Assembly: GCA_025360125.1 (NCBI GenBank)
Contig: JANYCU010000023.1
Span: forward strand, 1 to 61,583
Length of the DNA stretch: 61,583 nt
Direction: 5' to 3'
Source: Armatimonadota bacterium
GTDB lineage: Bacteria > Armatimonadota > Fimbriimonadia > Fimbriimonadales > Fimbriimonadaceae
In this document: piece by piece, positions 1 to 61,583 of the stretch
How positions within the stretch are numbered: the first letter of the stretch is position 1
Layout: each line of letters begins with the position of its first letter
The notes under the pieces: generated by a model
The model's database searches: none
What the model saw: only the letters and a program-made list of their open reading frames with translations
What the model was told of the DNA's origin: nothing
Position numbers and translations under genes: made by a program

Positions 1-1
1 G

Positions 2-133
2 CTCGAAGTAGACCTCCAAGAATGGCTCGTACACTACAATACGAAAAGAGCCCACCTAGGATACAGAAACCTTGGAAGGACACCCTACCAAACGGTTTTA
101 ATGTATCTTGAAACTGACATACAAGAAGCTTGA
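2..133 (+). CDS. IS481-like transposase, C-terminal fragment (5' cut by window edge)
   Basis: An open frame enters from the window edge and ends at TGA 131-133, giving 43 residues. It reads LEVDLQEWLVHYNTKRAHLG and then YRNLGRTPYQTV, the classic end of a DDE/rve integrase-core transposase: a WL-x-YN-x-R-x-H-x-G motif followed by G-R-x-P. The H-x-GYRN-x-GR-x-P wording is closest to IS481-type enzymes (family knowledge), but an IS3-group enzyme cannot be excluded from so short a piece. The catalytic D-D-E residues lie outside the window. The IS terminus should fall shortly after the stop, perhaps at the ...TGTACA around 134-140, which is inference. The frame is intact up to its stop. Confidence 0.8.
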   Translation, partial: LEVDLQEWLVHYNTKRAHLGYRNLGRTPYQTVLMYLETDIQEA

Positions 134-355
134 CTGTACAGGATCAGATATCTGCTGACGCTGACCGCCCATATTTGGTTGACCAGTCTGAACGTACTCC
201 TCAGTCGCCAACTTTACTGCTCTCGTAACAGTAGTTGTGTAAGAAATCGGTTGAGAACCTCCGAGTTGACTAAAAGCTATGGCCGAGAATAGAAGGGCTG
301 TTGCAGATCCGATAAATCGACATCGTATTCGAACGTGGAAAAGGCTGTCAATCAT
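98..355 (-). CDS. hypothetical short secreted protein, probably cut by the adjacent IS
   Basis: An 85-residue frame starts at ATG 355 (an in-frame upstream start exists at 415). It has a charged N-terminus (FHVRIRCRF) and a hydrophobic stretch (IGSATALLFSAIAFSQLGG) that could be a signal peptide, then a short Thr/Gln-rich tail. Its last residues are encoded by DNA that overlaps the end of the IS transposase on the other strand, so its natural C-terminus was probably replaced when the IS inserted. I do not recognise a family. It could also be a chance frame. Confidence 0.3.
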   Translation of the reverse strand: MIDSLFHVRIRCRFIGSATALLFSAIAFSQLGGSQPISYTTTVTRAVKLATEEYVQTGQPNMGGQRQQISDPVQSSFLYVSFKIH

Positions 356-415
356 ACCAATCCGATTGTACGGCAAAAAGTTCAGATTGTATAGGAGTAA
401 ATGAAAAAATATCAA

Positions 416-581
416 TATTCTGGAAATGTTTTGTAGATCAACTTATCTGAGGAGTGACGTTTTAAGCAAAAGCCCGATCCCTTTCCCATTTGAACGAAGA
501 CGATACTTCCGCACTATCTAGTGAGCCGATTGAGCCTAGAGAATTGAATATTCTTAATCCCTATCGCAACAAAACTTCAGC
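416..581. other. intergenic stretch, nothing recognised
   Basis: This is AT-rich DNA between the IS remnant with its short ORF and hspR. I see no repeat, hairpin with a T-run, or coding signal here. Confidence 0.4.
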
Positions 582-986
582 CTAGATCTGTTCCGACTTC
601 CGAACCTTAATGTTCGGAACAGGCAACAACGATTCGTCCTTCTTGAGCAAAATATTCCGATTCTCCATCATCGACGTGATTCTGGTTTCGGCTTCCTGAA
701 TGTATTCCCCAAGCTGGCGCTCCATATCGACTCGGGTTTCCTCCATCTCGTCCAGTAAGCGCAAAATAATCTCAACGCCCGCCAAATTGACCCCGAGTTC
801 CTGAGTCAACCGCTGAATTCGCCGAACCCGAAGAATATCAAATTCCGAATAGAGCCGGTTCTTCGCCCCAACTCGCGAAGGAATAACCAAGCCAATTCGC
901 TCATACTGCCGAAGCGTCTGAGGGTGAACCTGGCAGAGCTGGGCAGCAACACCAATCATGTATACAGGTTGATTTTCGTGTCTCAT
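582..986 (-). CDS. hspR: HspR-type MerR-family heat-shock repressor
   Basis: A 134-residue MerR-family regulator. The N-terminal winged helix (about residues 6-75) reads [20 protein letters not shown] followed by [10 protein letters not shown], the HspR signature, with [17 protein letters not shown] as the second part of the DNA-binding domain. A coiled-coil dimerisation helix (about residues 80-125) follows. HspR proteins repress dnaK/dnaJ/clpB operons through inverted HAIR sites and use DnaK as co-repressor (family knowledge). Here the gene overlaps the preceding cbpA by 4 bp (ATGA), so it is translationally coupled and co-transcribed. A HAIR-like site lies just upstream of the pair at 1906-1926, which supports autoregulation. 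Confidence 0.9.
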
Positions 987-1885
987 TTCGTCTCCAATTT
1001 GGCAAAGTTCTCAAGTAAGTCCTTCTGCTCCGAGGTCAACGTTTTTGGAACCAAGATTTTTAGCCGCGCGAGCAAGTCGCCTTTTCCATTGCCAAGTTTC
1101 GAGATGCCCTGGTTGGCTAACCGAAATACCTGACCCGATTGTGATCCTGCCGGAATCTTCATCGTGACATTTTTTCGAATCGTCGGGATCACAATTTCTC
1201 CGCCAAGGGCCGCAGTGGTAAATGACACAGGTACTTCAACCTCGAGGTTTTCACCAGAAACTTTGAACTGAGCGTGTTTTGCCCATCGAATGAGTACGTA
1301 CAGGTCTCCCGCCCGACCACCAACGCCTGCGTGACCTTTACTTGGAACTCGTAGTTTCTTTCCGTCGCCAATCCCAGCGGGAATCGTAACCGAAACCTTC
1401 TTGGTTGAAGGAACCGTTGAAACTTGCCCCCTCGACTGCTGCGCATCCATCGTCTGGTAAGTCAGAGTCCGAGTACAACCAGCATCGATTTCCTCCAGAG
1501 TCAATTCAATTTCGCGTTCAATGTCGCGGGGCTGAGAAGCCTCCATGTCTTGAATTCGAAATCCGCCTTGCTGCGTGCCACCGCCAAAAAATTGCTCGAA
1601 AATGGATCCAAATCCGCCCATGTGGGCTCCTCCGAAATCCGCGTCCGCACCTTGGAAATTCTTGGCTTGCTCCCAATTTTCGCCGTATTGGTCATAAAGC
1701 TTCCGCTTTTCGGAGTCTCCCAACACTTCGTAGGCCTCGCTGACCTGTTTAAACTTGGCTTCAGCCCCCTTGTCACCCGGATTCACGTCGGGGTGAAGCT
1801 TGCGCGCTAGCTTTCGATAAGCAGATTTGATCTCTTTTTCGTCTGCGCCTCGGGGAACACCGAGCAATTGGTAGAAGTCAGCCAT
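983..1885 (-). CDS. cbpA: CbpA/DnaJ-type J-domain co-chaperone
   Basis: About 300 residues. The N-terminal J domain (roughly residues 2-65) contains the HPD motif in [15 protein letters not shown] Gly/Phe-rich linker ([19 protein letters not shown]) follows, then the two beta-barrel C-terminal substrate-binding domains with the [15 protein letters not shown] and [15 protein letters not shown] repeats. The four CxxCxGxG zinc modules of true DnaJ are absent, so this is the class B / CbpA type. It presents substrates to DnaK, which is not encoded in this window. I chose ATG 1883-1885 ([10 protein letters not shown]) over an in-frame TTG nine bases upstream because J-domain proteins begin this way. 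It overlaps hspR by 4 bp and is the first gene of the operon. Confidence 0.92.
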
Positions 1886-1905
1886 GATAGTCAAACGCTC
1901 AATTA

Positions 1906-1926
1906 CATGAGTATATTACGCTCAAG
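1906..1926 (-). promoter_or_regulatory. HAIR-like HspR operator upstream of cbpA-hspR
   Basis: On the minus strand this reads CTTGAGC, seven bases, then ACTCATG. The HAIR consensus known from actinobacterial HspR is CTTGAGT-N7-ACTCAAG, so 12 of 14 half-site bases agree with exact spacing. A further partial half-site (ATTGAGC on the minus strand) follows immediately. It lies 21 bp upstream of the cbpA start codon, where a repressor would block transcription of the operon that encodes HspR itself. Confidence 0.7.
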
Positions 1927-2085
1927 GTGCATAATTGGTTTCAACCTTCAAATCAAAAGCAAAATCTCTGAAGGTATATGAATCTTGTATGAGCATCGGA
2001 GAATCTAAGTTCAACGTTAGGTCTCTGGCATGAAAGTCACTAATTTGTACCAAGAAAATGGTCATGATTTGCCAACAATTGAAAG

Positions 2086-2949
2086 GTGGACTTTCAAAGA
2101 CTATGTATGAAGCTTTCTCGGTCCGAATCGCTCCCGGTTCTACCTATTGCCGTATTAAACTTATTACGGCTGTTTGGGCAGGAGGACGTGTCGTCACGAG
2201 AGCTGGCAACGACAATTGGCGAGGACGCTGGGTTAGCCACCAAGATTTTGAAGGTCGCAAGTTCGCCACTTTTCGGATCGGGAACCTGCGAAAACATCAA
2301 TCGAGCAATTGGACTCATCGGTATCAATCGGATGAAGCAAATGGCGGTTACGCTCGGCTACGAGCAGTTCACTCAAGAAAAATCGCTCGCTCCCGCATTT
2401 GACAAGATGCTCTTCATGGAGCACTGCAAAGTGACCTCATCCGTCGCTCGTGAAATCATGGCCCTGATTAACCGATCAAAGCAAGACAACGCATACATGG
2501 CTGCTTTGATTCATGATGTTGGATTCCTTGCGATGGAAAAGCACGCTCCGCACGAGTTGAATCAAGCAATATTGATTGCCCAAACCAGAAAGATTAGTAT
2601 TGTTGATGCAATGCAACAGGTCTGCCAATTCACTCATAAAGATGTAAATGTCAAATTGGCAAGCCTCTGGAAGCTCGCTCCTTATATTCAGGATGCGATT
2701 GCTAACCAAGAAACCCCAGAGGCATCAACCGTCGATCCTGAGATGTGCGCCGTTATTGCGGCCGCTATCGCGGTTGCCTATGAAATGGGGTACCCCCCGA
2801 TTAAGGGAGTCGAATCTGCGTTCACTTCAGAGAAATTCATGCCTCTTATTAACATCACGAACGATCAAATGAGTGAAGTCGTCGAAAGAGCCCGAGTGGA
2901 AATCGAAGAATCGAAAGCCCATTTGGGAACCTCGAAAAAAGCCGCATAG
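2086..2949 (+). CDS. HDOD-domain signalling protein
   Basis: 287 residues starting at GTG. The protein is one HDOD domain: an N-terminal helical half (SLPVLPIAVLNLLRLF, then LATTIGEDAGLATKILKVAS, the usual 'L..I..DP.L..kiLr.aNS' pattern) and a degenerate HD half with ALIHDVGFLAME. HDOD proteins are non-enzymatic HD relatives that act in two-component and second-messenger signalling (family knowledge). No second domain such as EAL, GGDEF or REC is present. It is a single transcription unit, convergent with the EF-G-like gene and separated from it by a hairpin at 2954-2977. The target process is unknown. Confidence 0.85.
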   Translation: MDFQRLCMKLSRSESLPVLPIAVLNLLRLFGQEDVSSRELATTIGEDAGLATKILKVASSPLFGSGTCENINRAIGLIGINRMKQMAVTLGYEQFTQEKSLAPAFDKMLFMEHCKVTSSVAREIMALINRSKQDNAYMAALIHDVGFLAMEKHAPHELNQAILIAQTRKISIVDAMQQVCQFTHKDVNVKLASLWKLAPYIQDAIANQETPEASTVDPEMCAVIAAAIAVAYEMGYPPIKGVESAFTSEKFMPLINITNDQMSEVVERARVEIEESKAHLGTSKKAA

Positions 2950-2953
2950 AGTC

Positions 2954-2977
2954 CGGTCATCGACAATACGATGACCG
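2954..2977. terminator. hairpin between convergent HDOD and EF-G-like genes
   Basis: A perfect 9-bp stem (CGGTCATCG / CGATGACCG) with a 6-nt loop, four bases after the HDOD stop and 13 bases from the EF-G-like stop. A short TTTT follows at 2985-2988. The placement between two convergent stops fits a shared terminator; the T-tract is weak. Confidence 0.6.
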
Positions 2978-2990
2978 AACCCAATTTTCC

Positions 2991-5090
2991 CTAGTGATGA
3001 GCTTCGTGGTCAAGTCGCTGCTTTTCAAAAGCCGCAACCAGGGCCTGTTGCTCAGGGTAGGGAAGCTCGGCATAGTGAGCAAAGTGCTGCCTAAATCGAC
3101 CCCGACCCTTGGTAATAGACCTAAGGTCAAGCGCATACCGAGTCATATTCGCCATCGGAACCATTGCGCGGATGCGTGACTTTCCGTTGGAAACTTGATC
3201 CATGCCAAGCAATTGACCACGACGGCCATTGAGGTCGCCAACGACATCTCCAACTTGTTCGTCCGAAACATCGACCTCTACTTCAATGATTGGCTCAAGG
3301 ATCACCGGATCAGATGATTCCATCGCCGCCTTAATCGCAATGGCTCCCGCCATTTTGAACGCCATCTCGTTCGAGTCAACGTCGTGGTACGAACCGTCAA
3401 TAACCGTTACCTTGAAGTCCATTGCAGGGAACCCGGCAACGAATCCATGCTCCATCGTCTCACGAATGCCTTTCTCGATCGCGGGAATAAAGTTCTTCGG
3501 AATCGCACCGCCAACCACTTTGTTCTCAAAGACAAAGCCTTCACCCCGTCCCAAAGGTTCAAGTTCAATCCAGCAGTCGCCAAACTGACCCTTACCGCCC
3601 GACTGTCGCTTGTGGCGACCTTGGGCCTTCGATTTACCCCGAATGGTTTCTTTGTAAGGAACTCGCGCTTCCTCCAAGGTGACCGAAACACCAAACTTGG
3701 CTTTCAGCCGTTCGATCAGGGTATCCAAGTGGATATCGCCCATGCCTTCGATGATCTCTTGGTGAGCCGACGAATCTCGATACGCTCGGAAAGTCGGATC
3801 TTCGTCCATGAGTTTCTCCAAAGCAGTTGGAAGTTTGTCTTCGTCAGCCTTGGTTTTCGGTGAAATCGCAATCCGATATACCGGTTCGGGCATCTCAATT
3901 GGTGCGAGAAGCATCTTGCTCTTTGGACCAGCTAGGGTGTCCCCGGTATGAGTGTTGGTCAGCTTTGCTACCGCACAAATATCTCCCGGACCCACATGAG
4001 TAGCTGGCTCCTGCGTTTTTCCGTGAGGATAAAACAGGTTATGGAGCCGTTCGTCATTTTCCCTATTGACATTCGAAACCATGTCATCCACCCTAATCGC
4101 GCCGTTGAATACCCTCAGGTAGTTGATTTTTCCGACGAACGGATCAGCGGTTGTTTTAAAGCACAGAGACGACAGCGGTGCCTTTTCGTCATTGGCCGCC
4201 ACTGCTTCCGCACCGGACTTATGGACCGACATTCCGTTCGAATCTTTTGGCGCTTCAACCGGAGATGGAAGTTCTTTGATGATTCGATCAAGCAGGGTCG
4301 CTACTCCGATTCCACTCATGGCGGAACCGACGGTGAGCGGAACCACACGTCCTCGCTCGACCCCGACCAGCAAGCCGTGTTCAACTTCGTCCTCTGAAAG
4401 TTCCTCGCCATCTAAATATTTCAAGGCTAGCTCGTCATCGCCTTCGGCCGCTGCATCCATCATCTTTTCGCGTCGGTATTCGGCTTCTTCTTGGTATCCG
4501 CTGGGGATGTCTTCGATTTCGACGCCTCGGTCCTTGCCTTTATAAACTTTCATGCGAGGCAGGTCGAGGACGCCGGAAAATGCCGCTTGGTGACCAATTG
4601 GAATTTGAACGCCAACCACAGATCGACCATAGCGGGCATGTAATGTCTCAATCAATCCTTCGTAGTCCGCGTTGTCACGTTCAAGCTTGTTGACGAAAAT
4701 GCACCTCGCGAGGCCATATTGTTCGGCGATCTCCCAAGCAAGTTCGAAGCCCACATCTAAATCTCGTTTGGCTTCGCAGACCAGAATGAAACTTTCGACG
4801 GCTCGGGCTACGCAATGAAGCTCGCCGATGAAATCTGGATAGCCTGGCACATCAATGAGATTGATCTTGCAGCCGTGCCATTCGAGCGGCAAAACACTGG
4901 ATGACAGCGAGATTTTTCGCCTTATTTCCAATGGATCAAAGTCACTTTGGGTGTTGCCCGCCTCCACGGACCCGACCCGGTCGGTAGCATTCGCTGTGTA
5001 GAGCATATGCTCGATGAGCATGGTTTTTCCGCAACTGCCGTGGCCTACCACGGCGACGTTTCTGATGTTATCTGGTGAATATCGCTGCAC
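2991..5090 (-). CDS. elongation factor G paralogue (EF-G2 type)
   Basis: 699 residues, standard EF-G length, with all five domains. The GTPase domain has the P-loop GHGSCGKT (residues 16-23), DVPG (80-83) and NKLERD. Domain II, domain III, domain IV with KAQGRHKRQSGGKGQFGD, and domain V follow. Canonical EF-G has AHIDAGKT and RGITI in switch I; here these read GHGSCGKT and RRKISL, the pattern of the second, specialised EF-G seen in many phyla, so this is probably not the main translocase. It starts at GTG 5088-5090 with a strong AAGGAGG seven bases upstream. No ribosomal genes (rpsL, rpsG, tuf) are adjacent, which also argues for a paralogue. Confidence 0.88.
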   Translation of the reverse strand: MQRYSPDNIRNVAVVGHGSCGKTMLIEHMLYTANATDRVGSVEAGNTQSDFDPLEIRRKISLSSSVLPLEWHGCKINLIDVPGYPDFIGELHCVARAVESFILVCEAKRDLDVGFELAWEIAEQYGLARCIFVNKLERDNADYEGLIETLHARYGRSVVGVQIPIGHQAAFSGVLDLPRMKVYKGKDRGVEIEDIPSGYQEEAEYRREKMMDAAAEGDDELALKYLDGEELSEDEVEHGLLVGVERGRVVPLTVGSAMSGIGVATLLDRIIKELPSPVEAPKDSNGMSVHKSGAEAVAANDEKAPLSSLCFKTTADPFVGKINYLRVFNGAIRVDDMVSNVNRENDERLHNLFYPHGKTQEPATHVGPGDICAVAKLTNTHTGDTLAGPKSKMLLAPIEMPEPVYRIAISPKTKADEDKLPTALEKLMDEDPTFRAYRDSSAHQEIIEGMGDIHLDTLIERLKAKFGVSVTLEEARVPYKETIRGKSKAQGRHKRQSGGKGQFGDCWIELEPLGRGEGFVFENKVVGGAIPKNFIPAIEKGIRETMEHGFVAGFPAMDFKVTVIDGSYHDVDSNEMAFKMAGAIAIKAAMESSDPVILEPIIEVEVDVSDEQVGDVVGDLNGRRGQLLGMDQVSNGKSRIRAMVPMANMTRYALDLRSITKGRGRFRQHFAHYAELPYPEQQALVAAFEKQRLDHEAHH

Positions 5091-5480
5091 CTAAATTTCC
5101 TCCTTAGAACAAAGTTAGGCGGCGTCGAGACCGATGTTGCTCGGAGACGGCGTCGTCTATTTAGACAATACGCCAGTTGTTGTTTCAAGACAAGGAGTTT
5201 GTTAATTTTTGTCAGGAATTCTTATTCCAATGGCTTGTGTGGCCTTCGGCTTTCAGTTGAGCCAACAAACATTGTCGCGTGACTGCCATTCCGGAGGCCT
5301 GAAGGGCTGAAATGGCTCAGCCTAGTCTAAGAGCTTGCCGCCTCAGCGGCAAAAGGCTCGCAGGGCTGGGTTTGAATGAACGAAATTGAAAAGTCCGAGG
5401 AGCGAAGCGACCTTCGAAGGGCAAAACTTAATCATTCCATCTAAACTCTTGACCCTCGACCCAAGACTCCCAACCCTCAG
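5091..5480. other. 390-bp intergenic region with palindromes
   Basis: No gene is visible. It contains a perfect hairpin TTGCCGC-ctca-GCGGCAA at 5335-5352, flanked by GGCCTGAAGGGCTGAAATGG and GCAGGGCTGGG segments that look like a decayed repeat, and a GAGCGAAGCGAC motif near 5399 that resembles the 20-bp repeat at 6264. The right end (5430-5480) is C/T-rich low-complexity DNA next to the following gene's stop. Confidence 0.45.
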
Positions 5481-6068
5481 CTACTTGCCCAACGGAAACG
5501 ACTCGATCACCTTATACCCCACGCCCGACGTACTCGACGTGCTGATCAAAATCTCCAACTGAGCAATGTCCCAGGTTCCAAACGGCGGAGCCTCCGGCAT
5601 CTTCAACGCCCGTCCCAAAGAAACCCTTAACTGCTCGCTCTCGGTTTTGATCCGCCCCATAATCATATGGGGCTGAAACGGTCGGCCCTCTCGCGGTGGC
5701 GTGACTGGCTTCGTCAAAGCATCCAGTTTCGTCGCAATTTGAACGGCTGTATCCGCGCCTGGGCCCGTAAACTGCAACACCGCAAATCGTGGCTGAATCA
5801 TATTGGGCAGACCCGCAAATCGCTCGAGCGTGAGGCTAAAGGGCGCAAACTCCGACGCAACCTGAGCCACGAGCGGAACTAGCCGCGACATCGTCGCAAC
5901 CGATAATTCACCCGCCGTCACAAGGTTGAGCAAGTACTCCGAGGGCTGATTCCATCGCATGTCGAGAATTCCCGGCTTTCGTTTCAAAGTCAGAAGTGCC
6001 GCGTCGATAACGGGCAACAACTCTGGCGGTACCCGAACCCCAATAAACGTACGATTGATGACATCCAT
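5481..6068 (-). CDS. 2H phosphoesterase (ThpR-like) with degraded active-site motifs
   Basis: 195 residues from ATG 6068 (MDVINRTFIGVRVPPELL); earlier in-frame starts exist but the ThpR fold begins here. The layout matches RNA 2',3'-cyclic phosphodiesterase / 2'-5' RNA ligase: an N-terminal FIGVRVP strand and two HxTx-motif lobes. In the first motif the sequence is EYLLNLVTAG where the intact paralogue at 40835 has [10 protein letters not shown], so His and Thr are replaced by Leu and Asn. In the second motif PHMIMGR keeps His but has Ile for Thr. The catalytic pair is therefore broken and activity is doubtful. RNA or nucleotide binding may remain. It is divergent from ispG. Confidence 0.65.
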   Translation of the reverse strand: MDVINRTFIGVRVPPELLPVIDAALLTLKRKPGILDMRWNQPSEYLLNLVTAGELSVATMSRLVPLVAQVASEFAPFSLTLERFAGLPNMIQPRFAVLQFTGPGADTAVQIATKLDALTKPVTPPREGRPFQPHMIMGRIKTESEQLRVSLGRALKMPEAPPFGTWDIAQLEILISTSSTSGVGYKVIESFPLGK

Positions 6069-6213
6069 TTTCCTAGCCCCTATGAGTTCCAAACACAAAC
6101 TCATGTTCCTTTTACCTGACTTAGGCCCTAGTCGCAAGATCGGGGCCAAATCGTTTCAGTTGTTAGCTTTCAGCGACAGAGTTAGGGCAGTTCGCCACTT
6201 CCGCATAGAGAAT

Positions 6214-6233
6214 GCCTCTCTGGACAGAGAGGC
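6214..6233. other. perfect hairpin between divergent genes
   Basis: GCCTCTCT-ggac-AGAGAGGC is an 8-bp perfect stem with a 4-nt loop in the region between the thpR-like gene (leftward) and ispG (rightward). It has no T-run, so it is not a normal terminator. It could be a repeat remnant or a leader structure for ispG. Confidence 0.4.
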
Positions 6234-6263
6234 CGTTGACGGAGGTACGAGGGAAACGGGTGA

Positions 6264-6283
6264 GTCGATTGAGCGAAGCGAAT
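6264..6283 (+). repeat. 20-bp dispersed repeat, copy 1
   Basis: GTCGATTGAGCGAAGCGAAT is found here and again, identical over all 20 bases, at 14684-14703. Both copies lie in short intergenic gaps. A related GAGCGAAGCGA string lies near 5399. Confidence 0.7.
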
Positions 6284-6320
6284 GATCCACATTCGCTCAA
6301 CCTCCAAAAGGTATGTCAGA

Positions 6321-7604
6321 ATGAAGTTACTATCTATGAATCTTGACGTAACCTATCCGCGCCGTCAGACTTCACCTTGCCGCATCGGAAACATGACCAT
6401 CGGCAGCGGCCACCACATCCTCGTTCAGTCGATGATCACCGAGGAGACCCGCAACGTCGATGCGTGCGTCGAACAGATCATCGAACTCCATAAAATCGGC
6501 TGCGAACTCGTCCGGGTCACAACGCCAACCCTCGGCGAAGCCGAATGCCTCGAAGCCATCCGGGCAAAAGTCACCGAGCGCTACCAATACGTCCCCCTCA
6601 CCGCAGACGTCCACCACCAAGGCACCGACATCGCCGTCGAAGCTGCAAAGCATGTCGATGAAGTCCGTATCAATCCCGGCCTTTTCGTTTTCAAACGACA
6701 TGGCAGCCGCAAGAATGTCGACATGCGAGGCAGGGAAGGCGACGAAGTTGCCCTCCTCAGAGAAGAACTGGCTTATTCGGAAGCCGAACAAAAAATCGAA
6801 CTCCAAGCTATCGAGGACAGCCTCGTTCCGGTGCTAAATGCCTGCAAAAAGCACGACCGGGCGATGCGCATCGGCGTGAACCATGGTTCGCTTTCCGAAC
6901 GAGTTATGGTCACCTATGGCGACACACCAGCCGGAATGATTGAGAGTGCAATGGAGTACCTGCGGCTATGCGAAAAGCACGACTACCGAAATCTCAACAT
7001 TTCCTGCAAAGCCAGTCGAGTTCAAATCATGGTCGCGGCCAACCGCCTCATGGTTAAGCGAATGGACGAAGAGGGAATGGCCTACCCGATGCACCTAGGC
7101 GTGACCGAAGCGGGCGACGGCGACTACGCCAGAATCAAGAGCACCGCCGGAATCGCAACTCTCCTCATGGAAGGCATCGGCGACACCATCCGGGTCAGCC
7201 TCAGCGAGGACCCCAAGATGGAGATCCCGGTTTGCTACGATATCCTTCAATCCCTTGGCCTGAGAAAGACCAAAGTCGAATACATAGCCTGCCCAAGCTG
7301 TGGACGCACCAAATTTAACCTCCCAACCGTTCTCCGTGAAGTCCGCGATGCCACTAAGCACCTCGTCGGTCTCGATATCGCCGTAATGGGTTGCATCGTC
7401 AACGGTCCGGGCGAAATGGCCGACGCCAACTACGGCTATGTTGGCGCCGCGGGCGGCAAAATCACACTCTACCGGAGCAGGGAAGTCGTGAAGAACGGCA
7501 TCCCCCAAGAGCAAGGCGTCGAAGAACTGATCAAGCTCCTCAAGCAGGACAATATGTGGACTGAACCGAACACCGAAGCCAAAATCCCGCTCACTGCGCT
7601 ATAA
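6321..7604 (+). CDS. ispG: (E)-4-hydroxy-3-methylbut-2-enyl-diphosphate synthase, MEP pathway
   Basis: About 427 residues. IspG reduces methylerythritol cyclodiphosphate to HMBPP, the penultimate step of the MEP isoprenoid pathway, in the cytoplasm, using a [4Fe-4S] cluster. Visible signatures are the barrel start [35 protein letters not shown], and the cluster region with [12 protein letters not shown] and [19 protein letters not shown]. The start is uncertain: ATGs at 6282, 6321 and 6336 are all in frame; 6321 has an AAGG upstream, while 6336 sits closest to the conserved YPRR-x-T. The radC start follows the stop after 5 bp. No other MEP gene is nearby. Confidence 0.95.
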
Positions 7605-7609
7605 ATCTC

Positions 7610-8269
7610 ATGGCCTCTGAAACACTAACCGGGTTAAGAGCCAAGGGCCTCAAAGCGGCGATGCCAACCGAGCTTCTGGCTTATGCCGTCAGCAAAACCG
7701 ACGAAGACGTCGACCGCTGGGTCGCCGTTGCCCGAGAACTCCTTCTGGCGAGTCGAAAACTTCGCAAACTCGCTGACATGTCTCTCGAAGAATTCCAAAA
7801 GACCTTCGACCTGAAAAGGGAAGAGGCCGAGCGCCTCATGGCGATGTTCATCCTTGGTCAAAAGGTCGGAATCGTTGGCCGCGGCGAAACCGAAATCGAA
7901 CGAATCGACGGTCCGGAGGACGTTGCCGACCTGCTAGACGACCTCCGCCACGAGCGCCAAGAGCATTTCGTCGCCATCTATCTCGACGCCAAAAACGTCA
8001 TCCTGCGCATCAAAACCCTTCACATTGGCACCGCCAACGCCAGCATCGTTGGTCTCCGCGAAATCTTCCGAGAAGCCGTCCGAGAAGGTGCCGTCGGACT
8101 CATCGTCGCCCACAACCACCCCAGCGGTGACCCAGAACCCAGTGCCGAGGACATCGCCATCACCGCAAAAATCGTCGAAGCAGGGAAGTTACTCGACATC
8201 AAAGTCCAGGATCACGTTATCTTGGGCGAAAAACGCTTTGTGAGCCTCAACCGCCAGAAACTGATGTGA
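7610..8269 (+). CDS. radC: RadC/YicR family MPN (JAMM) domain protein
   Basis: 219 residues. The N-terminal half is helical with an HhH-like segment (residues 5-90). The C-terminal MPN domain carries the JAMM metal site: Glu118 (QEHF), then HNHPSGDPEPSAED with His168, His170 and Asp181. RadC proteins are widespread; the old link to DNA repair is not supported and the substrate is unknown (family knowledge). It is only 5 bp downstream of ispG, so probably co-transcribed, and is followed by a structured repeat. Nothing is odd in length or motifs. Confidence 0.9.
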   Translation: MASETLTGLRAKGLKAAMPTELLAYAVSKTDEDVDRWVAVARELLLASRKLRKLADMSLEEFQKTFDLKREEAERLMAMFILGQKVGIVGRGETEIERIDGPEDVADLLDDLRHERQEHFVAIYLDAKNVILRIKTLHIGTANASIVGLREIFREAVREGAVGLIVAHNHPSGDPEPSAEDIAITAKIVEAGKLLDIKVQDHVILGEKRFVSLNRQKLM

Positions 8270-8275
8270 TTTATA

Positions 8276-8325
8276 TGGAGTGCGTCGATTTATCGGCGCT
8301 TTGTCCTGCGAGACTTGTCTCGCTG
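8276..8325 (+). repeat. two-hairpin repeat (GGAGTGC / CTTTG boxes), copy 1
   Basis: TGGAGTGC is followed by a hairpin (GCGTCGAT-tt-ATCGGCGC, one mismatch), then CTTTG, CCT and a perfect hairpin GCGAGAC-tt-GTCTCGC (8308-8323). The same order of boxes and stems recurs at 9022-9071, and with different stem sequences on the opposite strand near 59000-59135. Copies 1 and 2 bracket the translin-like gene. Confidence 0.75.
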
Positions 8326-8344
8326 CATAAATAAATTGGCGTGT

Positions 8345-9013
8345 ATGTCCAACTCCAAACCCCGAATCGTCCTCCCTCTCCAATCCGTCCCAACAATCGT
8401 GACGAATACATCCGGCTGGGAAGAACTCCGCGCCCGCTCCACCGAACTCCACCAAGCGCGCGAACAAATCCTCGTCCTCTGCCGCAAACTCGGCCAGCTC
8501 AGCGCCAAATCAATCCGCCATATCCACCGCCACCAATTCGACGAGTCCCAAAGGCTGCTCGACGAAGCCATGACTGTCGCGGTCGAAGTGCGCAAGCTCA
8601 TGAAGCCCTATCCCGAGTTGAGCCTCAGCTACCTTCACGACACCGAAAAGGAGATGGTCGAGGCCGCCTGCGTCATGGCCATCGTCCAATCCCGCGAACT
8701 CCCCAGCCCCTCCTCGCTGGGATCACAAACCATGGCCTATCTGCATGGCGCCGCCGAGGCCGCCAGCGAAGTCCGCCGCTTCGCCCTCGATGAGATAAGA
8801 AACGGAAGAATGGACGAAGCCGAACGCATTCTTAAATACATGGATGCCATTTACGAAGAGCTCGTGACATTCGATTTCCCCGACTCCCTCACCAACGGCC
8901 TCCGACGAGCCGTTGACGCCCTCCGCGCCGTCCTCGAACGCACCCGCAGCGACCTCACTATCACCGCATCACAGATGCAACTCGTTGAGGAACTCAAAAA
9001 GTCTCGAGCGTAG
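8345..9013 (+). CDS. translin-family protein
   Basis: 222 residues from ATG 8345 (MSNSKPRIVLPL). The sequence is all-helical. From about residue 40 it follows the translin/TRAX pattern: RARSTELHQAREQILVLCRK, later EKEMVEAACVMAIVQSRELP, YLHGAAEAASEVRRFALDEI with YL-x-G and E-x-RR, and DFPDSLTNGLRRAVDALRAV near the C-terminus. Translins are single-strand nucleic-acid-binding octamers in eukaryotes, with homologues in archaea and some bacteria (family knowledge). TRAX-type catalytic acidic residues cannot be judged by eye. It stands alone between two copies of a structured repeat, the second beginning 9 bp after the stop. Role unknown. Confidence 0.75.
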   Translation: MSNSKPRIVLPLQSVPTIVTNTSGWEELRARSTELHQAREQILVLCRKLGQLSAKSIRHIHRHQFDESQRLLDEAMTVAVEVRKLMKPYPELSLSYLHDTEKEMVEAACVMAIVQSRELPSPSSLGSQTMAYLHGAAEAASEVRRFALDEIRNGRMDEAERILKYMDAIYEELVTFDFPDSLTNGLRRAVDALRAVLERTRSDLTITASQMQLVEELKKSRA

Positions 9014-9021
9014 CGATTATG

Positions 9022-9071
9022 TGGAGTGCTCGAATTTATTCGATCTTTGGCCTGCGAGACTTGTCTCGCTG
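9022..9071 (+). repeat. two-hairpin repeat (GGAGTGC / CTTTGG boxes), copy 2
   Basis: TGGAGTGC, hairpin TCGAAT-tt-ATTCGA (9030-9043), CTTTGGCC, then the same perfect hairpin GCGAGAC-tt-GTCTCGC (9054-9069) as copy 1. Stem 1 differs in sequence from copy 1 but still pairs. Confidence 0.75.
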
Positions 9072-9132
9072 TAATGGCTAGAAACGGGTACTGACACCTG
9101 AACACACCGCGCTAAAACACGTCTCTCATTCT

Positions 9133-9564
9133 ATGAGCAAGGAATCAGCAGAGTTTAAACGCCATGCAGTTCCAGCTATGGCAATTTCCCTTGCGTGCTA
9201 CATTATTGCAATTTTCATCTACACCAGATTCGACTCGGTCAACGATCCGCGCATTGAAGATCGGACTCCCCTCGCCTTACCACTATTCCTCACAGCTAGT
9301 ATTCAAGGATTCTTTAGCTTTGGCAGCCGAAAGCCATGGGCGGTCTTTCCGTTCTTTTGGATCCTGGCAATGCTTATTTCAAGTACCAGTGGTTTCTACA
9401 CGATGGGCATGATTCAGCATCAAGCGCTCGTCAAACAGCATGTCCAACAAATAATTCATTTAAAGTGGACGGTTACCCTGGTCTTACCAATAGTCATTGC
9501 CTTCGCCTGCCAAGCCTATTTAAGCTGGGAAAAGAGTCCTGCCAGACGTCCAATATCTAATTGA
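9133..9564 (+). CDS. small integral membrane protein, unknown family
   Basis: 143 residues with about four hydrophobic segments (near residues 13-30, 46-63, 67-86 and 108-128) and a short basic cytoplasmic tail. ATG is clear. I do not recognise a family. It lies between the second structured repeat and the convergent TPR protein. Confidence 0.6.
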   Translation: MSKESAEFKRHAVPAMAISLACYIIAIFIYTRFDSVNDPRIEDRTPLALPLFLTASIQGFFSFGSRKPWAVFPFFWILAMLISSTSGFYTMGMIQHQALVKQHVQQIIHLKWTVTLVLPIVIAFACQAYLSWEKSPARRPISN

Positions 9565-9603
9565 CTGAGATCAGTCCAACTACTTTCCAGAGTTCAAATC
9601 AAC

Positions 9604-10482
9604 TCAAAACGGCAAGTCAACTGGCGGCTTCGGATGCTCAATAACCCTTCGTTTACCACCACCTGGGGCCTTGCCCAGCGCCGCGCACTCAAACAACGCC
9701 ACAAAGTAGTCCATCGCCGCAACGAAAAATAGCGCAATGATCGGCATCGACGGGCTGAAATCCCGCAATGTCCCATTGACCGCGTGAATCGCGTCAAGCT
9801 TCAAATGGACCATCCAAGCCAAAGGAATCAGCGATCCAAGCCAGATAAATAGATACACAAATCCCTTCGTGTTCATCCCCACAAAAATGTGGCCCGCTCC
9901 CGGAATAAAAACGCTATAAACCGTCGCCGCCGTAGCCGATGCCTTCAAATCACCCGAGGCAATCATGCTCGAACTAAGCCCAGATCGAAGCTGATCGTCA
10001 ATCGAACCAAGCGTGGAAGCTCGCAAAGCAACTTCAGCAAGCTTCTTCTCAACCATGATGTTGTCTGGCGCGACCTCATGGGCTTTCTTCAACAACGGAA
10101 GGGCATTCTTAACGTCCTTGTTGGCCAACAGCATGTCGGCTTTCAGCTCAAGCACGTCAACATTGTTCGGTGCCGCTTTCTCAAGTCGGGCAAGGATTTC
10201 TCGGGCCGCTGGCTTTCGGTCGCCAGCAATATGCGCCCGAGCGAGACGAATGTCTTTTTCAAGCTCGTAAGGTGAAATCTCTTCAACCGTTTCAGAAGAG
10301 ACCAATTTCGCCGCCTCATCCGCATCCTCAACTTCCTTCACCGCGGCCATCATCTGGTCGGTCAAAGCTTCGATTTTGAATTGAAGAGCTTCTTTAATGT
10401 CGCTGTCTGAAGAAGCAGAAAGCTTCGCCTTGATCCGAACGAGTTCGGCTTTCAGATCGATGACTTTCTGCTGAGGATCCAT
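9604..10482 (-). CDS. TPR-containing membrane protein
   Basis: 292 residues. Residues 1-50 form a coiled coil. Residues about 75-155 contain TPR-like helix pairs (ARAHIAGDRKPAAREILARL, LELKADMLLANKDVKNALPL, LKKAHEVAPDNIMVEKKLAE). The C-terminal third has two or three membrane segments, with PGAGHIFVGMNTKGFVYLFI resembling TM2-type small membrane domains. The tail is proline/basic rich. It probably displays TPRs in the cytoplasm as a scaffold; no partner is evident. It lies 48 bp downstream of rsfS in the same direction and may share the obg operon. Confidence 0.6.
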   Translation of the reverse strand: MDPQQKVIDLKAELVRIKAKLSASSDSDIKEALQFKIEALTDQMMAAVKEVEDADEAAKLVSSETVEEISPYELEKDIRLARAHIAGDRKPAAREILARLEKAAPNNVDVLELKADMLLANKDVKNALPLLKKAHEVAPDNIMVEKKLAEVALRASTLGSIDDQLRSGLSSSMIASGDLKASATAATVYSVFIPGAGHIFVGMNTKGFVYLFIWLGSLIPLAWMVHLKLDAIHAVNGTLRDFSPSMPIIALFFVAAMDYFVALFECAALGKAPGGGKRRVIEHPKPPVDLPF

Positions 10483-10530
10483 GGTCTTAAATGTATGACG
10501 TGAAAACGAGCCCTTTTTATTCGGACTTCA

Positions 10531-10875
10531 TCAAAGCTCTAGGTCAGGATTAGGCTGAATCGACTCCCAAAGGGCTTCCAAATCGTAAAACTGGCGTTGC
10601 TCTTCCTTCATCACGTGGAAAATCACGTCGCCGTAATCTTGCAAAATCCATCCGCTTCGCTCGCCCTCGGTTCGCAATGGCTTAATTTTGCTCGGCAAAA
10701 GCTTCTCGGCGACCCGGTCAGCAATAGAGTCCACGTGGCGGTCAGAGGTACCGCTACACACGATGAAGAAGTCGGCAACGGACGTTTTCTTTCGCACGTC
10801 TAGGACTTCGATTCTTTCTGCCTTCATATCGTCGGCAGCTTCTTTGATCAGTTCAACTTTCTCGGCAGATGTCAT
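10531..10875 (-). CDS. rsfS: ribosomal silencing factor RsfS (Iojap/DUF143)
   Basis: 114 residues, full length. Signatures are TSVADFFIVCSGTSDRHVDS and EGERSGWILQDYGDVIFHVM. RsfS binds L14 on the 50S subunit and blocks subunit joining under starvation (family knowledge). Its ATG overlaps the nadD stop by 4 bp. The obg-nadD-rsfS order is common in many bacteria, so this is an ordinary operon. Confidence 0.95.
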   Translation of the reverse strand: MTSAEKVELIKEAADDMKAERIEVLDVRKKTSVADFFIVCSGTSDRHVDSIADRVAEKLLPSKIKPLRTEGERSGWILQDYGDVIFHVMKEEQRQFYDLEALWESIQPNPDLEL

Positions 10876-11459
10876 AGGTACAGCTTATTATTCTTTATGT
10901 AGGTGACGATTTCGGGGGTTGTCATGTTTTGGACAGGTAGTCCGCGAATAATTCTGTCCCTTATCGTCGTCGAGGACTCTTCAGTAGGAGCCATCTCGAT
11001 AATGTCAATTTTCTCCCGAAACTCTTCGGGAAGTTGTAATTGCAAATCATCTTTGTTCATTGGTGGCCTGGTAGTAACCGCCAATCGGCAAAGCCGCAGA
11101 ATACGCTGAGGGTTCTTCCACTCCATGAAATTGCCGATCGCGTCGGCACCCATGATGAACCAGTATTCGCCCGGATGCACCATTTGCAGTTCGCCCAAGG
11201 TGTCAACCGTATAGCTGACACCGCCTCGGGTGATCTCCATGTCGGAAAATGAAAGCTTGGCGTTTCGCTTCTGCAAAAGCTGCAGCATCGCGATACGATT
11301 CTTCGCCGGAGTGATCCGCTTCTTTTGCTTGAACGGATTAATATTCGCCGGAAGCAAAATCACTTCATCCAGTTCCAACGCTTCAATCGCCGCTTCTGCA
11401 AGCTTCAAGTGACCATAGTGGGGCGGGTCGAAAGTGCCGCCAAGGATACCAATTCTCAT
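10872..11459 (-). CDS. nadD: nicotinate-nucleotide adenylyltransferase
   Basis: 195 residues. The nucleotidyltransferase signature GGTFDPPHYGH lies at residues 7-17 and the SSTTIRDRI motif near residue 165. It converts NaMN and ATP to deamido-NAD in the cytoplasm. It overlaps obg by 4 bp and rsfS by 4 bp, which implies translational coupling along the operon. Confidence 0.96.
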   Translation of the reverse strand: MRIGILGGTFDPPHYGHLKLAEAAIEALELDEVILLPANINPFKQKKRITPAKNRIAMLQLLQKRNAKLSFSDMEITRGGVSYTVDTLGELQMVHPGEYWFIMGADAIGNFMEWKNPQRILRLCRLAVTTRPPMNKDDLQLQLPEEFREKIDIIEMAPTEESSTTIRDRIIRGLPVQNMTTPEIVTYIKNNKLYL

Positions 11460-12721
11460 CGCTCGTCCTTGTATTCAAACTCAAATTCACCGATCGCAAC
11501 CGAATCGCCTTCCTCAACTCCAGCTTCCTTAAGCTTCGTAAAGATGCCGATCTTCTCGAGTCGTCGCTGAAGGTACCGAACCGAATCTCGACTCTCAAGG
11601 TCGCTCATCGCAACCATTCGCTCGACTCGCTTCCCGCGAACCCGATAGCCATCTTCCTCCTCAATAACTTCCCAGAAATCTTCACCTTGCATGTGAAGGG
11701 CAGGCATCACTACTGGAATTTCCTCTTCCGTCGTAGCGGCATCGAGGATCAGTCCGAGTTGGTCGAGCAATGGATCGAGACCGACGCTGGTCGCCGCTGA
11801 AATAGCAAAAACAGGGTGGCCAAACTTCTTAAACGCCTTGGTTAACTCTTTAACTCGATCCTTATCGACCAGATCAATCTTATTCAAAGCGATCAGTCGA
11901 GGTCGAACGTAAATTTCTTCCGAATACTGCTTCAGCTCATTCTCAATAATTCGATAATTCTCAAGCGGATCAGATTCATCGACCGGAAAGACGTCGATGA
12001 CGTGAACCAAGACGCGAGTTCTCTGGACGTGCTTGAGAAACTGAATCCCGAGTCCGATGCCTTCACTAGCCCCTTCGATCAAGCCCGGCATGTCGGCAAC
12101 TGTGAACGAATACTCGCGGAACTGAACCACGCCGAGGTTCGGAACGATGGTCGTAAACGGATAGTCAGCAATCTTTGGCTTCGCCGCAGAGATGTTGCTG
12201 ATCAGCGTCGATTTGCCCGCGTTCGGCATTCCAATTAAGCCAACGTCGGCCAACAGCTTCAACTCAAGTTTGACTCTAACTCGCTCGCTTGGCCCACCCT
12301 TTTCGGCAAAGTTCGGTGCTTGGCGTACCGAGTTGACGTAGTGCATGTTGCCATGGCCGCCCCGGCCACCTTTGGCGATCACGAATTTCATACCGTGCTT
12401 AGTGAAATCGACAATCTTTTCGCCCGTCTCGTCGAGGGTAACGAGGGTGCCGATTGGAATCTTGATCTCGATATCTTTGCCGTTTCGACCACGCTTGTTG
12501 CCAAGTCCATGCACGCCGCTCTCTGCCTCGTAGTGGTCAAGGAGCTTAAAATCGTAAAGGGTTCGCCTCGCTCGGTCAGCAATGAGGACAAGATCGCCGC
12601 CCTTGCCGCCATCGGCTCCGTTAGGGCCGCCGCGGGGAACGTGTTTTTCTGTGTGGAAGGCTACCGCGCCAGAACCCCCCTTTCCCGAGGAGAATTCGAC
12701 AATCGCCTCGTCGAGGAACAT
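11456..12721 (-). CDS. obg: GTPase Obg/CgtA
   Basis: 421 residues. The glycine-rich Obg fold (1-158) contains GGKGGDLVLIADR and AKGGRGGHGNMHY. The G domain has GMPNAGKS (164-171), DYPFTTI, DMPG and NKID. A C-terminal OCT domain (about 345-421) is present. Obg is a 50S-assembly and stress GTPase. The usual upstream rplU-rpmA pair is missing. Upstream is about 680 bp of gene-free DNA, so its promoter should lie just above 12721. Confidence 0.96.
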   Translation of the reverse strand: MFLDEAIVEFSSGKGGSGAVAFHTEKHVPRGGPNGADGGKGGDLVLIADRARRTLYDFKLLDHYEAESGVHGLGNKRGRNGKDIEIKIPIGTLVTLDETGEKIVDFTKHGMKFVIAKGGRGGHGNMHYVNSVRQAPNFAEKGGPSERVRVKLELKLLADVGLIGMPNAGKSTLISNISAAKPKIADYPFTTIVPNLGVVQFREYSFTVADMPGLIEGASEGIGLGIQFLKHVQRTRVLVHVIDVFPVDESDPLENYRIIENELKQYSEEIYVRPRLIALNKIDLVDKDRVKELTKAFKKFGHPVFAISAATSVGLDPLLDQLGLILDAATTEEEIPVVMPALHMQGEDFWEVIEEEDGYRVRGKRVERMVAMSDLESRDSVRYLQRRLEKIGIFTKLKEAGVEEGDSVAIGEFEFEYKDER

Positions 12722-12941
12722 AGAGACCAGTATACCCGGCTAGCATCAATTGAACCTAGCGAAAAAGCACTGCGCTCCATGGCATTGCTCGTATATGGAC
12801 GACTCAGAATCGCTGCCTCAACTGCAAAAGATTCCAAGATTTCTAGACTCACATTTTTGCTTTCATTTGTCAAAGACTATGCTGTTGAGTCTGAAAAAGC
12901 AGAAGTTGGATCAACAAAAGTGTTCAAAGTCGTGAGGCGGT

Positions 12942-12970
12942 TTGGGAGACTGGGCTTCCAGCCCGGAAAG
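12942..12970 (+). repeat. GGGAGACTGGGC hairpin repeat, copy 1
   Basis: TTGGGAGACTGGGC, a 5-nt loop, then GCCCGGAAAG. The minus strand at 59161-59187 carries the same 14-base left arm and the GCCCGGA right arm with a different loop. The GGGC/GCCC stem is conserved while the loop is not. Confidence 0.65.
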
Positions 12971-12995
12971 AGGTCTTCTGGAGACCACCGACAAG

Positions 12996-13040
12996 GCATG
13001 CATAGCCGACACCTGTGTAGCTGAGCGCCTTAGCATGTCT
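12996..13040 (+). repeat. GCATGC-AGCATG hairpin element, copy 1
   Basis: GCATGCATAGCCGAC...GCTGAGCGCCTTAGCATGT. An inner hairpin GCTGAG-cgc-CTTAGC is nested inside an outer CATGC/GCATG pairing, and TTTTTT follows the element. It shares about 30 of 43 bases with 13331-13375. Confidence 0.6.
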
Positions 13041-13330
13041 TTTTTGAAAGGAAGCGGGGAGTCTAAATATGTTTCTTGGAAGTGCTGCCCAAAGGCATTT
13101 ATTCTTCCGGCGACAAAATCGTCTTGCCAACTTCTCATCGTCCCCTCAGAATTAAGTTTGAACGACAGGAATCAGAATACTTTCGGCAACTTTTTGCGTC
13201 TAGGTTTCGAGGGGCTGCCGCTGCAGGCAGTTCTTCACGCCCAACCAAAGACGAAGTCGGAGGTTGCTATTGGAGTTCAATTACCCCGGATGCCCTCCGG
13301 GGGGCTTAACAAATCCAATTCACGGACGTC

Positions 13331-13375
13331 GCATGCTTAGCCGACCCCTGCAAAGCTGAGAGTCTAAGCATGTGT
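13331..13375 (+). repeat. GCATGC-AGCATG hairpin element, copy 2
   Basis: GCATGCTTAGCCGACCCC...GCTGAGAGTCTAAGCATGT. The outer stem CATGCTTAG / CTAAGCATG is perfect over 9 bp here. It has the same orientation as copy 1. Confidence 0.6.
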
Positions 13376-13400
13376 TTCAAAGGTCCAATTTCCCCAAATC

Positions 13401-14609
13401 CTATCGCTTCTCAACCAACTGAATCTCGCACAAACCCAGATTCATGCCCGTCGACGCCGAAGAACTCCCCGTAATCGTAAATCGCACAATCTGTGGCCCC
13501 GCCTTGAACCGATGCATTCCCAAAGAAATCGGCCGTGACCGACTGACCCCCGGTCCCGCGCCATCAATGACCGGACTCACTTTCTTGTCGGGAAACCCGA
13601 CCGTAAACTCACCTGACCGCTCGGTCCTCGTGATGACCATGCGAACTTCATAATCGCTCGATTTAGCTACCGGAACTTCAACTGAAAACCCGGAGTTCGG
13701 CGTCGAAGCTCGAAAAAGAAGTTGCTTATGATCGCCCCATGCATTCCCATACCGACTCATCGATTGGGTTCTAACGGTTGACTCCGCAGACACCTCAGAA
13801 GTCTTCAAATCTTCGGCAAGAATCGCCTGTGCGGCCCCATCGACCGATTTAGACTTGGGATTCACCCGAACAGAATAAGCATCGTTGATGCAAAAACGAA
13901 GGAGTTCATAAGGCATACTCGCATAGCCTTTGTCGCCCCAACTGGCTCCCCACGAGTTACGAAAAAGGAAAGACCCACCGCCCGGTACCGCCGGATCGTC
14001 GGTATATCCAACCAAGATGACGCAATGGCCATCAAAAATGTCAGTGCGCTCTGGCACATTCATCACACGCGAATTCGGTGCGAAACTGAGGTGGTTCGGC
14101 CACTGCATTCCAACCGCGACCGGATGTCCTTGCGCGATGTCTGATTTAATCGCACTCAGTTGAGAGTCCGGCATTTCCCGGCGATTCCAGAACCGAATCC
14201 AGTGAAAACTCAAGTCGTCAAATTTCCTTCCTGCACTGATGACCTCGTCGACTGGAGCTGGAATCCGACCACCAGATGGTGGAATCCCACCGCTATCAAG
14301 CCGCACCGCGCCAAATTGTTCGAGACCTCGATTCGCCCGGCCAAAATTTGATCCACCCGAGCCTTGCGCATCGGTTTCCTGGGCTGCCCAGGTCAGATAT
14401 CCGGGGGAGAGTTGAGTTTTGTGTCCTTGGCGCGATCCAAGTTCATACTCAACCACTCCGATCGTTGTATAAGCCCAGCACCAAGGGCCATTTTGTCGAC
14501 AAATCGGCAGATCAAGGGCCGTAAATCGATCACTCAGGTCAGCATGCGCCGGGAGCTTAGCCTGCCCAACACTTGCTTGGAAAAATAAGGCGGTGAGCAA
14601 AGAAATCAT
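13401..14609 (-). CDS. secreted papain-family (C1A) cysteine peptidase
   Basis: 402 residues. Signal peptide at residues 1-17 (MISLLTALFFQASVGQA). The papain domain has the oxyanion Gln39 and catalytic Cys44 in CRQNGPWCWAY, His195 in FDGHCVILVGY and Asn218 in FRNSWGASWGDKGY, so the catalytic set is complete. There is no pro-domain of normal length, only about 20 residues before the core. After residue 240 comes a Ser/Thr-rich linker and a beta-rich C-terminal domain (about 290-402) that could bind carbohydrate or protein. It acts outside the cytoplasmic membrane. It has its own gene-poor flanks on both sides. Confidence 0.88.
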   Translation of the reverse strand: MISLLTALFFQASVGQAKLPAHADLSDRFTALDLPICRQNGPWCWAYTTIGVVEYELGSRQGHKTQLSPGYLTWAAQETDAQGSGGSNFGRANRGLEQFGAVRLDSGGIPPSGGRIPAPVDEVISAGRKFDDLSFHWIRFWNRREMPDSQLSAIKSDIAQGHPVAVGMQWPNHLSFAPNSRVMNVPERTDIFDGHCVILVGYTDDPAVPGGGSFLFRNSWGASWGDKGYASMPYELLRFCINDAYSVRVNPKSKSVDGAAQAILAEDLKTSEVSAESTVRTQSMSRYGNAWGDHKQLLFRASTPNSGFSVEVPVAKSSDYEVRMVITRTERSGEFTVGFPDKKVSPVIDGAGPGVSRSRPISLGMHRFKAGPQIVRFTITGSSSASTGMNLGLCEIQLVEKR

Positions 14610-14683
14610 GGTTACGTTACAATCCCTCGCTCAATTTTATTTTGTACGTCAGCTATTCGATTAGACCCTCGCAAAGCAACCAG

Positions 14684-14703
14684 GTCGATTGAGCGAAGCG
14701 AAT
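14684..14703 (+). repeat. 20-bp dispersed repeat, copy 2
   Basis: Identical over 20 bases to 6264-6283. It lies in the 122-bp gap between the papain-like gene and the DUF1501 gene, just downstream of the latter's stop. Confidence 0.7.
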
Positions 14704-14731
14704 AGGAAACTTCATGACTGACGACGGCACA

Positions 14732-16147
14732 CTACGCAATAATCCCTTTCACTATCTCGCCATGCACGTCTGTCAAACGGTAATTCCTTCCACTGTGGAA
14801 ATACGTCAACTTCGTGTGATCGATGCCCAACAAGTGAAGCATCGTGGCGTGAAGATCGTGGATATGAACCTTATCCTGGACTGAGAAAAAGCCGTAGTCG
14901 TCCGTAGCGCCATATTTGATTCCAGCTTTGACTCCGCCACCTGCCAGGATCGTCGTGAATCCGTGTGGATTATGGTCGCGACCATCGTCACCTTGGGAAA
15001 CCGGAGTTCGACCAAACTCGCCACTGATAATCACGAGCGTATCCTTCAACATTCCCCGAGCCTTGAGATCCTTGAGCAATCCAGCTATCGGTTTGTCGAC
15101 TTCAGCGGCGTTGCTGGCATGATCTTTTCGGAGTTCGCCATGCTGATCCCACTTATAAGAGTGAGTTACCTGAACGAATCGAACCCCTTTTTCTGAGAAT
15201 CGACGAGCAAGCAAGCACTGGTGAGCAAAGTTCTTCGTCTTGGGGTCATCCAACCCATACAAGTCTCTGGTGGCCTTTGTTTCACCCGTGATCTCCTGCA
15301 ACTCAGGCGCCGCTAATTGCATTCGAAATGCGAGTTCAAAAGAACTGATTCTGCCTTCCAAAGCAGGGTCAGGGCCAAGGTGAGCCAACTGATCTTTGCT
15401 CAGTTGCTTGAGCATTTCTATTTCGAGCTTTTGCGCCTCACTCGAGGTTTCGCTGTTTTGAATGAACGGAATCTTTGCGTTGCCCGCTTCAATGCTGGCA
15501 TTGCCAATTGGTGTTCCCTGGGTGTAGGCCGGAAGGAAAGCAGAACTCCAGTTATTGACTCCACCATGGCTTAGCGTCGGACAAATTGTCAAGAAGCCAG
15601 GAAGATTCTGATTCTCAGTACCCAGGCCATAAGTCACCCAGGAACCCATCGATGGACGCACGAACGTATCGCTTCCAGTATGAAGCTCCAACAGGGCACC
15701 ACCGTGCCGCGAATTCGAGCCATACATCGAATTGATAAAGCAGAGATCGTCAACGCAACTGCCAACATGAGGGAAGAGGTCGCTGACTTCGATTCCACTC
15801 TTGCCGTAATGCTTGAATTCCCAAGGACTTTTGAGAAGGTTGCCAGTCGGCGAAGAAACAATTCGCGGCATTTCTCCGGTGAACGGCTTGCCATGGTCTC
15901 GGGTTAAAAGCGGCTTATGATCAAACGTATCAACTTGGCTCGGACCGCCGTGAAGGAATATAAAGATGACTCTTTTTGCTTTCGCCGGAAACTGGGGCGG
16001 TCTTGGTGCAAGCGGATTAAGGTTCTCTGGCTTTCCTTGATTCGCTAGACCCTGTTCTGCAAGCAGACTCAGAAACGCCAGGTTTCCGAACCCAAGGGCA
16101 CTTCCTTTCAGCAAGTCACGGCGAGAAATGAAGTCCTTATTCCACAT
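14732..16147 (-). CDS. DUF1501 protein (sulfatase/alkaline-phosphatase-like fold), Tat-type signal
   Basis: 471 residues from ATG 16147, which overlaps the DUF1553 gene by 11 bp. The N-terminus FISRRDLLKGSALGFGNLAF is a twin-arginine-like signal. The core begins KRVIFIFLHGGPSQVDTFDHKP, the DUF1501 hallmark, and later shows SGEFGRTP and HGFTTILAGGGVK. DUF1501 proteins are distant sulfatase/phosphatase relatives, usually encoded beside DUF1549/DUF1553 cytochromes in Planctomycetes, Verrucomicrobia and some Armatimonadota (family knowledge). The substrate is unknown. Folding in the cytoplasm with cofactor before Tat export is inferred from the signal. Confidence 0.9.
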   Translation of the reverse strand: MWNKDFISRRDLLKGSALGFGNLAFLSLLAEQGLANQGKPENLNPLAPRPPQFPAKAKRVIFIFLHGGPSQVDTFDHKPLLTRDHGKPFTGEMPRIVSSPTGNLLKSPWEFKHYGKSGIEVSDLFPHVGSCVDDLCFINSMYGSNSRHGGALLELHTGSDTFVRPSMGSWVTYGLGTENQNLPGFLTICPTLSHGGVNNWSSAFLPAYTQGTPIGNASIEAGNAKIPFIQNSETSSEAQKLEIEMLKQLSKDQLAHLGPDPALEGRISSFELAFRMQLAAPELQEITGETKATRDLYGLDDPKTKNFAHQCLLARRFSEKGVRFVQVTHSYKWDQHGELRKDHASNAAEVDKPIAGLLKDLKARGMLKDTLVIISGEFGRTPVSQGDDGRDHNPHGFTTILAGGGVKAGIKYGATDDYGFFSVQDKVHIHDLHATMLHLLGIDHTKLTYFHSGRNYRLTDVHGEIVKGIIA

Positions 16148-19100
16148 AAATAAACTCGTTTGCGGCAATCAGGGATTTGCAGAGGCTTTGCCAGGCACTC
16201 ATCCGGGGATCTTTTGCTTTTGTGTAAACCGTGAGAAAACGTCCAAGGAATCCGAGTGCTACCTTTACTTCAGATTCGGTTGCAGGGCGACCATAACAAG
16301 TCAAATAGAGCTGACGAACCCGTTGCTCATCGGTCCACTCAGTATGCTTTAGCAAGGCACCAGCCTGGGCTTTTGTCGCGTTCATGATGATCTGGCTGTT
16401 CAACATAAATAGAGCCTGCGGAGCAACCGTTGTACTCGCCCTATCTCCATTCATCACGGTCGGATCACCAAAATCAAATGCCGTGTAAACATCATAAACT
16501 GCAGCGCGAATGACGGGCAGGTAGACAGCTCTTCGGGTCACATTGTAATCGATAGAATCTTTGCTTTCGGTGCTAGTTACGTACTCCCGAGGCTTGAATT
16601 TCATCAAAGAGCCACCCATTGTTCGATCAAGTGTTCCCGACACCGCTAGAATGCTATCTCTGATCTGTTCAGCTTCAAGCCGTTGACGAGGAAAGCGCCA
16701 TAAGAAGCGGTTATCCGGATCTAGTTCGCCCGCTTTCTTCTCGTATTGCCCACTCATCATATAGGTGTTGGTAAGCATAATCCGCTTTTGAAGCTTCTTC
16801 AGACTCCATCCATCCTCTTTCACGAACGATAAAGCAAGCCAATCAAGTAGCTCCGGATGGGTCGGAAGATCGCCTAGTGCGCCAAAATTGTCAACCGATC
16901 CCACCAATCCACGGCCAAATTTCCATCGCCAAACCCGGTTAACGAAAACGCGGGCCGTTAAAGGGTTTTTGGGGCTAGTCAGCCATTGGGCAAGCTCTAA
17001 TCGTCCACTTGCGTTGGCAGGCAAAGCAGGCTGATTTGGCTCGGAAATAACCGTAGGGAATCGACGAACGCAGTCGTCTCCCAGCGTCAAATAGTTTCCG
17101 CGCAGGTGAACTTTTAGGTTCGTTGGCTTACCTTCGCCGACTGCCATCGCAAGTGGTAGTGCTGGCTTGGACTTCCTCAAACTTTCGATTTCATCGTCAA
17201 GTTTCTTGATTTCGGCTGCTACGGGAGCAGGGAAGAGGTTATTCGGTTTCTCTGGTAACTCAATCGTGATATCGATTTTGTTCTTGATCCGTTCAGAAAT
17301 GTCTTTGACGATTTCTGGGAACAACTTATGTTCAGCAGCAATACTGGCCAGGATCTCAGTGGGCTGTTGCCCTGGTCGAGCAATAAGCAGGAACTTGTCG
17401 ATATGAGGGAAGTAATTTTCACGCTCAAATTTGATCTTATTCATTCCCGCTTTCAGCGTGAAAATGCCTTCGGCAAACCATTTCTGATCCTTGGGATTAA
17501 ATCCCCCGGTAACTTGCCCAGCCACATTCGAAAGCACCAACGCCCCGTTCGCATAAACCCTAATCGGGCGAGCGTCGTTCGAGGCATAGCGCAGATCAAG
17601 TTGATAGGGACCAGCAGTCGGAACCGAAATGTCGTATTCCGTCACATTCGGCAAGTTGCCGATGTTGACCAAGACTCCAATGCCTTTTCCGAACCCTTGT
17701 AGATCCTTCATGACGTTGCCCGTGGTGAAATCTTCCGCTTCATGAACAATCGAGCCTGCCGGAGCAGTACCGTTCGGCGTTGAAATTGCAACAACGACTG
17801 GCATTCGGTTCTTTTCGGTTGCCAGATATTCTCTCGCCGCCTTTTCATACTCTGGAGTTTGAGGTTTCAACTCCTTAAGCAAGATGTCACTTGCTGCCTT
17901 TATTTTCTTGTCAGAAGTCTCCTTCTTAGACTTGATCTCAGCCTCGATTGCCGCCAACTTCTCCTTATCTTGCTTTGATCCCAGAGGGCGCTCGTTCCAA
18001 TCCGCAACCACTCGGAAGTTCTGCATTGTCTTTGTCGACTTAAAGATGCCTGCCAAAGAGTAATAATCCTTGGCGGAAATGGGGTCGAATTTGTGATCGT
18101 GGCAACGTGCACAGCCGACCGTCAATCCCAAAAATGACTTCGTCGTTGTATCAACTTGTTCGTCGATAATATCCATTTCCTGCTTGACGGGATCATCTTC
18201 GGCAAGCATTTTTCCGCCGATTGACAAATATCCGGTGGCCACAAGGCCATCGTCGCCAGCGCCAGGCATCAAATCTCCCGCAAGTTGTTCTTGAAAGAAT
18301 CGATCGATCGGCTTATCCGCATTGACTGCGTTGATTACCCAGTCGCGATAACGCCAAGCATTGGCAAAAACAAGGTTCTCATCCAGGCCGTTCGAGTCGG
18401 CGTAGCGAGCAACGTCAAGCCAGTGACGGCCCCAACGTTCGCCATAAGCCGTTGAAGCAAGCAGACGGTCTAATACACGCTCAAAGGCGTTTGGCTTTTT
18501 GTCAGCCAGGAAAACATTGATCTCTTGCGGTGTTGGTGGCAATCCAGTGAGGTCCAACGTCGCTCGTCGAATAAGAGTTCTTCGGTCGGCCACCGGAGCT
18601 GGTTTCAGCCCTTTTGACTCTAATTTTGACAAAATAAAAGCATCGAGCGGGTTCATGGCCCACCACTTGTTCTTTAAAGTCGGAAGGGAAGAGTACTTTG
18701 GTGCAACAAACGCCCAGAAGTTGCCTTTTGGCTTGGCTATAGGCTTCGAAATCGGCCATAAACCGCCAGCTTTTGCCCATGTGGTCAGCGCACCAAGTTC
18801 GTCGGCGGGCAACTTGCCCGACGGCGGCATTTTAAGGTCGCCCTTATAAGAAATCGCATCGGCGACCAATTTTGCGGTTGCTTCACTAATCGGTTTATCG
18901 AGCCTAAGGTCAGCTATTTGCTGCTTGGGGCCATGGCAGGCGTAACATTTAGCTTGCAAAGTTGGTCGAACCTTCGATTCAAACAGCTCCGCCATCTCCT
19001 TCGTCGGCTCTTTTTGAGTCTGCTGTGACACTCCTTGAGCCCCAACGAAAACGAGAATCAGACTTCCCACGAAAAAACCTTTGGTGAGTAGGGAAGTGCC

Positions 19101-19148
19101 TGGTCGGCTAGATGCTCTTTCCTGCTGGTCTTTTCCTGTCGACATCAT
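16137..19148 (-). CDS. PSCyt1-DUF1549-DUF1553 multidomain haem protein
   Basis: 1003 residues. After a membrane anchor or signal (about 22-42) comes a planctomycete cytochrome c domain with haem motif CYACH (Cys68, Cys71, His72). DUF1549 (about 150-360) contains ERWGRHWLDVARYADSNGLD and the second CxxCH-like motif GCARCHDHKFDPI. A central region (about 460-600) with EAEDFTTGNVM and DLRYASNDARPIRVYANG looks like a CBM6-type carbohydrate-binding domain. DUF1553 (about 710-990) contains ELAQWLTSPKNPLTARVFVN and RFPRQRLEAEQIRDSILAVS. It forms an operon with DUF1501. The pair is thought to act on polysaccharide or other substrates in the periplasm, but no activity is established. Confidence 0.92.
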   Translation of the reverse strand: MMSTGKDQQERASSRPGTSLLTKGFFVGSLILVFVGAQGVSQQTQKEPTKEMAELFESKVRPTLQAKCYACHGPKQQIADLRLDKPISEATAKLVADAISYKGDLKMPPSGKLPADELGALTTWAKAGGLWPISKPIAKPKGNFWAFVAPKYSSLPTLKNKWWAMNPLDAFILSKLESKGLKPAPVADRRTLIRRATLDLTGLPPTPQEINVFLADKKPNAFERVLDRLLASTAYGERWGRHWLDVARYADSNGLDENLVFANAWRYRDWVINAVNADKPIDRFFQEQLAGDLMPGAGDDGLVATGYLSIGGKMLAEDDPVKQEMDIIDEQVDTTTKSFLGLTVGCARCHDHKFDPISAKDYYSLAGIFKSTKTMQNFRVVADWNERPLGSKQDKEKLAAIEAEIKSKKETSDKKIKAASDILLKELKPQTPEYEKAAREYLATEKNRMPVVVAISTPNGTAPAGSIVHEAEDFTTGNVMKDLQGFGKGIGVLVNIGNLPNVTEYDISVPTAGPYQLDLRYASNDARPIRVYANGALVLSNVAGQVTGGFNPKDQKWFAEGIFTLKAGMNKIKFERENYFPHIDKFLLIARPGQQPTEILASIAAEHKLFPEIVKDISERIKNKIDITIELPEKPNNLFPAPVAAEIKKLDDEIESLRKSKPALPLAMAVGEGKPTNLKVHLRGNYLTLGDDCVRRFPTVISEPNQPALPANASGRLELAQWLTSPKNPLTARVFVNRVWRWKFGRGLVGSVDNFGALGDLPTHPELLDWLALSFVKEDGWSLKKLQKRIMLTNTYMMSGQYEKKAGELDPDNRFLWRFPRQRLEAEQIRDSILAVSGTLDRTMGGSLMKFKPREYVTSTESKDSIDYNVTRRAVYLPVIRAAVYDVYTAFDFGDPTVMNGDRASTTVAPQALFMLNSQIIMNATKAQAGALLKHTEWTDEQRVRQLYLTCYGRPATESEVKVALGFLGRFLTVYTKAKDPRMSAWQSLCKSLIAANEFIYVE

Positions 19149-19240
19149 AGTGAATTATACAAGGCTGAAACACCGAATTCTTAAGTTCATCCTCAGTTCA
19201 AATACTGAATTATTTGGAATGCCAGGGTAGAACTAAGTAT

Positions 19241-19504
19241 ATGAGCTTGAAAATTGACGATGAAGAGCTAATCAAGCTTCTTGATTGGATATGTGAACAA
19301 ACTGGCGAATCCAGGGTTGAAGCCCTTCAAAAATCCCTTGAGGACAGGGCGCGGCTATTTGGTGGCAGGACCTACGAGCAACGGCTTCACGATATCCAAA
19401 CCTTTGCGAGCGAAATCGCGGGTAGAAGACCTGGAACGGCGGACAAACCCATGACCAAGGAACAGATCGAAGATATTCTTGGATATGGCCCCAATGGTGT
19501 CTGA
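19241..19504 (+). CDS. VapB antitoxin, Rv0623-like (PSK-type)
   Basis: 87 residues from ATG 19241. The N-terminus MSLKIDDEELIKLLDWICEQ followed by TGESRVEALQKSLEDRARLF matches Rv0623-like VapB antitoxins (LNIKD-x-E...TGES-x-T-x-AV...L-x-ER-x-x-L), and the C-terminus keeps the conserved EDILGYGPNGV. Such antitoxins normally sit directly upstream of a vapC PIN-domain toxin, often with overlapping codons. No PIN gene is here. The next gene, 36 bp downstream in the same direction, encodes an FRG-domain protein. The two genes are a small rightward island between leftward blocks. Confidence 0.8.
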   Translation: MSLKIDDEELIKLLDWICEQTGESRVEALQKSLEDRARLFGGRTYEQRLHDIQTFASEIAGRRPGTADKPMTKEQIEDILGYGPNGV

Positions 19505-19540
19505 AATCAATTTTAAGAAATTTAACTTATATTAAATAAA

Positions 19541-20539
19541 GTGGTTGAAAACTTTCAAGAACCGTTTGTCAAGAAGTGGCTTGTTTCCACCGCTTTAGAC
19601 TTCATTAGGATTTTGTCTCCAATTGACGGAGCCTTTCCGTTGTCTACCATCTATCGTGGGGAAGGCTCAGTCAAATGGGATTTCAAACCGTCGTTCTGGC
19701 GTTCGTTCCCAGAGCATCAGCTTGGTACAAGAACCAGCGCAGGAATCGAGCAGTTGGTGTATCTAGAAGCTGAGACCCTTCTATTTTTCTGCAACAATGC
19801 AAATCGGCAGGGCCTGCATATTCCAGGTGGATACGAGACAGTAAAAAGAAAAATCAGTCACTTTGTTTATGAGCGCGACAGGTCCAACTCTGCGGCATGG
19901 CCACCGGACGAAGTGCTGCCAATACTTTCCACTGCCCAACACTACGGAACAAATACTAGGTTGCTAGATTGGACAAGCAATCCTTATGTTGCAGCCTATT
20001 TTGCCGCTGAGGGAGCCATCTCTAGGCACGATGAAGATGACTTCATGTCAGTTTGGATCTACCCTGAACGCCCTCCTGAAAACTCTCAAGATATACGTGA
20101 CATTTGGTCCAGTTCTAGATGCCCCGGTATGAAAATGTACACGCCAGCTTACGAAGGAAACCCAAATATTCAAGCCCAGCAGGGCTTATTTACCTTTCAG
20201 AGACTGGAACCTTCTCAGGCAATGCAGTCTTTTGATGAATACGTTTCCGCTGTTGGCGACCAAATAGAACGAAATGAAGACGATCCTTTCGTTTTGCATC
20301 AGGTTCAACTACCAGTCTCAGAAAGCCCTTTAGTTTTACGATATCTTCAGCGTCTAAACATTTCGGGTGCAACGCTTTTCCCAGGTTACGCGGGAGCATC
20401 TAAGGTTGCGAGAGTCGAAACGGTTGGTGGTGGCGACATCTATCCTCGAATTCTGAGCATGCCATTTAGTGATCCACTGGAGTTTTCCCAGCGCCGCAAG
20501 TTATTTAAAGACACAGGCGCGATGGCCAGGATCGATTGA
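19541..20539 (+). CDS. FRG-domain protein, possible toxin partner of the VapB-like antitoxin
   Basis: 332 residues from GTG 19541. The FRG domain is plain: an early IYRGE with a W-x-x-KPSF stretch (residues 38-52), then QHYGTNTRLLDWTSNPYVAA and YFAAEGA (about 133-155), the core FRG-family pattern. The C-terminal region ends with a GATLFPGYAGASKVAR motif also typical of the family. FRG proteins are scattered across bacteria, often in mobile or defence-rich DNA; the biochemical activity is not settled (family knowledge). Only its position 36 bp after a VapB-like gene suggests a toxin role. No signal peptide or membrane segment is seen. Confidence 0.85.
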   Translation: MVENFQEPFVKKWLVSTALDFIRILSPIDGAFPLSTIYRGEGSVKWDFKPSFWRSFPEHQLGTRTSAGIEQLVYLEAETLLFFCNNANRQGLHIPGGYETVKRKISHFVYERDRSNSAAWPPDEVLPILSTAQHYGTNTRLLDWTSNPYVAAYFAAEGAISRHDEDDFMSVWIYPERPPENSQDIRDIWSSSRCPGMKMYTPAYEGNPNIQAQQGLFTFQRLEPSQAMQSFDEYVSAVGDQIERNEDDPFVLHQVQLPVSESPLVLRYLQRLNISGATLFPGYAGASKVARVETVGGGDIYPRILSMPFSDPLEFSQRRKLFKDTGAMARID

Positions 20540-20633
20540 TGTACATTCGAAACCGTCATAATAAAGATTATCAGAAAGATCATCCTTAGCGCCGCATGAC
20601 ACAGAAACTGATCCCCTTCCATCCTGAACTCAC

Positions 20634-20666
20634 AAAAAAAGACATTAAACCAATCGGTTTAATGTC
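20634..20666 (-). terminator. intrinsic terminator of the YtxH-like gene
   Basis: A perfect 11-bp stem GACATTAAACC-aatc-GGTTTAATGTC (20641-20666). Read on the minus strand it is followed by seven T residues (A-run at 20634-20640). It lies 37 bp beyond the stop of the small minus-strand gene. Confidence 0.85.
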
Positions 20667-20702
20667 TGAATTATTTCGATGTTTTCTGTCGGGGTTGCCT
20701 AC

Positions 20703-20894
20703 CTAGGCAACGGAGTGGTCATTGGTATGGAGTTTAAGGTTGATCTTCTGCAAATGCTGCTCAGCGTCGGAAATCCAGGCTTGAGCCGAATCGAGACCCT
20801 TGACGGTCTCTCGTTTCTTATTCGAAACGTATGCGTAGGCAACCGCAGCGACACCAGTGGCAATCGCGGCGAACCATAGAGTGTTTTTCTTCAT
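20703..20894 (-). CDS. small membrane protein, YtxH-like
   Basis: 63 residues from ATG 20894 (MKKNTLWFAAIATGVAAVAY); a start 11 codons upstream is less likely. One N-terminal transmembrane helix (residues 4-22) is followed by a KKRE-containing amphipathic helix, like the short YtxH-type general stress proteins. It has its own terminator and no operon partner. The family assignment is weak because the protein is so short. Confidence 0.55.
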   Translation of the reverse strand: MKKNTLWFAAIATGVAAVAYAYVSNKKRETVKGLDSAQAWISDAEQHLQKINLKLHTNDHSVA

Positions 20895-21003
20895 TGAATT
20901 GTTCTCTCCTGCGTTTAATACAATCATTGCTATTTTTGAACGATTCCTTAGTTAATTCGTTCCATATTTCTTAGACGTTTCACCCCCGGTACACTAATAT
21001 TAA

Positions 21004-22338
21004 ATGTTTGACAACTTAACACGGCGACTCTCGGGCGTTTTCGCCAAGATGCGAGGCAAAGGTCGACTGAATGAAGATGATGTCAACGAGATGCTCCGGG
21101 AAGTCCGCGTCGCCCTCCTCGAAGCCGACGTGAATTTCACCGTTGCAAAGCAATTCATTGCCAGCGTCAAGGCAAAAGCAGTTGGCGAGGAGCTTTTTTC
21201 CTCCCTAAACGCCGACCAAACCCTCATAAAGATTGTTAAGGATGAACTGGAGTTGATGCTCGGTGGCGAAGCCGCAAAAATGAACTGGGGATCAGCGCCC
21301 CCAACCGTTATTCTCATGTGTGGTCTCCAGGGCTCCGGAAAGACAACCACAACGGCCAAACTCGCCAAGTGGTTTCTCGAGCAAGGCAAAAAACCAATGC
21401 TCGCGGCCTGCGACATCCAGCGACCTGCCGCGATCAAGCAGCTTGAAGTACTCGGTGAGCAAGTCGGAGTCCCAGTTTTCACCAAAATGGACGGCACCAA
21501 ACCGCCACAAATCGCCAAAGAAGCCCTTGATCGCTGCAGATACCTCCTCAATGATGTATTGATTGTTGATACCGCAGGTCGAACCACCATCGATGATGCG
21601 CTGATGAGCGAACTCGAAGACATCTATAACGCGGTCAATCCACACGAATCATTCCTCGTCCTCGATGCGACGACTGGCCAAGAAGCCGTAAACGTTGCCG
21701 AAGCATTTCACAAACGAGTCAAAGTAACTGGTGCCATTTTCACCAAAATGGACGGCGATACTCGTGGCGGCGCCATCCTCAGCGTTCGGAGCGCAACCAA
21801 TGTCCCAGTGCGATTTACCGGCGTCGGCGAGCAGGTCGATGCCCTTGAGATGTTCTATCCCGACAGAATTGCCCAAAGAATTCTCGGAATGGGCGATGTT
21901 CTTGGATTAATTGAAAAAGTCGAAAAAGCATTCGATGCCGAAGATGCCGCTGGTCTAGAAAAGAGTTTTGGCACTGGTCAAATGGACTTCAATATGATGC
22001 TCCAGAGCTTCAAAATGATGAAGAAAATGGGCAATATGAAGAATATCGTTAAGCTCATTCCTGGCCTCTCTGCTTCCCTTCCCGAGGGTGCCTTAGACCA
22101 AGTCGATGACAAGCAAATTGGCCGGACTGAAGCAATGATCCTCTCAATGACTTTCAAAGAGCGCATAAATCCAGATATAATAAACGGTTCGCGCAGAAAG
22201 CGAATCGCGGCTGGCAGCGGTACATCGGTCGAAGAGGTCAATCACCTCATCAAACAAATGTACGAAATGAGACGAGGCATGAAGCAAATGTCGAAGATGC
22301 AGACGCGATACAGCAAACTCAATAAGCGCAAGCGATAA
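21004..22338 (+). CDS. ffh: signal recognition particle protein Ffh
   Basis: 444 residues. N domain (1-95), G domain with P-loop GLQGSGKTTTTAK (107-119), DTAGR and TKMDGDTRGG, then a methionine-rich M domain (about 300-444) ending MYEMRRGMKQMSKMQTRYSK. It binds signal peptides and the 4.5S/SRP RNA and delivers ribosomes to FtsY at the membrane. It is the first gene of a cluster: rpsP begins 10 bp after its stop, then khpA, then rimM. No ftsY or SRP RNA gene is in the window. Confidence 0.97.
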   Translation: MFDNLTRRLSGVFAKMRGKGRLNEDDVNEMLREVRVALLEADVNFTVAKQFIASVKAKAVGEELFSSLNADQTLIKIVKDELELMLGGEAAKMNWGSAPPTVILMCGLQGSGKTTTTAKLAKWFLEQGKKPMLAACDIQRPAAIKQLEVLGEQVGVPVFTKMDGTKPPQIAKEALDRCRYLLNDVLIVDTAGRTTIDDALMSELEDIYNAVNPHESFLVLDATTGQEAVNVAEAFHKRVKVTGAIFTKMDGDTRGGAILSVRSATNVPVRFTGVGEQVDALEMFYPDRIAQRILGMGDVLGLIEKVEKAFDAEDAAGLEKSFGTGQMDFNMMLQSFKMMKKMGNMKNIVKLIPGLSASLPEGALDQVDDKQIGRTEAMILSMTFKERINPDIINGSRRKRIAAGSGTSVEEVNHLIKQMYEMRRGMKQMSKMQTRYSKLNKRKR

Positions 22339-22347
22339 TCTAAAACC

Positions 22348-22890
22348 ATGGTTAAAATTAGACTGCAAAGACTTGGAAACAAAGGACGTCCGTTCTACCG
22401 AATCGTCATTTCCAAGAGCGAAGCTGGCCGCAACAGCGCCTTCGTTGAGAACATTGGGATTTATAACCCCATTTCTCAACCCAAAGAAATCCGAATTGAT
22501 GAAGCTCGTGCTCTTTACTGGCTCCGAAATGGTGCCGAACCAACAGAGACGACTGCATACCTTTTGAATAAGATGGGCATTTTGCCAAAGTTCTTGGAAG
22601 AAAGACCACTGCAAAAGAAGAAATACAAGTTCTTGGACCGCACAACAGCCGCTATTAGCAAGCAAAGTGCCGTAACTGTTCCTGCAAAGGCCGCCGTTAA
22701 GGAAGAAGCTGCTCCAGTTGCCGTGGTTGAAGAACCAGTTGTCGCACCAGTGGTTGTGGAAGCTCCAGCAGCAGTCGAAGCTGTCGCCCCAGCAGTTGAA
22801 GAAGCTGCACCAGTGGTCGAAGAAGCCGTCGCCGAGACTCCTGTAGTCGAAGAAGCACCAGCAGCTGAAGAAGCACCTGCAACAGAATAA
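22348..22890 (+). CDS. rpsP: 30S ribosomal protein S16 with long Ala/Val/Glu/Pro tail
   Basis: 180 residues; ordinary S16 is 80-90. Residues 1-83 are canonical S16: VKIRLQRLGNKGRPFYRIVI, IGIYNPISQPKEI, and ARALYWLRNGAEPTETTAYL. After a basic stretch (QKKKYKFLDRTTAAISKQS) a tail of about 75 residues consists almost only of Ala, Val, Glu and Pro in loose VVEEAPAAEEAP-like repeats. The tail is acidic, probably disordered, and should project from the 30S body. Its stop overlaps the khpA start by one base (TAATG). Tails on S16 are known in several phyla; this one is long. Confidence 0.95.
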   Translation: MVKIRLQRLGNKGRPFYRIVISKSEAGRNSAFVENIGIYNPISQPKEIRIDEARALYWLRNGAEPTETTAYLLNKMGILPKFLEERPLQKKKYKFLDRTTAAISKQSAVTVPAKAAVKEEAAPVAVVEEPVVAPVVVEAPAAVEAVAPAVEEAAPVVEEAVAETPVVEEAPAAEEAPATE

Positions 22891-23129
22891 TGAGCTATTC
22901 CCCTTTTGTCGAAGAAATTGTCAAGAGCATCGTCTCTGATCCTAACAGTGTTGAGATCGACGAAGTTCTCGAAGGCAACACTAGAACGTTTAACGTTCGC
23001 GTGGCTCAAGACGATGTAGGAAAGGTCATTGGTAAGAGCGGTCGAGTTATTTCGGCTATTCGCCAAGTCGTTAGTGCCATCGCTTCGAAATCGAAAGAAA
23101 AGGCCTACGTTAAGATCGTTACCGAATAA
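22890..23129 (+). CDS. khpA: KhpA-type KH-domain RNA-binding protein
   Basis: 79 residues, full length for KhpA/YlqC. It has the single KH domain with VGKVIGKSGRVISAIRQVVS, that is the GxxG loop GKSG, preceded by the RTFNVRVAQDD strand. KhpA binds RNA, usually with KhpB, and is normally encoded between rpsP and rimM, as here. It is translationally coupled to rpsP through the TAATG junction. A strong terminator lies 19 bp after its stop. Confidence 0.93.
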   Translation: MSYSPFVEEIVKSIVSDPNSVEIDEVLEGNTRTFNVRVAQDDVGKVIGKSGRVISAIRQVVSAIASKSKEKAYVKIVTE

Positions 23130-23147
23130 GGTCACAATCATGGTTCA

Positions 23148-23182
23148 AACTGGACAGGATCTCAACTCCTGTCCAGTTTTTT
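23148..23182 (+). terminator. strong intrinsic terminator directly in front of rimM
   Basis: AACTGGACAGGA-tctcaac-TCCTGTCCAGTT forms a perfect 12-bp stem (23148-23159 / 23167-23178) with a 7-nt loop, followed by a six-base T-run at 23177-23182. The rimM ATG is at 23187, four bases after the T-run, so the space normally used by a ribosome-binding site is the T-run and stem itself. Confidence 0.85.
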
Positions 23183-23186
23183 GTTT

Positions 23187-23696
23187 ATGAGTACCCCTGA
23201 ACGCACTCCTGTTGGAAAAATTGCCGGAGCCTTTGGACTAAAGGGCCACCTCAAAGTCGAAGTCATCTCGAACTTCGCTTCCCGCTTCGATGCTGGCGGA
23301 ACCCTTTTTATAGACAACGTGCCGTACAAGATTCTGGAAAGCAAAATTCACAAAGGGCGGCCGCTCATTAAGCTTGCGGGCATCAATACCATGACCGAAG
23401 CGGAAAGGTACCAGTGGAAGGTCCTTGAAGCCGAAGGCGATGTTGAACTCGACGAGGACGAATACCTACTGGAAGACCTAATTGGGCTCAAAGTTATCAC
23501 GGTTGAAGGCGAAGTGCTTGGTTTGCTTGAGGCTATCGAAGATTATCCCGCTCACGAGGTCGTCCTTGTCGCCGGAATCCGAATCCCACTCATCGATCAC
23601 TTCGTGAAGGACATCGATTTGGAAAATGAGACCATGACCGTGAAACTGATCTACGGCATGAAGCCAGGGGAAGACGAGACGTTTCATAAGGATTAA
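23187..23696 (+). CDS. rimM: 16S rRNA processing protein RimM
   Basis: 169 residues. N-terminal RimM domain with PVGKIAGAFGLKGHLKVEVI, then the PRC-barrel C-terminal domain with EDEYLLEDLIGLKVITVEGE. It binds S19 and assists maturation of the 30S head. The start ATG 23187 fits the family (MSTPERTPVGK...). No Shine-Dalgarno sequence is available because a terminator hairpin and T-run fill the preceding 40 bases. The genes that usually follow, trmD and rplS, are not here; the next gene is a glycosyltransferase. Confidence 0.95.
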   Translation: MSTPERTPVGKIAGAFGLKGHLKVEVISNFASRFDAGGTLFIDNVPYKILESKIHKGRPLIKLAGINTMTEAERYQWKVLEAEGDVELDEDEYLLEDLIGLKVITVEGEVLGLLEAIEDYPAHEVVLVAGIRIPLIDHFVKDIDLENETMTVKLIYGMKPGEDETFHKD

Positions 23697-23798
23697 GCAA
23701 CCTCTGGCACTTCCCTTCTGATGGCTAAAGGCTCACAGCTAATAGCTTTTCTTGCCCCCGCCCTTGCCCTTGCCCTGATTAGTCGGTAACCTATCGCC

Positions 23799-25172
23799 AT
23801 GCGCGTCATGATGCTTTCTTGGGAATACCCGCCCCGAATTGTTGGAGGCATCAGTCCACACGTGTACGAGCTCAGCCAAGAACTTGTAAAGAAGGGAGTT
23901 GATGTCCACGTCATCACCAAATCAACCCCGCTTGCGCCAGATGAGGAAACCGAATCGAGCGGCGTTCATGTTCACCGAGTCCACCTCGACGAAGTACCCA
24001 ATGACTTCATCCACGAGATCCAGCTCCTCAATCTAGCGACGGAACGGCGGGTGAGAAAACTCCTCGAAGATTGGCGACCAGGCGGACAGCCAACCGTCTT
24101 TCACGCCCATGACTGGCTCTCGTTAGATGCCGCGCGGACGCTCAAATACGAATACAAACTTCCAATTATTGCCACCCTGCACGCAACCGAATGGGGGCGC
24201 CATGGCGGAATTTTTACCGACACGAGCCAATACATCGCCGAGCAAGAATTTTGGCTTACTTACGAGGCGTGGCGGCTCATTGTCTGCTCGGAATTTATGC
24301 ACGGAGAAGCAGTCCGGCTCTTCAACTGTCCGTTCGACAAAGTCGATGTCGTTTTCAATGGAGTGAATGCCGAAAAGTTTCAGTTTGAATGGGCCGACGA
24401 AGCGCGCGATACCCTTCGAAAGCAGTATGCCAAGCCAGATGAGAAGATTGTTATCTATGTTGGTCGGTTTGTCCGTGAAAAAGGCATCCAGGTGCTTTTA
24501 AACGCTGCGCATGTGGTTCTGGCCGACCAGCCGAATACCAAGTTCCTGATTGTGGGCGGAGGACACCGAGAACGATTTGAGAAATTTGTCGACTGGGCTG
24601 GCCTTGGCGATCGCGTAGTTTTTGCTGGATTTAAAGCTAATCGAGCTCTTCACGAGTTGTACCGCTGTGCAGACGTTGCGGTTTTTCCAAGTCTCTATGA
24701 GCCGTTTGGAATCGTTGCTCTTGAAGGCATGGCCGCCGGAGTCCCGGTCGTTTCTTCCGATGCGGGAGGACTCAAGGAAATTGTTATCCACGAAGAAACC
24801 GGGCTCACCAGTTTCGCCAATGATCCATCCTCCTTGGCTTGGGCTATCCGGGAGGCCTTAAATAATCCGAAAAAGAGTCGCGAAATGGCACTGCGTGCCC
24901 AAAAAAGGCTTGACGAAGACTTTAAGTGGTCGCTCCTCGCCGACCAAACTGCGGCAATTTATGACCGAGTATGGAGTGAATTTCTGGAAAGCTATTGGGC
25001 AGAAAATACTGTTTGGCCAGTTTCACCAGGTGCCGAAGAGCGATACCAACTAATGCAACTTGCCGAAAAGGCAAAAGCAGCCGACGCTATATCCCGGCCA
25101 ATGCCGCGACATTCAAACTTTATCGTCGAAGAAGACGATGTGGACGAAATTGCCGCCTACATCGAGCCATAA
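23799..25172 (+). CDS. GT4-family glycosyltransferase (glycogen-synthase-like)
   Basis: 457 residues. GT-B fold: the N-terminal lobe opens MRVMMLSWEYPPRIVGGISP with HVYELSQELVKKGVDVHVIT, and continues FHAHDWLSLDAARTL. The C-terminal lobe contains VGRFVREKGIQVLL and the donor-binding PSLYEPFGIVALEGMAAGVP with an E-x7-E arrangement. It is retaining, uses a nucleotide sugar, and is cytoplasmic. It resembles the GlgA/MalP-associated GT4 branch more than cell-surface transferases, so a glycogen or trehalose-related role is possible but not shown. The C-terminal 60 residues are an extension. A C/T-rich low-complexity spacer (23700-23790) separates it from rimM. Confidence 0.87.
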   Translation: MRVMMLSWEYPPRIVGGISPHVYELSQELVKKGVDVHVITKSTPLAPDEETESSGVHVHRVHLDEVPNDFIHEIQLLNLATERRVRKLLEDWRPGGQPTVFHAHDWLSLDAARTLKYEYKLPIIATLHATEWGRHGGIFTDTSQYIAEQEFWLTYEAWRLIVCSEFMHGEAVRLFNCPFDKVDVVFNGVNAEKFQFEWADEARDTLRKQYAKPDEKIVIYVGRFVREKGIQVLLNAAHVVLADQPNTKFLIVGGGHRERFEKFVDWAGLGDRVVFAGFKANRALHELYRCADVAVFPSLYEPFGIVALEGMAAGVPVVSSDAGGLKEIVIHEETGLTSFANDPSSLAWAIREALNNPKKSREMALRAQKRLDEDFKWSLLADQTAAIYDRVWSEFLESYWAENTVWPVSPGAEERYQLMQLAEKAKAADAISRPMPRHSNFIVEEDDVDEIAAYIEP

Positions 25173-25187
25173 ATACGTTGTGAGTCG

Positions 25188-27266
25188 TTAGCTTGCGCCA
25201 AATAACATAGCGATCAGGTGCACAATGAGTGCGCCAACATATGCGAATACTGTCATGTAGATGAACATGACCCAAGGCCATTTTCGGGAATTTGTCTCTC
25301 GACGAACGGTTGCCAAGGTTGAGAAACACTGGGCACAAAGGGCGAAGAAGACCATTAGCCCGACGGCTGTCCAAGGCGTAAAGAGCGGCTTATTGTCGGG
25401 CCACTTTGCGTCAATCAACTTCTTGGACAGTTTTTCATCGAGTTTCTTGTCATCTTTTCCTAACGAGAACAAGATTCCAAGTGACGGGACAACGGTCTCT
25501 CTGGCGGGAAAGGCGCTCAAGATGGCGGTTGAAATTCGCCAATCGAAACCCAGCGGCCTGAAGACAGGCTCTATTCCCTTTCCAAACGTTCCCAAAACTG
25601 AATGTTCCAGTTGGATTTCAGCCGCAACTTCTGGCGGAGTTCCTGCTGGTATGTTGTATCGAGGGAAGTATCCTGCGGCCCAAATGATCACCGACATGAC
25701 CAAAATTGTCGTACCTGCCGTCGTGACAAACACTTTTCCCCGAGTGAACATCGCGATAAATATGTCCTTCCACTTTGGCAACTGATAAGGGGGTAGCTCC
25801 AAAAGGAATGGCAAGCGTTTCCCTTTCAGAATTTTTTTATTGATGAAGAAAACGACAGGAATAGCGAGGCCAAACCCGAGGAAATGCATGGCGAACAAGG
25901 TGAATCCAGCCCAAAAAGGTCCAAATTGAGGCTCGATGAAGGCACCGATCAGGAGCATATATACAGGAAGCCGAGCGGAGCAACTCATCAGTGGAGCGAC
26001 CAGAATCGTTGCGAGACGACTTTTTTGGTCGGGCATGACTCGTGCCGCCATGATCCCCGGAATTGCACAAGCAAAGCTCGATAGTAGAGGAATAAAGGCC
26101 CGTCCATTTAGCCCGCACCAACCAAGCAGCCGGTCCATCAAGAACGCTGCCCGAGCGAGGTAACCAGTACCTTCAAGAAGAGCTATACAGAAGAACAGAA
26201 CAAGGATTTGGGGCAAGAAAACAAGCACACTGCCGATTCCTCCAACAATTCCGTCTACAACCAATGATCTGAGTACAGGAGCCCCTTGCAGCAAGTTGCC
26301 GAGAACGCCCCCCAATGAATTGAAACCATTTTGAATAAGGTCCATCGCAGGTTTAGAGAACGTGTAGATACACAGGAAAACCAGATACATTACGAGAACG
26401 AAAATCCCAAGTCCAAAAACACGGTGGGTAAGGATTAGATCAAGTTTGTCGGTTACGGTAACCGCTCTTCGAGGCTTCTTGATTTGGGATATGACTTCTT
26501 TTTGAACTTTCGACGTCCAATGATAGCGAGCCGATGGATCGAGATGTCGCTCTAGACCTTCTTTGGCCAAAAGGAAGTCGGGACGTAACTCGGGAAATTG
26601 ATCAAAGTAGTGTTCGAAGGCTGGTTCGCCTTCCTGAATTTTTGCCTTCAGCTCTTCAACCGAAAGGTCAAATCCCATTCGGTTCAAACGATCTTTGAGC
26701 GGCAAAATTGCTTCGGTTCGATCAATAACCGGACCAGAAATGGTTGGATTCGCCAATTCAGCAAATATTGCTGTTCGCAAGGCGGCTATTCCCTTCTCTT
26801 TATGACCAACCAGCGGGATAACTTTGCAACCGAGAAATTTCGATAGTTTTTCGACATCAAGCTTTTCGCCTTTTGCTTCAACCCGATCGACCATTGTCAG
26901 GGCAACCATGATCGGACGCCCCAATGCGCAAATTTGGGTGTAAATAAAGAGGTTTCGTTCGAGGTTGGAGCCATCAATGACGCAGACAATTAAATCGATG
27001 CTTTTGTCATGAATAACACTGACAGCAACGGCCTCATCTTCAGAGACTGCGTCGAGAGAATAGAGGCCAGGAACGTCAATAAATTCCGCACGGACTCCAT
27101 CTTGCTCGATAAAAGCCGAGACCTGTTCAACCGTTACGCCGGGATAATTGGCAATTTTTTGCTTCGAACCAGTAAGCGAGTTGAATAGTGTTGTCTTTCC
27201 TGCGTTCGGATTTCCAACTAAGGCAACTCGCTTAGGCGCGGACTTAGCCGAGGATTTCGACTTCAA
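25188..27266 (-). CDS. feoB: ferrous iron transporter FeoB
   Basis: About 692 residues from a proposed TTG at 27266; upstream residues in this frame lie inside feoA and do not look like FeoB. The cytosolic G domain has GNPNAGKT (about 18-25), NYPGVTVE and DVPGLYSL, with a helical GDI-like domain to about 270. The membrane part has two Gate motifs with cysteine (GRAFIPLLSSFACAIPGIMA and LSAFPARETVVPSLGILF) and about 8-11 membrane helices. It takes up Fe(II) across the inner membrane. It overlaps feoA by 23 bp. No FeoC and no clear Fur box were seen. Confidence 0.94.
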   Translation of the reverse strand: MKSKSSAKSAPKRVALVGNPNAGKTTLFNSLTGSKQKIANYPGVTVEQVSAFIEQDGVRAEFIDVPGLYSLDAVSEDEAVAVSVIHDKSIDLIVCVIDGSNLERNLFIYTQICALGRPIMVALTMVDRVEAKGEKLDVEKLSKFLGCKVIPLVGHKEKGIAALRTAIFAELANPTISGPVIDRTEAILPLKDRLNRMGFDLSVEELKAKIQEGEPAFEHYFDQFPELRPDFLLAKEGLERHLDPSARYHWTSKVQKEVISQIKKPRRAVTVTDKLDLILTHRVFGLGIFVLVMYLVFLCIYTFSKPAMDLIQNGFNSLGGVLGNLLQGAPVLRSLVVDGIVGGIGSVLVFLPQILVLFFCIALLEGTGYLARAAFLMDRLLGWCGLNGRAFIPLLSSFACAIPGIMAARVMPDQKSRLATILVAPLMSCSARLPVYMLLIGAFIEPQFGPFWAGFTLFAMHFLGFGLAIPVVFFINKKILKGKRLPFLLELPPYQLPKWKDIFIAMFTRGKVFVTTAGTTILVMSVIIWAAGYFPRYNIPAGTPPEVAAEIQLEHSVLGTFGKGIEPVFRPLGFDWRISTAILSAFPARETVVPSLGILFSLGKDDKKLDEKLSKKLIDAKWPDNKPLFTPWTAVGLMVFFALCAQCFSTLATVRRETNSRKWPWVMFIYMTVFAYVGALIVHLIAMLFGAS

Positions 27267-27480
27267 ATCCAGCCATTTCCTGCTTGCGGAGACACAATCG
27301 GTATCCGCGCAAATCAATCTCAATAGGGTCGCCGAGAGGAGCAATTTTGACGACTTTGAACTCAGTTCCTGGGACAAGTCCCATTTCATAGAGTCGAAGA
27401 ACTTGGTCCTTCGGTTCAGGAGTCTCGGCGATCTTCGCCCGCATCCCTTTCTTTAATTCTCCAAAGCCAATTGTTGTCAT
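27244..27480 (-). CDS. feoA: FeoA, SH3-like partner of FeoB
   Basis: 78 residues, standard FeoA length, with the SH3-like fold: LKKGMRAKIAETPEPKDQVL, RLYEMGLVPGTEFKVVK, PLGDPIEIDLRGYRLCLRK. It binds the cytosolic face of FeoB and supports Fe(II) uptake. ATG is at 27480. It is the first gene of a two-gene operon, with a 53-bp gap to the LolA-like gene upstream. Confidence 0.95.
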   Translation of the reverse strand: MTTIGFGELKKGMRAKIAETPEPKDQVLRLYEMGLVPGTEFKVVKIAPLGDPIEIDLRGYRLCLRKQEMAGFEVEILG

Positions 27481-27533
27481 TCAGTTTGCTCTTCTTTAAT
27501 CTACCCAAAAAAGTATTGATTCGTGTTGGTTGG

Positions 27534-28337
27534 TTATTGAACTTTGAAAATGGCGTCAGATGGCTTCTGGTTGAGCTGGATCTTCCCTGTCCAAGTTGTA
27601 ACAATGTTGATCTGAGTCGGGAGATTATTGGACTTATCAGTTATTGCCATGTTTTCGATCGTTTTCATGCTGACAAGATCAAAGGATTTGCTGATTTGCA
27701 TTTCATACCGACCAAGTGATTCATATTGATCCGTCACTTTGCCATCGGCATCTTTTAATTGATCACCAAACCACATTTGGCCGCTGATTGAGTAAACGGA
27801 AATGCCGTCGGCACCTTCTTTTTCTTTTGCTTCTGGATCAATCTTCTTAAGCCGAGCCAAATATCCTCTGAGGCTTTGGCTTTCCCCCGACCCTTGGGTA
27901 ACGAATTCCAGGAATGGGTTTGGAACGTCCCCAAGACTTCGCTTGGCTGCCAAATAGATGTTATGTACCATTTGCACGTGACGGTCGCCATTGGGTCCAG
28001 GAGGGCTTATTACTGGCTCAAAAAGTCGACGTCGTAAGCCACCTTGACGGCTGCCAGGCACGTCATAGCCGAATTGACTTCCATCGCTGACAACTAACCA
28101 ATCTCGTGGGTCAACGGTGTCTGAAAATTGGTGAATAAACACTTTGCTTGGACGCTCAAATTGTAAGTCGGTTTTGATCGAAACCTTTTTGCCCGCCGCC
28201 GTTTGTGACATGACAAATTCGCCAATTCCTGTATTGGCCTCAGCGTATTTTGAAAGGCATTTGCCGATAATATCCAGCGATTTCATTGCTGGAGCTTGTT
28301 GTCCGGCCAACATGAGAGCGATCGAGAGTGCAGTCAT
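27534..28337 (-). CDS. secreted LolA-like / outer-membrane lipoprotein-sorting-like protein
   Basis: 267 residues. A short hydrophobic N-terminus (MTALSIALMLAGQQAPA) may be a signal peptide. The body resembles the LolA/DUF2092 half-barrel: KVSIKTDLQFERPSKVFIHQ, a central insertion, MWFGDQLKDADGKVTDQYES, and a C-terminal INIVTTWTGKIQLNQKPSDA where family members have 'dp.lfdf'. Members bind lipid or lipoprotein in the periplasm. Its start directly abuts the stop of the cobalamin adenosyltransferase gene (28338), so it is co-transcribed, although no functional link is obvious. Confidence 0.6.
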   Translation of the reverse strand: MTALSIALMLAGQQAPAMKSLDIIGKCLSKYAEANTGIGEFVMSQTAAGKKVSIKTDLQFERPSKVFIHQFSDTVDPRDWLVVSDGSQFGYDVPGSRQGGLRRRLFEPVISPPGPNGDRHVQMVHNIYLAAKRSLGDVPNPFLEFVTQGSGESQSLRGYLARLKKIDPEAKEKEGADGISVYSISGQMWFGDQLKDADGKVTDQYESLGRYEMQISKSFDLVSMKTIENMAITDKSNNLPTQINIVTTWTGKIQLNQKPSDAIFKVQ

Positions 28338-28886
28338 TTATTTCGTACCTTTGGACCACTTCTGTTCTTCAATTCCTTTTCGATGGTTTAAGAGCCTTGA
28401 AAAGCAAAAGATCCAATCAGATAGACGGTTCACATACATTATGAGTTCACTTCTTAGCGGATTTATACGGTGAAGTGCCAAAAGTGATCGTTCTGCCCTA
28501 CGACAAATAGCCCGAAGATAGTGAAGATGGACGGCGGCGACGCTGCCACCAGGCAAAATGAAGTGCTGCAACGAAGGGAGTTCGGATTCCATTCCGTCAA
28601 GTTCTTGTTCGAGTATTTCGATATCTTGAGGCGTGACCGAAGTCAACTCAAACTTTCCTCCAGGAGGGCAAGCCAGTTCCGAACCGACATCAAAGAGTTG
28701 ATTTTGAATCCGAATTAACTTTTCACAATCCTCCTGGCATTCGATTACGGTTAAGCAAACCGCCACGTATGCGTTCAGTTCATCAATTTCGCCAATGACA
28801 TGGATGCGCAATGAATCTTTTGGGGTTCGATCACCGCCAAGTAGTCCAGTTTCACCTTGGTCGCCAGTCTTAGTATAGATTTTCAT
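28338..28886 (-). CDS. PduO-type ATP:cob(I)alamin adenosyltransferase
   Basis: 182 residues, a typical five-helix PduO/MMAB adenosyltransferase. Signatures are KIYTKTGDQGETGLLGGDR (ATP-binding N-terminus), VIGEIDELNAYVAV, and RRAERSLLALHR with the conserved Arg-rich helix. It transfers adenosyl from ATP to reduced corrinoid to make adenosylcobalamin. It overlaps the WecG-like gene by 4 bp. The B12-dependent enzyme it serves is not in the window. Confidence 0.92.
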   Translation of the reverse strand: MKIYTKTGDQGETGLLGGDRTPKDSLRIHVIGEIDELNAYVAVCLTVIECQEDCEKLIRIQNQLFDVGSELACPPGGKFELTSVTPQDIEILEQELDGMESELPSLQHFILPGGSVAAVHLHYLRAICRRAERSLLALHRINPLRSELIMYVNRLSDWIFCFSRLLNHRKGIEEQKWSKGTK

Positions 28887-29650
28887 TGAGGTTTTATTCG
28901 ACGAACTTTCCAGTAGAAAATTGGGAGATTTTTCACTTTAGCGATCTTTCTAGGGTTGAGGATAAATCTCCAGAGCCACTCCATCCGAATTTTTTGGATC
29001 AGTTTTGGCGCCCGTTTGACTGTTCCACTATGAACATCCAGCGAACCTCCAACTCCAATCCCAATTTTCGCACAGATCGTGCTTGCGCTCTCCAGAATAA
29101 ACAGTTCCTGTCGAGGCATACCCATGGCGACTACGAGAATGTCCGGTTTGGTTTCGGCAATTTGTGTCGCAATTTCTTCATCTGCCGATTGCTTGAAGAA
29201 TCCGTCACGTACTCCCGCGACAACCATCTTAGGATGCTTTAGCTTCAAATTATCGACTGCGGCCAAGGCGATTCCCGGAGCGGACCCGAGGAAGAAAATG
29301 CTTGAGCCTGTGTCTTCAGAAATACCACAGAGAACTTCGAGCAGGTCAACCCCGCTGACTCGGCCTTCAACTGCCTTACCAATTCGCTCAAGAGCCCAAA
29401 CCGGGCCAGCCGAATCTGGCGTAATCAGAGTTGCTTCGGCAAAAAGTCGCTGGTAGTCAGGGTCAGTTTCTGCGCTCACAAAAGCATTGGAATCCGCCGT
29501 CAACACGAGATTTACTTTCGTGAACGGCTCCTTCAGATAATCCAAAAAGATTTGCTTTGTCTGATCGATCGTGACACGGTCGATTGGATAGCCTAAGATT
29601 TGGACTCGTTCCGGTTTATTCGAATTGAGAACAATGGAATTTTCCGGCAT
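28883..29650 (-). CDS. WecG/TagA/CpsF family glycosyltransferase
   Basis: 255 residues. GT26 signature: NLVLTADSNAFVSAETDPDY, FFLGSAPGIALAAVDNLKLK, and PDILVVAMGMPRQELFI with the family's G-x-P-x-QE motif. Members add ManNAc(A) to lipid-linked GlcNAc in enterobacterial common antigen or teichoic acid linkage. Here surface-polysaccharide synthesis is the likely role, consistent with kdsB, GT2 and ABC exporter genes within 8 kb. It is the first gene of a three-gene leftward operon (WecG-like, adenosyltransferase, LolA-like). Confidence 0.9.
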   Translation of the reverse strand: MPENSIVLNSNKPERVQILGYPIDRVTIDQTKQIFLDYLKEPFTKVNLVLTADSNAFVSAETDPDYQRLFAEATLITPDSAGPVWALERIGKAVEGRVSGVDLLEVLCGISEDTGSSIFFLGSAPGIALAAVDNLKLKHPKMVVAGVRDGFFKQSADEEIATQIAETKPDILVVAMGMPRQELFILESASTICAKIGIGVGGSLDVHSGTVKRAPKLIQKIRMEWLWRFILNPRKIAKVKNLPIFYWKVRRIKPQ

Positions 29651-29747
29651 GGTTTGATTTTACCAATTGTCGGCACGAGGCTCCTTGTAAAGTCTTGTCA
29701 GGACAAACTATTAGAGCTCAGGATTTCGACCGAGGATTCTGTGTAGA

Positions 29748-30542
29748 ATGGTAAATGAAGCAATGAGTGCGACCGCGACAGCAACCAAAATTCGACTAAC
29801 CGTTCTACGACAGGATGGCGCCGGAAAAGAACAGCGATGGGATACCTTCGAGGTGAATTACGTTGACAAGATCAATGTTATCTCGGCTCTGATCGAAATT
29901 CAAAAGAACCCAGTTACCATTGACGGAAAGACTGTCAGCGCACCAGTCTGGGAAGCGGCTTGTCTCGAGGAAGTTTGCGGCAGTTGCACCATGAATATCA
30001 ATGGCGGCATTCGGCAGGCTTGCACCGCCTTGGTCGAAGAAGTCGGAACGTTGGTCGGCGACACCTATGAAGTGAAACTTGAGCCCATGAAGAAGTTTCC
30101 GTTGATCCGCGACTTGATCGTTGATCGAAGCAAGATGTTTGAGAACCTCAAAAAGGTTCGGGCATGGGTTCCGATTGACGGCTCATTTGACCTTGGAATG
30201 GCCCAACCACAAGACGACCATGTTCGCCAGCTTCGATACGCTTTGTCCCGCTGTATGACGTGTGGCTGCTGCATGGAGGCTTGTCCTCAAATTAGTGAGA
30301 AGTCTTCTTTCGTCGGTCCTGCCGCTTTAGGTCAAGCACTGCTCTTTAGTCTTCACCCCGTCGGCAAGAACCTTGACGGCGAACGTTACGACTTCTTGAC
30401 CGGTGACGATGGAATTTCTGGTTGCGGAAACGCGCAGAACTGCGTCAAGGTTTGCCCAAAGGGCGTTCCATTGACTCTATCTATCGCGCAACTTAACCGT
30501 GACACCGCGGTTCATAAAATCAAGTCCTGGATCGGTTTCTAA
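29748..30542 (+). CDS. sdhB: succinate dehydrogenase/fumarate reductase iron-sulfur subunit
   Basis: 264 residues (ATG 29763 is an alternative start). The ferredoxin domain binds [2Fe-2S] with CLEEVCGSCTMNINGG. The C-terminal domain binds [4Fe-4S] and [3Fe-4S] with CMTCGCCMEACP and CGNAQNCVKVCPKGVP, followed by the SIAQLNRDTA signature. It passes electrons from SdhA to quinone at the inner membrane. The partner genes sdhA and sdhC are not adjacent: the gene is alone and convergent with rel, with only 4 bp between stops. Confidence 0.93.
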   Translation: MVNEAMSATATATKIRLTVLRQDGAGKEQRWDTFEVNYVDKINVISALIEIQKNPVTIDGKTVSAPVWEAACLEEVCGSCTMNINGGIRQACTALVEEVGTLVGDTYEVKLEPMKKFPLIRDLIVDRSKMFENLKKVRAWVPIDGSFDLGMAQPQDDHVRQLRYALSRCMTCGCCMEACPQISEKSSFVGPAALGQALLFSLHPVGKNLDGERYDFLTGDDGISGCGNAQNCVKVCPKGVPLTLSIAQLNRDTAVHKIKSWIGF

Positions 30543-30546
30543 CCGA

Positions 30547-32766
30547 TCAAAGGCTGCGCCCGTCGAGCCTAAGCACCGTCATCACGTCGCTGAATTGCGA
30601 TATCTTCGTCATAATCGCGGCCAAGTTTTGGGTGTCTTTCACGTCAATCGTAGCCGTGATTTCGGCCGTATTCTGACCGCTAGTTCGGACATTGGCGGCC
30701 GAGACATTCGTTTTCGATTCGCCAAAGATGGTGGAGACTTCCATGAGAAGCCCTTGGCGATTGACGCAAACTATTTTGATCGTGACCGAGTACACGCTTT
30801 CATCGGGCGGCCAATTGAAGAGGAGTAATCTCTCTGGCTCTTTCATTGAAAATTCAAGGGCGTGAGGGCAAATTCGGCGGTGGATCATGATTCCTCGACC
30901 GCGGGTCACGTAGCCAATGATTTCGTCCCCGGGGATTGGGTTGCAGCACTTGGCTCGGTTGAGGAGAATGCCCTTAAATCCATCGGATGCTAGTTGAAGC
31001 TTCCCTTCCCGAGTCTTGGCAACTTCAATTTTCTGACCTTGCGGTGCTTCAGTTTGGGTTCCTCGAAGTCTGCTTATGACTTTTTGAACCGATATCAGGC
31101 CAGAACCAATTTTTGCCAGTAAATCTTGTCCATTTTCGACGCTGTCGAACTCTTTGGCGAGCTTTTCGATTCGATCTTCACCAATGTACTGTTTGGGATC
31201 AAGACCAATCGATCGGAGTTCTTTGTCAAGGGTTTCTCGGCCCCTGGTAGCGTCTTGCTCACGGTTGAGACGGCGGAAGTGAGATTTGATGCGGCTCCGG
31301 GCGTGAGCGGAACGTACGAACTCGAGCCAATCCCAGCTTGGAGTTGCGTTTGACCGGGTGATGACTTCAATAACATCACCATTTTCGACCTTTGTGCTGA
31401 GCGGGCTGATCATTCCATTGATCTTCGCGCCGACCATTTTCATACCCAGTTGGGTATGAACTCGGAACGCAAAGTCGACGGACGTTGATCCGAGCGGGAG
31501 ATCTAGAACGTCGCCATTTGGCGTAAAGACGAAGACTTGTTCTGCGAAAAGGTCAGTTGACAAAGAGCGCAGAAAGTCAGACGACGTTCGGGCATCGGAC
31601 GACCAATCAAATAGCTGTTGCCGTAGATTTGAGAAGTTTCCGACTTCCTTATCCGAGCCTTTGCCTTCTTTGTACGTCCAGTGGGCGGCCACACCAAATT
31701 CTGCGACTTCGTGCATGTGGCGGGTGCGGATTTGAATTTCGAGCGGTTGACCGCTTGGCCCGAGGACTTTGGTATGGAGGCTCTGGTACCCGTTCGACTT
31801 CGGCTTGGCGATGTAGTCGTAAAACAGGGCCATAAGCGGCACGAACATCTCGTGGACAAGTCCAAGGACGACGTAGCAGTCTGAGACTTCTTCGACGATG
31901 ATTCGAAGAGCCAAGAGGTCGTAAATCTCTTCAAAAGGAATGGCCTCCTTGACCATTTTGTTATAAATCGAATAGAGGTGCTTGGGGCGACCTTTGATTT
32001 CGACAATTTTGATGCCCCTTTGCTGAACTTTTTCCTTAATCGCAACGATGACTTCTTCGATTTCAAGTTCTCGATGGCTTCTAGACCCAGATACTCGCTC
32101 TGACACAGATTGGAATTCCCGTGGATGGAGATATTGAAAACTAAGGTCTTCTAGCTGCCACTTAATTTGCCAAATTCCTAGACGGGCGGCCAGTGGCGCG
32201 TATACATCCAGCGTTTCCGAAGCGATTCTGAGTTGTTTGTCGGGCGGTACATAGTTCAGCGTTTGCATGTTGTGCAAACGGTCGGCGAGTTTGATGACCA
32301 TGACCCGATAGTCGTTGGCCATCGCCAACAACATTTTTCTTAAGGTCTCTGCGGTTCGATTGGTTTCTGCTGCCTTCTTTTGCCGAGATGTGAGATTCTC
32401 TTGCTGTTGGAGTTTGAGCTTGGTTACGCCGTCAATAAGGTGGGCGACGTCGGCACCAAAGTATCCAGTGATTGCTTCGAGTTCAATTTCACCATCTTCG
32501 ACGACGTCGTGGAGGAGAGCGGCGATGATCGTGTCATCGTCCATTTGTAGCTCGGCCAGGATTCCCGATACCGCCAAAGGGTGCATGATGTACGGTTCGC
32601 CTGATTGACGAATTTGCCCAGCGTGCTCTTTTTCGGCGATGTAGTATGCCAATCGAACTTTGTTAATGTTGGCGGTCGGCCGGACCTCACGAAGGCGCTC
32701 GACAAATTGATGAAACCCTTCCGGGTCTTCCCAATCTCCTGGCAGTTCGTATTTGTCGGCAAGCAT
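30547..32766 (-). CDS. rel: bifunctional (p)ppGpp synthetase/hydrolase (Rel/SpoT)
   Basis: 739 residues, full RSH length. The HD hydrolase domain has ALLHDVVEDGEIELE (HDxxED intact). The synthetase domain (about 235-345) has IKGRPKHLYSIYNKMV and IYDLLALRIIVEEVSDCY. The TGS domain has FVFTPNGDVLDLPLGSTSVD. A zinc-finger/CC region with RAKCCNPIPGDEIIGYVTRG and a C-terminal ACT domain (about 660-735) follow. Both catalytic centres look complete. It makes and degrades the starvation alarmone in the cytoplasm. A GATGGC hexamer repeat (about four units) lies at 32801-32821, just upstream. Confidence 0.95.
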   Translation of the reverse strand: MLADKYELPGDWEDPEGFHQFVERLREVRPTANINKVRLAYYIAEKEHAGQIRQSGEPYIMHPLAVSGILAELQMDDDTIIAALLHDVVEDGEIELEAITGYFGADVAHLIDGVTKLKLQQQENLTSRQKKAAETNRTAETLRKMLLAMANDYRVMVIKLADRLHNMQTLNYVPPDKQLRIASETLDVYAPLAARLGIWQIKWQLEDLSFQYLHPREFQSVSERVSGSRSHRELEIEEVIVAIKEKVQQRGIKIVEIKGRPKHLYSIYNKMVKEAIPFEEIYDLLALRIIVEEVSDCYVVLGLVHEMFVPLMALFYDYIAKPKSNGYQSLHTKVLGPSGQPLEIQIRTRHMHEVAEFGVAAHWTYKEGKGSDKEVGNFSNLRQQLFDWSSDARTSSDFLRSLSTDLFAEQVFVFTPNGDVLDLPLGSTSVDFAFRVHTQLGMKMVGAKINGMISPLSTKVENGDVIEVITRSNATPSWDWLEFVRSAHARSRIKSHFRRLNREQDATRGRETLDKELRSIGLDPKQYIGEDRIEKLAKEFDSVENGQDLLAKIGSGLISVQKVISRLRGTQTEAPQGQKIEVAKTREGKLQLASDGFKGILLNRAKCCNPIPGDEIIGYVTRGRGIMIHRRICPHALEFSMKEPERLLLFNWPPDESVYSVTIKIVCVNRQGLLMEVSTIFGESKTNVSAANVRTSGQNTAEITATIDVKDTQNLAAIMTKISQFSDVMTVLRLDGRSL

Positions 32767-32836
32767 TTCGGAACCTTCATTATAGTTCGGGATGCAGGGC
32801 GATGGCGATGGCGATGGCGAGAAAAGACCAGAAGGG

Positions 32837-33565
32837 CTAGAGGCTATTCGCGGTCAAGAATTCTCTGACAGCGTCAGCCTGTTCGGGAGTGTCTACGGAA
32901 ATGACTGACCCCTTGCCTTCGACCATACGAATACCGACACCGTTTTCAAGGAATCGGAGTTGCTCAAGGCTTTCGGCCACTTCGAGCGGCGTCTGAATCC
33001 AAGACGGATATTCGAGCAAGATTTCACGGCGGTACGCATAAATCCCAACATGCTTCTTTAGCGGACTAGACCTTGGATTTCGCGGATAAGGGATCGCGTG
33101 ACGACTGAAATAAAGTGCATTTGAGTTGAGGTCGGTGACGACTTTGACCACCGCAGGGTTTTCGGACTCTTCTTCAGGACAAACCGAGAAAACACTGGCC
33201 ATTACGACCGACTCATCAGAAAAAGGCAAGGAAATTGAGCGAATGGTCTCAATATCGATCAGCGGTTCATCCCCTTGGACATTAATATACACATCAGCGA
33301 CGACTTTCTCGGCAACTTCCGCGATCCGGTCGGTGCCAGTTGGGTGATCTGACCGCGTTAGAATCGCCGGAGCGCCAAATTTCGCACAAGCATCGATAAT
33401 TGCTTGGTCAGGGGTTGCAATGAGAACGTTTTGTGTTACCTGAGAGGCAACCGATCGCTCATAAACCCATTGGATCATCGGTTTGCCACACAAATCGACG
33501 AGCGGCTTTCCCGGAAAGCGAGTACTGCCCATCCGGGCGGGAATGACAATGGCACAGGAGGTCAT
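32837..33565 (-). CDS. kdsB: 3-deoxy-manno-octulosonate cytidylyltransferase
   Basis: 242 residues. Signatures are VIPARMGSTRFPGKPLVDLC, DEPLIDIETI preceded by NVQG, and YFSRHAIPYPRN with KKHVGIYAYRREIL. It activates KDO with CTP for lipid A-KDO assembly in the cytoplasm. Its presence implies an LPS outer membrane. It overlaps the lipoprotein gene upstream by 4 bp. No kdsA, waaA or lpx gene is nearby. Confidence 0.95.
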   Translation of the reverse strand: MTSCAIVIPARMGSTRFPGKPLVDLCGKPMIQWVYERSVASQVTQNVLIATPDQAIIDACAKFGAPAILTRSDHPTGTDRIAEVAEKVVADVYINVQGDEPLIDIETIRSISLPFSDESVVMASVFSVCPEEESENPAVVKVVTDLNSNALYFSRHAIPYPRNPRSSPLKKHVGIYAYRREILLEYPSWIQTPLEVAESLEQLRFLENGVGIRMVEGKGSVISVDTPEQADAVREFLTANSL

Positions 33566-34191
33566 GTCTTTGGTGAATTCGGGCTATATTCGATTTTTTT
33601 GATGTTTTTGAGAATTCCCAAGGTGTCGAAGATATGTTCGTTTCCGATTGTTATTGTCGCTTGGTACTTCATCTTACTACCCGCAACTCGAGAAATCACG
33701 ATGAGGTCGTTGCCAAACCGGGTGAACCAATAGTCGACTTTGTCAGCGTTGAGTCCTTGAAAGTGATCGATACCATTGGCGGCTTTCACATTGTCAAGAA
33801 TGCTTGCGAATTCATCGGCCATGATTCCATCATATTGATGCATCGCCATCACGACCTTGTCGTCGTGGAGAATGATGCCAAAACCTTCTTGCGTGGTCTC
33901 CCATACTTTCGATTTGAAATCAGGAGGAAGCACCGGAACAGTTTCTTCAGAAGGAGAAAATCCACGACTTGGTTTTGGGAAGACGGCAGCGGCTTTTTCT
34001 TCAGTATCGCCTAGGCTGACATATCGTCGACCATTAGGAAGGCGGACTTTACTGAGTTCGGTGTATTCGGGAACGAGTGTGCTGAGGCCCTTGTTGACAT
34101 TGAGAATTTCAGACGATGAATCTGTAGGAGCGCACCCGCACACCGAAAGAATTCCACTCAAAATTCCAAGTAGCCAAAGTGTCCGCTTCAT
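33562..34191 (-). CDS. lipoprotein of unknown function
   Basis: 209 residues. Lipoprotein signal: MKRTLWLLGILSGILSVCGC, with a probable lipidated Cys20 (a slightly off-consensus lipobox VCGC). The mature part has no domain I recognise; it contains a PPDFKSKVWETTQEGFGIIL stretch and a beta-rich C-terminus. It lies between greA (1 bp gap between stop and start) and kdsB (4-bp overlap), so the three genes form one leftward operon. Confidence 0.6.
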   Translation of the reverse strand: MKRTLWLLGILSGILSVCGCAPTDSSSEILNVNKGLSTLVPEYTELSKVRLPNGRRYVSLGDTEEKAAAVFPKPSRGFSPSEETVPVLPPDFKSKVWETTQEGFGIILHDDKVVMAMHQYDGIMADEFASILDNVKAANGIDHFQGLNADKVDYWFTRFGNDLIVISRVAGSKMKYQATITIGNEHIFDTLGILKNIKKIEYSPNSPKT

Positions 34192-34192
34192 T

Positions 34193-34666
34193 TCAGCCTA
34201 CGATCTTGATGATCTTATATTTGGACGTCCCAGCTGGGGCGATAATCTCAACTGTTTCACCAACGGGTTTTCCAACGAGTCCTTCGCCGAGGGGTGAACC
34301 AATCGAAACAAAATCCTTTGAGGCATCTGCCTCGAACGAGCCAACCAGGGTGATGATGATCTCCTCATCAAATTCGATGTCGAAAACGGTAACGATTGAG
34401 CCAAGTTGAGCAAAGCCTGTTTCGACATCGTTCTTTTCAACAATTCGTGCGTGAAGAACGGCTTTCTCGAGTTCGCTGATTCGACTTTCTAGTCGAGTTT
34501 GATTGAGCTTTGCTTCGTGATAGGCCGAATTTTCTCGAAGGTCGCCATGAGATTTCGCTTCTCGGATTGCATCGGCAACTCGCATGCGAGTTGGGCCCTG
34601 AAGCTCCTCAAGCTCTTTTTTGAGTTTCTCATAGCCCTCTTTGGTGACTTGGATTCCGTATGCCAT
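34193..34666 (-). CDS. greA: transcription elongation factor GreA
   Basis: 157 residues from ATG 34666 (MAYGIQVTKEGYEKLKKELE). The N-terminal coiled coil carries the acidic tip DLRENSAYHEAKLNQ, and the C-terminal FKBP-like domain has ISIGSPLGEGLVGKPVGE-type sequence. It rescues backtracked RNA polymerase. The divergent GT2 gene begins 21 bp away, so the two promoters must overlap the opposing genes. Confidence 0.95.
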   Translation of the reverse strand: MAYGIQVTKEGYEKLKKELEELQGPTRMRVADAIREAKSHGDLRENSAYHEAKLNQTRLESRISELEKAVLHARIVEKNDVETGFAQLGSIVTVFDIEFDEEIIITLVGSFEADASKDFVSIGSPLGEGLVGKPVGETVEIIAPAGTSKYKIIKIVG

Positions 34667-34687
34667 GAATCTGCTATTGTAGCATCG

Positions 34688-35578
34688 TTGGATCAATTTT
34701 CGTCAATCTTAAGCATCATCATTGTCAGCTTCAACACAATGGAGAAGCTTCAGAAATGTTTATCGTGCCTGGACCTAGAGCAGTTCGAAGTCATTGTCGT
34801 CGACAATGCTTCCATGGATGGGTCTGTGGAAATGGTTCGGGAAGAGTTTCCCCGCGTGAAATTGATCACATCAGATCGCAATGTCGGATTCGGAAGAGCC
34901 AATAATCTGGGCATTTCGCAGGCGAACGGCTCGCTTTATTTGTTTCTCAATTCCGACGCCTATGTTCAAGGCAATGCTTTGGAATTGATGGTCGAGCAGT
35001 TTTTCGACGAAAAAATCGTCGCCGCGGGTCCCAAATTGCTTAACCTCGATGGTTCACTTCAAGAGTCCGTCGCAGGACAGCTAACGTTGTGGAATGTCTT
35101 TCTCGAACAGACTTATCTTGATGCGATAGCTCGAAAGTTGGGCATGGGATATTGGCAAACACGTCGGTTACCAAAGGATTCAGTCTCCGAAGTTCACCAA
35201 GTGATGGGGGCGTGCCTGATGGTGCGAGCTTTCGTCGGTGAAAAATTTGATGAGCGTTTCTTCCTGTATTGCGAAGATACCGACCTTTGCCGGCGACTGG
35301 AATCGCACGGGAAAATCATTTATATACCCCAAGCCGAAGTGATCCACGAGTTGGGTTCATCGAGCGTTGATTCTCGGTGGAAATCGGTGGCCAGATACAA
35401 TGCCGGAAAGGAGCTTTACTTTAAGATTCACTTTGGGAATTTAGCTTCTATGGCGTGCTGGATTCTCAATCGATTTGGAGCTTTTCTTCGTGTTCTGACG
35501 GGAATCATAAAACCTGAGAAAGCGAAGATCTTTTGGAAGGTCTTGTTGGCCCGTCGATCCGAGATTAACCCTCTTTAA
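34688..35578 (+). CDS. GT2-family glycosyltransferase (rhamnosyltransferase-like)
   Basis: 296 residues from a proposed TTG at 34688 (MDQFSSILSIIIVSFNTMEK). The upstream part of the open frame runs antisense to greA and is not GT2-like, so a late start is required. GT-A fold: SIIIVSFNT, VIVVDNASMDGS, NVGFGRANNLGI, FLNSDAY (the DxD equivalent), GACLMVRAFVGEKFDERFFL and YCEDTDLCRRL. This is the pattern of the WbbL-like rhamnosyltransferases of O-antigen and cell-wall synthesis. It converges with, and overlaps by 14 bp, the ABC ATPase gene. Confidence 0.88.
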   Translation: MDQFSSILSIIIVSFNTMEKLQKCLSCLDLEQFEVIVVDNASMDGSVEMVREEFPRVKLITSDRNVGFGRANNLGISQANGSLYLFLNSDAYVQGNALELMVEQFFDEKIVAAGPKLLNLDGSLQESVAGQLTLWNVFLEQTYLDAIARKLGMGYWQTRRLPKDSVSEVHQVMGACLMVRAFVGEKFDERFFLYCEDTDLCRRLESHGKIIYIPQAEVIHELGSSSVDSRWKSVARYNAGKELYFKIHFGNLASMACWILNRFGAFLRVLTGIIKPEKAKIFWKVLLARRSEINPL

Positions 35579-36296
35579 CGTATTCGGCAACTACTTCGGC
35601 AGGTTTGCCTGTCATCTGGACATTGCCATCGTGGAGCCAAATACAACGGTCGGCAAACTCTTCAACCGATTTGAGTTGGTGCGATACGAGCAGGATGGTT
35701 CCGCCATTGTCACGAAATTCACCCACTCGCTGAAGGCACTTCTTTTCGAAGTGTTGATCGCCAACCGCGAGTACTTCGTCAACAATCAGGATTTCGGCAT
35801 CAACGTGAACAGCAATGGAGAATCCGAGGCGGGCCATCATTCCGCTTGAATAGGTTCGGACTGGGGCGCCAATGGCGTCGCCGAGCTCGCTAAATTCGAT
35901 AATGCTCGGCAGGCGTTCTTTAACCTGCTCCCGAGTCAAACCCAGGATAACCGCATTGAAATAGACATTCTCATATCCAGTCAGATCGGGATGAAACCCC
36001 GCGCCAAGTTCGAGCAACGGCGCAACCCTGCCATTTACGTTGATCGTGCCTGATGTGGGCTTATAGATGCGGGCTAAGAGAGATAAGAGGGTCGACTTCC
36101 CTGCTCCGTTTTTGCCGATGATGGCAAGACATTCGCCTCGTTTCACATCGAGAGAAATTCCTTTCAGGACTTCTCGTTTGACCAACGTGCGCTTCTTCCA
36201 AAAAACCAAAAGGGATTTGAGCGATGCAATCCCGGTGTGATTGACCGCAAATTCTTTGTGAACGTCTTTAATCGAGATTCCAAATTCTGTGTTCAT
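35565..36296 (-). CDS. Wzt-like ABC transporter ATP-binding protein
   Basis: 243 residues from ATG 36296, which overlaps the permease stop (ATGA). Walker A GKNGAGKST, Q-loop region LELGAGFHPDLTGYENVYFN (typical of polysaccharide exporters), signature YSSGMMARLGF, Walker B ILIVDEVLAVGD. It powers export of a lipid-linked polysaccharide (O-antigen or teichoic-acid type). It ends soon after the ATPase fold, so it lacks the C-terminal carbohydrate-binding domain of E. coli O9a Wzt. This suggests the O-chain is exported without terminal-residue recognition. Confidence 0.9.
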   Translation of the reverse strand: MNTEFGISIKDVHKEFAVNHTGIASLKSLLVFWKKRTLVKREVLKGISLDVKRGECLAIIGKNGAGKSTLLSLLARIYKPTSGTINVNGRVAPLLELGAGFHPDLTGYENVYFNAVILGLTREQVKERLPSIIEFSELGDAIGAPVRTYSSGMMARLGFSIAVHVDAEILIVDEVLAVGDQHFEKKCLQRVGEFRDNGGTILLVSHQLKSVEEFADRCIWLHDGNVQMTGKPAEVVAEYVKEG

Positions 36297-37153
36297 GGTC
36301 TCTCCACAAATTTCCATTTTAACCGGTTAAAGAACCAGTAGCCGAACACCATGAGGCAAAAGGAGAAAACCGCGCATACGATTAAATATTTGAGTGGAAA
36401 CGGCATCCAGTGAGCGTGAAGCCCAGCTCCGAGATCGATTTCCTTTGGTGCCAACAAAACCCGGCGATATGCGTGAGTCAGGGCTGCCATCGGATTGAGG
36501 TTATAAATCTTATAGAGCAAGAAATTTGACTTGAGATTTGTATCGTTGTTGGCGACATTCTCAGCGTAATACAGGATTGGGCACATGTAAAACAGCAAGT
36601 TGAGTAGGACGGTTACGATGTACTTAACATCCTCATAGAATGTGTTGAGCGCACTAACAATAAGTGAGGCACCAGTGGCCATCATCGCTGAAATCAGGAC
36701 CAAAATGGGCAAAAAGACGGTGTTGATTTGGAACGGGACGATGCGCGGATCCATGATGTACACAAAGAGGAGCAACGCAAAGAAGATCACGAACCCAATC
36801 AACAGATGAATGAGATTAGCGAGGACACAAGCCAGGGGTAAGACTTCGCGGGGAAAGTAAATCTTCTTAATCAGCGGTAATTGAAGGAGGATTGACTGCG
36901 ACGAATCCAGCACGCACGTCTGAAAAAACATGAACGGCAAGTACGCCGAGAGCATGTAAACGGTGTGGCTTTTACCTCCTACTTTGAGAAAGATGCTAAA
37001 GGCCAGACTCATGACAAGCACTTGGAACAGTGGGTTCAAAAACGACCAAATCAGGCCAAGTGCCGAGTTTTTGTAACGGATCCTGAGCTCTCGTTGAACC
37101 ATCACGAACAGAAGCTCGCGATATGACCAAAGTTCTTTGAGATCCTTCCGCAT
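36293..37153 (-). CDS. Wzm-like ABC-2 polysaccharide exporter permease
   Basis: 286 residues with six membrane helices. The N-terminus LKELWSYRELLFVMVQRELR and IRYKNSALGLIWSFLNPLFQ are typical of ABC-2 permeases for O-antigen and teichoic acid, followed by FLPILVLISAMMATGASLIV and YMCPILYY. It pairs with the overlapping ATPase gene. The neighbouring GT2, WecG-type and KdsB genes fit a dispersed surface-polysaccharide pathway. Confidence 0.9.
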   Translation of the reverse strand: MRKDLKELWSYRELLFVMVQRELRIRYKNSALGLIWSFLNPLFQVLVMSLAFSIFLKVGGKSHTVYMLSAYLPFMFFQTCVLDSSQSILLQLPLIKKIYFPREVLPLACVLANLIHLLIGFVIFFALLLFVYIMDPRIVPFQINTVFLPILVLISAMMATGASLIVSALNTFYEDVKYIVTVLLNLLFYMCPILYYAENVANNDTNLKSNFLLYKIYNLNPMAALTHAYRRVLLAPKEIDLGAGLHAHWMPFPLKYLIVCAVFSFCLMVFGYWFFNRLKWKFVERP

Positions 37154-37156
37154 TGA

Positions 37157-37474
37157 CTAGACTCGCTTGATTTCTAACACTTTGACAAATGCAACGGTTC
37201 CATTATCGGGATCTGCAACAATTCTCTCACCTTTTCGACCCATTCCTTTGATGGCAAATTCGAGAATCGATTTCGGTGTCGCGGTCAATTCAAGTTTAAA
37301 TGGTAAGGCGCGAGCTTTGGTGTCAAGCAGCACTTTGGCTTGTCGACCAATGATCCGGACGTCAATCGTATAAATCAGGGTCCCGCCAGGAACTGGCGCG
37401 GCTTCACCTGCCGTTTCATCCAGCAGAAAAAATGAAGGAGTTTGAAGGATTAATCCGACCAGCAAGCTCAACAT
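37157..37474 (-). CDS. hypothetical exported protein
   Basis: 105 residues with a hydrophobic N-terminus (MLSLLVGLILQTPSFFLL) that could be a signal peptide, then a beta-rich region (GTLIYTIDVRIIGRQAKVLL). No family recognised. It is 3 bp upstream of the permease and may be co-transcribed. It is divergent from ribokinase with a 17-bp gap. Confidence 0.5.
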   Translation of the reverse strand: MLSLLVGLILQTPSFFLLDETAGEAAPVPGGTLIYTIDVRIIGRQAKVLLDTKARALPFKLELTATPKSILEFAIKGMGRKGERIVADPDNGTVAFVKVLEIKRV

Positions 37475-37491
37475 GTGTATTCTTTACAAAA

Positions 37492-38439
37492 ATGGAACCC
37501 GTTTCGATCCTTGTAGTAGGGAGCAGTGTACTCGACCAGGTTTCTCGGGTTGACAAGTTTCCCGTTCCGGGAGAAAGCGTTCGAGGATCTGACGTTCAAT
37601 TCTTTGCTGGTGGAAAGGGGGCCAACCAAGCTGTAACGACTGCTCGGTTAGGGGCAAGAACGACATTCTGCAGTTGTGTCGGAAATGACGGAAACGGCCA
37701 ATATCTGATCGATTCTCTGCGAGCGGAAGGAATTCACTGTGAAAACGTTGAGTTCAATCGTCATGCGCCGACCGGAACCGCATTGATAGCTCTCAACCGA
37801 GAAGGACAAAACATGATCATCGCATGCTTGGGCGCGAACCTTCAATTTAGTCCAGAACATGCATTCAAGGTGGCTCACGAGAACTTCCATTATGTCTTGT
37901 TGCTCCAAGCCGAAATTCCCCTCGAAACGGTTCAGGCTGCAGCCGAGGCCAGTCAGGGCGTTGTGATCTTTAACCCAGCACCGTCCATTTCGGTCCCGGC
38001 AGAGATTTATCCTTTGGTTGATTATTTGACACCGAATGAGCATGAAGCCGAGCATTTGGTGGGGTTTCAGGTTCGAACAGTTGTCGATGCAGACCAAGCT
38101 GCCGACGAATTGATGGCGCGTGGCGTGGCAAATGTCGTCATCACCATGGGGTCCATGGGTGCTTATTATAAGAATGAGCGCGAATCTGGCTTGATTCGAG
38201 CACCAAAGGTCAAAGTTGTCGACACGGTTGGAGCTGGGGATTGCTTTAATGGGGCTTTGGCGTTTGCCATTGCCTCAGGGTGCCAGCTTGACGATTCCGT
38301 TCGATTTGCGGTCGGCTGTGCGTCAATCTCAGTAACCAGCCTCGGTGCCCAGTCAGGACTTCCCTCTTTTGATGAATTGCCACTCGGATTGATTCGCATT
38401 ATTCAGTCTGCGCACGCAAAAAAAAGTCCTCACGTTTAG
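37492..38439 (+). CDS. rbsK: ribokinase (PfkB family)
   Basis: 315 residues from ATG 37492 (MEPVSILVVGSSVLDQVSRV). PfkB signatures: FFAGGKGANQAVTTARLGAR (motif 1), the NPAPS segment IFNPAPSISV typical of ribokinase, and DTVGAGDCFNGALAFAIASG (motif 2, with the catalytic Asp in GAGD). It phosphorylates ribose at O5. The stop codon lies in the loop of a terminator hairpin, so translation end and transcription end almost coincide. Confidence 0.9.
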   Translation: MEPVSILVVGSSVLDQVSRVDKFPVPGESVRGSDVQFFAGGKGANQAVTTARLGARTTFCSCVGNDGNGQYLIDSLRAEGIHCENVEFNRHAPTGTALIALNREGQNMIIACLGANLQFSPEHAFKVAHENFHYVLLLQAEIPLETVQAAAEASQGVVIFNPAPSISVPAEIYPLVDYLTPNEHEAEHLVGFQVRTVVDADQAADELMARGVANVVITMGSMGAYYKNERESGLIRAPKVKVVDTVGAGDCFNGALAFAIASGCQLDDSVRFAVGCASISVTSLGAQSGLPSFDELPLGLIRIIQSAHAKKSPHV

Positions 38440-38449
38440 TGAGGACTTT
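38421..38449. terminator. bidirectional terminator enclosing the rbsK stop codon
   Basis: GTCCTCAC-gttta-GTGAGGAC (38426-38446), extended by AAA/TTT pairs. The A-run 38418-38425 becomes a T-run for the leftward gene, and TTT precedes CTTAATT for the rightward one. The rbsK TAG (38437-38439) occupies the loop and first stem base. Confidence 0.8.
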
Positions 38450-38468
38450 CTTAATTGTTGATCGAAGG

Positions 38469-39065
38469 CTAGTTACCAGTCTTTGATTTGTCGCCAGCTT
38501 TAGTCTTGTCGCCAGCTTTTGTCTTTGAGTCAGTCTTTCCCTTTGCAGGTGCTTTACCCTTGGTGTTATCCTTTGCCTTAGCGCTGGAACCTGGCTTTGC
38601 GCCTGGCTTCATTCCGGGCTTCATGCCTGGTTTCGGCCCTGGCTTTGCGCCTGTTGATGCTCCTGGCTTCATTCCAGGCTTCATTCCAGGTTTCATTCCT
38701 GGTTTAGCGCCTGGCTTCATTCCTGGCTTGCCCGCTGGCATTCCAGGTTTAGCTGTAGTTGGTTTTCCAGCAGGAGCTGCACCTTTCGATGGACCAGCCA
38801 TAACGGCAGTTGCCATGATGTTCTTACCTTTCATGGTTCCTTCGACCGTCACTTGCTGACCACCTACGAGGCTAGAAACTGAGTAGAATTTGCCTTTTTG
38901 CGTCACTCGAGCTTTGCTTGCATCGACGGTGTATGGACCACCCTTTGCACCGAGCGTAAACGTTTTGCCGCTAGGCGATCCTTTGACGAATCCAGACATC
39001 TTGTCTGCCTGGGCCATTGCCGAAGCAACAACTAGTAAAATTAGTGGTAGTACTTTTCGAAGCAT
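38469..39065 (-). CDS. secreted protein with OB-like domain and Pro-Gly-Met-Lys repeat tail
   Basis: 198 residues. Signal peptide MLRKVLPLILLVVASAMAQA. Residues about 21-92 form a small beta domain (MSGFVKGSPSGKTFTLGAKG, VTVEGTMKGKNIMATAVM) resembling DUF5666-type OB folds. From residue 93 the protein is low complexity: about ten units of the form KPGM/KPGA, followed by a Lys/Thr/Asp/Gly tail with TKAGDKTKAGDK. The tail is highly basic, which suggests binding to anionic polymers such as LPS, nucleic acid or polysaccharide. It is a single gene with a shared terminator. Confidence 0.6.
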   Translation of the reverse strand: MLRKVLPLILLVVASAMAQADKMSGFVKGSPSGKTFTLGAKGGPYTVDASKARVTQKGKFYSVSSLVGGQQVTVEGTMKGKNIMATAVMAGPSKGAAPAGKPTTAKPGMPAGKPGMKPGAKPGMKPGMKPGMKPGASTGAKPGPKPGMKPGMKPGAKPGSSAKAKDNTKGKAPAKGKTDSKTKAGDKTKAGDKSKTGN

Positions 39066-39135
39066 AAATCAAACTCCAACGAGTCATAGACGCCTATTGC
39101 AACCGAAATGATTCGGATTTCTGCTTTAATAGTCC

Positions 39136-39516
39136 ATGGTCGAACGGGCGCTCAAGCAATATCGAATCTATTGCTTCATCAACCTTGCTTGGTACGCCCT
39201 GTTAATTTTACTATGTATTACCATGGTACTGCTCATAAAAAATGGATCCCCTAATCCGGACATTCTTCCGGAGGATCAAATAGCAGGGCTGAAATGGTTC
39301 TTTATTGGGATGGCAGTTTATGGTTGGATATTCTTTGCCCTGACCCTGATGTACATGCGGCCAACGCGAACGATGAAGTGGTGGCTCGGCGCATTTCTCA
39401 ATATTTGCTTCGGAATTGGAACCTGTATCTTGGCTCCATTTTGCATTCATTTGGCCCTCAAATGGAATTCAAAAGAGGTCCGAGAATACTTCAGTCAGCA
39501 CTCATTTGAGATTTAG
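39136..39516 (+). CDS. small membrane protein, unknown
   Basis: 126 residues with three membrane helices (about 12-34, 50-70, 84-106). A basic loop MRPTRTMKWW lies between helices 2 and 3. No family recognised. Its 3' end overlaps the convergent esterase gene by 15 bp. Confidence 0.55.
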   Translation: MVERALKQYRIYCFINLAWYALLILLCITMVLLIKNGSPNPDILPEDQIAGLKWFFIGMAVYGWIFFALTLMYMRPTRTMKWWLGAFLNICFGIGTCILAPFCIHLALKWNSKEVREYFSQHSFEI

Positions 39517-40092
39517 AACCTTCTCCAGCCATTGGTTTAAGTCATTAATTTCGTCATCACATATTGAGTGGCCCATTGGATATTCGTGATATTCGTGTCG
39601 ACCCAAAAGATCGTTTCGAAGCTCATGTGCATCGCCGATCGAAATGACTTCATCGTAGGTTCCGTGAGCTTGAAATACCTCACCCAAAAATCCAGGGCAG
39701 CCGTAACCGTTCCCTCGTCCACTCAGCATCATCAACCCCGCGAATGACTGTGGGTTCGACTGAATGGTGCCGAGGGCCATCATTGCTCCTTGACTGAATC
39801 CACCAATCACGGCATTTGTTAAATCGAAAGAGCGGACATTTCCCCAAAGATTCTCGATGGATTGCTTTACTTGCTGAGGATCAACGGAAATCCCCGCTTC
39901 GGACCATTGAATCTCGAACCAGGCGAAGCCCGGACCATATTGGATAGGAGCTCGAAGACAAATGACCTCAACACGATCATCAATAAGTTGCGACAGGCCA
40001 AACATGTCTTGTTCATCGCTTCCGAGTCCGTGCATGAGAATGAGGGTTCCCTGTTTATCAGTTGAACTTCTGGTAACCGAAACGAGATTCAT
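39502..40092 (-). CDS. phospholipase/carboxylesterase family hydrolase
   Basis: 196 residues from ATG 40092; a TTG start six codons upstream is possible. Alpha/beta-hydrolase of the YpfH/acyl-protein-thioesterase group: ILMHGLGSDEQDM (oxyanion), catalytic Ser100 in GGFSQGAMMALG, Asp147 in AHGTYDEVISIG, His175 in YPMGHSICDDE. The triad is complete. The physiological ester is unknown. No signal peptide, so it is cytoplasmic. Confidence 0.87.
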   Translation of the reverse strand: MNLVSVTRSSTDKQGTLILMHGLGSDEQDMFGLSQLIDDRVEVICLRAPIQYGPGFAWFEIQWSEAGISVDPQQVKQSIENLWGNVRSFDLTNAVIGGFSQGAMMALGTIQSNPQSFAGLMMLSGRGNGYGCPGFLGEVFQAHGTYDEVISIGDAHELRNDLLGRHEYHEYPMGHSICDDEINDLNQWLEKVLNLK

Positions 40093-40163
40093 ATTGCTAA
40101 AATGTACCAAGAGTGCACGGATTTTTCGAACCTGACTCGTAGAAAGAATTGGAAAAGTGCAGC

Positions 40164-40838
40164 ATGAACCGGAGAAGAATTGGATTTACATTGATCGAAC
40201 TCCTGGTAGTCATCGCCATTATTGCGATTCTGGCGGCCATCTTGTTTCCGGTCTTTGCCGCGGCAAAGGCATCGGCAAAGCGAGCGGTTTGCCTTTCAAA
40301 TCAAAAGCAAATTGGGACTGGTTTTGTCCTTTACATATCAGATTATGATGATGTCATGCCCGATCGTCGCGACCTTAAAGTGTCGCTCGGATATCGACCG
40401 TGGACGTCGTGGCCGACCTCGGACCCTCGCACCGGATGGGCCGAAGTCGCCTTTGCCCCTTATTTGAAGAGCACTGAGATTTGGTCATGTCCGATGTTGA
40501 AAGGAACCCCAGTTGGAGATGCAATTCAAGTGAAGCAGCTTGATAGTCGGTATTGGATGTGGCGATTTGATCGGCCCGATGATCCCGTGAACATTGAGGA
40601 CTTTTGGGGAAAGTCAGCTGAGCAAGCGATCGAAGATTTGAAATTAGCTAACGATCCTATCGTTGGACCCGTGACCGGAGTGGCGGATACCGAACTCTTG
40701 GTCGATCCCTATTTTCCGAAAACAATTCCATCAGTTTTAGTAGAATTGAAAGGAAAAGCTGCCCATGCGGGCGGTAGGAACAGACTTTTCCTCGATTTTC
40801 ATGCAAAATGGATGCGCGACATCCGCACCAATCCATGA
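40164..40838 (+). CDS. prepilin-like protein with type IV N-methylation signal (DUF1559-like)
   Basis: 224 residues from ATG 40164 ([20 protein letters not shown]). Class III signal: cleavage after Gly7, Phe8 would be methylated, Glu12 is the conserved +5 residue. The pseudopilin helix runs to about residue 50. The rest matches the large family in Planctomycetes and Armatimonadota whose members end near an H-x9-DG motif; here it is [18 protein letters not shown], with Phe-His in place of Gly. Such proteins occur in many copies per genome and are probably surface or periplasmic. The stop overlaps thpR by ATGA. Confidence 0.85.
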
Positions 40839-41374
40839 GGTTATTCTTTGCCATTACGTTATCGTCCATTGCTCGCAACTCGCTTTCCGAGTACACCCCC
40901 AAGGTAAAAGACCGACTAGATCGGCAGGGATTGCGCTGGACAACCCCAGAAAAGTGGCATGTGACCGTTCTATTCGTCGGCGATGAAGATGCCGATGCGG
41001 TGAAGACTCTTGCTACCGATGCGCTTGCAGGTCAGAAGGAAGTTCGAATCAAGATTGGTAAGATTAATGGCTTGCCGGATACGAAGCGACCGGGAGTCCT
41101 TTATCTTGGCGTCGAAGCTCTCAAGGGCGATTTAAATGCTATTCATAAGTCACTTGCTTCTGTTTTTCCGTTGGATGATGAAGAGTATCTGCCTCATATC
41201 ACGCTGGCTCGAATGAAGCCAGCCTCGACGAAATTAGGACACAAACTTCGCGACTTTATGCACTCGGGTGCTGTGCCTGAAGATATTCAGTGGAACGCCG
41301 AGTCGGTGACCTTGTATAACACCACGTTGGATGGAAGCTACGAACTCATCGCTGAGTTTCCTTTGGATCGGTAG
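40835..41374 (+). CDS. thpR: RNA 2',3'-cyclic phosphodiesterase
   Basis: 179 residues from ATG 40835 ([11 protein letters not shown]), overlapping the prepilin stop. Both catalytic motifs are present: WHVTVLFVG (HxTx) and PHITLARM (HxTx). It hydrolyses 2',3'-cyclic phosphate ends of RNA to 2'-phosphate (family knowledge). It is the intact counterpart of the degenerate copy at 5481-6068. The 3' end overlaps the convergent gene by 29 bp. Confidence 0.92.
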
Positions 41375-41948
41375 GTTTTCGGAAGCTGCGAATAATCGGA
41401 CCAACAGTTTGATCAGACTCAAGTGAAGAAAGCCTAGGAACCTTTTTTATAGCAAGGTTCCAACAAACAGCCTTTTCCTTAATGACTGCGTTCTCGTCGG
41501 ATTTTGTTCGTTCCAAGCTCAAGACTCGCTTAACAAACGGTTCCACTATTGAAAGGTCGCCATCTCTCAGAAATCGAACGTAAGTTAAACGACCGCGTAT
41601 ATTGCTCACTGGGTTCAAGATCATGTAGTCTTGAATTGCGCTAGTCGTGAACTTATATCCTCGCTCGTCAAGGGCCATGTATAGCGCGCTTTGGGCGGAG
41701 ACTGAAGTGGTGCCCTTGAGAGCAATCTCAATGAGTTCGGAATTGGCATAGGACGAATTGGCGACAAGCTTTCGAGTAAATGCATCTTCCTTTGTTATGG
41801 ACACTTCTTCGTTCTCACCTTCGACAGAAGCAGAAAATCGCTTCACCTCACTCTCAAGCGAGTAGGATCGAGAGAAGTAAGCTATGGTCGAAGTAACGAT
41901 GATCAGGGACGACACAATCCAGACTTTGACTCGAACTGGGCTGGACAT
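41346..41948 (-). CDS. hypothetical protein with one N-terminal membrane anchor
   Basis: 200 residues from ATG 41948 (MSSPVRVKVWIVSSLIIVTS); an upstream start at 42017 would overlap trmFO. One transmembrane helix (about 9-27) precedes a helical soluble domain that may be HEAT-like (ANSELIEIALKGTTSVSAQS and similar helix pairs). Function unknown. It follows trmFO in the same direction by 52 bp. Confidence 0.5.
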   Translation of the reverse strand: MSSPVRVKVWIVSSLIIVTSTIAYFSRSYSLESEVKRFSASVEGENEEVSITKEDAFTRKLVANSSYANSELIEIALKGTTSVSAQSALYMALDERGYKFTTSAIQDYMILNPVSNIRGRLTYVRFLRDGDLSIVEPFVKRVLSLERTKSDENAVIKEKAVCWNLAIKKVPRLSSLESDQTVGPIIRSFRKPTDPKETQR

Positions 41949-42000
41949 TCTACTCAGAGTATACCGAATGGCAGTTTTCCTGGGCCTTGCTAGGATGTGG

Positions 42001-43461
42001 CTAGAAACCATAGTCATCGACCCTCGGTTCAGCTATGGAAGGTATATCAACTAAAAGCAGACAGCTTCCTAGCTCCGCTATCCACTCCGCCAAACCCGTC
42101 TGTGCAGCTTCAATCTTCATTGCTCGCTTCACGCTTTTGTCTCTTGGAATTGGGTCAGGATCGGGCAAAATGCCCCAGTTGATATTCATGGGAGCAAATT
42201 CCCGCGGCGTATCATCTTGCAAATGCGCCAAAAGGGCCCCGTAGGCGGTCGTACGCGGTGGTTGAGGGAGTTCTTGACTTCGTACTTTGGCCACGCAGTG
42301 AAGGCCCACCAAAATGCCCATTGCCGCCGACTCGACGTAACCTTCGACTCCGGTTAGCTGACCAGCAATAAAAAGATTCGGTACCGACCGCATTTCCAAA
42401 TTGGCGGTCAATGCTTTTGGCGCTTCAAGATAAGTATTGCGATGAATCACTCCGAATCGCACGATTTCCGCATTCTCCATTCCCGGTACCATGCGAAAAA
42501 TACGCTTCTGCTCTCCAAATTTCAACCGCGTTTGGCACGCCACCAACGAGTAAAGAGTTTTCTCTTTGTTTTCTGGGCGAAGTTGCAGCGCGGCCCACGG
42601 TCGCCTACCCGTTTGGGGATTGGTAAGGCCCATTGGCTTAAAATTTCCGAATGCTAGGGATCGTGCCCCTTTTTCGGCAATCGCCTCGATCGGAGTACAA
42701 CCAGCAAAGTACTTGATCTGTTCCAGTAGCTGTTCTTCCCCACTCTCAATGGAATACTCGGGATCGATAGAAACTTCGCCTCGAACACCACCTGCTTCGA
42801 ACGCATGAAAAGGGGCCCGCTCCGCGGCCACCAATTCTGCACAGAATGCTTCGTAGTTTTCCTTGTTGAATGGGCAATTGAGGTAGTCATCGCCCTCGCC
42901 CTTTCCGTAGCGGCTTTCGGCAAACACAATATCCATATCTAGCGACGAAGCTTCGACGGTCGGCGAGACTGCATCGTAAAAATAGAGGTGTTCCCTTCCA
43001 GACTTTACTGCCAGCCACTCGGATAGCTTTGGCGATGTGAGCGGCCCCGATGCCAAAACGACGAGATCACCGTCGGCCAGCCATCCTTCGACGCTTTCAG
43101 GTGTGGCCTCTTCCCGAGATACCGAAATAAGTGGGTGGTCCTCAATAACAGCCGTCATGGCTTTTCCGAATTCGTTTCGATCAACGCAAAGGGCTTCTCC
43201 ACCCGGAACGGCGTGTTCGGCAGCAGTCTTGAGAATAATCGAACCAAGGGCTGTCATCTCGCTTTTTAACTGACCCGCTGGGCTTGTCGGAGAGTTTGAT
43301 TTCAGCGAGTTCGAACAAACCAGCTCAGCAAAGTAGTTGGTAGTGTGAGCCGGGCTGGTTTTGGTCGGTCGCATTTCATAAAGGAAAACTGGTTCGCCTC
43401 GCGATGCGCACGCCCATGCAGCTTCAACCCCAGCAAATCCAGCACCAACTATTCTGATCAT
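42001..43461 (-). CDS. trmFO: folate/FAD-dependent tRNA m5U54 methyltransferase TrmFO
   Basis: 486 residues. FAD site GAGFAGVEAAWACASRG at the N-terminus, then ELVCSNSLKSNSPTSPAGQL, which contains the conserved Cys, and AGQLTGVEGYVESAAMGILV near the C-terminus. It methylates U54 in tRNA with methylene-THF as carbon donor, in place of SAM-dependent TrmA. The length is slightly above the family norm of about 440, with the extra residues at the C-terminus. It sits 18 bp beyond the terminator of the upstream lipoprotein gene, so it probably has its own promoter. Confidence 0.95.
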   Translation of the reverse strand: MIRIVGAGFAGVEAAWACASRGEPVFLYEMRPTKTSPAHTTNYFAELVCSNSLKSNSPTSPAGQLKSEMTALGSIILKTAAEHAVPGGEALCVDRNEFGKAMTAVIEDHPLISVSREEATPESVEGWLADGDLVVLASGPLTSPKLSEWLAVKSGREHLYFYDAVSPTVEASSLDMDIVFAESRYGKGEGDDYLNCPFNKENYEAFCAELVAAERAPFHAFEAGGVRGEVSIDPEYSIESGEEQLLEQIKYFAGCTPIEAIAEKGARSLAFGNFKPMGLTNPQTGRRPWAALQLRPENKEKTLYSLVACQTRLKFGEQKRIFRMVPGMENAEIVRFGVIHRNTYLEAPKALTANLEMRSVPNLFIAGQLTGVEGYVESAAMGILVGLHCVAKVRSQELPQPPRTTAYGALLAHLQDDTPREFAPMNINWGILPDPDPIPRDKSVKRAMKIEAAQTGLAEWIAELGSCLLLVDIPSIAEPRVDDYGF

Positions 43462-43473
43462 GTGTTTCTTAAA

Positions 43474-43507
43474 GTAAAAAAGCCTGAAGACGGTTGCTTC
43501 AGGCTTT
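43474..43507 (-). terminator. intrinsic terminator of the Ser-Ala-Thr repeat lipoprotein gene
   Basis: AAAGCCTGAAG-acggttg-CTTCAGGCTTT, an 11-bp perfect stem (43479-43489 / 43497-43507), followed on the minus strand by a T-run (A-run from 43475). It ends transcripts coming from 43527-44669 before trmFO. Confidence 0.85.
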
Positions 43508-43526
43508 CAAAGTTTGATTGGCCTTG

Positions 43527-44669
43527 TTATCGGCGCAATCGCGGGTGGTGTCCAAACCGATAGTGAGGCATATTTGCCGAGAAACTTCTTCCGTTCGAGT
43601 CTGTCCAATACAGGATCGGCTGTAAGGAATCATCGGCAATGAGCTGGGTGTACGTTGTTCCATTATTGGTAATGACCTGAATGGTTTGTGTCCCTGCCCC
43701 ATTAAATTGAATATCCGCAATTTTAGTGCTGTCCTCGTTGAAGAAGGCGAAAGTCTTTCCAACACTCGGAGTGTTGGTCACCCGTGTCACTGCACCACCA
43801 ACGGTGGCGGGGCATTTGAAGATGTCGCTGTCGATCCCAATGGTTTGAGACATGAGGAATAAAAGTGTGTTTCCGTCATGGCTCCAAGTTGGGGAAAAGA
43901 CATTGTTGCCTTGAGCCGTGATTTGAGTTGAAGTGCCTGTTGTGTAGTCGAAGGTGAAAATCTCAGACGTTGACAGCACTGGTTTCGAGTATGCGATGAG
44001 GTGAGAGCCAACAATCGGACTCACGGAAAATTCGAAGAAATTATCCAGCGCAAGGACCGAGCCACCTGTAATCGCAACTCGATACATCTTGAACCCGGTT
44101 CCTGCGTCTGCACCGAAGATCACAAAGTTCCCGTCGGGAGTAAATTCCATATCCTGGACGAAGTCGTACGTTGTCGCAGAAAGGAGGGTGCCAGTACTCG
44201 TACTTAGCGTTGAGTTACCTTTATAAATCTTGTATTTATTGGTTGACGAGTTGAAGCTAGCAAATGCGAATTGGTCGGGTTTCGTTGGATTTGGCGCGAC
44301 CGCAGAGATGTTTGTGGCATCGTATGTTGCGAGCGTCGAATTATTTGTCCCGTCATCCTTGATGGCTTTCAGAATGTTGTTTGAACCGCTGGTGATCGTA
44401 TAAAGGATTTCGTTTGGCGGCAATGATCCGGCAGTCGTTCCTGTTGTCGCAGTAGTTGCCGACGTTGCGGATGTCGCCGATGTTGCCGACGTGGCCGACG
44501 TTGCGGATGTGGCAGATGTCGCTGAAGTGGCAGATGTTGCGGACGTGGCCGATGTAGCTGATGACGTTGTACCGCCACCAGGCCCTCCGCCACCGCATCC
44601 GATTATCAATGCCAGGAAGCCAACCCAAGCCAATGCTACTGCAGTCTTTCCACCAAATTTCATGTTCAA
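43527..44669 (-). CDS. lipoprotein with Ser-Ala-Thr repeats and a TolB/WD40-like propeller
   Basis: 380 residues. Lipobox at LIIGC (Cys25), then a Gly-rich stretch and 11 tandem Ser-Ala-Thr triplets (residues 37-69), which would form an extended flexible stalk. From about residue 80 the protein has beta-propeller blades with TolB/PD40-style phrases (MEFTPDGNFVIFGADAGTG, SPTWSHDGNTLLFLMS). The lipid anchor, stalk and propeller suggest a surface-displayed binding or sensing protein. It overlaps the amidohydrolase gene by 4 bp, so it is co-expressed with it. Confidence 0.75.
   Translation of the reverse strand: MNMKFGGKTAVALAWVGFLALIIGCGGGGPGGGTTSSATSATSATSATSATSATSATSATSATSATSATSATTATTGTTAGSLPPNEILYTITSGSNNILKAIKDDGTNNSTLATYDATNISAVAPNPTKPDQFAFASFNSSTNKYKIYKGNSTLSTSTGTLLSATTYDFVQDMEFTPDGNFVIFGADAGTGFKMYRVAITGGSVLALDNFFEFSVSPIVGSHLIAYSKPVLSTSEIFTFDYTTGTSTQITAQGNNVFSPTWSHDGNTLLFLMSQTIGIDSDIFKCPATVGGAVTRVTNTPSVGKTFAFFNEDSTKIADIQFNGAGTQTIQVITNNGTTYTQLIADDSLQPILYWTDSNGRSFSANMPHYRFGHHPRLRR
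44463..44561 (-). repeat. 9-bp tandem repeat coding for (Ser-Ala-Thr)x11
   Basis: Eleven in-frame 9-bp units, about GATGTTGCC on the plus strand, differing mostly at synonymous positions. Copy-number slippage would change stalk length by whole triplets without shifting frame. Confidence 0.85.
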
Positions 44670-45538
44670 TTTTCTCGCGAGCGACTTTCTACTGTACTTT
44701 GCTTTTCCTTATTTTGATCTATATGATTTAAAATAGAGCCATATAGTTCCGGTCTACGGCTCTCAAATACAGTTGTTTCATGTTTGCCGGGTATTGTCAC
44801 ATTTCTTTTGTTGCGACTTAACTCAAAGTCCAGGTCAGCAACAATAACTTGTTCATCTTGACCTGCGCTAGCCAAAACCTGCCCCATCGGATCAATAATT
44901 TTACTTTTTCCGATGAATTGAAACCCACGTTCGTTGCCAACCCGATTGCAAGTCACGACAAAGACTTTGTTTTCGGCAGCTCGAGCGACGGCTAAAACAT
45001 CGGCGCTGATGTCTGCTCCCTTGGGCCAGTTCGTAGGAAGAAAAATGGCGTCTGCGCCCTTGAGAGCCAAAATCCGAGCTGCTTCAGGGAATCTCACGTC
45101 AAAGCAAATAAGGATGCCAATTTTGCCAAATTTGGTATCGAAGACCAGCAGATCATTTCCAACCAAAACGTGCCGATCGTAGCCAAGCTCGGGCAGGTGT
45201 GTTTTGCGATAAAACTGGGGTCGCAAGTTTGGTTGCATAAGGGCAGCGGTGTTGTAGTACTCGCCTCCCGTAAACTCAGCAAATCCAAAAATTGCGGTGA
45301 CTCCAGTTGCATCAACCGTGGATTGAATGACTAAGAACTCGACGGAATTGAGTTCAACTCCAATTTCTGATCGTTGATCTGCCGATGCGATACAATAGCC
45401 CGCGATACAACATTCGGGAAATACGACAATATCGACCTGGTTAGACGCTTGCTTGCACAACTCTTCAGTGATCCGAGTTACATTCGAATCTTTGTCACCG
45501 TATTTCACATCCATTTGGACGCATGCGACCCGTGGCAT
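44666..45538 (-). CDS. carbon-nitrogen hydrolase (nitrilase superfamily amidase)
   Basis: 290 residues. Catalytic triad: Glu42 in FPECCIAGY, Lys112 in YRKTHLPELGYDRHV, Cys145 in GILICFDVRFPEAA. It hydrolyses or condenses amides in the cytoplasm; the YRKTHLP and ICFDVRFPE wording fits the omega-amidase/N-carbamoyl-type branches, but the substrate cannot be told from sequence alone. Start 12 bp after the 61-residue ORF, end overlapping the lipoprotein gene: one operon with fba upstream. Confidence 0.88.
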   Translation of the reverse strand: MPRVACVQMDVKYGDKDSNVTRITEELCKQASNQVDIVVFPECCIAGYCIASADQRSEIGVELNSVEFLVIQSTVDATGVTAIFGFAEFTGGEYYNTAALMQPNLRPQFYRKTHLPELGYDRHVLVGNDLLVFDTKFGKIGILICFDVRFPEAARILALKGADAIFLPTNWPKGADISADVLAVARAAENKVFVVTCNRVGNERGFQFIGKSKIIDPMGQVLASAGQDEQVIVADLDFELSRNKRNVTIPGKHETTVFESRRPELYGSILNHIDQNKEKQSTVESRSREN

Positions 45539-45550
45539 CTTTAACTCAGG

Positions 45551-45736
45551 TTAAACAGGGTGGATTGCAATCACTTTGAACATTGAAAAATAGATCGTTT
45601 CAGTATCTTTTTTCAGTCGGACAAATTGGTTATCCGCTTGTTCGAGGACGCCTCGATGGAGAACAACCTGGGTTGCGTTTTCGATGTGGATGACAACTTT
45701 CTTGCCAATGATCTCGTTGATGATCATAGAATTCAT
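45551..45736 (-). CDS. 61-residue conserved-looking protein, possibly Sm-like
   Basis: 61 residues from ATG 45736, preceded by GGAGAGG seven bases upstream. The sequence IIGKKVVIHIENATQVVLHR and GVLEQADNQFVRLKKDTETI alternates strand and turn as in Sm/Hfq-like or YlmC/PRC small beta barrels: 'G..V.v.l......G.L...d..f..l'. This resemblance is only a pattern match by eye. It sits between fba and the amidase gene, with 28 and 12 bp gaps. Confidence 0.55.
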   Translation of the reverse strand: MNSMIINEIIGKKVVIHIENATQVVLHRGVLEQADNQFVRLKKDTETIYFSMFKVIAIHPV

Positions 45737-45764
45737 GCAGATTACCTCTCCGTTCAAACTGTTC

Positions 45765-46781
45765 TTACGAAACTAACGAAATCCCTATGCTCTTGAGGTC
45801 GGTCGCCGCCTCGACGACTCTGGCTTTCATTCCCGCTTCACCTTTCTTCATAAATGCTCGTGGATCATACGACTTCTTATCGCCCATTTCCCCGTCAATT
45901 CGAAGCATCCCATCATAGTTCTTCATGACGTGGTCGACCACTGGCCGCGAGTAGTGATATTGGCAGTCGGTATCGACATTCATCTTGATGACGCCGTACG
46001 AAACTGCATCATGGATTTCGGAGAGCAAGCTGCCGCTGCCACCGTGGAACACGAGGTCAAGAATTTTGCCGTACTTGGCTTTCATCGCATCGTTTCCAGC
46101 CTTTAAGATCAGCGGGTCGAGCTTGACGTTTCCGGGCTTGTAAACGCCATGGACATTGCCAAACGTCGCCGCCAGGGTAAAGCGGCCGATTGCGTGGAGA
46201 CAGTCATACACATAAAGCATGTCATCTGGGGTCGTATAAAGCTTTTCATGACCGACATGGGAATTGTCGATTCCATCTTCTTCGCCGCCAACGACTCCAG
46301 CTTCGACCTCGAGAATAATGCCAAGTGGGGCCATTGCCTTCAGTAGGTCCTGTGAAATGGCCATGTTTTCTTTGAGGCCAAGCTCAGATCCGTCGAACAT
46401 GTGACCGTTAAATAACGGGGCCATTCCTTTGGAAACTCGGTCTTTGCTCTCTGCGATCAGCGGCCTAACGAACTTGTCAACCTTTTCGGGCACGCAGTGG
46501 TCAGTCGTGATGGCAACGTAGCAAGGTAAATCTTTAGCGACTCGGTGCGTGTATTCGGCCATTGCTATGGCGCCCTCCGACATGCTCTTGATTGGACCAC
46601 TGGCGAATTCGGATCCACCTGTGCTGAATTGAACAATTCCGTCCGTTTTTGTTTCTGCAAATGCGGCCAAAGCTGCGTTCAATGTGGTGCTCGAGGTGAC
46701 GTTGATCGAAGCTAAGGCATAGTCTCCTTTTTGGGCTGCATCAAGCATTCGGGCAAAAGTGGCTGCATCTGGTACCGGCAT
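45765..46781 (-). CDS. fba: class II fructose-1,6-bisphosphate aldolase
   Basis: 338 residues. Zinc ligands and motifs: TTDHC, LEVEAGVVGGEEDG, TFGNVHGVYKPGNVKLDP, LVFHGGSGSLLSEI, and MNVDTDCQYHYSRPV. This is the class IIA form (E. coli FbaA and yeast type). It cleaves FBP to DHAP and G3P in glycolysis and gluconeogenesis. First gene of a leftward operon (fba, 61-residue ORF, amidase, lipoprotein). Confidence 0.95.
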   Translation of the reverse strand: MPVPDAATFARMLDAAQKGDYALASINVTSSTTLNAALAAFAETKTDGIVQFSTGGSEFASGPIKSMSEGAIAMAEYTHRVAKDLPCYVAITTDHCVPEKVDKFVRPLIAESKDRVSKGMAPLFNGHMFDGSELGLKENMAISQDLLKAMAPLGIILEVEAGVVGGEEDGIDNSHVGHEKLYTTPDDMLYVYDCLHAIGRFTLAATFGNVHGVYKPGNVKLDPLILKAGNDAMKAKYGKILDLVFHGGSGSLLSEIHDAVSYGVIKMNVDTDCQYHYSRPVVDHVMKNYDGMLRIDGEMGDKKSYDPRAFMKKGEAGMKARVVEAATDLKSIGISLVS

Positions 46782-46798
46782 AATATCAATGGTATCTC

Positions 46799-47551
46799 AT
46801 GCAGCAAGGAGCAAAATACGCATCACCAATCATTGTTCTGCTCGGAGTGTTATTTTTCCGGGGCAATTTGTCTCAATTCGTTTTGCCACTTCTCCTTGAA
46901 GTGCTGTCGATCAGTTCTTTTTTCCTGCTTTGTAAGCCGCTGCGCGAAAAACCTGGGGCATTTGGTCTTTTGATGTTTTGGCTCGCTCCGTTAGCCTTGC
47001 TGTGGTTGCTGAGTGAGCGGAAAGAAGGTCGAGGTTCTGAGCCGATTTCAATTACGGTGGAACTGATTCTGGCGGGAATAGGAACTGCGATCCTCCTGTC
47101 GGGAAATCGATTTGAAAAAGGCGACATGCGGCTGATTGGAGCGATTTTGTTGACATGGGCCGTCGCTTTCTTTAGTGGCGGATCGGGCGGAGCCGACCAT
47201 ATGACTTCCCTGTTTGGATTCCTACATTTAACTCAAGACCAGTTAGACATTTTGATCAAAATCATTCGCAAAGGAATCCATCTTTCCTTTTACGGAACTC
47301 TCACCTACTTTGTCGCTTCCTACTTGTTTCCCCAAATACCTTCACGCAAAACAGTTTATGGCTTCGCGGTCGCGTTGCCACTGCTCGTCGCAATATCAGA
47401 CGAGTACCGCCAAAGCATGATGGCGAATCGTCAAGGAAGCCTCATGGACGTCTTTCTCGACATGTCGGCAACTTTCGTGGTGTTGATCGTGTTCTTATTG
47501 TTAGCTCGTAAGAAAAACGGCGCACTAGCGCCAATTGGGCAAAAGCATTAA
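46799..47551 (+). CDS. VanZ-like integral membrane protein
   Basis: 250 residues with about seven membrane helices. The C-terminal half is VanZ-like: IIRKGIHLSFYGTLTYFVAS, then VAISDEYRQSMMANRQGSLM with DVFLDMSATFVVLI, matching the 'K..H...Y..L' and 'DE..Q.....R.g...D...n..G' motifs. VanZ-family roles are mostly unknown apart from teicoplanin resistance. The divergent fba start is 17 bp away. The haem lipoprotein gene follows after 16 bp and may be co-transcribed. Confidence 0.8.
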   Translation: MQQGAKYASPIIVLLGVLFFRGNLSQFVLPLLLEVLSISSFFLLCKPLREKPGAFGLLMFWLAPLALLWLLSERKEGRGSEPISITVELILAGIGTAILLSGNRFEKGDMRLIGAILLTWAVAFFSGGSGGADHMTSLFGFLHLTQDQLDILIKIIRKGIHLSFYGTLTYFVASYLFPQIPSRKTVYGFAVALPLLVAISDEYRQSMMANRQGSLMDVFLDMSATFVVLIVFLLLARKKNGALAPIGQKH

Positions 47552-47567
47552 GATAACGGAAGAGGAC

Positions 47568-48284
47568 ATGAAAGAGGCTCTCATTAAATCACTTGCCCTT
47601 GGAACTGCTGGAATGGTTCTTTGCTACGGTTGCCAATCTGGGGTTCCCAGTGCCGCCGGCCCAACAACCCCGCCAACTAGCGTGAGTAAGCCAGTTTTTG
47701 AGCATCCAAAGGAAGTCGATGACTACCTTGTGGCAGTTCGAAAATTTATGCTTGTCGCACCCCGTAATGGACGATTTGCTGAAACCAGAGTCGCAAATTT
47801 CCGGGATGGAATCAAACATGAAATTGGCGGTTATCAAGCCATGGATCAAATTGGAAAAGACAATGACTTCATGTCATTTGTGGTTGGGATAAGCCCTGAG
47901 ATGTTTGTTTCCAAGGTCACTCATCCGGCTGGGCAACCGAACCATGGTCGCCAACCTTCTCAACTTGTTGAAATGATATCTGGCCCTGGTCATATCCGGG
48001 TTGGCGATATCCATTCGGTCATAAACCACGAGCCGCGAGGATTGGAAAGCACGATGCGAAAGGACGCAGTTGCCGTTATTGAAAAACTTCAACCGACCTT
48101 GGCGAAAGAGAAGAACGAGAACTTTGCTCAAGAAATGACGGTGGCTAATAAACCCGCCTGGGTCATTGCAAAGTCTGTGGTTGCTCCCGATAAGTCATGT
48201 TATAGTTGCCATAGCAACGTGAAAGAAGGGGTGCCAATAGGCCATGTTGTCGCCGTTATCTGGAAATCCAGTCCAAAATCATAG
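47568..48284 (+). CDS. c-type haem lipoprotein, DUF3365/Tll0287-like
   Basis: 238 residues from ATG 47568 with GGAAGAGG just upstream. Lipoprotein signal MKEALIKSLALGTAGMVLCY; the lipidated Cys is Cys19 or Cys22. C-terminal haem motif CYSCHSN, in the same relative position as in Tll0287-like (DUF3365) haem-binding sensors (SC-x-x-CH...G). The body contains KPAWVIAKSVVAPDKSCYSC, where family members have 'A.Pi.....CL.CHg'. A periplasmic redox or gas-sensing role is inferred. It ends against a strong terminator shared with the convergent redoxin gene. Confidence 0.75.
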   Translation: MKEALIKSLALGTAGMVLCYGCQSGVPSAAGPTTPPTSVSKPVFEHPKEVDDYLVAVRKFMLVAPRNGRFAETRVANFRDGIKHEIGGYQAMDQIGKDNDFMSFVVGISPEMFVSKVTHPAGQPNHGRQPSQLVEMISGPGHIRVGDIHSVINHEPRGLESTMRKDAVAVIEKLQPTLAKEKNENFAQEMTVANKPAWVIAKSVVAPDKSCYSCHSNVKEGVPIGHVVAVIWKSSPKS

Positions 48285-48300
48285 GCATCCAAACAAAGCC

Positions 48301-48331
48301 AAAGGGTGTGGAATCTGTTACCACACCCTTT
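48301..48331. terminator. terminator between convergent genes
   Basis: AAAGGGTGTGG-aatctgtta-CCACACCCTTT is an 11-bp perfect stem with a 9-nt loop, 16 bases after the haem lipoprotein stop and 7 before the redoxin-fusion stop. The terminal A/T pairs of the stem make short T-runs in both directions. Confidence 0.8.
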
Positions 48332-48338
48332 AGTCACT

Positions 48339-50513
48339 TCAACCTTGATTGATGCAGGCTAATTCTTTCAGCAAGAAGTCGATATTCATGAACGGGTCGC
48401 CGCCCGTTCGTTTCCATCGCACTTTCCCTTGCTTATCGATCAAGATCGTGGAGTGAAGCTCGATTTCCTCGAAGTCATCATACGATGAGAAATTTCGAGC
48501 ATTTTCGTGGTTTGTATCGCTGAGGAATTTGATCTTCACTGGGGTCAACTTTACCGAGTCTTTGAGAGACTTTGGTGATGCACTGCAGACGCCGAGAACG
48601 ACAGTATTTTGATCCTCAAATTCCTTCATCTTGTTGTTGATGGAATTCAATTGTCCAACACAGTGTACGCACGCTTCGCCAAGGAAGAACACAAGCACAA
48701 TGTTCTTTCCGCGATAATCCTCCAGGTGGACTGGCTTTCCATTGATGTTCAGCACATCGAGCTTTGGAGCCGCGAATGGCACCCAGTTTCCAGGTCCAAA
48801 TGACGCCAAACTTGTCGGGTCGTACACACGTTCGACCGCCGGAGTTTCGGCGATTGGCGTCATATTCAGTCCCAACTTTCGAACTTCATCCATCCATCGC
48901 AGGTTCGGATCCGCGTGTGACCAAACATAGGCCAATCGACCAGCGTAATGACTGGCATTGACTTGATCACCGTTAGCCGCATACGCTTGCGCCATTCCGG
49001 AAAGTGAGAAACCGTCATTTGGTTCGACTTTCAGGGACTTTTCATAGAATCCGATGGCGGCGGAATTGAATCCTTTCGCTCGGTAATGATCACCGAGAAT
49101 CCGGGCAACTGGCCAGGCCTGAAATGGTGGATCGTTGGCGTACTTCCCACCTTTTCGGTTTTCCAGTTCCTGCACTTCGGCTCGAACAAAAGACCGTTGG
49201 GCTTCATCAGCTTTTCCTTCCTTTAATAACAAAAATCCCTCGGCGACTTCCGATTCAACGCTCTGATCCCCCGGTTTTGCGGTCGGGTCCTGAGCCGACG
49301 CCTTTGCGTCCAATTCCTTTAATGTTTTTAGGCGTGCTCGAGCCTCGGACAGTTTGCCTTTGCCCGTCAGAGCCATCGTCTCTGCAAACGCTCGTAGGCC
49401 ATTTAACGGTTCAATCTTGTCGTCCCATTTGATGAAATTTGGAGCAAGAATCTGGTCCCATTTCTCAAATTTGATCGAATTTCGAACCAAAGCAGCCATG
49501 CCCTCCATAACTATTCTTCCGCCTTTCTCAAGGCTATTGAGTTCGGGGTCACGGGGTGCCGCCATCATATCGCGGGCTCCTTTCTCCGACGCTGCCGCCA
49601 TTCCAAGCTGCTCTTGGATGTAGCAAAGGTAGTTCCGGTTGTGGGGGTAGTTCCAGGTTTCGAACGGCAACGCGAGCCGATCGTTCATGTATTTCAGCTC
49701 AGTGCGCGTCGCCGAATCCATCGAGATCGCCGCTTCGTTCCACATTCCGATTTTGCTGTAAATATGGCCAGGCATATGCAGCGCATGGCCAATGCCAGGA
49801 GCCGCCTTGCCGTACAGTTCGCACGCCTTAATCGCCTTGACCGATTCGCCGTCATCCCAGTTGTGGATGCTGGCATGCAGAGCTCCTGGATGCATTGGGT
49901 TCTTCGCGAGAACCTCCTGAATCAGTTTCTCATTCTCAGCTGGTGGAGTCTTGCCGATTCCGTACAGTGCTTCCAAGGCTTTGGCTTCGTTATCGTCCGG
50001 ATACTTCTTGGCAATCTCCTTCATTTTTGCCGTCATCGTCTCAGAGCCGCCTTTGGCAACCGACGCTTGCAGAGCCGCAATATACATCTGCTCGTGTGGC
50101 GATGCTTTGCTACTTCGCTTGACCGCCTCCCGTAAGAAAGTTTTGTATCGGCCAAAGTCTTTGTCGTCATAGGTTGGTGCACCCAAAGAGAACCAAGTGA
50201 ATCCGCAGTGCGCTAATCCCCAATACGCCATTGCACAGTTCGGATCGAGCTTAAGGCACCAGCGGAACGAACGCTCAGCTTCCTCGAACCAGAACGAGTG
50301 CAGCAATGCGTTGCCTTGGTTGAACCATTGTTGGACCTCTTTGTTCTTGGATGTGATCGGAAACGGTGCATCACCAACGCCAGGAATCAACCACGGCTTA
50401 CGGCGCATGCCCGAGTCGAAAGCAGACCCGTGGGAGGAGTGGCCAGGTTCTTCGTCGGCAAAGGCAACAACCGGAAAAAGGACGAAAAGGAGGCAAATTA
50501 ATCTGTTCTTCAT
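48339..50513 (-). CDS. exported TPR protein fused to a C-terminal AhpC/TlpA-type redoxin
   Basis: 724 residues from ATG 50513. Signal peptide MKNRLICLLFVLFPVVAFAD. Residues about 60-530 hold many TPR helices (WFEEAERSFRWCLKLDPNCA, AMAYWGLAHCGFTWFSLG, AIGFYEKSLKVEPNDGFSLS). A thioredoxin-fold domain of about 150 residues closes the protein: LEDYRGKNIVLVFFLGEACV then HCVGQL, with a CVHC redox pair, and STILIDKQGKVRWKRTGGDP. The combination suggests a periplasmic disulfide or peroxide reductase on a TPR scaffold. Similar TPR-rich proteins with the opening GLAHCGFTWFS occur in Acidobacteria and Planctomycetes (memory, not checked). Confidence 0.8.
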   Translation of the reverse strand: MKNRLICLLFVLFPVVAFADEEPGHSSHGSAFDSGMRRKPWLIPGVGDAPFPITSKNKEVQQWFNQGNALLHSFWFEEAERSFRWCLKLDPNCAMAYWGLAHCGFTWFSLGAPTYDDKDFGRYKTFLREAVKRSSKASPHEQMYIAALQASVAKGGSETMTAKMKEIAKKYPDDNEAKALEALYGIGKTPPAENEKLIQEVLAKNPMHPGALHASIHNWDDGESVKAIKACELYGKAAPGIGHALHMPGHIYSKIGMWNEAAISMDSATRTELKYMNDRLALPFETWNYPHNRNYLCYIQEQLGMAAASEKGARDMMAAPRDPELNSLEKGGRIVMEGMAALVRNSIKFEKWDQILAPNFIKWDDKIEPLNGLRAFAETMALTGKGKLSEARARLKTLKELDAKASAQDPTAKPGDQSVESEVAEGFLLLKEGKADEAQRSFVRAEVQELENRKGGKYANDPPFQAWPVARILGDHYRAKGFNSAAIGFYEKSLKVEPNDGFSLSGMAQAYAANGDQVNASHYAGRLAYVWSHADPNLRWMDEVRKLGLNMTPIAETPAVERVYDPTSLASFGPGNWVPFAAPKLDVLNINGKPVHLEDYRGKNIVLVFFLGEACVHCVGQLNSINNKMKEFEDQNTVVLGVCSASPKSLKDSVKLTPVKIKFLSDTNHENARNFSSYDDFEEIELHSTILIDKQGKVRWKRTGGDPFMNIDFLLKELACINQG

Positions 50514-50558
50514 TGAACCCACGACATCTTATCAGAAATGTCGCTAGCAATGAACGGT

Positions 50559-51314
50559 CTATCGAATTGCAAACATTCGAATGCCGTCGAGAGTTAGCAT
50601 TTCGTCATAGCTCTCAATCGACTCGCAGAGGCCGTTAAACACTTTTCCAAGCCCTCCCGTTGCGATGACTTTGGGCGTTCCCTCTAGTTCGTTGGATATT
50701 CGGCCCACGAGGGCGTCAATGGCTCCCGCATAGCCAAACATCACACCCGATTGGATCGAGTGGGTCGTATGCTTCCCTATCGCGGTTTCTGGAGCGACGA
50801 GATCGATGGATGGCAGCTTCGCCGTCCGTGACACCAACGATTGCATCGAAGTGATTGGTCCAGCCAAGATTGCTCCGCCGACATAGACGCCATCCTTATC
50901 GATAACATCGAAAGTCGTGGCAGTGCCAAAATCGACGACGATGATTGGCGCTGGATATTGCGCTAAAGCGGCTATTGCGTTCGCGATTCGGTCGGCGCCG
51001 ACCGCGTTTGGCGGGTTATAGTCAACTTTCACGCCATGGTTAGAATTACCCGTCAAGAACAAAACCTCGCAATCAAAGTATTTCTGACCGAGCAAGCCAA
51101 GGATTTGGTTGATTCCGGGTACTACGCTCGCGCAGGCGATCTGCGTAACGGGACCAGAAATCCCTGCCACCGACATCAGTTGGATCAACCACGCCGCCAA
51201 CTCGTCCTCGGTCGTCTCGACGTCGGTCTGGTGTCGCCATGTCGCAAGCCACTCCTTTCCGTCGTGGATTCCGAACACCGTATGGCTGTTTCCGACATCA
51301 ATCGCAAGGAGCAT
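50559..51314 (-). CDS. coaX: type III pantothenate kinase
   Basis: 251 residues. ASKHA-fold signatures: LLAIDVGNSHTVFGI (phosphate 1), NAVGADRIANAIAAL, VVDFGTATTFDVIDKDG (phosphate 2, with the catalytic Asp in GADR), GGAILAGP and VIATGGLGKVF. It catalyses the first step of CoA synthesis, and type III enzymes are not inhibited by CoA. glmM starts upstream (51342) in the same direction. Confidence 0.95.
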   Translation of the reverse strand: MLLAIDVGNSHTVFGIHDGKEWLATWRHQTDVETTEDELAAWLIQLMSVAGISGPVTQIACASVVPGINQILGLLGQKYFDCEVLFLTGNSNHGVKVDYNPPNAVGADRIANAIAALAQYPAPIIVVDFGTATTFDVIDKDGVYVGGAILAGPITSMQSLVSRTAKLPSIDLVAPETAIGKHTTHSIQSGVMFGYAGAIDALVGRISNELEGTPKVIATGGLGKVFNGLCESIESYDEMLTLDGIRMFAIR

Positions 51315-51341
51315 GGGTTAATTTCCTATCTGTGAATTGCA

Positions 51342-52724
51342 CTAATCGCCCAGCGCATGGGTTAAATCTACCCGGCTGTAAATCTTCCCGCCAGCTTCCT
51401 TGGTGATTGCGCCGACCACGCTTGCGGCAACAAGGTCGCGAAGATCGTAAGTGTCAGCTTCGACCATGACCCGCACAATCGGCTGGGTCCCGCTGGCGCG
51501 AACGTTGATTCGGCCATGTCCGACCAAGTCTTTGGTGGCGTGTTCGAGGGCGGACTGAACCAGTTCCCCGTCGTTCCAGGTGGATCGGTCGGCGACTTCC
51601 ATATTCACGAGAATCTGTGGCCACGATTCGTAATCCTCATAGATCGATGCCGCGTCTCGGCCCGACTCCTTCATGACTCGAAGGACTTCGAGCATAGTGA
51701 CTAAGCCGTCGCCAGTTGGACCGTGCTTCGGAAAGACGATGTGTCCGCTTTGTTCACCGCCGATTTGGGCTCCCAACTCGGTGAGCTTCTGCGAAACGTA
51801 TTTGTCTCCTACCGGAGTTCGCACTAAATCAATGCCACGCGAGGCGACAAAATGCTCGAATCCGCCATTGCTCATCACGGTTCCGACGACCTTCTTTGGG
51901 TCGAGGCGTCCCATCGCAAGCTCGTGAGCGGCCCACATTCCGATGGTTCGATCACCATTGATGAGACGACCTTTATTGTCGGAAAAAACCGCGCGGTCGG
52001 CATCGCCGTCGAACGCGACGCCAATGGCCGCACCCGTCGATTGGGTCAAGGCTTGAATCGTATCCGGTTTGGTGGCTCCACCAAATTCGTTAATGTTGAC
52101 TCCGTCGGGATTGTCGCCCGTGACGAACGTCTCTGCTCCTAGCCGTCGTAAAATCTCGGGTGCAAGTCCGTAAGCCGCGCCGTTGGCTCCATCGACCGCC
52201 ACCGCCATTCCGTGCAATCCGCCGGGAATGATGGTCTGCAAATATGCCAAATACGGCTCAAAAAGGGTTGGATCTTGCTCGAGGGAGCCGACGTCGCCTC
52301 CTGTTGGTCTAACCGATTCGTCCGACATGAGTCCCTCGATGATGAGTTCCACCTCATCGGAAAGCTTGTGCCCATTGTGCCCAACCAGCTTGATTCCGTT
52401 ATCGGGAAAAGGATTGTGCGACGCGCTGATGATGACACCGAGGCCGAAATCGCCTGTGCGGGCGACAAACGAAACGGTTGGCGTCGGCGCAACACCGAGC
52501 GACACCACGTCCACTCCGGCCGAATTAAACCCAGCCGAAAGTGCCATGCCCAGCATTGGTCCGCTCTTTCGGGTGTCTCGTCCAACTACGATGCGCGGAA
52601 CCCCGCCCGATTCGCGCAGCCAGAGTCCGGCGGCGCGGCCGAGCGACATCGCCAGCTCAGGCGTCAGAATTTTGTTCGCAACTCCGCGGATGCCGTCGGT
52701 GCCGAAATGCTTTTTTTTGCTCAT
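51342..52724 (-). CDS. glmM: phosphoglucosamine mutase
   Basis: 460 residues. N-terminal KKHFGTDGIRGVAN, active-site serine in GVIISASHNPFPDNGIK, metal loop AFDGDADRAVF, sugar-specificity loop GGEQSGHIVF, and the C-terminal RASGTQPIVRVMVE phosphate-binding loop. GTDGIRG and the IISASHNP form mark GlmM rather than a PMM/PGM. It makes GlcN-1-P for UDP-GlcNAc, feeding both peptidoglycan and LPS. Co-directional with grpE (2 bp gap) and coaX. Confidence 0.95.
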   Translation of the reverse strand: MSKKKHFGTDGIRGVANKILTPELAMSLGRAAGLWLRESGGVPRIVVGRDTRKSGPMLGMALSAGFNSAGVDVVSLGVAPTPTVSFVARTGDFGLGVIISASHNPFPDNGIKLVGHNGHKLSDEVELIIEGLMSDESVRPTGGDVGSLEQDPTLFEPYLAYLQTIIPGGLHGMAVAVDGANGAAYGLAPEILRRLGAETFVTGDNPDGVNINEFGGATKPDTIQALTQSTGAAIGVAFDGDADRAVFSDNKGRLINGDRTIGMWAAHELAMGRLDPKKVVGTVMSNGGFEHFVASRGIDLVRTPVGDKYVSQKLTELGAQIGGEQSGHIVFPKHGPTGDGLVTMLEVLRVMKESGRDAASIYEDYESWPQILVNMEVADRSTWNDGELVQSALEHATKDLVGHGRINVRASGTQPIVRVMVEADTYDLRDLVAASVVGAITKEAGGKIYSRVDLTHALGD

Positions 52725-52726
52725 GA

Positions 52727-53281
52727 TTACTTCGCGACACGGACTTTCGAGTGGCGGATGACTTTGTCGCCCATTTTGTAACCCGGCTCGACTTCTTCGA
52801 GCACGGTTTCGGAAGCGTGATCGGGAGAGTCCACCGTGCCGATTGCCTCGTGCAGGTCCGAGTCGTATGGCTGACCGACCGCGTTGATCTTGGTGATGCC
52901 TTGGGCCTCGATGATGAAGCGAAACTGCTTTTCGGTGGCGCGTACGCCAGAAATCAACGATTCCATCGGTGCGCCTTTCTCGGCGGCAGCGACGGTGCGC
53001 TCGAAGTTGTCCATGACCGGAAGGAGGGTCATGATGAGCGATTCGGTCGCATATTGGCGAATCAGTCCTTGCTCTTGCTGGGTTCGCTTTCGGAAGTTTT
53101 GAAAGTCGGCCATGGTGCGAAGAAGTTGATCGTGAATCTGGGCTTTCTCTTCGTTTAACTTCGAAACTTCGTTATCAAGAGTGTTTAGGTCGCTTTCTAC
53201 TTGCTCGGCGGTCACATCGTTTTCTACGCCAGCATTTTCCGGACTATTTTGATCTTGAAGTGGAGTCTCAGGCTCATTCAT
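52727..53281 (-). CDS. grpE: nucleotide exchange factor GrpE
   Basis: 184 residues from ATG 53281 (MNEPETPLQDQ); the open frame runs further upstream without GrpE character. Acidic N-terminus, long coiled coil with LLRTMADFQNFRKRTQQEQ, and a C-terminal beta domain with EIVEPGYKMGDKVIRHSKVR-like sequence (EVEPGYKMGDKVIRHSKVRV). It releases ADP from DnaK. It is far (52 kb) from the cbpA-hspR operon and linked instead to glmM-coaX, so it is not in a classic dnaK cluster here. Confidence 0.92.
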   Translation of the reverse strand: MNEPETPLQDQNSPENAGVENDVTAEQVESDLNTLDNEVSKLNEEKAQIHDQLLRTMADFQNFRKRTQQEQGLIRQYATESLIMTLLPVMDNFERTVAAAEKGAPMESLISGVRATEKQFRFIIEAQGITKINAVGQPYDSDLHEAIGTVDSPDHASETVLEEVEPGYKMGDKVIRHSKVRVAK

Positions 53282-53354
53282 TGTTAATTGTATTTTACCA
53301 GTGCAAGTGAAGGCGTGAGTACGAGAAAGAAATTTGGGAGCTTCGCCGCCACCT

Positions 53355-53963
53355 TTACTTCCGATAGACCACAAGGTAGTCGTAGCCTCGCGACAATGAG
53401 TCTTCGCGGATATCGATCACCGCTTGCACGCCCGATTTCGGACCGAGAATAACCGAGAATCCGGTTTTCGCGTCGCCGACGACCTTCGTGTCGCTCCACT
53501 GATGAAAACGAGCGCAGGCGAGAAGCAAAGCCTTGTACTTGCCATCGACTTTGATTGCCGCGTAAGGACTGTTTGCCGGAGCGAACATCGTGATGCGACT
53601 CGCGTTGGGCGTTGGACCCGCCTTGGTTAGCAAAGCATAGCCTCGTTTCTTGGCGTCGTCGCGGATGGCTGCTCGGGCGCGGACCGCGTTGGCCGCCGAA
53701 GTCACAAACCCGCTCGACTTCCCTTCTTCGAATTTGCCGTACGAAAGGCCGTGCTTGTCGAGGATGGTTCCGATTCTGGCCACGTCGATGGTGGCGACGG
53801 TCGCCACGCAAATCAGTTTGTCCTTGTTTGCGTCGATGGGCTTTGACATTGCCAAGTTCGACTGCCGCACGGCCTCGTGCCGGGCGATTGCTTCTTGGTT
53901 ACCGGACGAACAACCGGCGGCAACAACCGCCAACCCGAGAAACCAAATTCGCCATGCACGCAT
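53355..53963 (-). CDS. lipoprotein of unknown function
   Basis: 202 residues from ATG 53963. Signal MRAWRIWFLGLAVVAAGCSS, with lipobox VAAGC and Cys18 lipidated. The mature part contains VATVATIDVARIGTILDKHG and later RITMFAPANSPYAAIKVDGK, with no family I recognise. A start three codons upstream (ATG 53972) is possible. It lies 73 bp upstream of grpE. Confidence 0.6.
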   Translation of the reverse strand: MRAWRIWFLGLAVVAAGCSSGNQEAIARHEAVRQSNLAMSKPIDANKDKLICVATVATIDVARIGTILDKHGLSYGKFEEGKSSGFVTSAANAVRARAAIRDDAKKRGYALLTKAGPTPNASRITMFAPANSPYAAIKVDGKYKALLLACARFHQWSDTKVVGDAKTGFSVILGPKSGVQAVIDIREDSLSRGYDYLVVYRK

Positions 53964-54108
53964 TGGAAGCATTGTATCGCGTAACCGTGGGGTTGATCGA
54001 AAGATTCCTCTTAATTCCGGGAGATTGAATATCACGGTTAACTTCCAGCGTCGCAGGTGTCGCTAACGAGCGACATGGGGCCGCGCTCCGCGTCGAGCTG
54101 GTGTTGCA

Positions 54109-54799
54109 TGGCACTGTTTACGATCGCTCCGAAGCCGAGAGAAAGTAGTGAAAGAAGACAGGTAAAACAATCGAGTGCCGGATAAGCCCATCAAGTACAA
54201 ACGGCGAAAAGCATGGAACTACTCGGGCGATTCCCACTTCCTTACGTCTTCGACTCCATATCGTCGCAAATACTAGCTCGACGACCGAATTTGTCAGGCT
54301 CTTGCCGAACGCATCAATAAGGCAGCGAAAACGCACAACTTCATCGTTCTGGCCTATGTCTTTATGCCGGACCACGTTCATTTACTAATCCATCCGATGA
54401 ACGAGGTCTATGACATGGCGAAAATTCTTCAGGCGATCAAACAAGGGCCGTCCAGAACCGCAACGAACCGCAAATGGATTCCCAGTGCCTTGTGGGAGGA
54501 AGGAGGCGGTCACGATTCAAACCTTACTAATTCCAAAGAAAGGCGACACTGCATTAGTTACATACACTTCAATCCCGTTCGAAAAGACCTGGTGGCTGAG
54601 CCTTGGGAGTCGGCGAACTGGTACGTCAACGATATCGAAGGTGACGTCGAATGTCACTCGATGAGTGAGTTCTTCGAGTCTTAACAGGTTCTCTATATTT
54701 CAAGTCAAGTGAGTGACAGTGTGAGCTCAGGGGTGCTACCAGGCATTGAAGATTGTCCACTGCTTACTCTCAGCTGCGCAGCGGTCGTAAACAGTGCCA
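54109..54799 (+). mobile_element. REPtron-like unit: RAYT pseudogene within ~42-bp inverted repeats
   Basis: The left arm 54109-54150 and the reverse complement of the right arm 54758-54799 both begin TGGCACTGTTTACGA and agree at about 35 of 42 positions. The outermost 20 bases differ only once. Between them lies the REP-associated transposase gene, so the whole 691-bp unit has the layout of a single-gene element with inverted REP-like ends. A further hairpin GTCGCT-aac-GAGCGAC-like sequence lies just outside the left arm (54058-54073). No target-site duplication is evident. Confidence 0.7.
54175..54684 (+). pseudogene. REP-associated tyrosine transposase (Y1/IS200-like), one in-frame stop
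   Basis: From GTG 54175 the frame reads KRRKAWNYSGDSHFLTSSTP, YRRKY, then TAG (54274-54276, codon 34), then continues LDDRICQALAERINKAAKTH, FIVLAYVFMPDHVHLLIHPM with the HUH motif HVH, SALWEEGGGHDSNLTNSKER and ISYIHFNPVRKDLVAEPWES to TAA 54682-54684. Apart from the amber codon the protein (169 codons) is complete for a RAYT. The segment between the HUH motif and GGGHD is shorter than usual, and I cannot identify the catalytic Tyr. The amber codon should abolish full-length product unless translation restarts downstream, e.g. at ATG 54364. Confidence 0.85.
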
Positions 54800-54963
54800 C
54801 AGAAATTCCCTCTTTTTTACAATGTTAACCTCGCCCATAGGAGTGTAACGAAGATCCCGTTGCGGGACGAAAGTGGCTCGCCTAATTGAAGGGAATTTAT
54901 TCAAATCATGTACATCTGCAAACAAAACGAATCTGCAAATGGTATCGTTTCGTCTAGTAGTAA
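54800..54963 (+). other. leader region of the restriction-modification operon
   Basis: AT-rich DNA following the right inverted repeat. It contains a small hairpin CCCGTTGCGGG (about 54855-54866) and leads into the methyltransferase ATG. The promoter should lie here. No controller (C) protein gene was found. Confidence 0.35.
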
Positions 54964-55944
54964 ATGAAGCTCAAGTACATCGACTTATTTTGCGGTATCG
55001 GAGGATTTCATCTGGCAGCCAACCAAATTGCCAAGGATCGGGGTGTGCGCATGGAATGTGTTTTTGCCTCTGATATTGACAAATCGTGCCAGCTCGCATA
55101 TGAGTCAAATTTTGGCCTTGTCGTGGATGGGGATATCACGAAAATTGAAGCCGAGTCTATCCCTAGTCACGATATCTTATTTGCAGGCTTTCCCTGCCAG
55201 CCGTTTAGCATCATTGGTGGCATGAGAGGTTTTGAGGATACACGCGGCACTCTATTCTTCGATATTGCTCGAATAATAGCTGAACATAATCCCCGTGCTT
55301 TTATTCTGGAGAATGTAAAAATGCTCGTCGGTCACAAAAATGGCCAGACAATGGGGCGCATAATCGAAACACTTCATGAGCTTGGTTACCAAGTCACATA
55401 CCGTGTTCTTAATGCCCTTGAATTTGGTGTTCCGCAGAAAAGAGAACGAGTCATGATCGTCGGCTTTAAGGACCCGACTGATTTCTTATGGCCCCATGGC
55501 GGTATACCAATGAGACCGTTGAAGGAGATATTGGAGCCTGAAGTGGACGTGAAATATCTGGCTTCTGACCGTATTCGGAACTCTCGACAAGCGTGGCATG
55601 AAAAAGATGTGGAGCCAACCATTTGGCATGAAAACAAGAGCGGCAATGTCAGCAAATACCCCTTTTCTTGTGCATTGAGAGCCGGAGCTAGTTACAATTA
55701 CTTGCTGGTAGACGGAGAAAGAAGGTTAACAGAAAGAGAAATGCTGCGCCTCCAAGGTTTTCCCGAGAGTTTCAAAATCGTATGTAACTATGGTGACACC
55801 CGACGGCAGGCTGGCAATTCGGTTGCTGTACCCATGATTGCCGCTGTGCTCGATCGGGTGATAGATAGCCTGAAATTAGGAGCACCAGAATATCAAGCTG
55901 AGAAAGTAGGTCAATATGAAATGGTGATGGAGAAGCATCGTTGA
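54964..55944 (+). CDS. DNA (cytosine-5) methyltransferase of a type II R-M system
   Basis: 326 residues, typical of a compact M.HhaI-like m5C enzyme. Motif I YIDLFCGIGGFHLAA (6-20), motif IV GFPCQPFS with catalytic Cys78, motif VI ENV (116-118), motif VIII VPQKRERV (157-163), variable target-recognition region about 170-250, motif IX RRLTEREMLRLQGFP and motif X QAGNSVAVP (282-290). All core residues are intact, so it should be active. It modifies cytosine in an unknown site to protect against the nuclease encoded next door, whose start overlaps this stop (TTGA). Confidence 0.95.
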   Translation: MKLKYIDLFCGIGGFHLAANQIAKDRGVRMECVFASDIDKSCQLAYESNFGLVVDGDITKIEAESIPSHDILFAGFPCQPFSIIGGMRGFEDTRGTLFFDIARIIAEHNPRAFILENVKMLVGHKNGQTMGRIIETLHELGYQVTYRVLNALEFGVPQKRERVMIVGFKDPTDFLWPHGGIPMRPLKEILEPEVDVKYLASDRIRNSRQAWHEKDVEPTIWHENKSGNVSKYPFSCALRAGASYNYLLVDGERRLTEREMLRLQGFPESFKIVCNYGDTRRQAGNSVAVPMIAAVLDRVIDSLKLGAPEYQAEKVGQYEMVMEKHR

Positions 55945-56675
55945 ATCCTCGACTTAGAAGCGTTGTCAAAGTTCCTGCACCATATCCTCTGAATGAATTC
56001 ACCAATCAAATTTTGATCTCAATTGCGCAACAACTAGTAGCAGCCCGATTCGCAAGGAGACTCACTGATTTTATTGGCGAGGAATGGGAGAGGGCCTTTG
56101 CGCATGCGATCGGAGCTGAATGGCATCCGTCAAATGTGGGCTTAGATGACGTCCAACTTCAGAATTGCTGTTGGGGTGCAAAAACAGTCAAGGCGACCAA
56201 GCCCTTTACACAACCATCAGTACGACTTATTAGCGGTCGGAACAGTCCTGCGTTCTCATTTGGGGATGCAAATGTTAAGGAAATTTCACCAGCTGAGCTC
56301 GGTGAAAAGATTCTTTCGATCTGGAATGAGCGTGTCGGTTCAGTTCGCGCTAAATTTAACCACGTGAGGACTGTTGTGCTGCTAAAGGGACCCGACCTGT
56401 TGAGTGCCGCTGTATTTGAAACCGACACTATCCTCTATCAAGCTGATGCATACAATTGGTTGTGGAATAAGAATGGAAACTTAGTTGGGACCGATGAACA
56501 TGGTGCGAACCACTTTACTTGGCAACCTCACGGATCGCAATTCACAATTCACGAGAAAGTCCCAGCAAAACGACACAAGATCGCCATTTCGCCGCCAGAA
56601 AATCTCAGGGACGTTTCGACCCAAGAACTTTTGGAGTTGATTTCGTTTGACTCTAGCTGGATCAAAATAAGTTAA
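55941..56675 (+). CDS. putative type II restriction endonuclease
   Basis: 244 residues from TTG 55941, overlapping the methyltransferase stop by 4 bp. The sequence contains GLDDVQLQNCCWGAKTVKAT, an acidic cluster followed by a W-G-A-K segment, which could be a PD-(D/E)xK-type catalytic site, and VRLISGRNSPAFSFGD, a phrase I associate with type II nucleases. The assignment rests on these patterns plus the tight coupling to an m5C methyltransferase. Specificity is unknown. Translational coupling would keep nuclease expression behind methylase expression. A+T content looks higher than in the surrounding housekeeping genes. Confidence 0.75.
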   Translation: MNPRLRSVVKVPAPYPLNEFTNQILISIAQQLVAARFARRLTDFIGEEWERAFAHAIGAEWHPSNVGLDDVQLQNCCWGAKTVKATKPFTQPSVRLISGRNSPAFSFGDANVKEISPAELGEKILSIWNERVGSVRAKFNHVRTVVLLKGPDLLSAAVFETDTILYQADAYNWLWNKNGNLVGTDEHGANHFTWQPHGSQFTIHEKVPAKRHKIAISPPENLRDVSTQELLELISFDSSWIKIS

Positions 56676-56689
56676 GGGAATCCGTTGTG

Positions 56690-56777
56690 GCGAGCCGCTT
56701 CGTGGGCTGGGTTATCTTGCGTGGCACTTGCTCCGACCTCTGCGTCGAACGAAGTGACGCTGGGAGAAGCCAGTGGA
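56690..56777 (+). repeat. repeat upstream of secreted ORF, copy 1
   Basis: Contains CGTGGGCTGGGTTATCTTG, GTGGCACTTG, and GAAGTGACGCTGGGAGAAGC followed by CAGTGGA. All these blocks recur in the same order at 57639-57749. The 3' block can fold as CTGG-gagaag-CCAG. It ends 42 bp before the start codon of the next gene. Confidence 0.75.
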
Positions 56778-56819
56778 TTAGTCGTTTCATCGCCGTTGGA
56801 ACGGTGTTATAATCCGGAA

Positions 56820-57605
56820 ATGATTATATTGTCGAGCCTAATTGCCTTAACCATGACTGAACCTAGTTTCGTAAAGGATTACGCGGGTTTATGGACCGAC
56901 GCAAACGGAAATTTGTTGGCCGTCCAGCGAGGAATCGGGATCAGCTTCATCCAAGATGAATATTGTTTTGTTGTTGACAAAATCAACATAAACGCAAATG
57001 GTGCGTTCTATTGCCGATGGTTTGGAAGAAAGCCAGTTATGAGATCTTCGACTACTGCCATTACGGCAACTTTTTTCGACCCTGACGCTCCAGAAAGTTC
57101 ACCTAAGACAGGTGAAGGATTAATTACCCCTGGAACGCCAAATGGCCGAGGACAAATCCATAATTTCCAACTCGATTTTCGGAGTTTTAGCGGTTCGAGC
57201 ATGATTTATGGCGGGTTTGGTTACATATGTCCGACTACGAATGTGACTATGGCCGGCACCTTTGGTGGAGAGATTATGAAAATCTCGCTTGATGAAAAGG
57301 CAGCCAAAGGAGATGCGGCTAAGGATGAAGTTCACGAATACAGTGGAACCATCGAGATAAATGCTTTGAAAGGTATCGTCAAAGCAACCAGTCGGTTTTT
57401 GGCCGGTCAGGGAGAAATTATTAACCCAGTCACGAACGCCGTTGTTGGTAATATTTCGATGGCTTGGTGTCCGAGTAAGAAGTTTGTTTCTCAAATGATG
57501 AACTCTGAAGATTATCGAACGGACAACTTACGTTTGTATGTGTATTTGAAAGACAAGACATTTCCAAATGGAGCTTTTCGTGACCTAAAGCGAAATCCCG
57601 ACTAA
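56820..57605 (+). CDS. hypothetical exported protein
   Basis: 261 residues from ATG 56820; the frame extends upstream but only through the repeat. A weak hydrophobic N-terminus (MIILSSLIALTMTEPS) may be a signal peptide. The body is beta-rich with FVKDYAGLWTDANGNLLAVQ, IHNFQLDFRSFSGSSMIYGG, TMAGTFGGEIMKISLDEKAA and a second half that resembles the first only loosely. No family recognised. Confidence 0.55.
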   Translation: MIILSSLIALTMTEPSFVKDYAGLWTDANGNLLAVQRGIGISFIQDEYCFVVDKININANGAFYCRWFGRKPVMRSSTTAITATFFDPDAPESSPKTGEGLITPGTPNGRGQIHNFQLDFRSFSGSSMIYGGFGYICPTTNVTMAGTFGGEIMKISLDEKAAKGDAAKDEVHEYSGTIEINALKGIVKATSRFLAGQGEIINPVTNAVVGNISMAWCPSKKFVSQMMNSEDYRTDNLRLYVYLKDKTFPNGAFRDLKRNPD

Positions 57606-57638
57606 ATTTGACGTTCGACGGGTTACTGAGTGAATGGG

Positions 57639-57749
57639 AACAAGCCACTTTCGTGGGTGGGTTATCTTGAGTGGCACTTGGTCCAACCACGGTTGAACTG
57701 AAAAATACGAGGGACGAGTGGATCGAAGTGACGCTGGAATAAGCCAGTC
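57639..57749 (+). repeat. repeat upstream of secreted ORF, copy 2
   Basis: Contains CGTGGGTGGGTTATCTTG, GTGGCACTTGG, and GAAGTGACGCTGGAATAAGC followed by CAGTCA. It matches copy 1 except for a longer middle segment. CCACTTTCGTGG at its left can fold. It ends 22 bp before the next gene's ATG. Confidence 0.75.
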
Positions 57750-57770
57750 AATTCCATGCTAGAATTCGAT

Positions 57771-58274
57771 ATGACTGCGACCTTATTGGCTCTTGCCGTG
57801 CTCGGGCTTCAGCAACCAAAGACACAAACCGACCGTGAACTTGAGCGATTTAAGGGAATAAAGAAAATTTACTCACTTGGAGCTTATATTACTGGCCCCA
57901 GGAGTTTAGATTCAAAAGGAACTGAAGAGCGTCTCAAGAATATTCTCGAATTAAAGTTAAGATCGGTCAAAATTAAGGTCGGCGACAATGAAGACAAGGC
58001 AACGATCGATTCGCCAATGATGTATTTCAAAGTGGATGTCAAAGATTTCAACGGGACAGTTGGTCTGGCGCAGGTCGAACTCAAAGTGGAAGAAAATGCA
58101 ATTTTAATGAGATCGGACTTAACTAAGCATCCAATCGTTGCAATGGCAATAACATATGAACGACTAAAACCAATAATGGTTCATGCAAACAGTTTTGAAC
58201 AAGATGTAGCTCAAGCCGCTGAAGGATTCATGGACGAATTCAATAATATCTACTTGCGGGCAAATGAAAATTGA
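57771..58274 (+). CDS. hypothetical exported protein
   Basis: 167 residues from ATG 57771 (MTATLLALAVLGLQQPKTQT), or five codons earlier. Probable short signal peptide. The body (LERFKGIKKIYSLGAYITGP, LKNILELKLRSVKIKVGDNE) is mixed alpha/beta and no family is recognised. It is preceded by the second copy of the local repeat. Confidence 0.5.
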   Translation: MTATLLALAVLGLQQPKTQTDRELERFKGIKKIYSLGAYITGPRSLDSKGTEERLKNILELKLRSVKIKVGDNEDKATIDSPMMYFKVDVKDFNGTVGLAQVELKVEENAILMRSDLTKHPIVAMAITYERLKPIMVHANSFEQDVAQAAEGFMDEFNNIYLRANEN

Positions 58275-58364
58275 TGTTACGTCGAGTCACTTAGTGAGAG
58301 GGGGTCTTTCCGGGTGGTCCCGATTCGGCAAAGCCTCTCGGGATGCCGCTGAGACGGCACACGC
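58275..58364. other. short gap with hairpins between convergent genes
   Basis: Contains small inverted repeats (GGGTCTTTCCGGGTGGTCCC region, and GCCG-ctgaga-CGGC at about 58344-58357) without T-runs. Possibly a weak bidirectional terminator. Confidence 0.35.
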
Positions 58365-58944
58365 TCAGGCCTTCTTCGCCAGATAGTAATAGTTCTCGCC
58401 TTCGTCGACCATGGTTCCGACCAGTTCAAGGCCATCCGCTCGAAGCAAATTCTCGTACGCCGCCTGCCCCAGCGAGCATGATTCGTAGCCCGTCATCTCG
58501 TCTCGCCAGCGGCAAGCGTCCCGAGGGGAGGTGAACAGAAAGCTTCCGCCCGAATTCAGCGCCTGGGCGACTTTGGCGATCAGGTTCAGTTGCCCCGACT
58601 CGCTGAGGAGGAACATGAGGCCCACCGAGACAACCGCATCGAACGTGCGGTCGAAGAACCAGGAATCCTCGACCGTGTTGCACTCCACGGTTGCGGTCGG
58701 GAACCGATGCCGAAAATCATCGACCAGAGATTCGGAGGCGTCGACGCCGTAGAGCGTGAATCCCATCTGAATGAGGGTTTCGGAAAATGGGGACGCCATT
58801 CCCGCATCCGATGTCGAGGATGGCAGTGCCGGGAGTCAGCGATTTGGCCCACTCGCGAACGGTGCCAGCCCCAATGTGTGCCGAGCGAGTTTGGGTGTAG
58901 GCGTGAGCGATCGCCTCGTAGCCGTTCGACTTGTCCGTCTTCAT
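58365..58944 (-). pseudogene. SAM-dependent class I methyltransferase, frameshifted
   Basis: The 5' part begins at ATG 58944 (MKTDKSNGYEAIAHAYTQTR) and includes motif I ILDIGCGNGVPI. The 3' part, in another frame and ending at 58365, continues GFTLYGVDASESLVDDFRHR (motif II), FDAVVSVGLMFLL and LNSGGSFLFTSPRDACRW. The two halves of one 193-codon protein join around 58785-58800, in the run CCCCATTTTCC, through one surplus base. Either the gene is broken or there is a base error in a homopolymer. The substrate is unknown; the pattern fits small-molecule methyltransferases (Methyltransf_11/25). Confidence 0.8.
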
Positions 58945-58997
58945 CGGTTTGATTTTACATGGGAGGGGTGGGAAGTAAAGTCGGATTTTAAGAAGGA

Positions 58998-59135
58998 GAC
59001 ATCGAAGCAGGCTTCGAAGGCCAAAGCCCTCGCAGGCTTCTGGGAACTCCGCAACTCTTCCTCTGCCCACGCAACAATTGGAAGACATCGAAGCAGGCTT
59101 CGAAGGCCAAAGCGCTCGCAGGCGAGCGCACTCCA
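58998..59135 (-). repeat. two copies of the two-hairpin repeat, opposite orientation
   Basis: 58998-59037 and 59084-59123 are direct repeats, 39 of 40 bases identical, 86 bp apart. Read on the minus strand the right-hand copy is TTTTGGAGTGC, hairpin GCGCTCG-cctg... CGAGCGC, CTTTGG, CC, and hairpin TCGAAGC-ct-GCTTCGA, the same architecture as 8276-8325 and 9022-9071 with entirely different stem sequences. The left-hand copy has a damaged first hairpin. Confidence 0.7.
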
Positions 59136-59160
59136 AAAATCGCTTCGCGATCAAAGACTA

Positions 59161-59187
59161 TCCGGGCGGGGACGCCCAGTCTCCCAA
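59161..59187 (-). repeat. GGGAGACTGGGC hairpin repeat, copy 2
   Basis: On the minus strand TTGGGAGACTGGGC-gtcccc-GCCCGGA, starting immediately at the stop of the GH32-like gene. It matches 12942-12970 except in the loop. It may serve as that gene's terminator although no T-run follows. Confidence 0.65.
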
Positions 59188-61221
59188 TCAATAAATCGAC
59201 CTCATTCGCCAGGCCCGCACGTCGACTTTTGCATCGTCCCCAAGACCGATCAACTGAATCCGATCACTTCCCTTCGCGGCAACGTGCGACGCGACGACCG
59301 CCTGTCGATCATTCGCGAACACCTCGACCACATTCTTGTCGATGAACACGCGCAGCGACAGCGGCTCGCCGGGTTTGAGGTCGAAAGGGGCGATCACATT
59401 GCCGACCCGCAGCACATGCTCACCGGGAACGACGGTGATCGGCAACCCGGAATTCCCCGCCGCGTCGCAATGCACCTGCAGGCCGAACTCCTTCGCCGCC
59501 GTTGGCGAGAAGCGCACCTGAAGTTCCAACGCGTCACCCTGAATCGTTCGTAGCATCACTGGCTGGCCCGAAACAGCGTTCAATAAAATCTCGTGTCGAG
59601 GTTCGGTGCGCAACGATTCAAGTTCACGCAACGGCTTAATTCGCAAAACCCCATCGGCGGGTAGCGAAAGCTCGCGAGGAAGAGACTGGATCCCCGTCTG
59701 CGGAGTGCCAAAGTTGCACCACGCCCACATCACCCGGCGTCCGTCGGGGGTAAGCACACTTTCGGGAGCGAAGAAATCCCACCCGTGCCAGTTCATTCGG
59801 GCGTGAAAGTCGGGAGTGAATTTCTCCGCTTTCCAGTCGCCCAAGTAGTAGCGACAGCCGAGCGTGTGGCTGATGCAGAGCAGCATCCATCGGTTGCCGA
59901 TGCGGAAGAAATTGGGGCAAGAAATGTCCTCGGTCGGCTGAACCCCGGGCATATCGTGAGTCAAAAAGTCGCCCAGGTAATCCCAATTTTTGAGGTTGCT
60001 GGACCGGAAGAGGGTTGCGGGTTTTCCGCTACCAGGAATTCCGCCCGAAAGGGCGTAATAGTTACCGCTATCGATCCATGCATCGGGGTCCCAATTCGCG
60101 ATCCGGCTGGCGTCTTGGCCGGGTTTGATGGTTGGGATAAGGGGCGTCGGTTTCGACCATTTATCCAGATTGTCATCCAGAGCCACCGAAATTTGGTTTC
60201 GGCCCGAGCCTTGGCCATGGTAGATGATGGCGGGGCGGCCTTCCTTGGTATAGAATCCGGTGCCGCTGAACATTCCGTGGCCCGTGGTCAGGGGCATCAG
60301 GGTGGTTCGGTGCCACCGCCAGTGGACCATGTCGGTGCTGCTGACGTGGGCGAACGCGAACCCATTGCCGCTGTTGTAGATGTAGTGCAAGTGGTAACGG
60401 CCATGCCAAAAAAAGGCGCAATTGGGGTCGCCCGGCATCGCTTCGCCGGGGCCGGGGTGGGCCAGGTGGAAGGTCAGCCAGTTGGCGGGGACTGTCTTTG
60501 GTCGGGTGGGCGTCTCGTATTCGACCGGGACAGTGATCCCGGTGCTGGCGGTGAACTCACCGCTGATGCCATCGAGGATGAGCGCGCCATCAACGATTTT
60601 GGCTTGGTTTTTTAATTCGGGGAAGCGAAACCTGCCCATTAAATCTTTGGCGGATCCGTTCTCAAAATTCCACCAAGCCCACGGTTTGATAACTGATTGC
60701 TTGTTTGGTTTGAGGCTCGTGATTTGGTCGGGAGTGAGGGCTTGAGCGTAAATTCGGGCGTCGTCAATCGCTCCGGCGAAGTGGGCGTTGTCCTGGGCGG
60801 CGGGGTGCCGCAGGCCGATATTGATTCGGCTGGCGATTCCGAACGGCTGCTGCTCGGTTCTATAGATATAGCTGTCATTGATGACGCCATTTCGGTAGAT
60901 GGTGACGGTCTTTCCTTGGTAGGTGATGGCGATTTGGATGAAGCCTTTATTGGCCGCTGTTTTGTCGTATCTAGATTCCAGTTGGATTGAGTCTTGGAGC
61001 AGGTTCGATCGTCGGTAAAAATCGCTCCCCGCCATCCACCGTTGGGGCACCAGTTCGCCGAAAACGATGCCGTCGAAGTGGTCGCGGCCGTCGTCGATAG
61101 TGAGCGCGCTTCCCCCTCGCTGGGTCACGTTTGCTGGCTTCACCCAAACGACCAAAGTCTTGTCGAGCAAGGGCTGGTTCGGCTTTTGGGTGAGAAGGAC
61201 GGCGACAAGCGGAAAAATCAT
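59188..61221 (-). CDS. exported GH32-like protein with N-terminal LamG-type domain
   Basis: 677 residues. Short hydrophobic signal (MIFPLVAVLLTQ). Residues about 18-170 form a concanavalin/LamG-like domain (VTIYRNGVINDSYIYRTEQQ, FAGAIDDARIYAQAL). Residues about 245-560 are a five-bladed GH32 propeller: MPGDPNCAFFWHGRYHLHYI (nucleophile Asp265), NWDPDAWIDSGNYYALSGG (Asp378), and EDISCPNFFRIGNRWMLLCI where invertases have ECP. The C-terminal GH32 beta-sandwich (about 565-677) has IDKNVVEVFANDRQ. GH32 enzymes cleave fructans or sucrose. Here Ser434 replaces the acid/base Glu, so the substrate or mechanism may differ. No sugar transporter is adjacent. Confidence 0.85.
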   Translation of the reverse strand: MIFPLVAVLLTQKPNQPLLDKTLVVWVKPANVTQRGGSALTIDDGRDHFDGIVFGELVPQRWMAGSDFYRRSNLLQDSIQLESRYDKTAANKGFIQIAITYQGKTVTIYRNGVINDSYIYRTEQQPFGIASRINIGLRHPAAQDNAHFAGAIDDARIYAQALTPDQITSLKPNKQSVIKPWAWWNFENGSAKDLMGRFRFPELKNQAKIVDGALILDGISGEFTASTGITVPVEYETPTRPKTVPANWLTFHLAHPGPGEAMPGDPNCAFFWHGRYHLHYIYNSGNGFAFAHVSSTDMVHWRWHRTTLMPLTTGHGMFSGTGFYTKEGRPAIIYHGQGSGRNQISVALDDNLDKWSKPTPLIPTIKPGQDASRIANWDPDAWIDSGNYYALSGGIPGSGKPATLFRSSNLKNWDYLGDFLTHDMPGVQPTEDISCPNFFRIGNRWMLLCISHTLGCRYYLGDWKAEKFTPDFHARMNWHGWDFFAPESVLTPDGRRVMWAWCNFGTPQTGIQSLPRELSLPADGVLRIKPLRELESLRTEPRHEILLNAVSGQPVMLRTIQGDALELQVRFSPTAAKEFGLQVHCDAAGNSGLPITVVPGEHVLRVGNVIAPFDLKPGEPLSLRVFIDKNVVEVFANDRQAVVASHVAAKGSDRIQLIGLGDDAKVDVRAWRMRSIY

Positions 61222-61252
61222 AGTGCGGCTAGTCGGATTATAACGCTACGGG

Positions 61253-61343
61253 AGTGCGAAGTGCGAAGCGCGAGGTGCGAGGTGCGATGTGCGAAGTGCA
61301 AAGTGCGAAGTGCAAAGTGCAAAGTGCAAAGTGCAAAGTGCGA
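61253..61343 (+). repeat. heptanucleotide tandem repeat, 13 units
   Basis: Thirteen 7-bp units, consensus AGTGCRA, running without interruption. The left units are AGTGCGA/GGTGCGA variants and the right units mostly AGTGCAA. It lies between the GH32-like start and the IS3-like remnant, in non-coding DNA. Confidence 0.9.
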
Positions 61344-61424
61344 AGTACCTGGATATCCAGTTTCTTGTCGTTCCCTTCAATTTGTTAGATACCGAGTAAC
61401 CAACGCTCCTCACCCCGGGGGAGG

Positions 61425-61462
61425 TGTCGCATCGGTCATTCAATTTGAGATGAGCCCTCATA
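61425..61462 (-). repeat. candidate IS3-type terminal region
   Basis: Downstream of the transposase stop the sequence reads, on the plus strand, TGTCGCATCGGTCATTCAA. IS3-family ends begin with TG, so 61425 is a plausible element boundary. The other end of the IS is outside the window, so the inverted repeat cannot be confirmed. Confidence 0.3.
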
Positions 61463-61583
61463 TTAAGACACTCTCTTTTGAAGGTGTTCGGCGATTAGCC
61501 CTTCAAATTGTCTTGGGGAAGTGTTCCCGAGTGACGAGTGGTCTCTTGAACTGTTGTATTCCTCGATATAGTTTGTAACAGCG
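61463..61583 (-). CDS. IS3-family transposase (OrfB), C-terminal fragment cut by window edge
   Basis: The last 39 codons of an integrase-core transposase, read leftward from the window edge: VTNYIEEYNSSRDHSSLGNT then SPRQFEGLIAEHLQ and a TAA at 61463-61465. The YI-x-x-YN-x-x-R-x-H-x-x-LG-x-x-SP-x-x-FE pattern is diagnostic of IS3-family OrfB (IS150/IS2-like branches). The catalytic residues lie outside the window. Different in sequence from the fragment at the left end. Confidence 0.85.
   Translation of the reverse strand, partial: AVTNYIEEYNSSRDHSSLGNTSPRQFEGLIAEHLQKRVS

Follow-up and report, generated by a model that had tools for sequence, protein, structure and literature searches.

How is a broken RAYT (REP-associated tyrosine transposase) gene between inverted repeats to be explained: as a gene that stays in its place while its REPs move, or as the remains of an element that once moved as a whole? 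This question is raised by a locus in the 61,583-nt stretch of DNA that we have analysed (the window; contig C43 of a genome assembly of 4.13 Mb in 58 contigs). Our answer is that it is probably a dead member of one lineage within a family of RAYT transposons, a family that includes miniatures derived by deletion; the genome is Fimbriimonas-like, and members of the family seem to have moved in it.

An earlier note on this sequence had described imperfect inverted repeats of about 42 bp, matching at about 35 of 42 positions, and this was confirmed: the arms (54109-54150 and 54758-54799) have 42 nt each, are 86% complementary and are separated by 607 nt, and TGGCACTGTTTACGA is exact in both. The top ungapped 42-nt inverted match within 54000-54900 reaches 36 of 42 positions, whereas none of 300 dinucleotide shuffles exceeded 30 (mean 25.6). 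The arms had also been regarded as unusually long, a description that does not fit their anatomy. Each arm is a complete REP by itself, a single hairpin of 43-45 nt. Its GTGG (which reads ATGG in the left arm) is followed by a stem of 10 bp with a tip of 19 nt. A further outer hairpin on each side had been missed. The reading of the arms as plain long terminal repeats was dropped for an anatomy of REP plus outer hairpin. By comparison with element ends of the same genome, the element occupies about 54067-54882, which is larger than the arm-to-arm span, with a small outer hairpin beyond each REP, clear on the right and decayed on the left. Its parts are given here, R1 being our covariance model of the REP:

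54067..54882, forward strand: whole element (outer hairpin, REP, RAYT pseudogene, REP, outer hairpin), from comparison with element ends of the same genome; the left limit is approximate, that end being decayed.
54067..54107, forward strand: left outer hairpin and spacer, decayed, assigned by eye against the end consensus RCRAGYCAC..GTGRGC; it folds no better than shuffles.
54108..54152, forward strand: left REP, decayed, with ATGG replacing GTGG; R1 57.2 bits (the sequence is itself in the model).
54175..54684, forward strand: RAYT pseudogene with a GTG start, an amber codon 34 at 54274-54276, and the HVH motif and YIHFNPVRK kept; from frame reading and profile matches.
54756..54800, reverse strand: right REP, intact, with GTGG, a 10-bp stem and a GCGCAGC tip; R1 67.7 bits (again a sequence of the model).
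54830..54882, reverse strand: right outer hairpin GGCGAGCCAC...TGGGCGAGGTTA, with an enlarged tip, up to the element boundary AGTGGCTCGCC; from comparison with other element ends.

The frame that runs from the GTG at 54175 to the stop ending at 54684 contains one internal stop only, the TAG of codon 34, and the PF01797 match found in the whole-genome search (39.8 bits) spans it. The 106-aa piece that follows the amber codon scores 49.5 bits with NCBIfam NF047646 (REP_Tyr_transpos), below the curated cut-off of 80. The DH[VI]H motif and the tyrosine within YI..N[PA]V.K, which hold the catalytic residues of RAYT, are present in all six proteins compared, the window copy among them. The nearest named RAYT relative lies in the MAG 'uncultured Fimbriimonas sp.' (63% identity), hence our description of the host as Fimbriimonas-like. 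The arms therefore enclose, as had been claimed, exactly one gene, a RAYT, and the REPtron layout of one RAYT gene between inverted REPs was also borne out. The gene had further been considered full length apart from codon 34, and its loss of activity recent. The amber codon is there, but it is not the only lesion, as four residues are missing in the protein alignment with five relatives and the left REP lacks GTGG; because both the left REP and the left outer hairpin have decayed too, a recent loss could be upheld only in part. The window copy is thus a dead member of a RAYT element family.

Further copies of the arm and intact RAYT relatives were both looked for and found. Besides the two arms, the exact 15-mer is present at one other place in the genome, C3:1221. 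The model R1 rests on eight sequences (the two arms of the window and six others of the same genome, whose scores are high by construction) and yields at least 107 matches in the own genome at E<=1, a lower bound, as 150 of 815 candidates were scored. At E<=1e-4, where stricter filters make the counts lower bounds too, there are at least 74 places in the own genome, 23 in G002 and 64 in G009, all three belonging to the same genus; the remaining 58 of the 61 genomes searched have none. The hairpin is supported by covariation: 4 of 10 stem pairs vary on both sides among the eight REPs of the model, in which 93.8% of the paired cells can pair against 80.3% in shuffled alignments (none of 500 shuffles reaches the real value), and a set of 23 ungapped REPs from the own genome has 91.7% of its cells paired, when 1000 shuffles gave 87.4% at most. 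Folded as single sequences, eight REPs are mostly unremarkable against shuffles, with z-scores from -3.06 to 0.23. Most REP tips hold GCGNAGC, from which the left arm of the window and some others deviate. As d(GCGAAGC) is described as an extra-stable DNA mini-hairpin with a GNA loop in the available text of PMC4686876, such a tip would favour single-strand folding in most REPs. In the REPs of L232, L234, L228 and L230 an inserted, partly self-complementary sequence lies in the hairpin, mostly at the tip, and the right outer hairpin of the window is similar; these inserts suggest that the tips grow while the stems are kept. The window also contains two solitary REPs:

13328..13374, forward strand: solitary REP of the CATGCTTAG-stem type; R1 30.5 bits, E 9.1e-7.
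56721..56777, forward strand: solitary REP of the L015/L016 type that overlaps the start of a predicted ORF; R1 24.4 bits, E 5.6e-5.

Regarding the transposase, the own genome has 22 Y1_Tnp matches, and five other RAYT genes (L010, L013, L015, L016, and L017) have open frames and group with the window gene; the RAYTs of the own genome, window copy included, share 54-59% identity with L010. L010 (81.6 bits) and L013 (86.5 bits) lie above the NF047646 cut-off of 80 and L017 (70.9 bits) below it, and a sequence search with L010 retrieved solved IS200-type transposases (E 2e-4) and, weakly, TnpA_REP 4er8 (E 0.036). REPs flank both sides of L013, L015, L017 and the window RAYT, and L013 sits in a complete element, C15:7595-8365, that consists of outer hairpin, REP, gene, REP and outer hairpin. 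The right outer hairpin of L010 is not clear and one side of L016 is cut by the contig start. The L015 and L016 elements (C48 and C22) share 93.9% identity along 709 bp, and the similarity ends at the right outer end, the one boundary visible in this pair, as the left end of one copy is cut by the contig start. In a small RAYT tree the window RAYT was not clearly joined to the G009 RAYT that bears the same REP stem, and this tree gave no support for co-inheritance of RAYT gene and REP type.

Several other genes and fragments were observed. C44 carries a truncated RAYT fragment, and at L232:939-1415 a frame that resembles L017 at its start is unrelated past about 60 residues, another truncated copy. 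Beside the L010 RAYT, at L010:2250-2450, there are short units in which its left end is linked to a different type of end, probably very short derivatives. L012 (G000:C37:57800-58126) is a divergent Y1 transposase with different inverted arms (17 nt perfect, TCAGCTACTGAGGCTAA), possibly a separate end type. In another tree, five Y1_Tnp proteins of the own genome, L018-L022, form a second group, near which no GTGG REPs were found.

Outside the REPs of related elements we have found a second conserved hairpin, RCRAGYCAC-NNN-GTGRGC, and it is here that the element boundary becomes visible. We aligned 50 distinct ends, all from the collected loci of the own genome and picked out by a regular expression that fixed some of the inside letters and left the outside letters free. 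Positions -25 to -3 contain at most 0.13 bit each, position -2 contains 1.3 bits and position -1 contains 1.72 bits, mostly CG (C at -2 in 44 of 50 ends and G at -1 in 48), and information stays high inside. A 20-letter pattern of the outer hairpin, with up to 2 mismatches, has 88 occurrences in the own genome, where the reversed control has 0, and 0 to 8 in each of 19 other genomes of the genus that were searched. Positions 6 and 16 of the 48 ends with a triloop are T-A in 21 and C-G in 27, with no mismatch; as the expression allowed only C/T and A/G there, the result lies in the joint pairing and not in the letters, and many of these ends share descent. All four outer hairpins that were folded did no better than shuffles.

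The same ends are found in many short copies. When the own genome was searched with one of them, 91 pieces matched, and 17 deletion copies were aligned with their evident parent, the L013 element; 14 have one type of junction and 3 another. In all 17, about codons 1-44 and 161-176 of the parent gene are left, both REPs are present and the middle of the gene is gone. Both outer ends are present in 13; of the others, two reach the end of their contig and two have one outer end incomplete. Shorter partial pieces (e.g., C51:21223, C18:2, C3:2, C34:14372, C22:3940, C10:20301, C53:64198, C54:82528) were left out of this alignment. The deletion junction lies, by eye, at a short shared sequence, as expected of microhomology deletion. 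The miniature copies are 71-86% identical to the query copy, so that any movement of theirs would not be recent in most cases. Many element copies lie at contig ends (G000 C3, C8, C18, C22, C37, C45, C48, C53), where the assembly probably breaks, so that the copy numbers are lower bounds. The end of one miniature element abuts the left side of the window element:

54031..54067, reverse strand: right-end REP of a miniature element, truncated; R1 27.7 bits over 54031-54074, and 86% identity over 54032-54067 to a miniature element.

We have also compared loci with relatives. At the grpE-glmM-coaX locus the window RAYT is absent in all five relatives examined, in which no REP was found at E<=0.1 and no convincing RAYT match either (a stray one at E 0.008 in L285, the others weaker). 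The same 691 bp at the orthologous site in all relatives, which would have spoken against mobility according to the earlier note, was thus not what we found. The empty site that it proposed to look for fared less well: the element is absent from these relatives, but no clean empty site was seen. In G009, gh32 is directly beside grpE, against about 5.8 kb between them in the window, element included; this difference is the absence of the whole region and not a clean empty site. The region in question (53375-59187) also contains a C5 cytosine methyltransferase (PF00145; PADLOC MTase_II 338 bits) and genes that matched nothing in the libraries tried. At the ftsZ locus, compared with six relatives, G002 is without the miniature element, but the next gene there differs. 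When the joined flanks of 13 elements were compared with the collected loci, no spanning, unoccupied copy was retrieved, and no target duplication was evident.

From these ends, with their sharp boundary and stem covariation, the several open-frame RAYT lineages in one genome and the many internally deleted copies, we propose the following. A living member consists of a single RAYT gene (about 172-177 codons) flanked by compound ends in inverted orientation, and each end is made, from the outside in, of the boundary CG, the small hairpin RCRAGYCAC-NNN-GTGRGC, a spacer, a guide-like GTGG and the REP hairpin, with a stem of 10 or 11 bp and a tip that is usually CTGCGNAGCTG. The RAYT protein, in which the HUH and tyrosine residues are present, may bind the hairpins as single strands and cut single-stranded DNA near them, at a site chosen by GTGG. 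It would move full elements and, in trans, their deletion derivatives; the miniatures would have arisen by deletion at short shared sequences, with loss of the middle of the gene, and the products would have kept moving. Movement itself is strongly suggested by the sequence comparisons. For TnpA_REP, the available text of PMC8266576 describes cutting close to a hairpin, the site being CT or CA, or CC once GTAG had been changed to GTGG in one system.

The alternative that survives best, although we consider it improbable, is a conventional REPtron, that is, an immobile RAYT gene that happens to have flanking REPs, of which only short units or pairs moved, as described for proteobacteria. The elements are like REPtrons in that one RAYT-family gene lies between inverted hairpins with a 5' GT[AG]G and REPs are dispersed in the genome, where they occur also without a RAYT. 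Furthermore, RAYTs are treated as domesticated, single-copy genes, and REPtrons as not transposing as a unit, in the available text of the literature (PMC8049555, PMC6006769, PMC3116915), with vertical inheritance in that of PMC8049555. However, here a second conserved hairpin outside each REP forms the boundary, which thus lies outside the REPs, and one genome contains several RAYT lineages, two copies of which are 94% alike, as well as deletion derivatives with RAYT coding remnants inside. The C48/C22 pair and the 17 derivatives depart from a gene that is single copy and does not move as a unit, to the extent that we infer movement from them.

Much less probable is that the copies were spread by recombination or segmental duplication between repeat ends and not by transposition. 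Several copies do lie near contig ends or side by side, and ends that are partial or adjoin one another are frequent, but the letters outside the 50 ends are almost free of information up to an abrupt start at the same base, and flanks without shared sequence count against duplication because duplicated segments would share their flanks. That the 42-nt arms are a chance match or a simple terminator pair, as the mostly unexceptional folding energies of single sequences might suggest, is excluded for practical purposes by the shuffles, the extra match at C3:1221 and the genome-wide family of at least 74 REPs.

A family of mobile RAYT elements, the reading that we prefer, can be compared with other known systems. 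The TIRtron/TIRYT (Di Nocera et al. 2013; PMC3733652) also has a RAYT-like gene flanked by long terminal inverted repeats, and the repeats of ppf 607 of P. putida and pfs 4255 of P. fluorescens, in which a degenerate REP is joined to an unrelated stem-loop (PMC3733652), are the nearest precedent for the compound ends described here. In contrast, the REP in our elements is of the GTGG type and mostly intact, the boundary was obtained from 50 ends, and parts of the transposase gene survive in the short copies. REPINs are also inverted pairs of REPs, probably moved in trans by a RAYT according to the available text of PMC3116915, and the paired arrangement itself is present in the elements here; our miniatures differ in their length of about 335-485 bp, outer hairpins included, and in the degenerate RAYT remnant inside. 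IS200/IS605 elements share the Y1 HUH transposase family and small hairpins near the ends but, as far as the available text of PMC2817692 goes, they have no terminal inverted repeats, whereas the ends here are inverted. What is new is that three features occur together: compound ends with a sharp boundary, more than two RAYT lineages in one genome, and miniatures that keep both RAYT extremities. In the open-licence literature, to which our search was limited, we have found no report of RAYTs of this kind in Armatimonadota.

The descent of REPINs from REPs that flanked an ancestral autonomous element has been put forward as a hypothesis only, in the available text of PMC3116915. We lean slightly towards the idea that Fimbriimonas-like bacteria keep this ancestral state of REPIN/RAYT systems, with autonomous two-hairpin RAYT transposons and internal-deletion miniatures that retain both extremities of the gene. 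Several RAYT elements with defined ends, together with their derivatives, make the hypothesis of REPIN origin directly testable, and the elements supply exact substrates for biochemistry, with both hairpins, the boundary and the guide. The main interest lies in the family around the window copy, which suggests that this class of gene, for which a fixed place is the usual description, may move whole.
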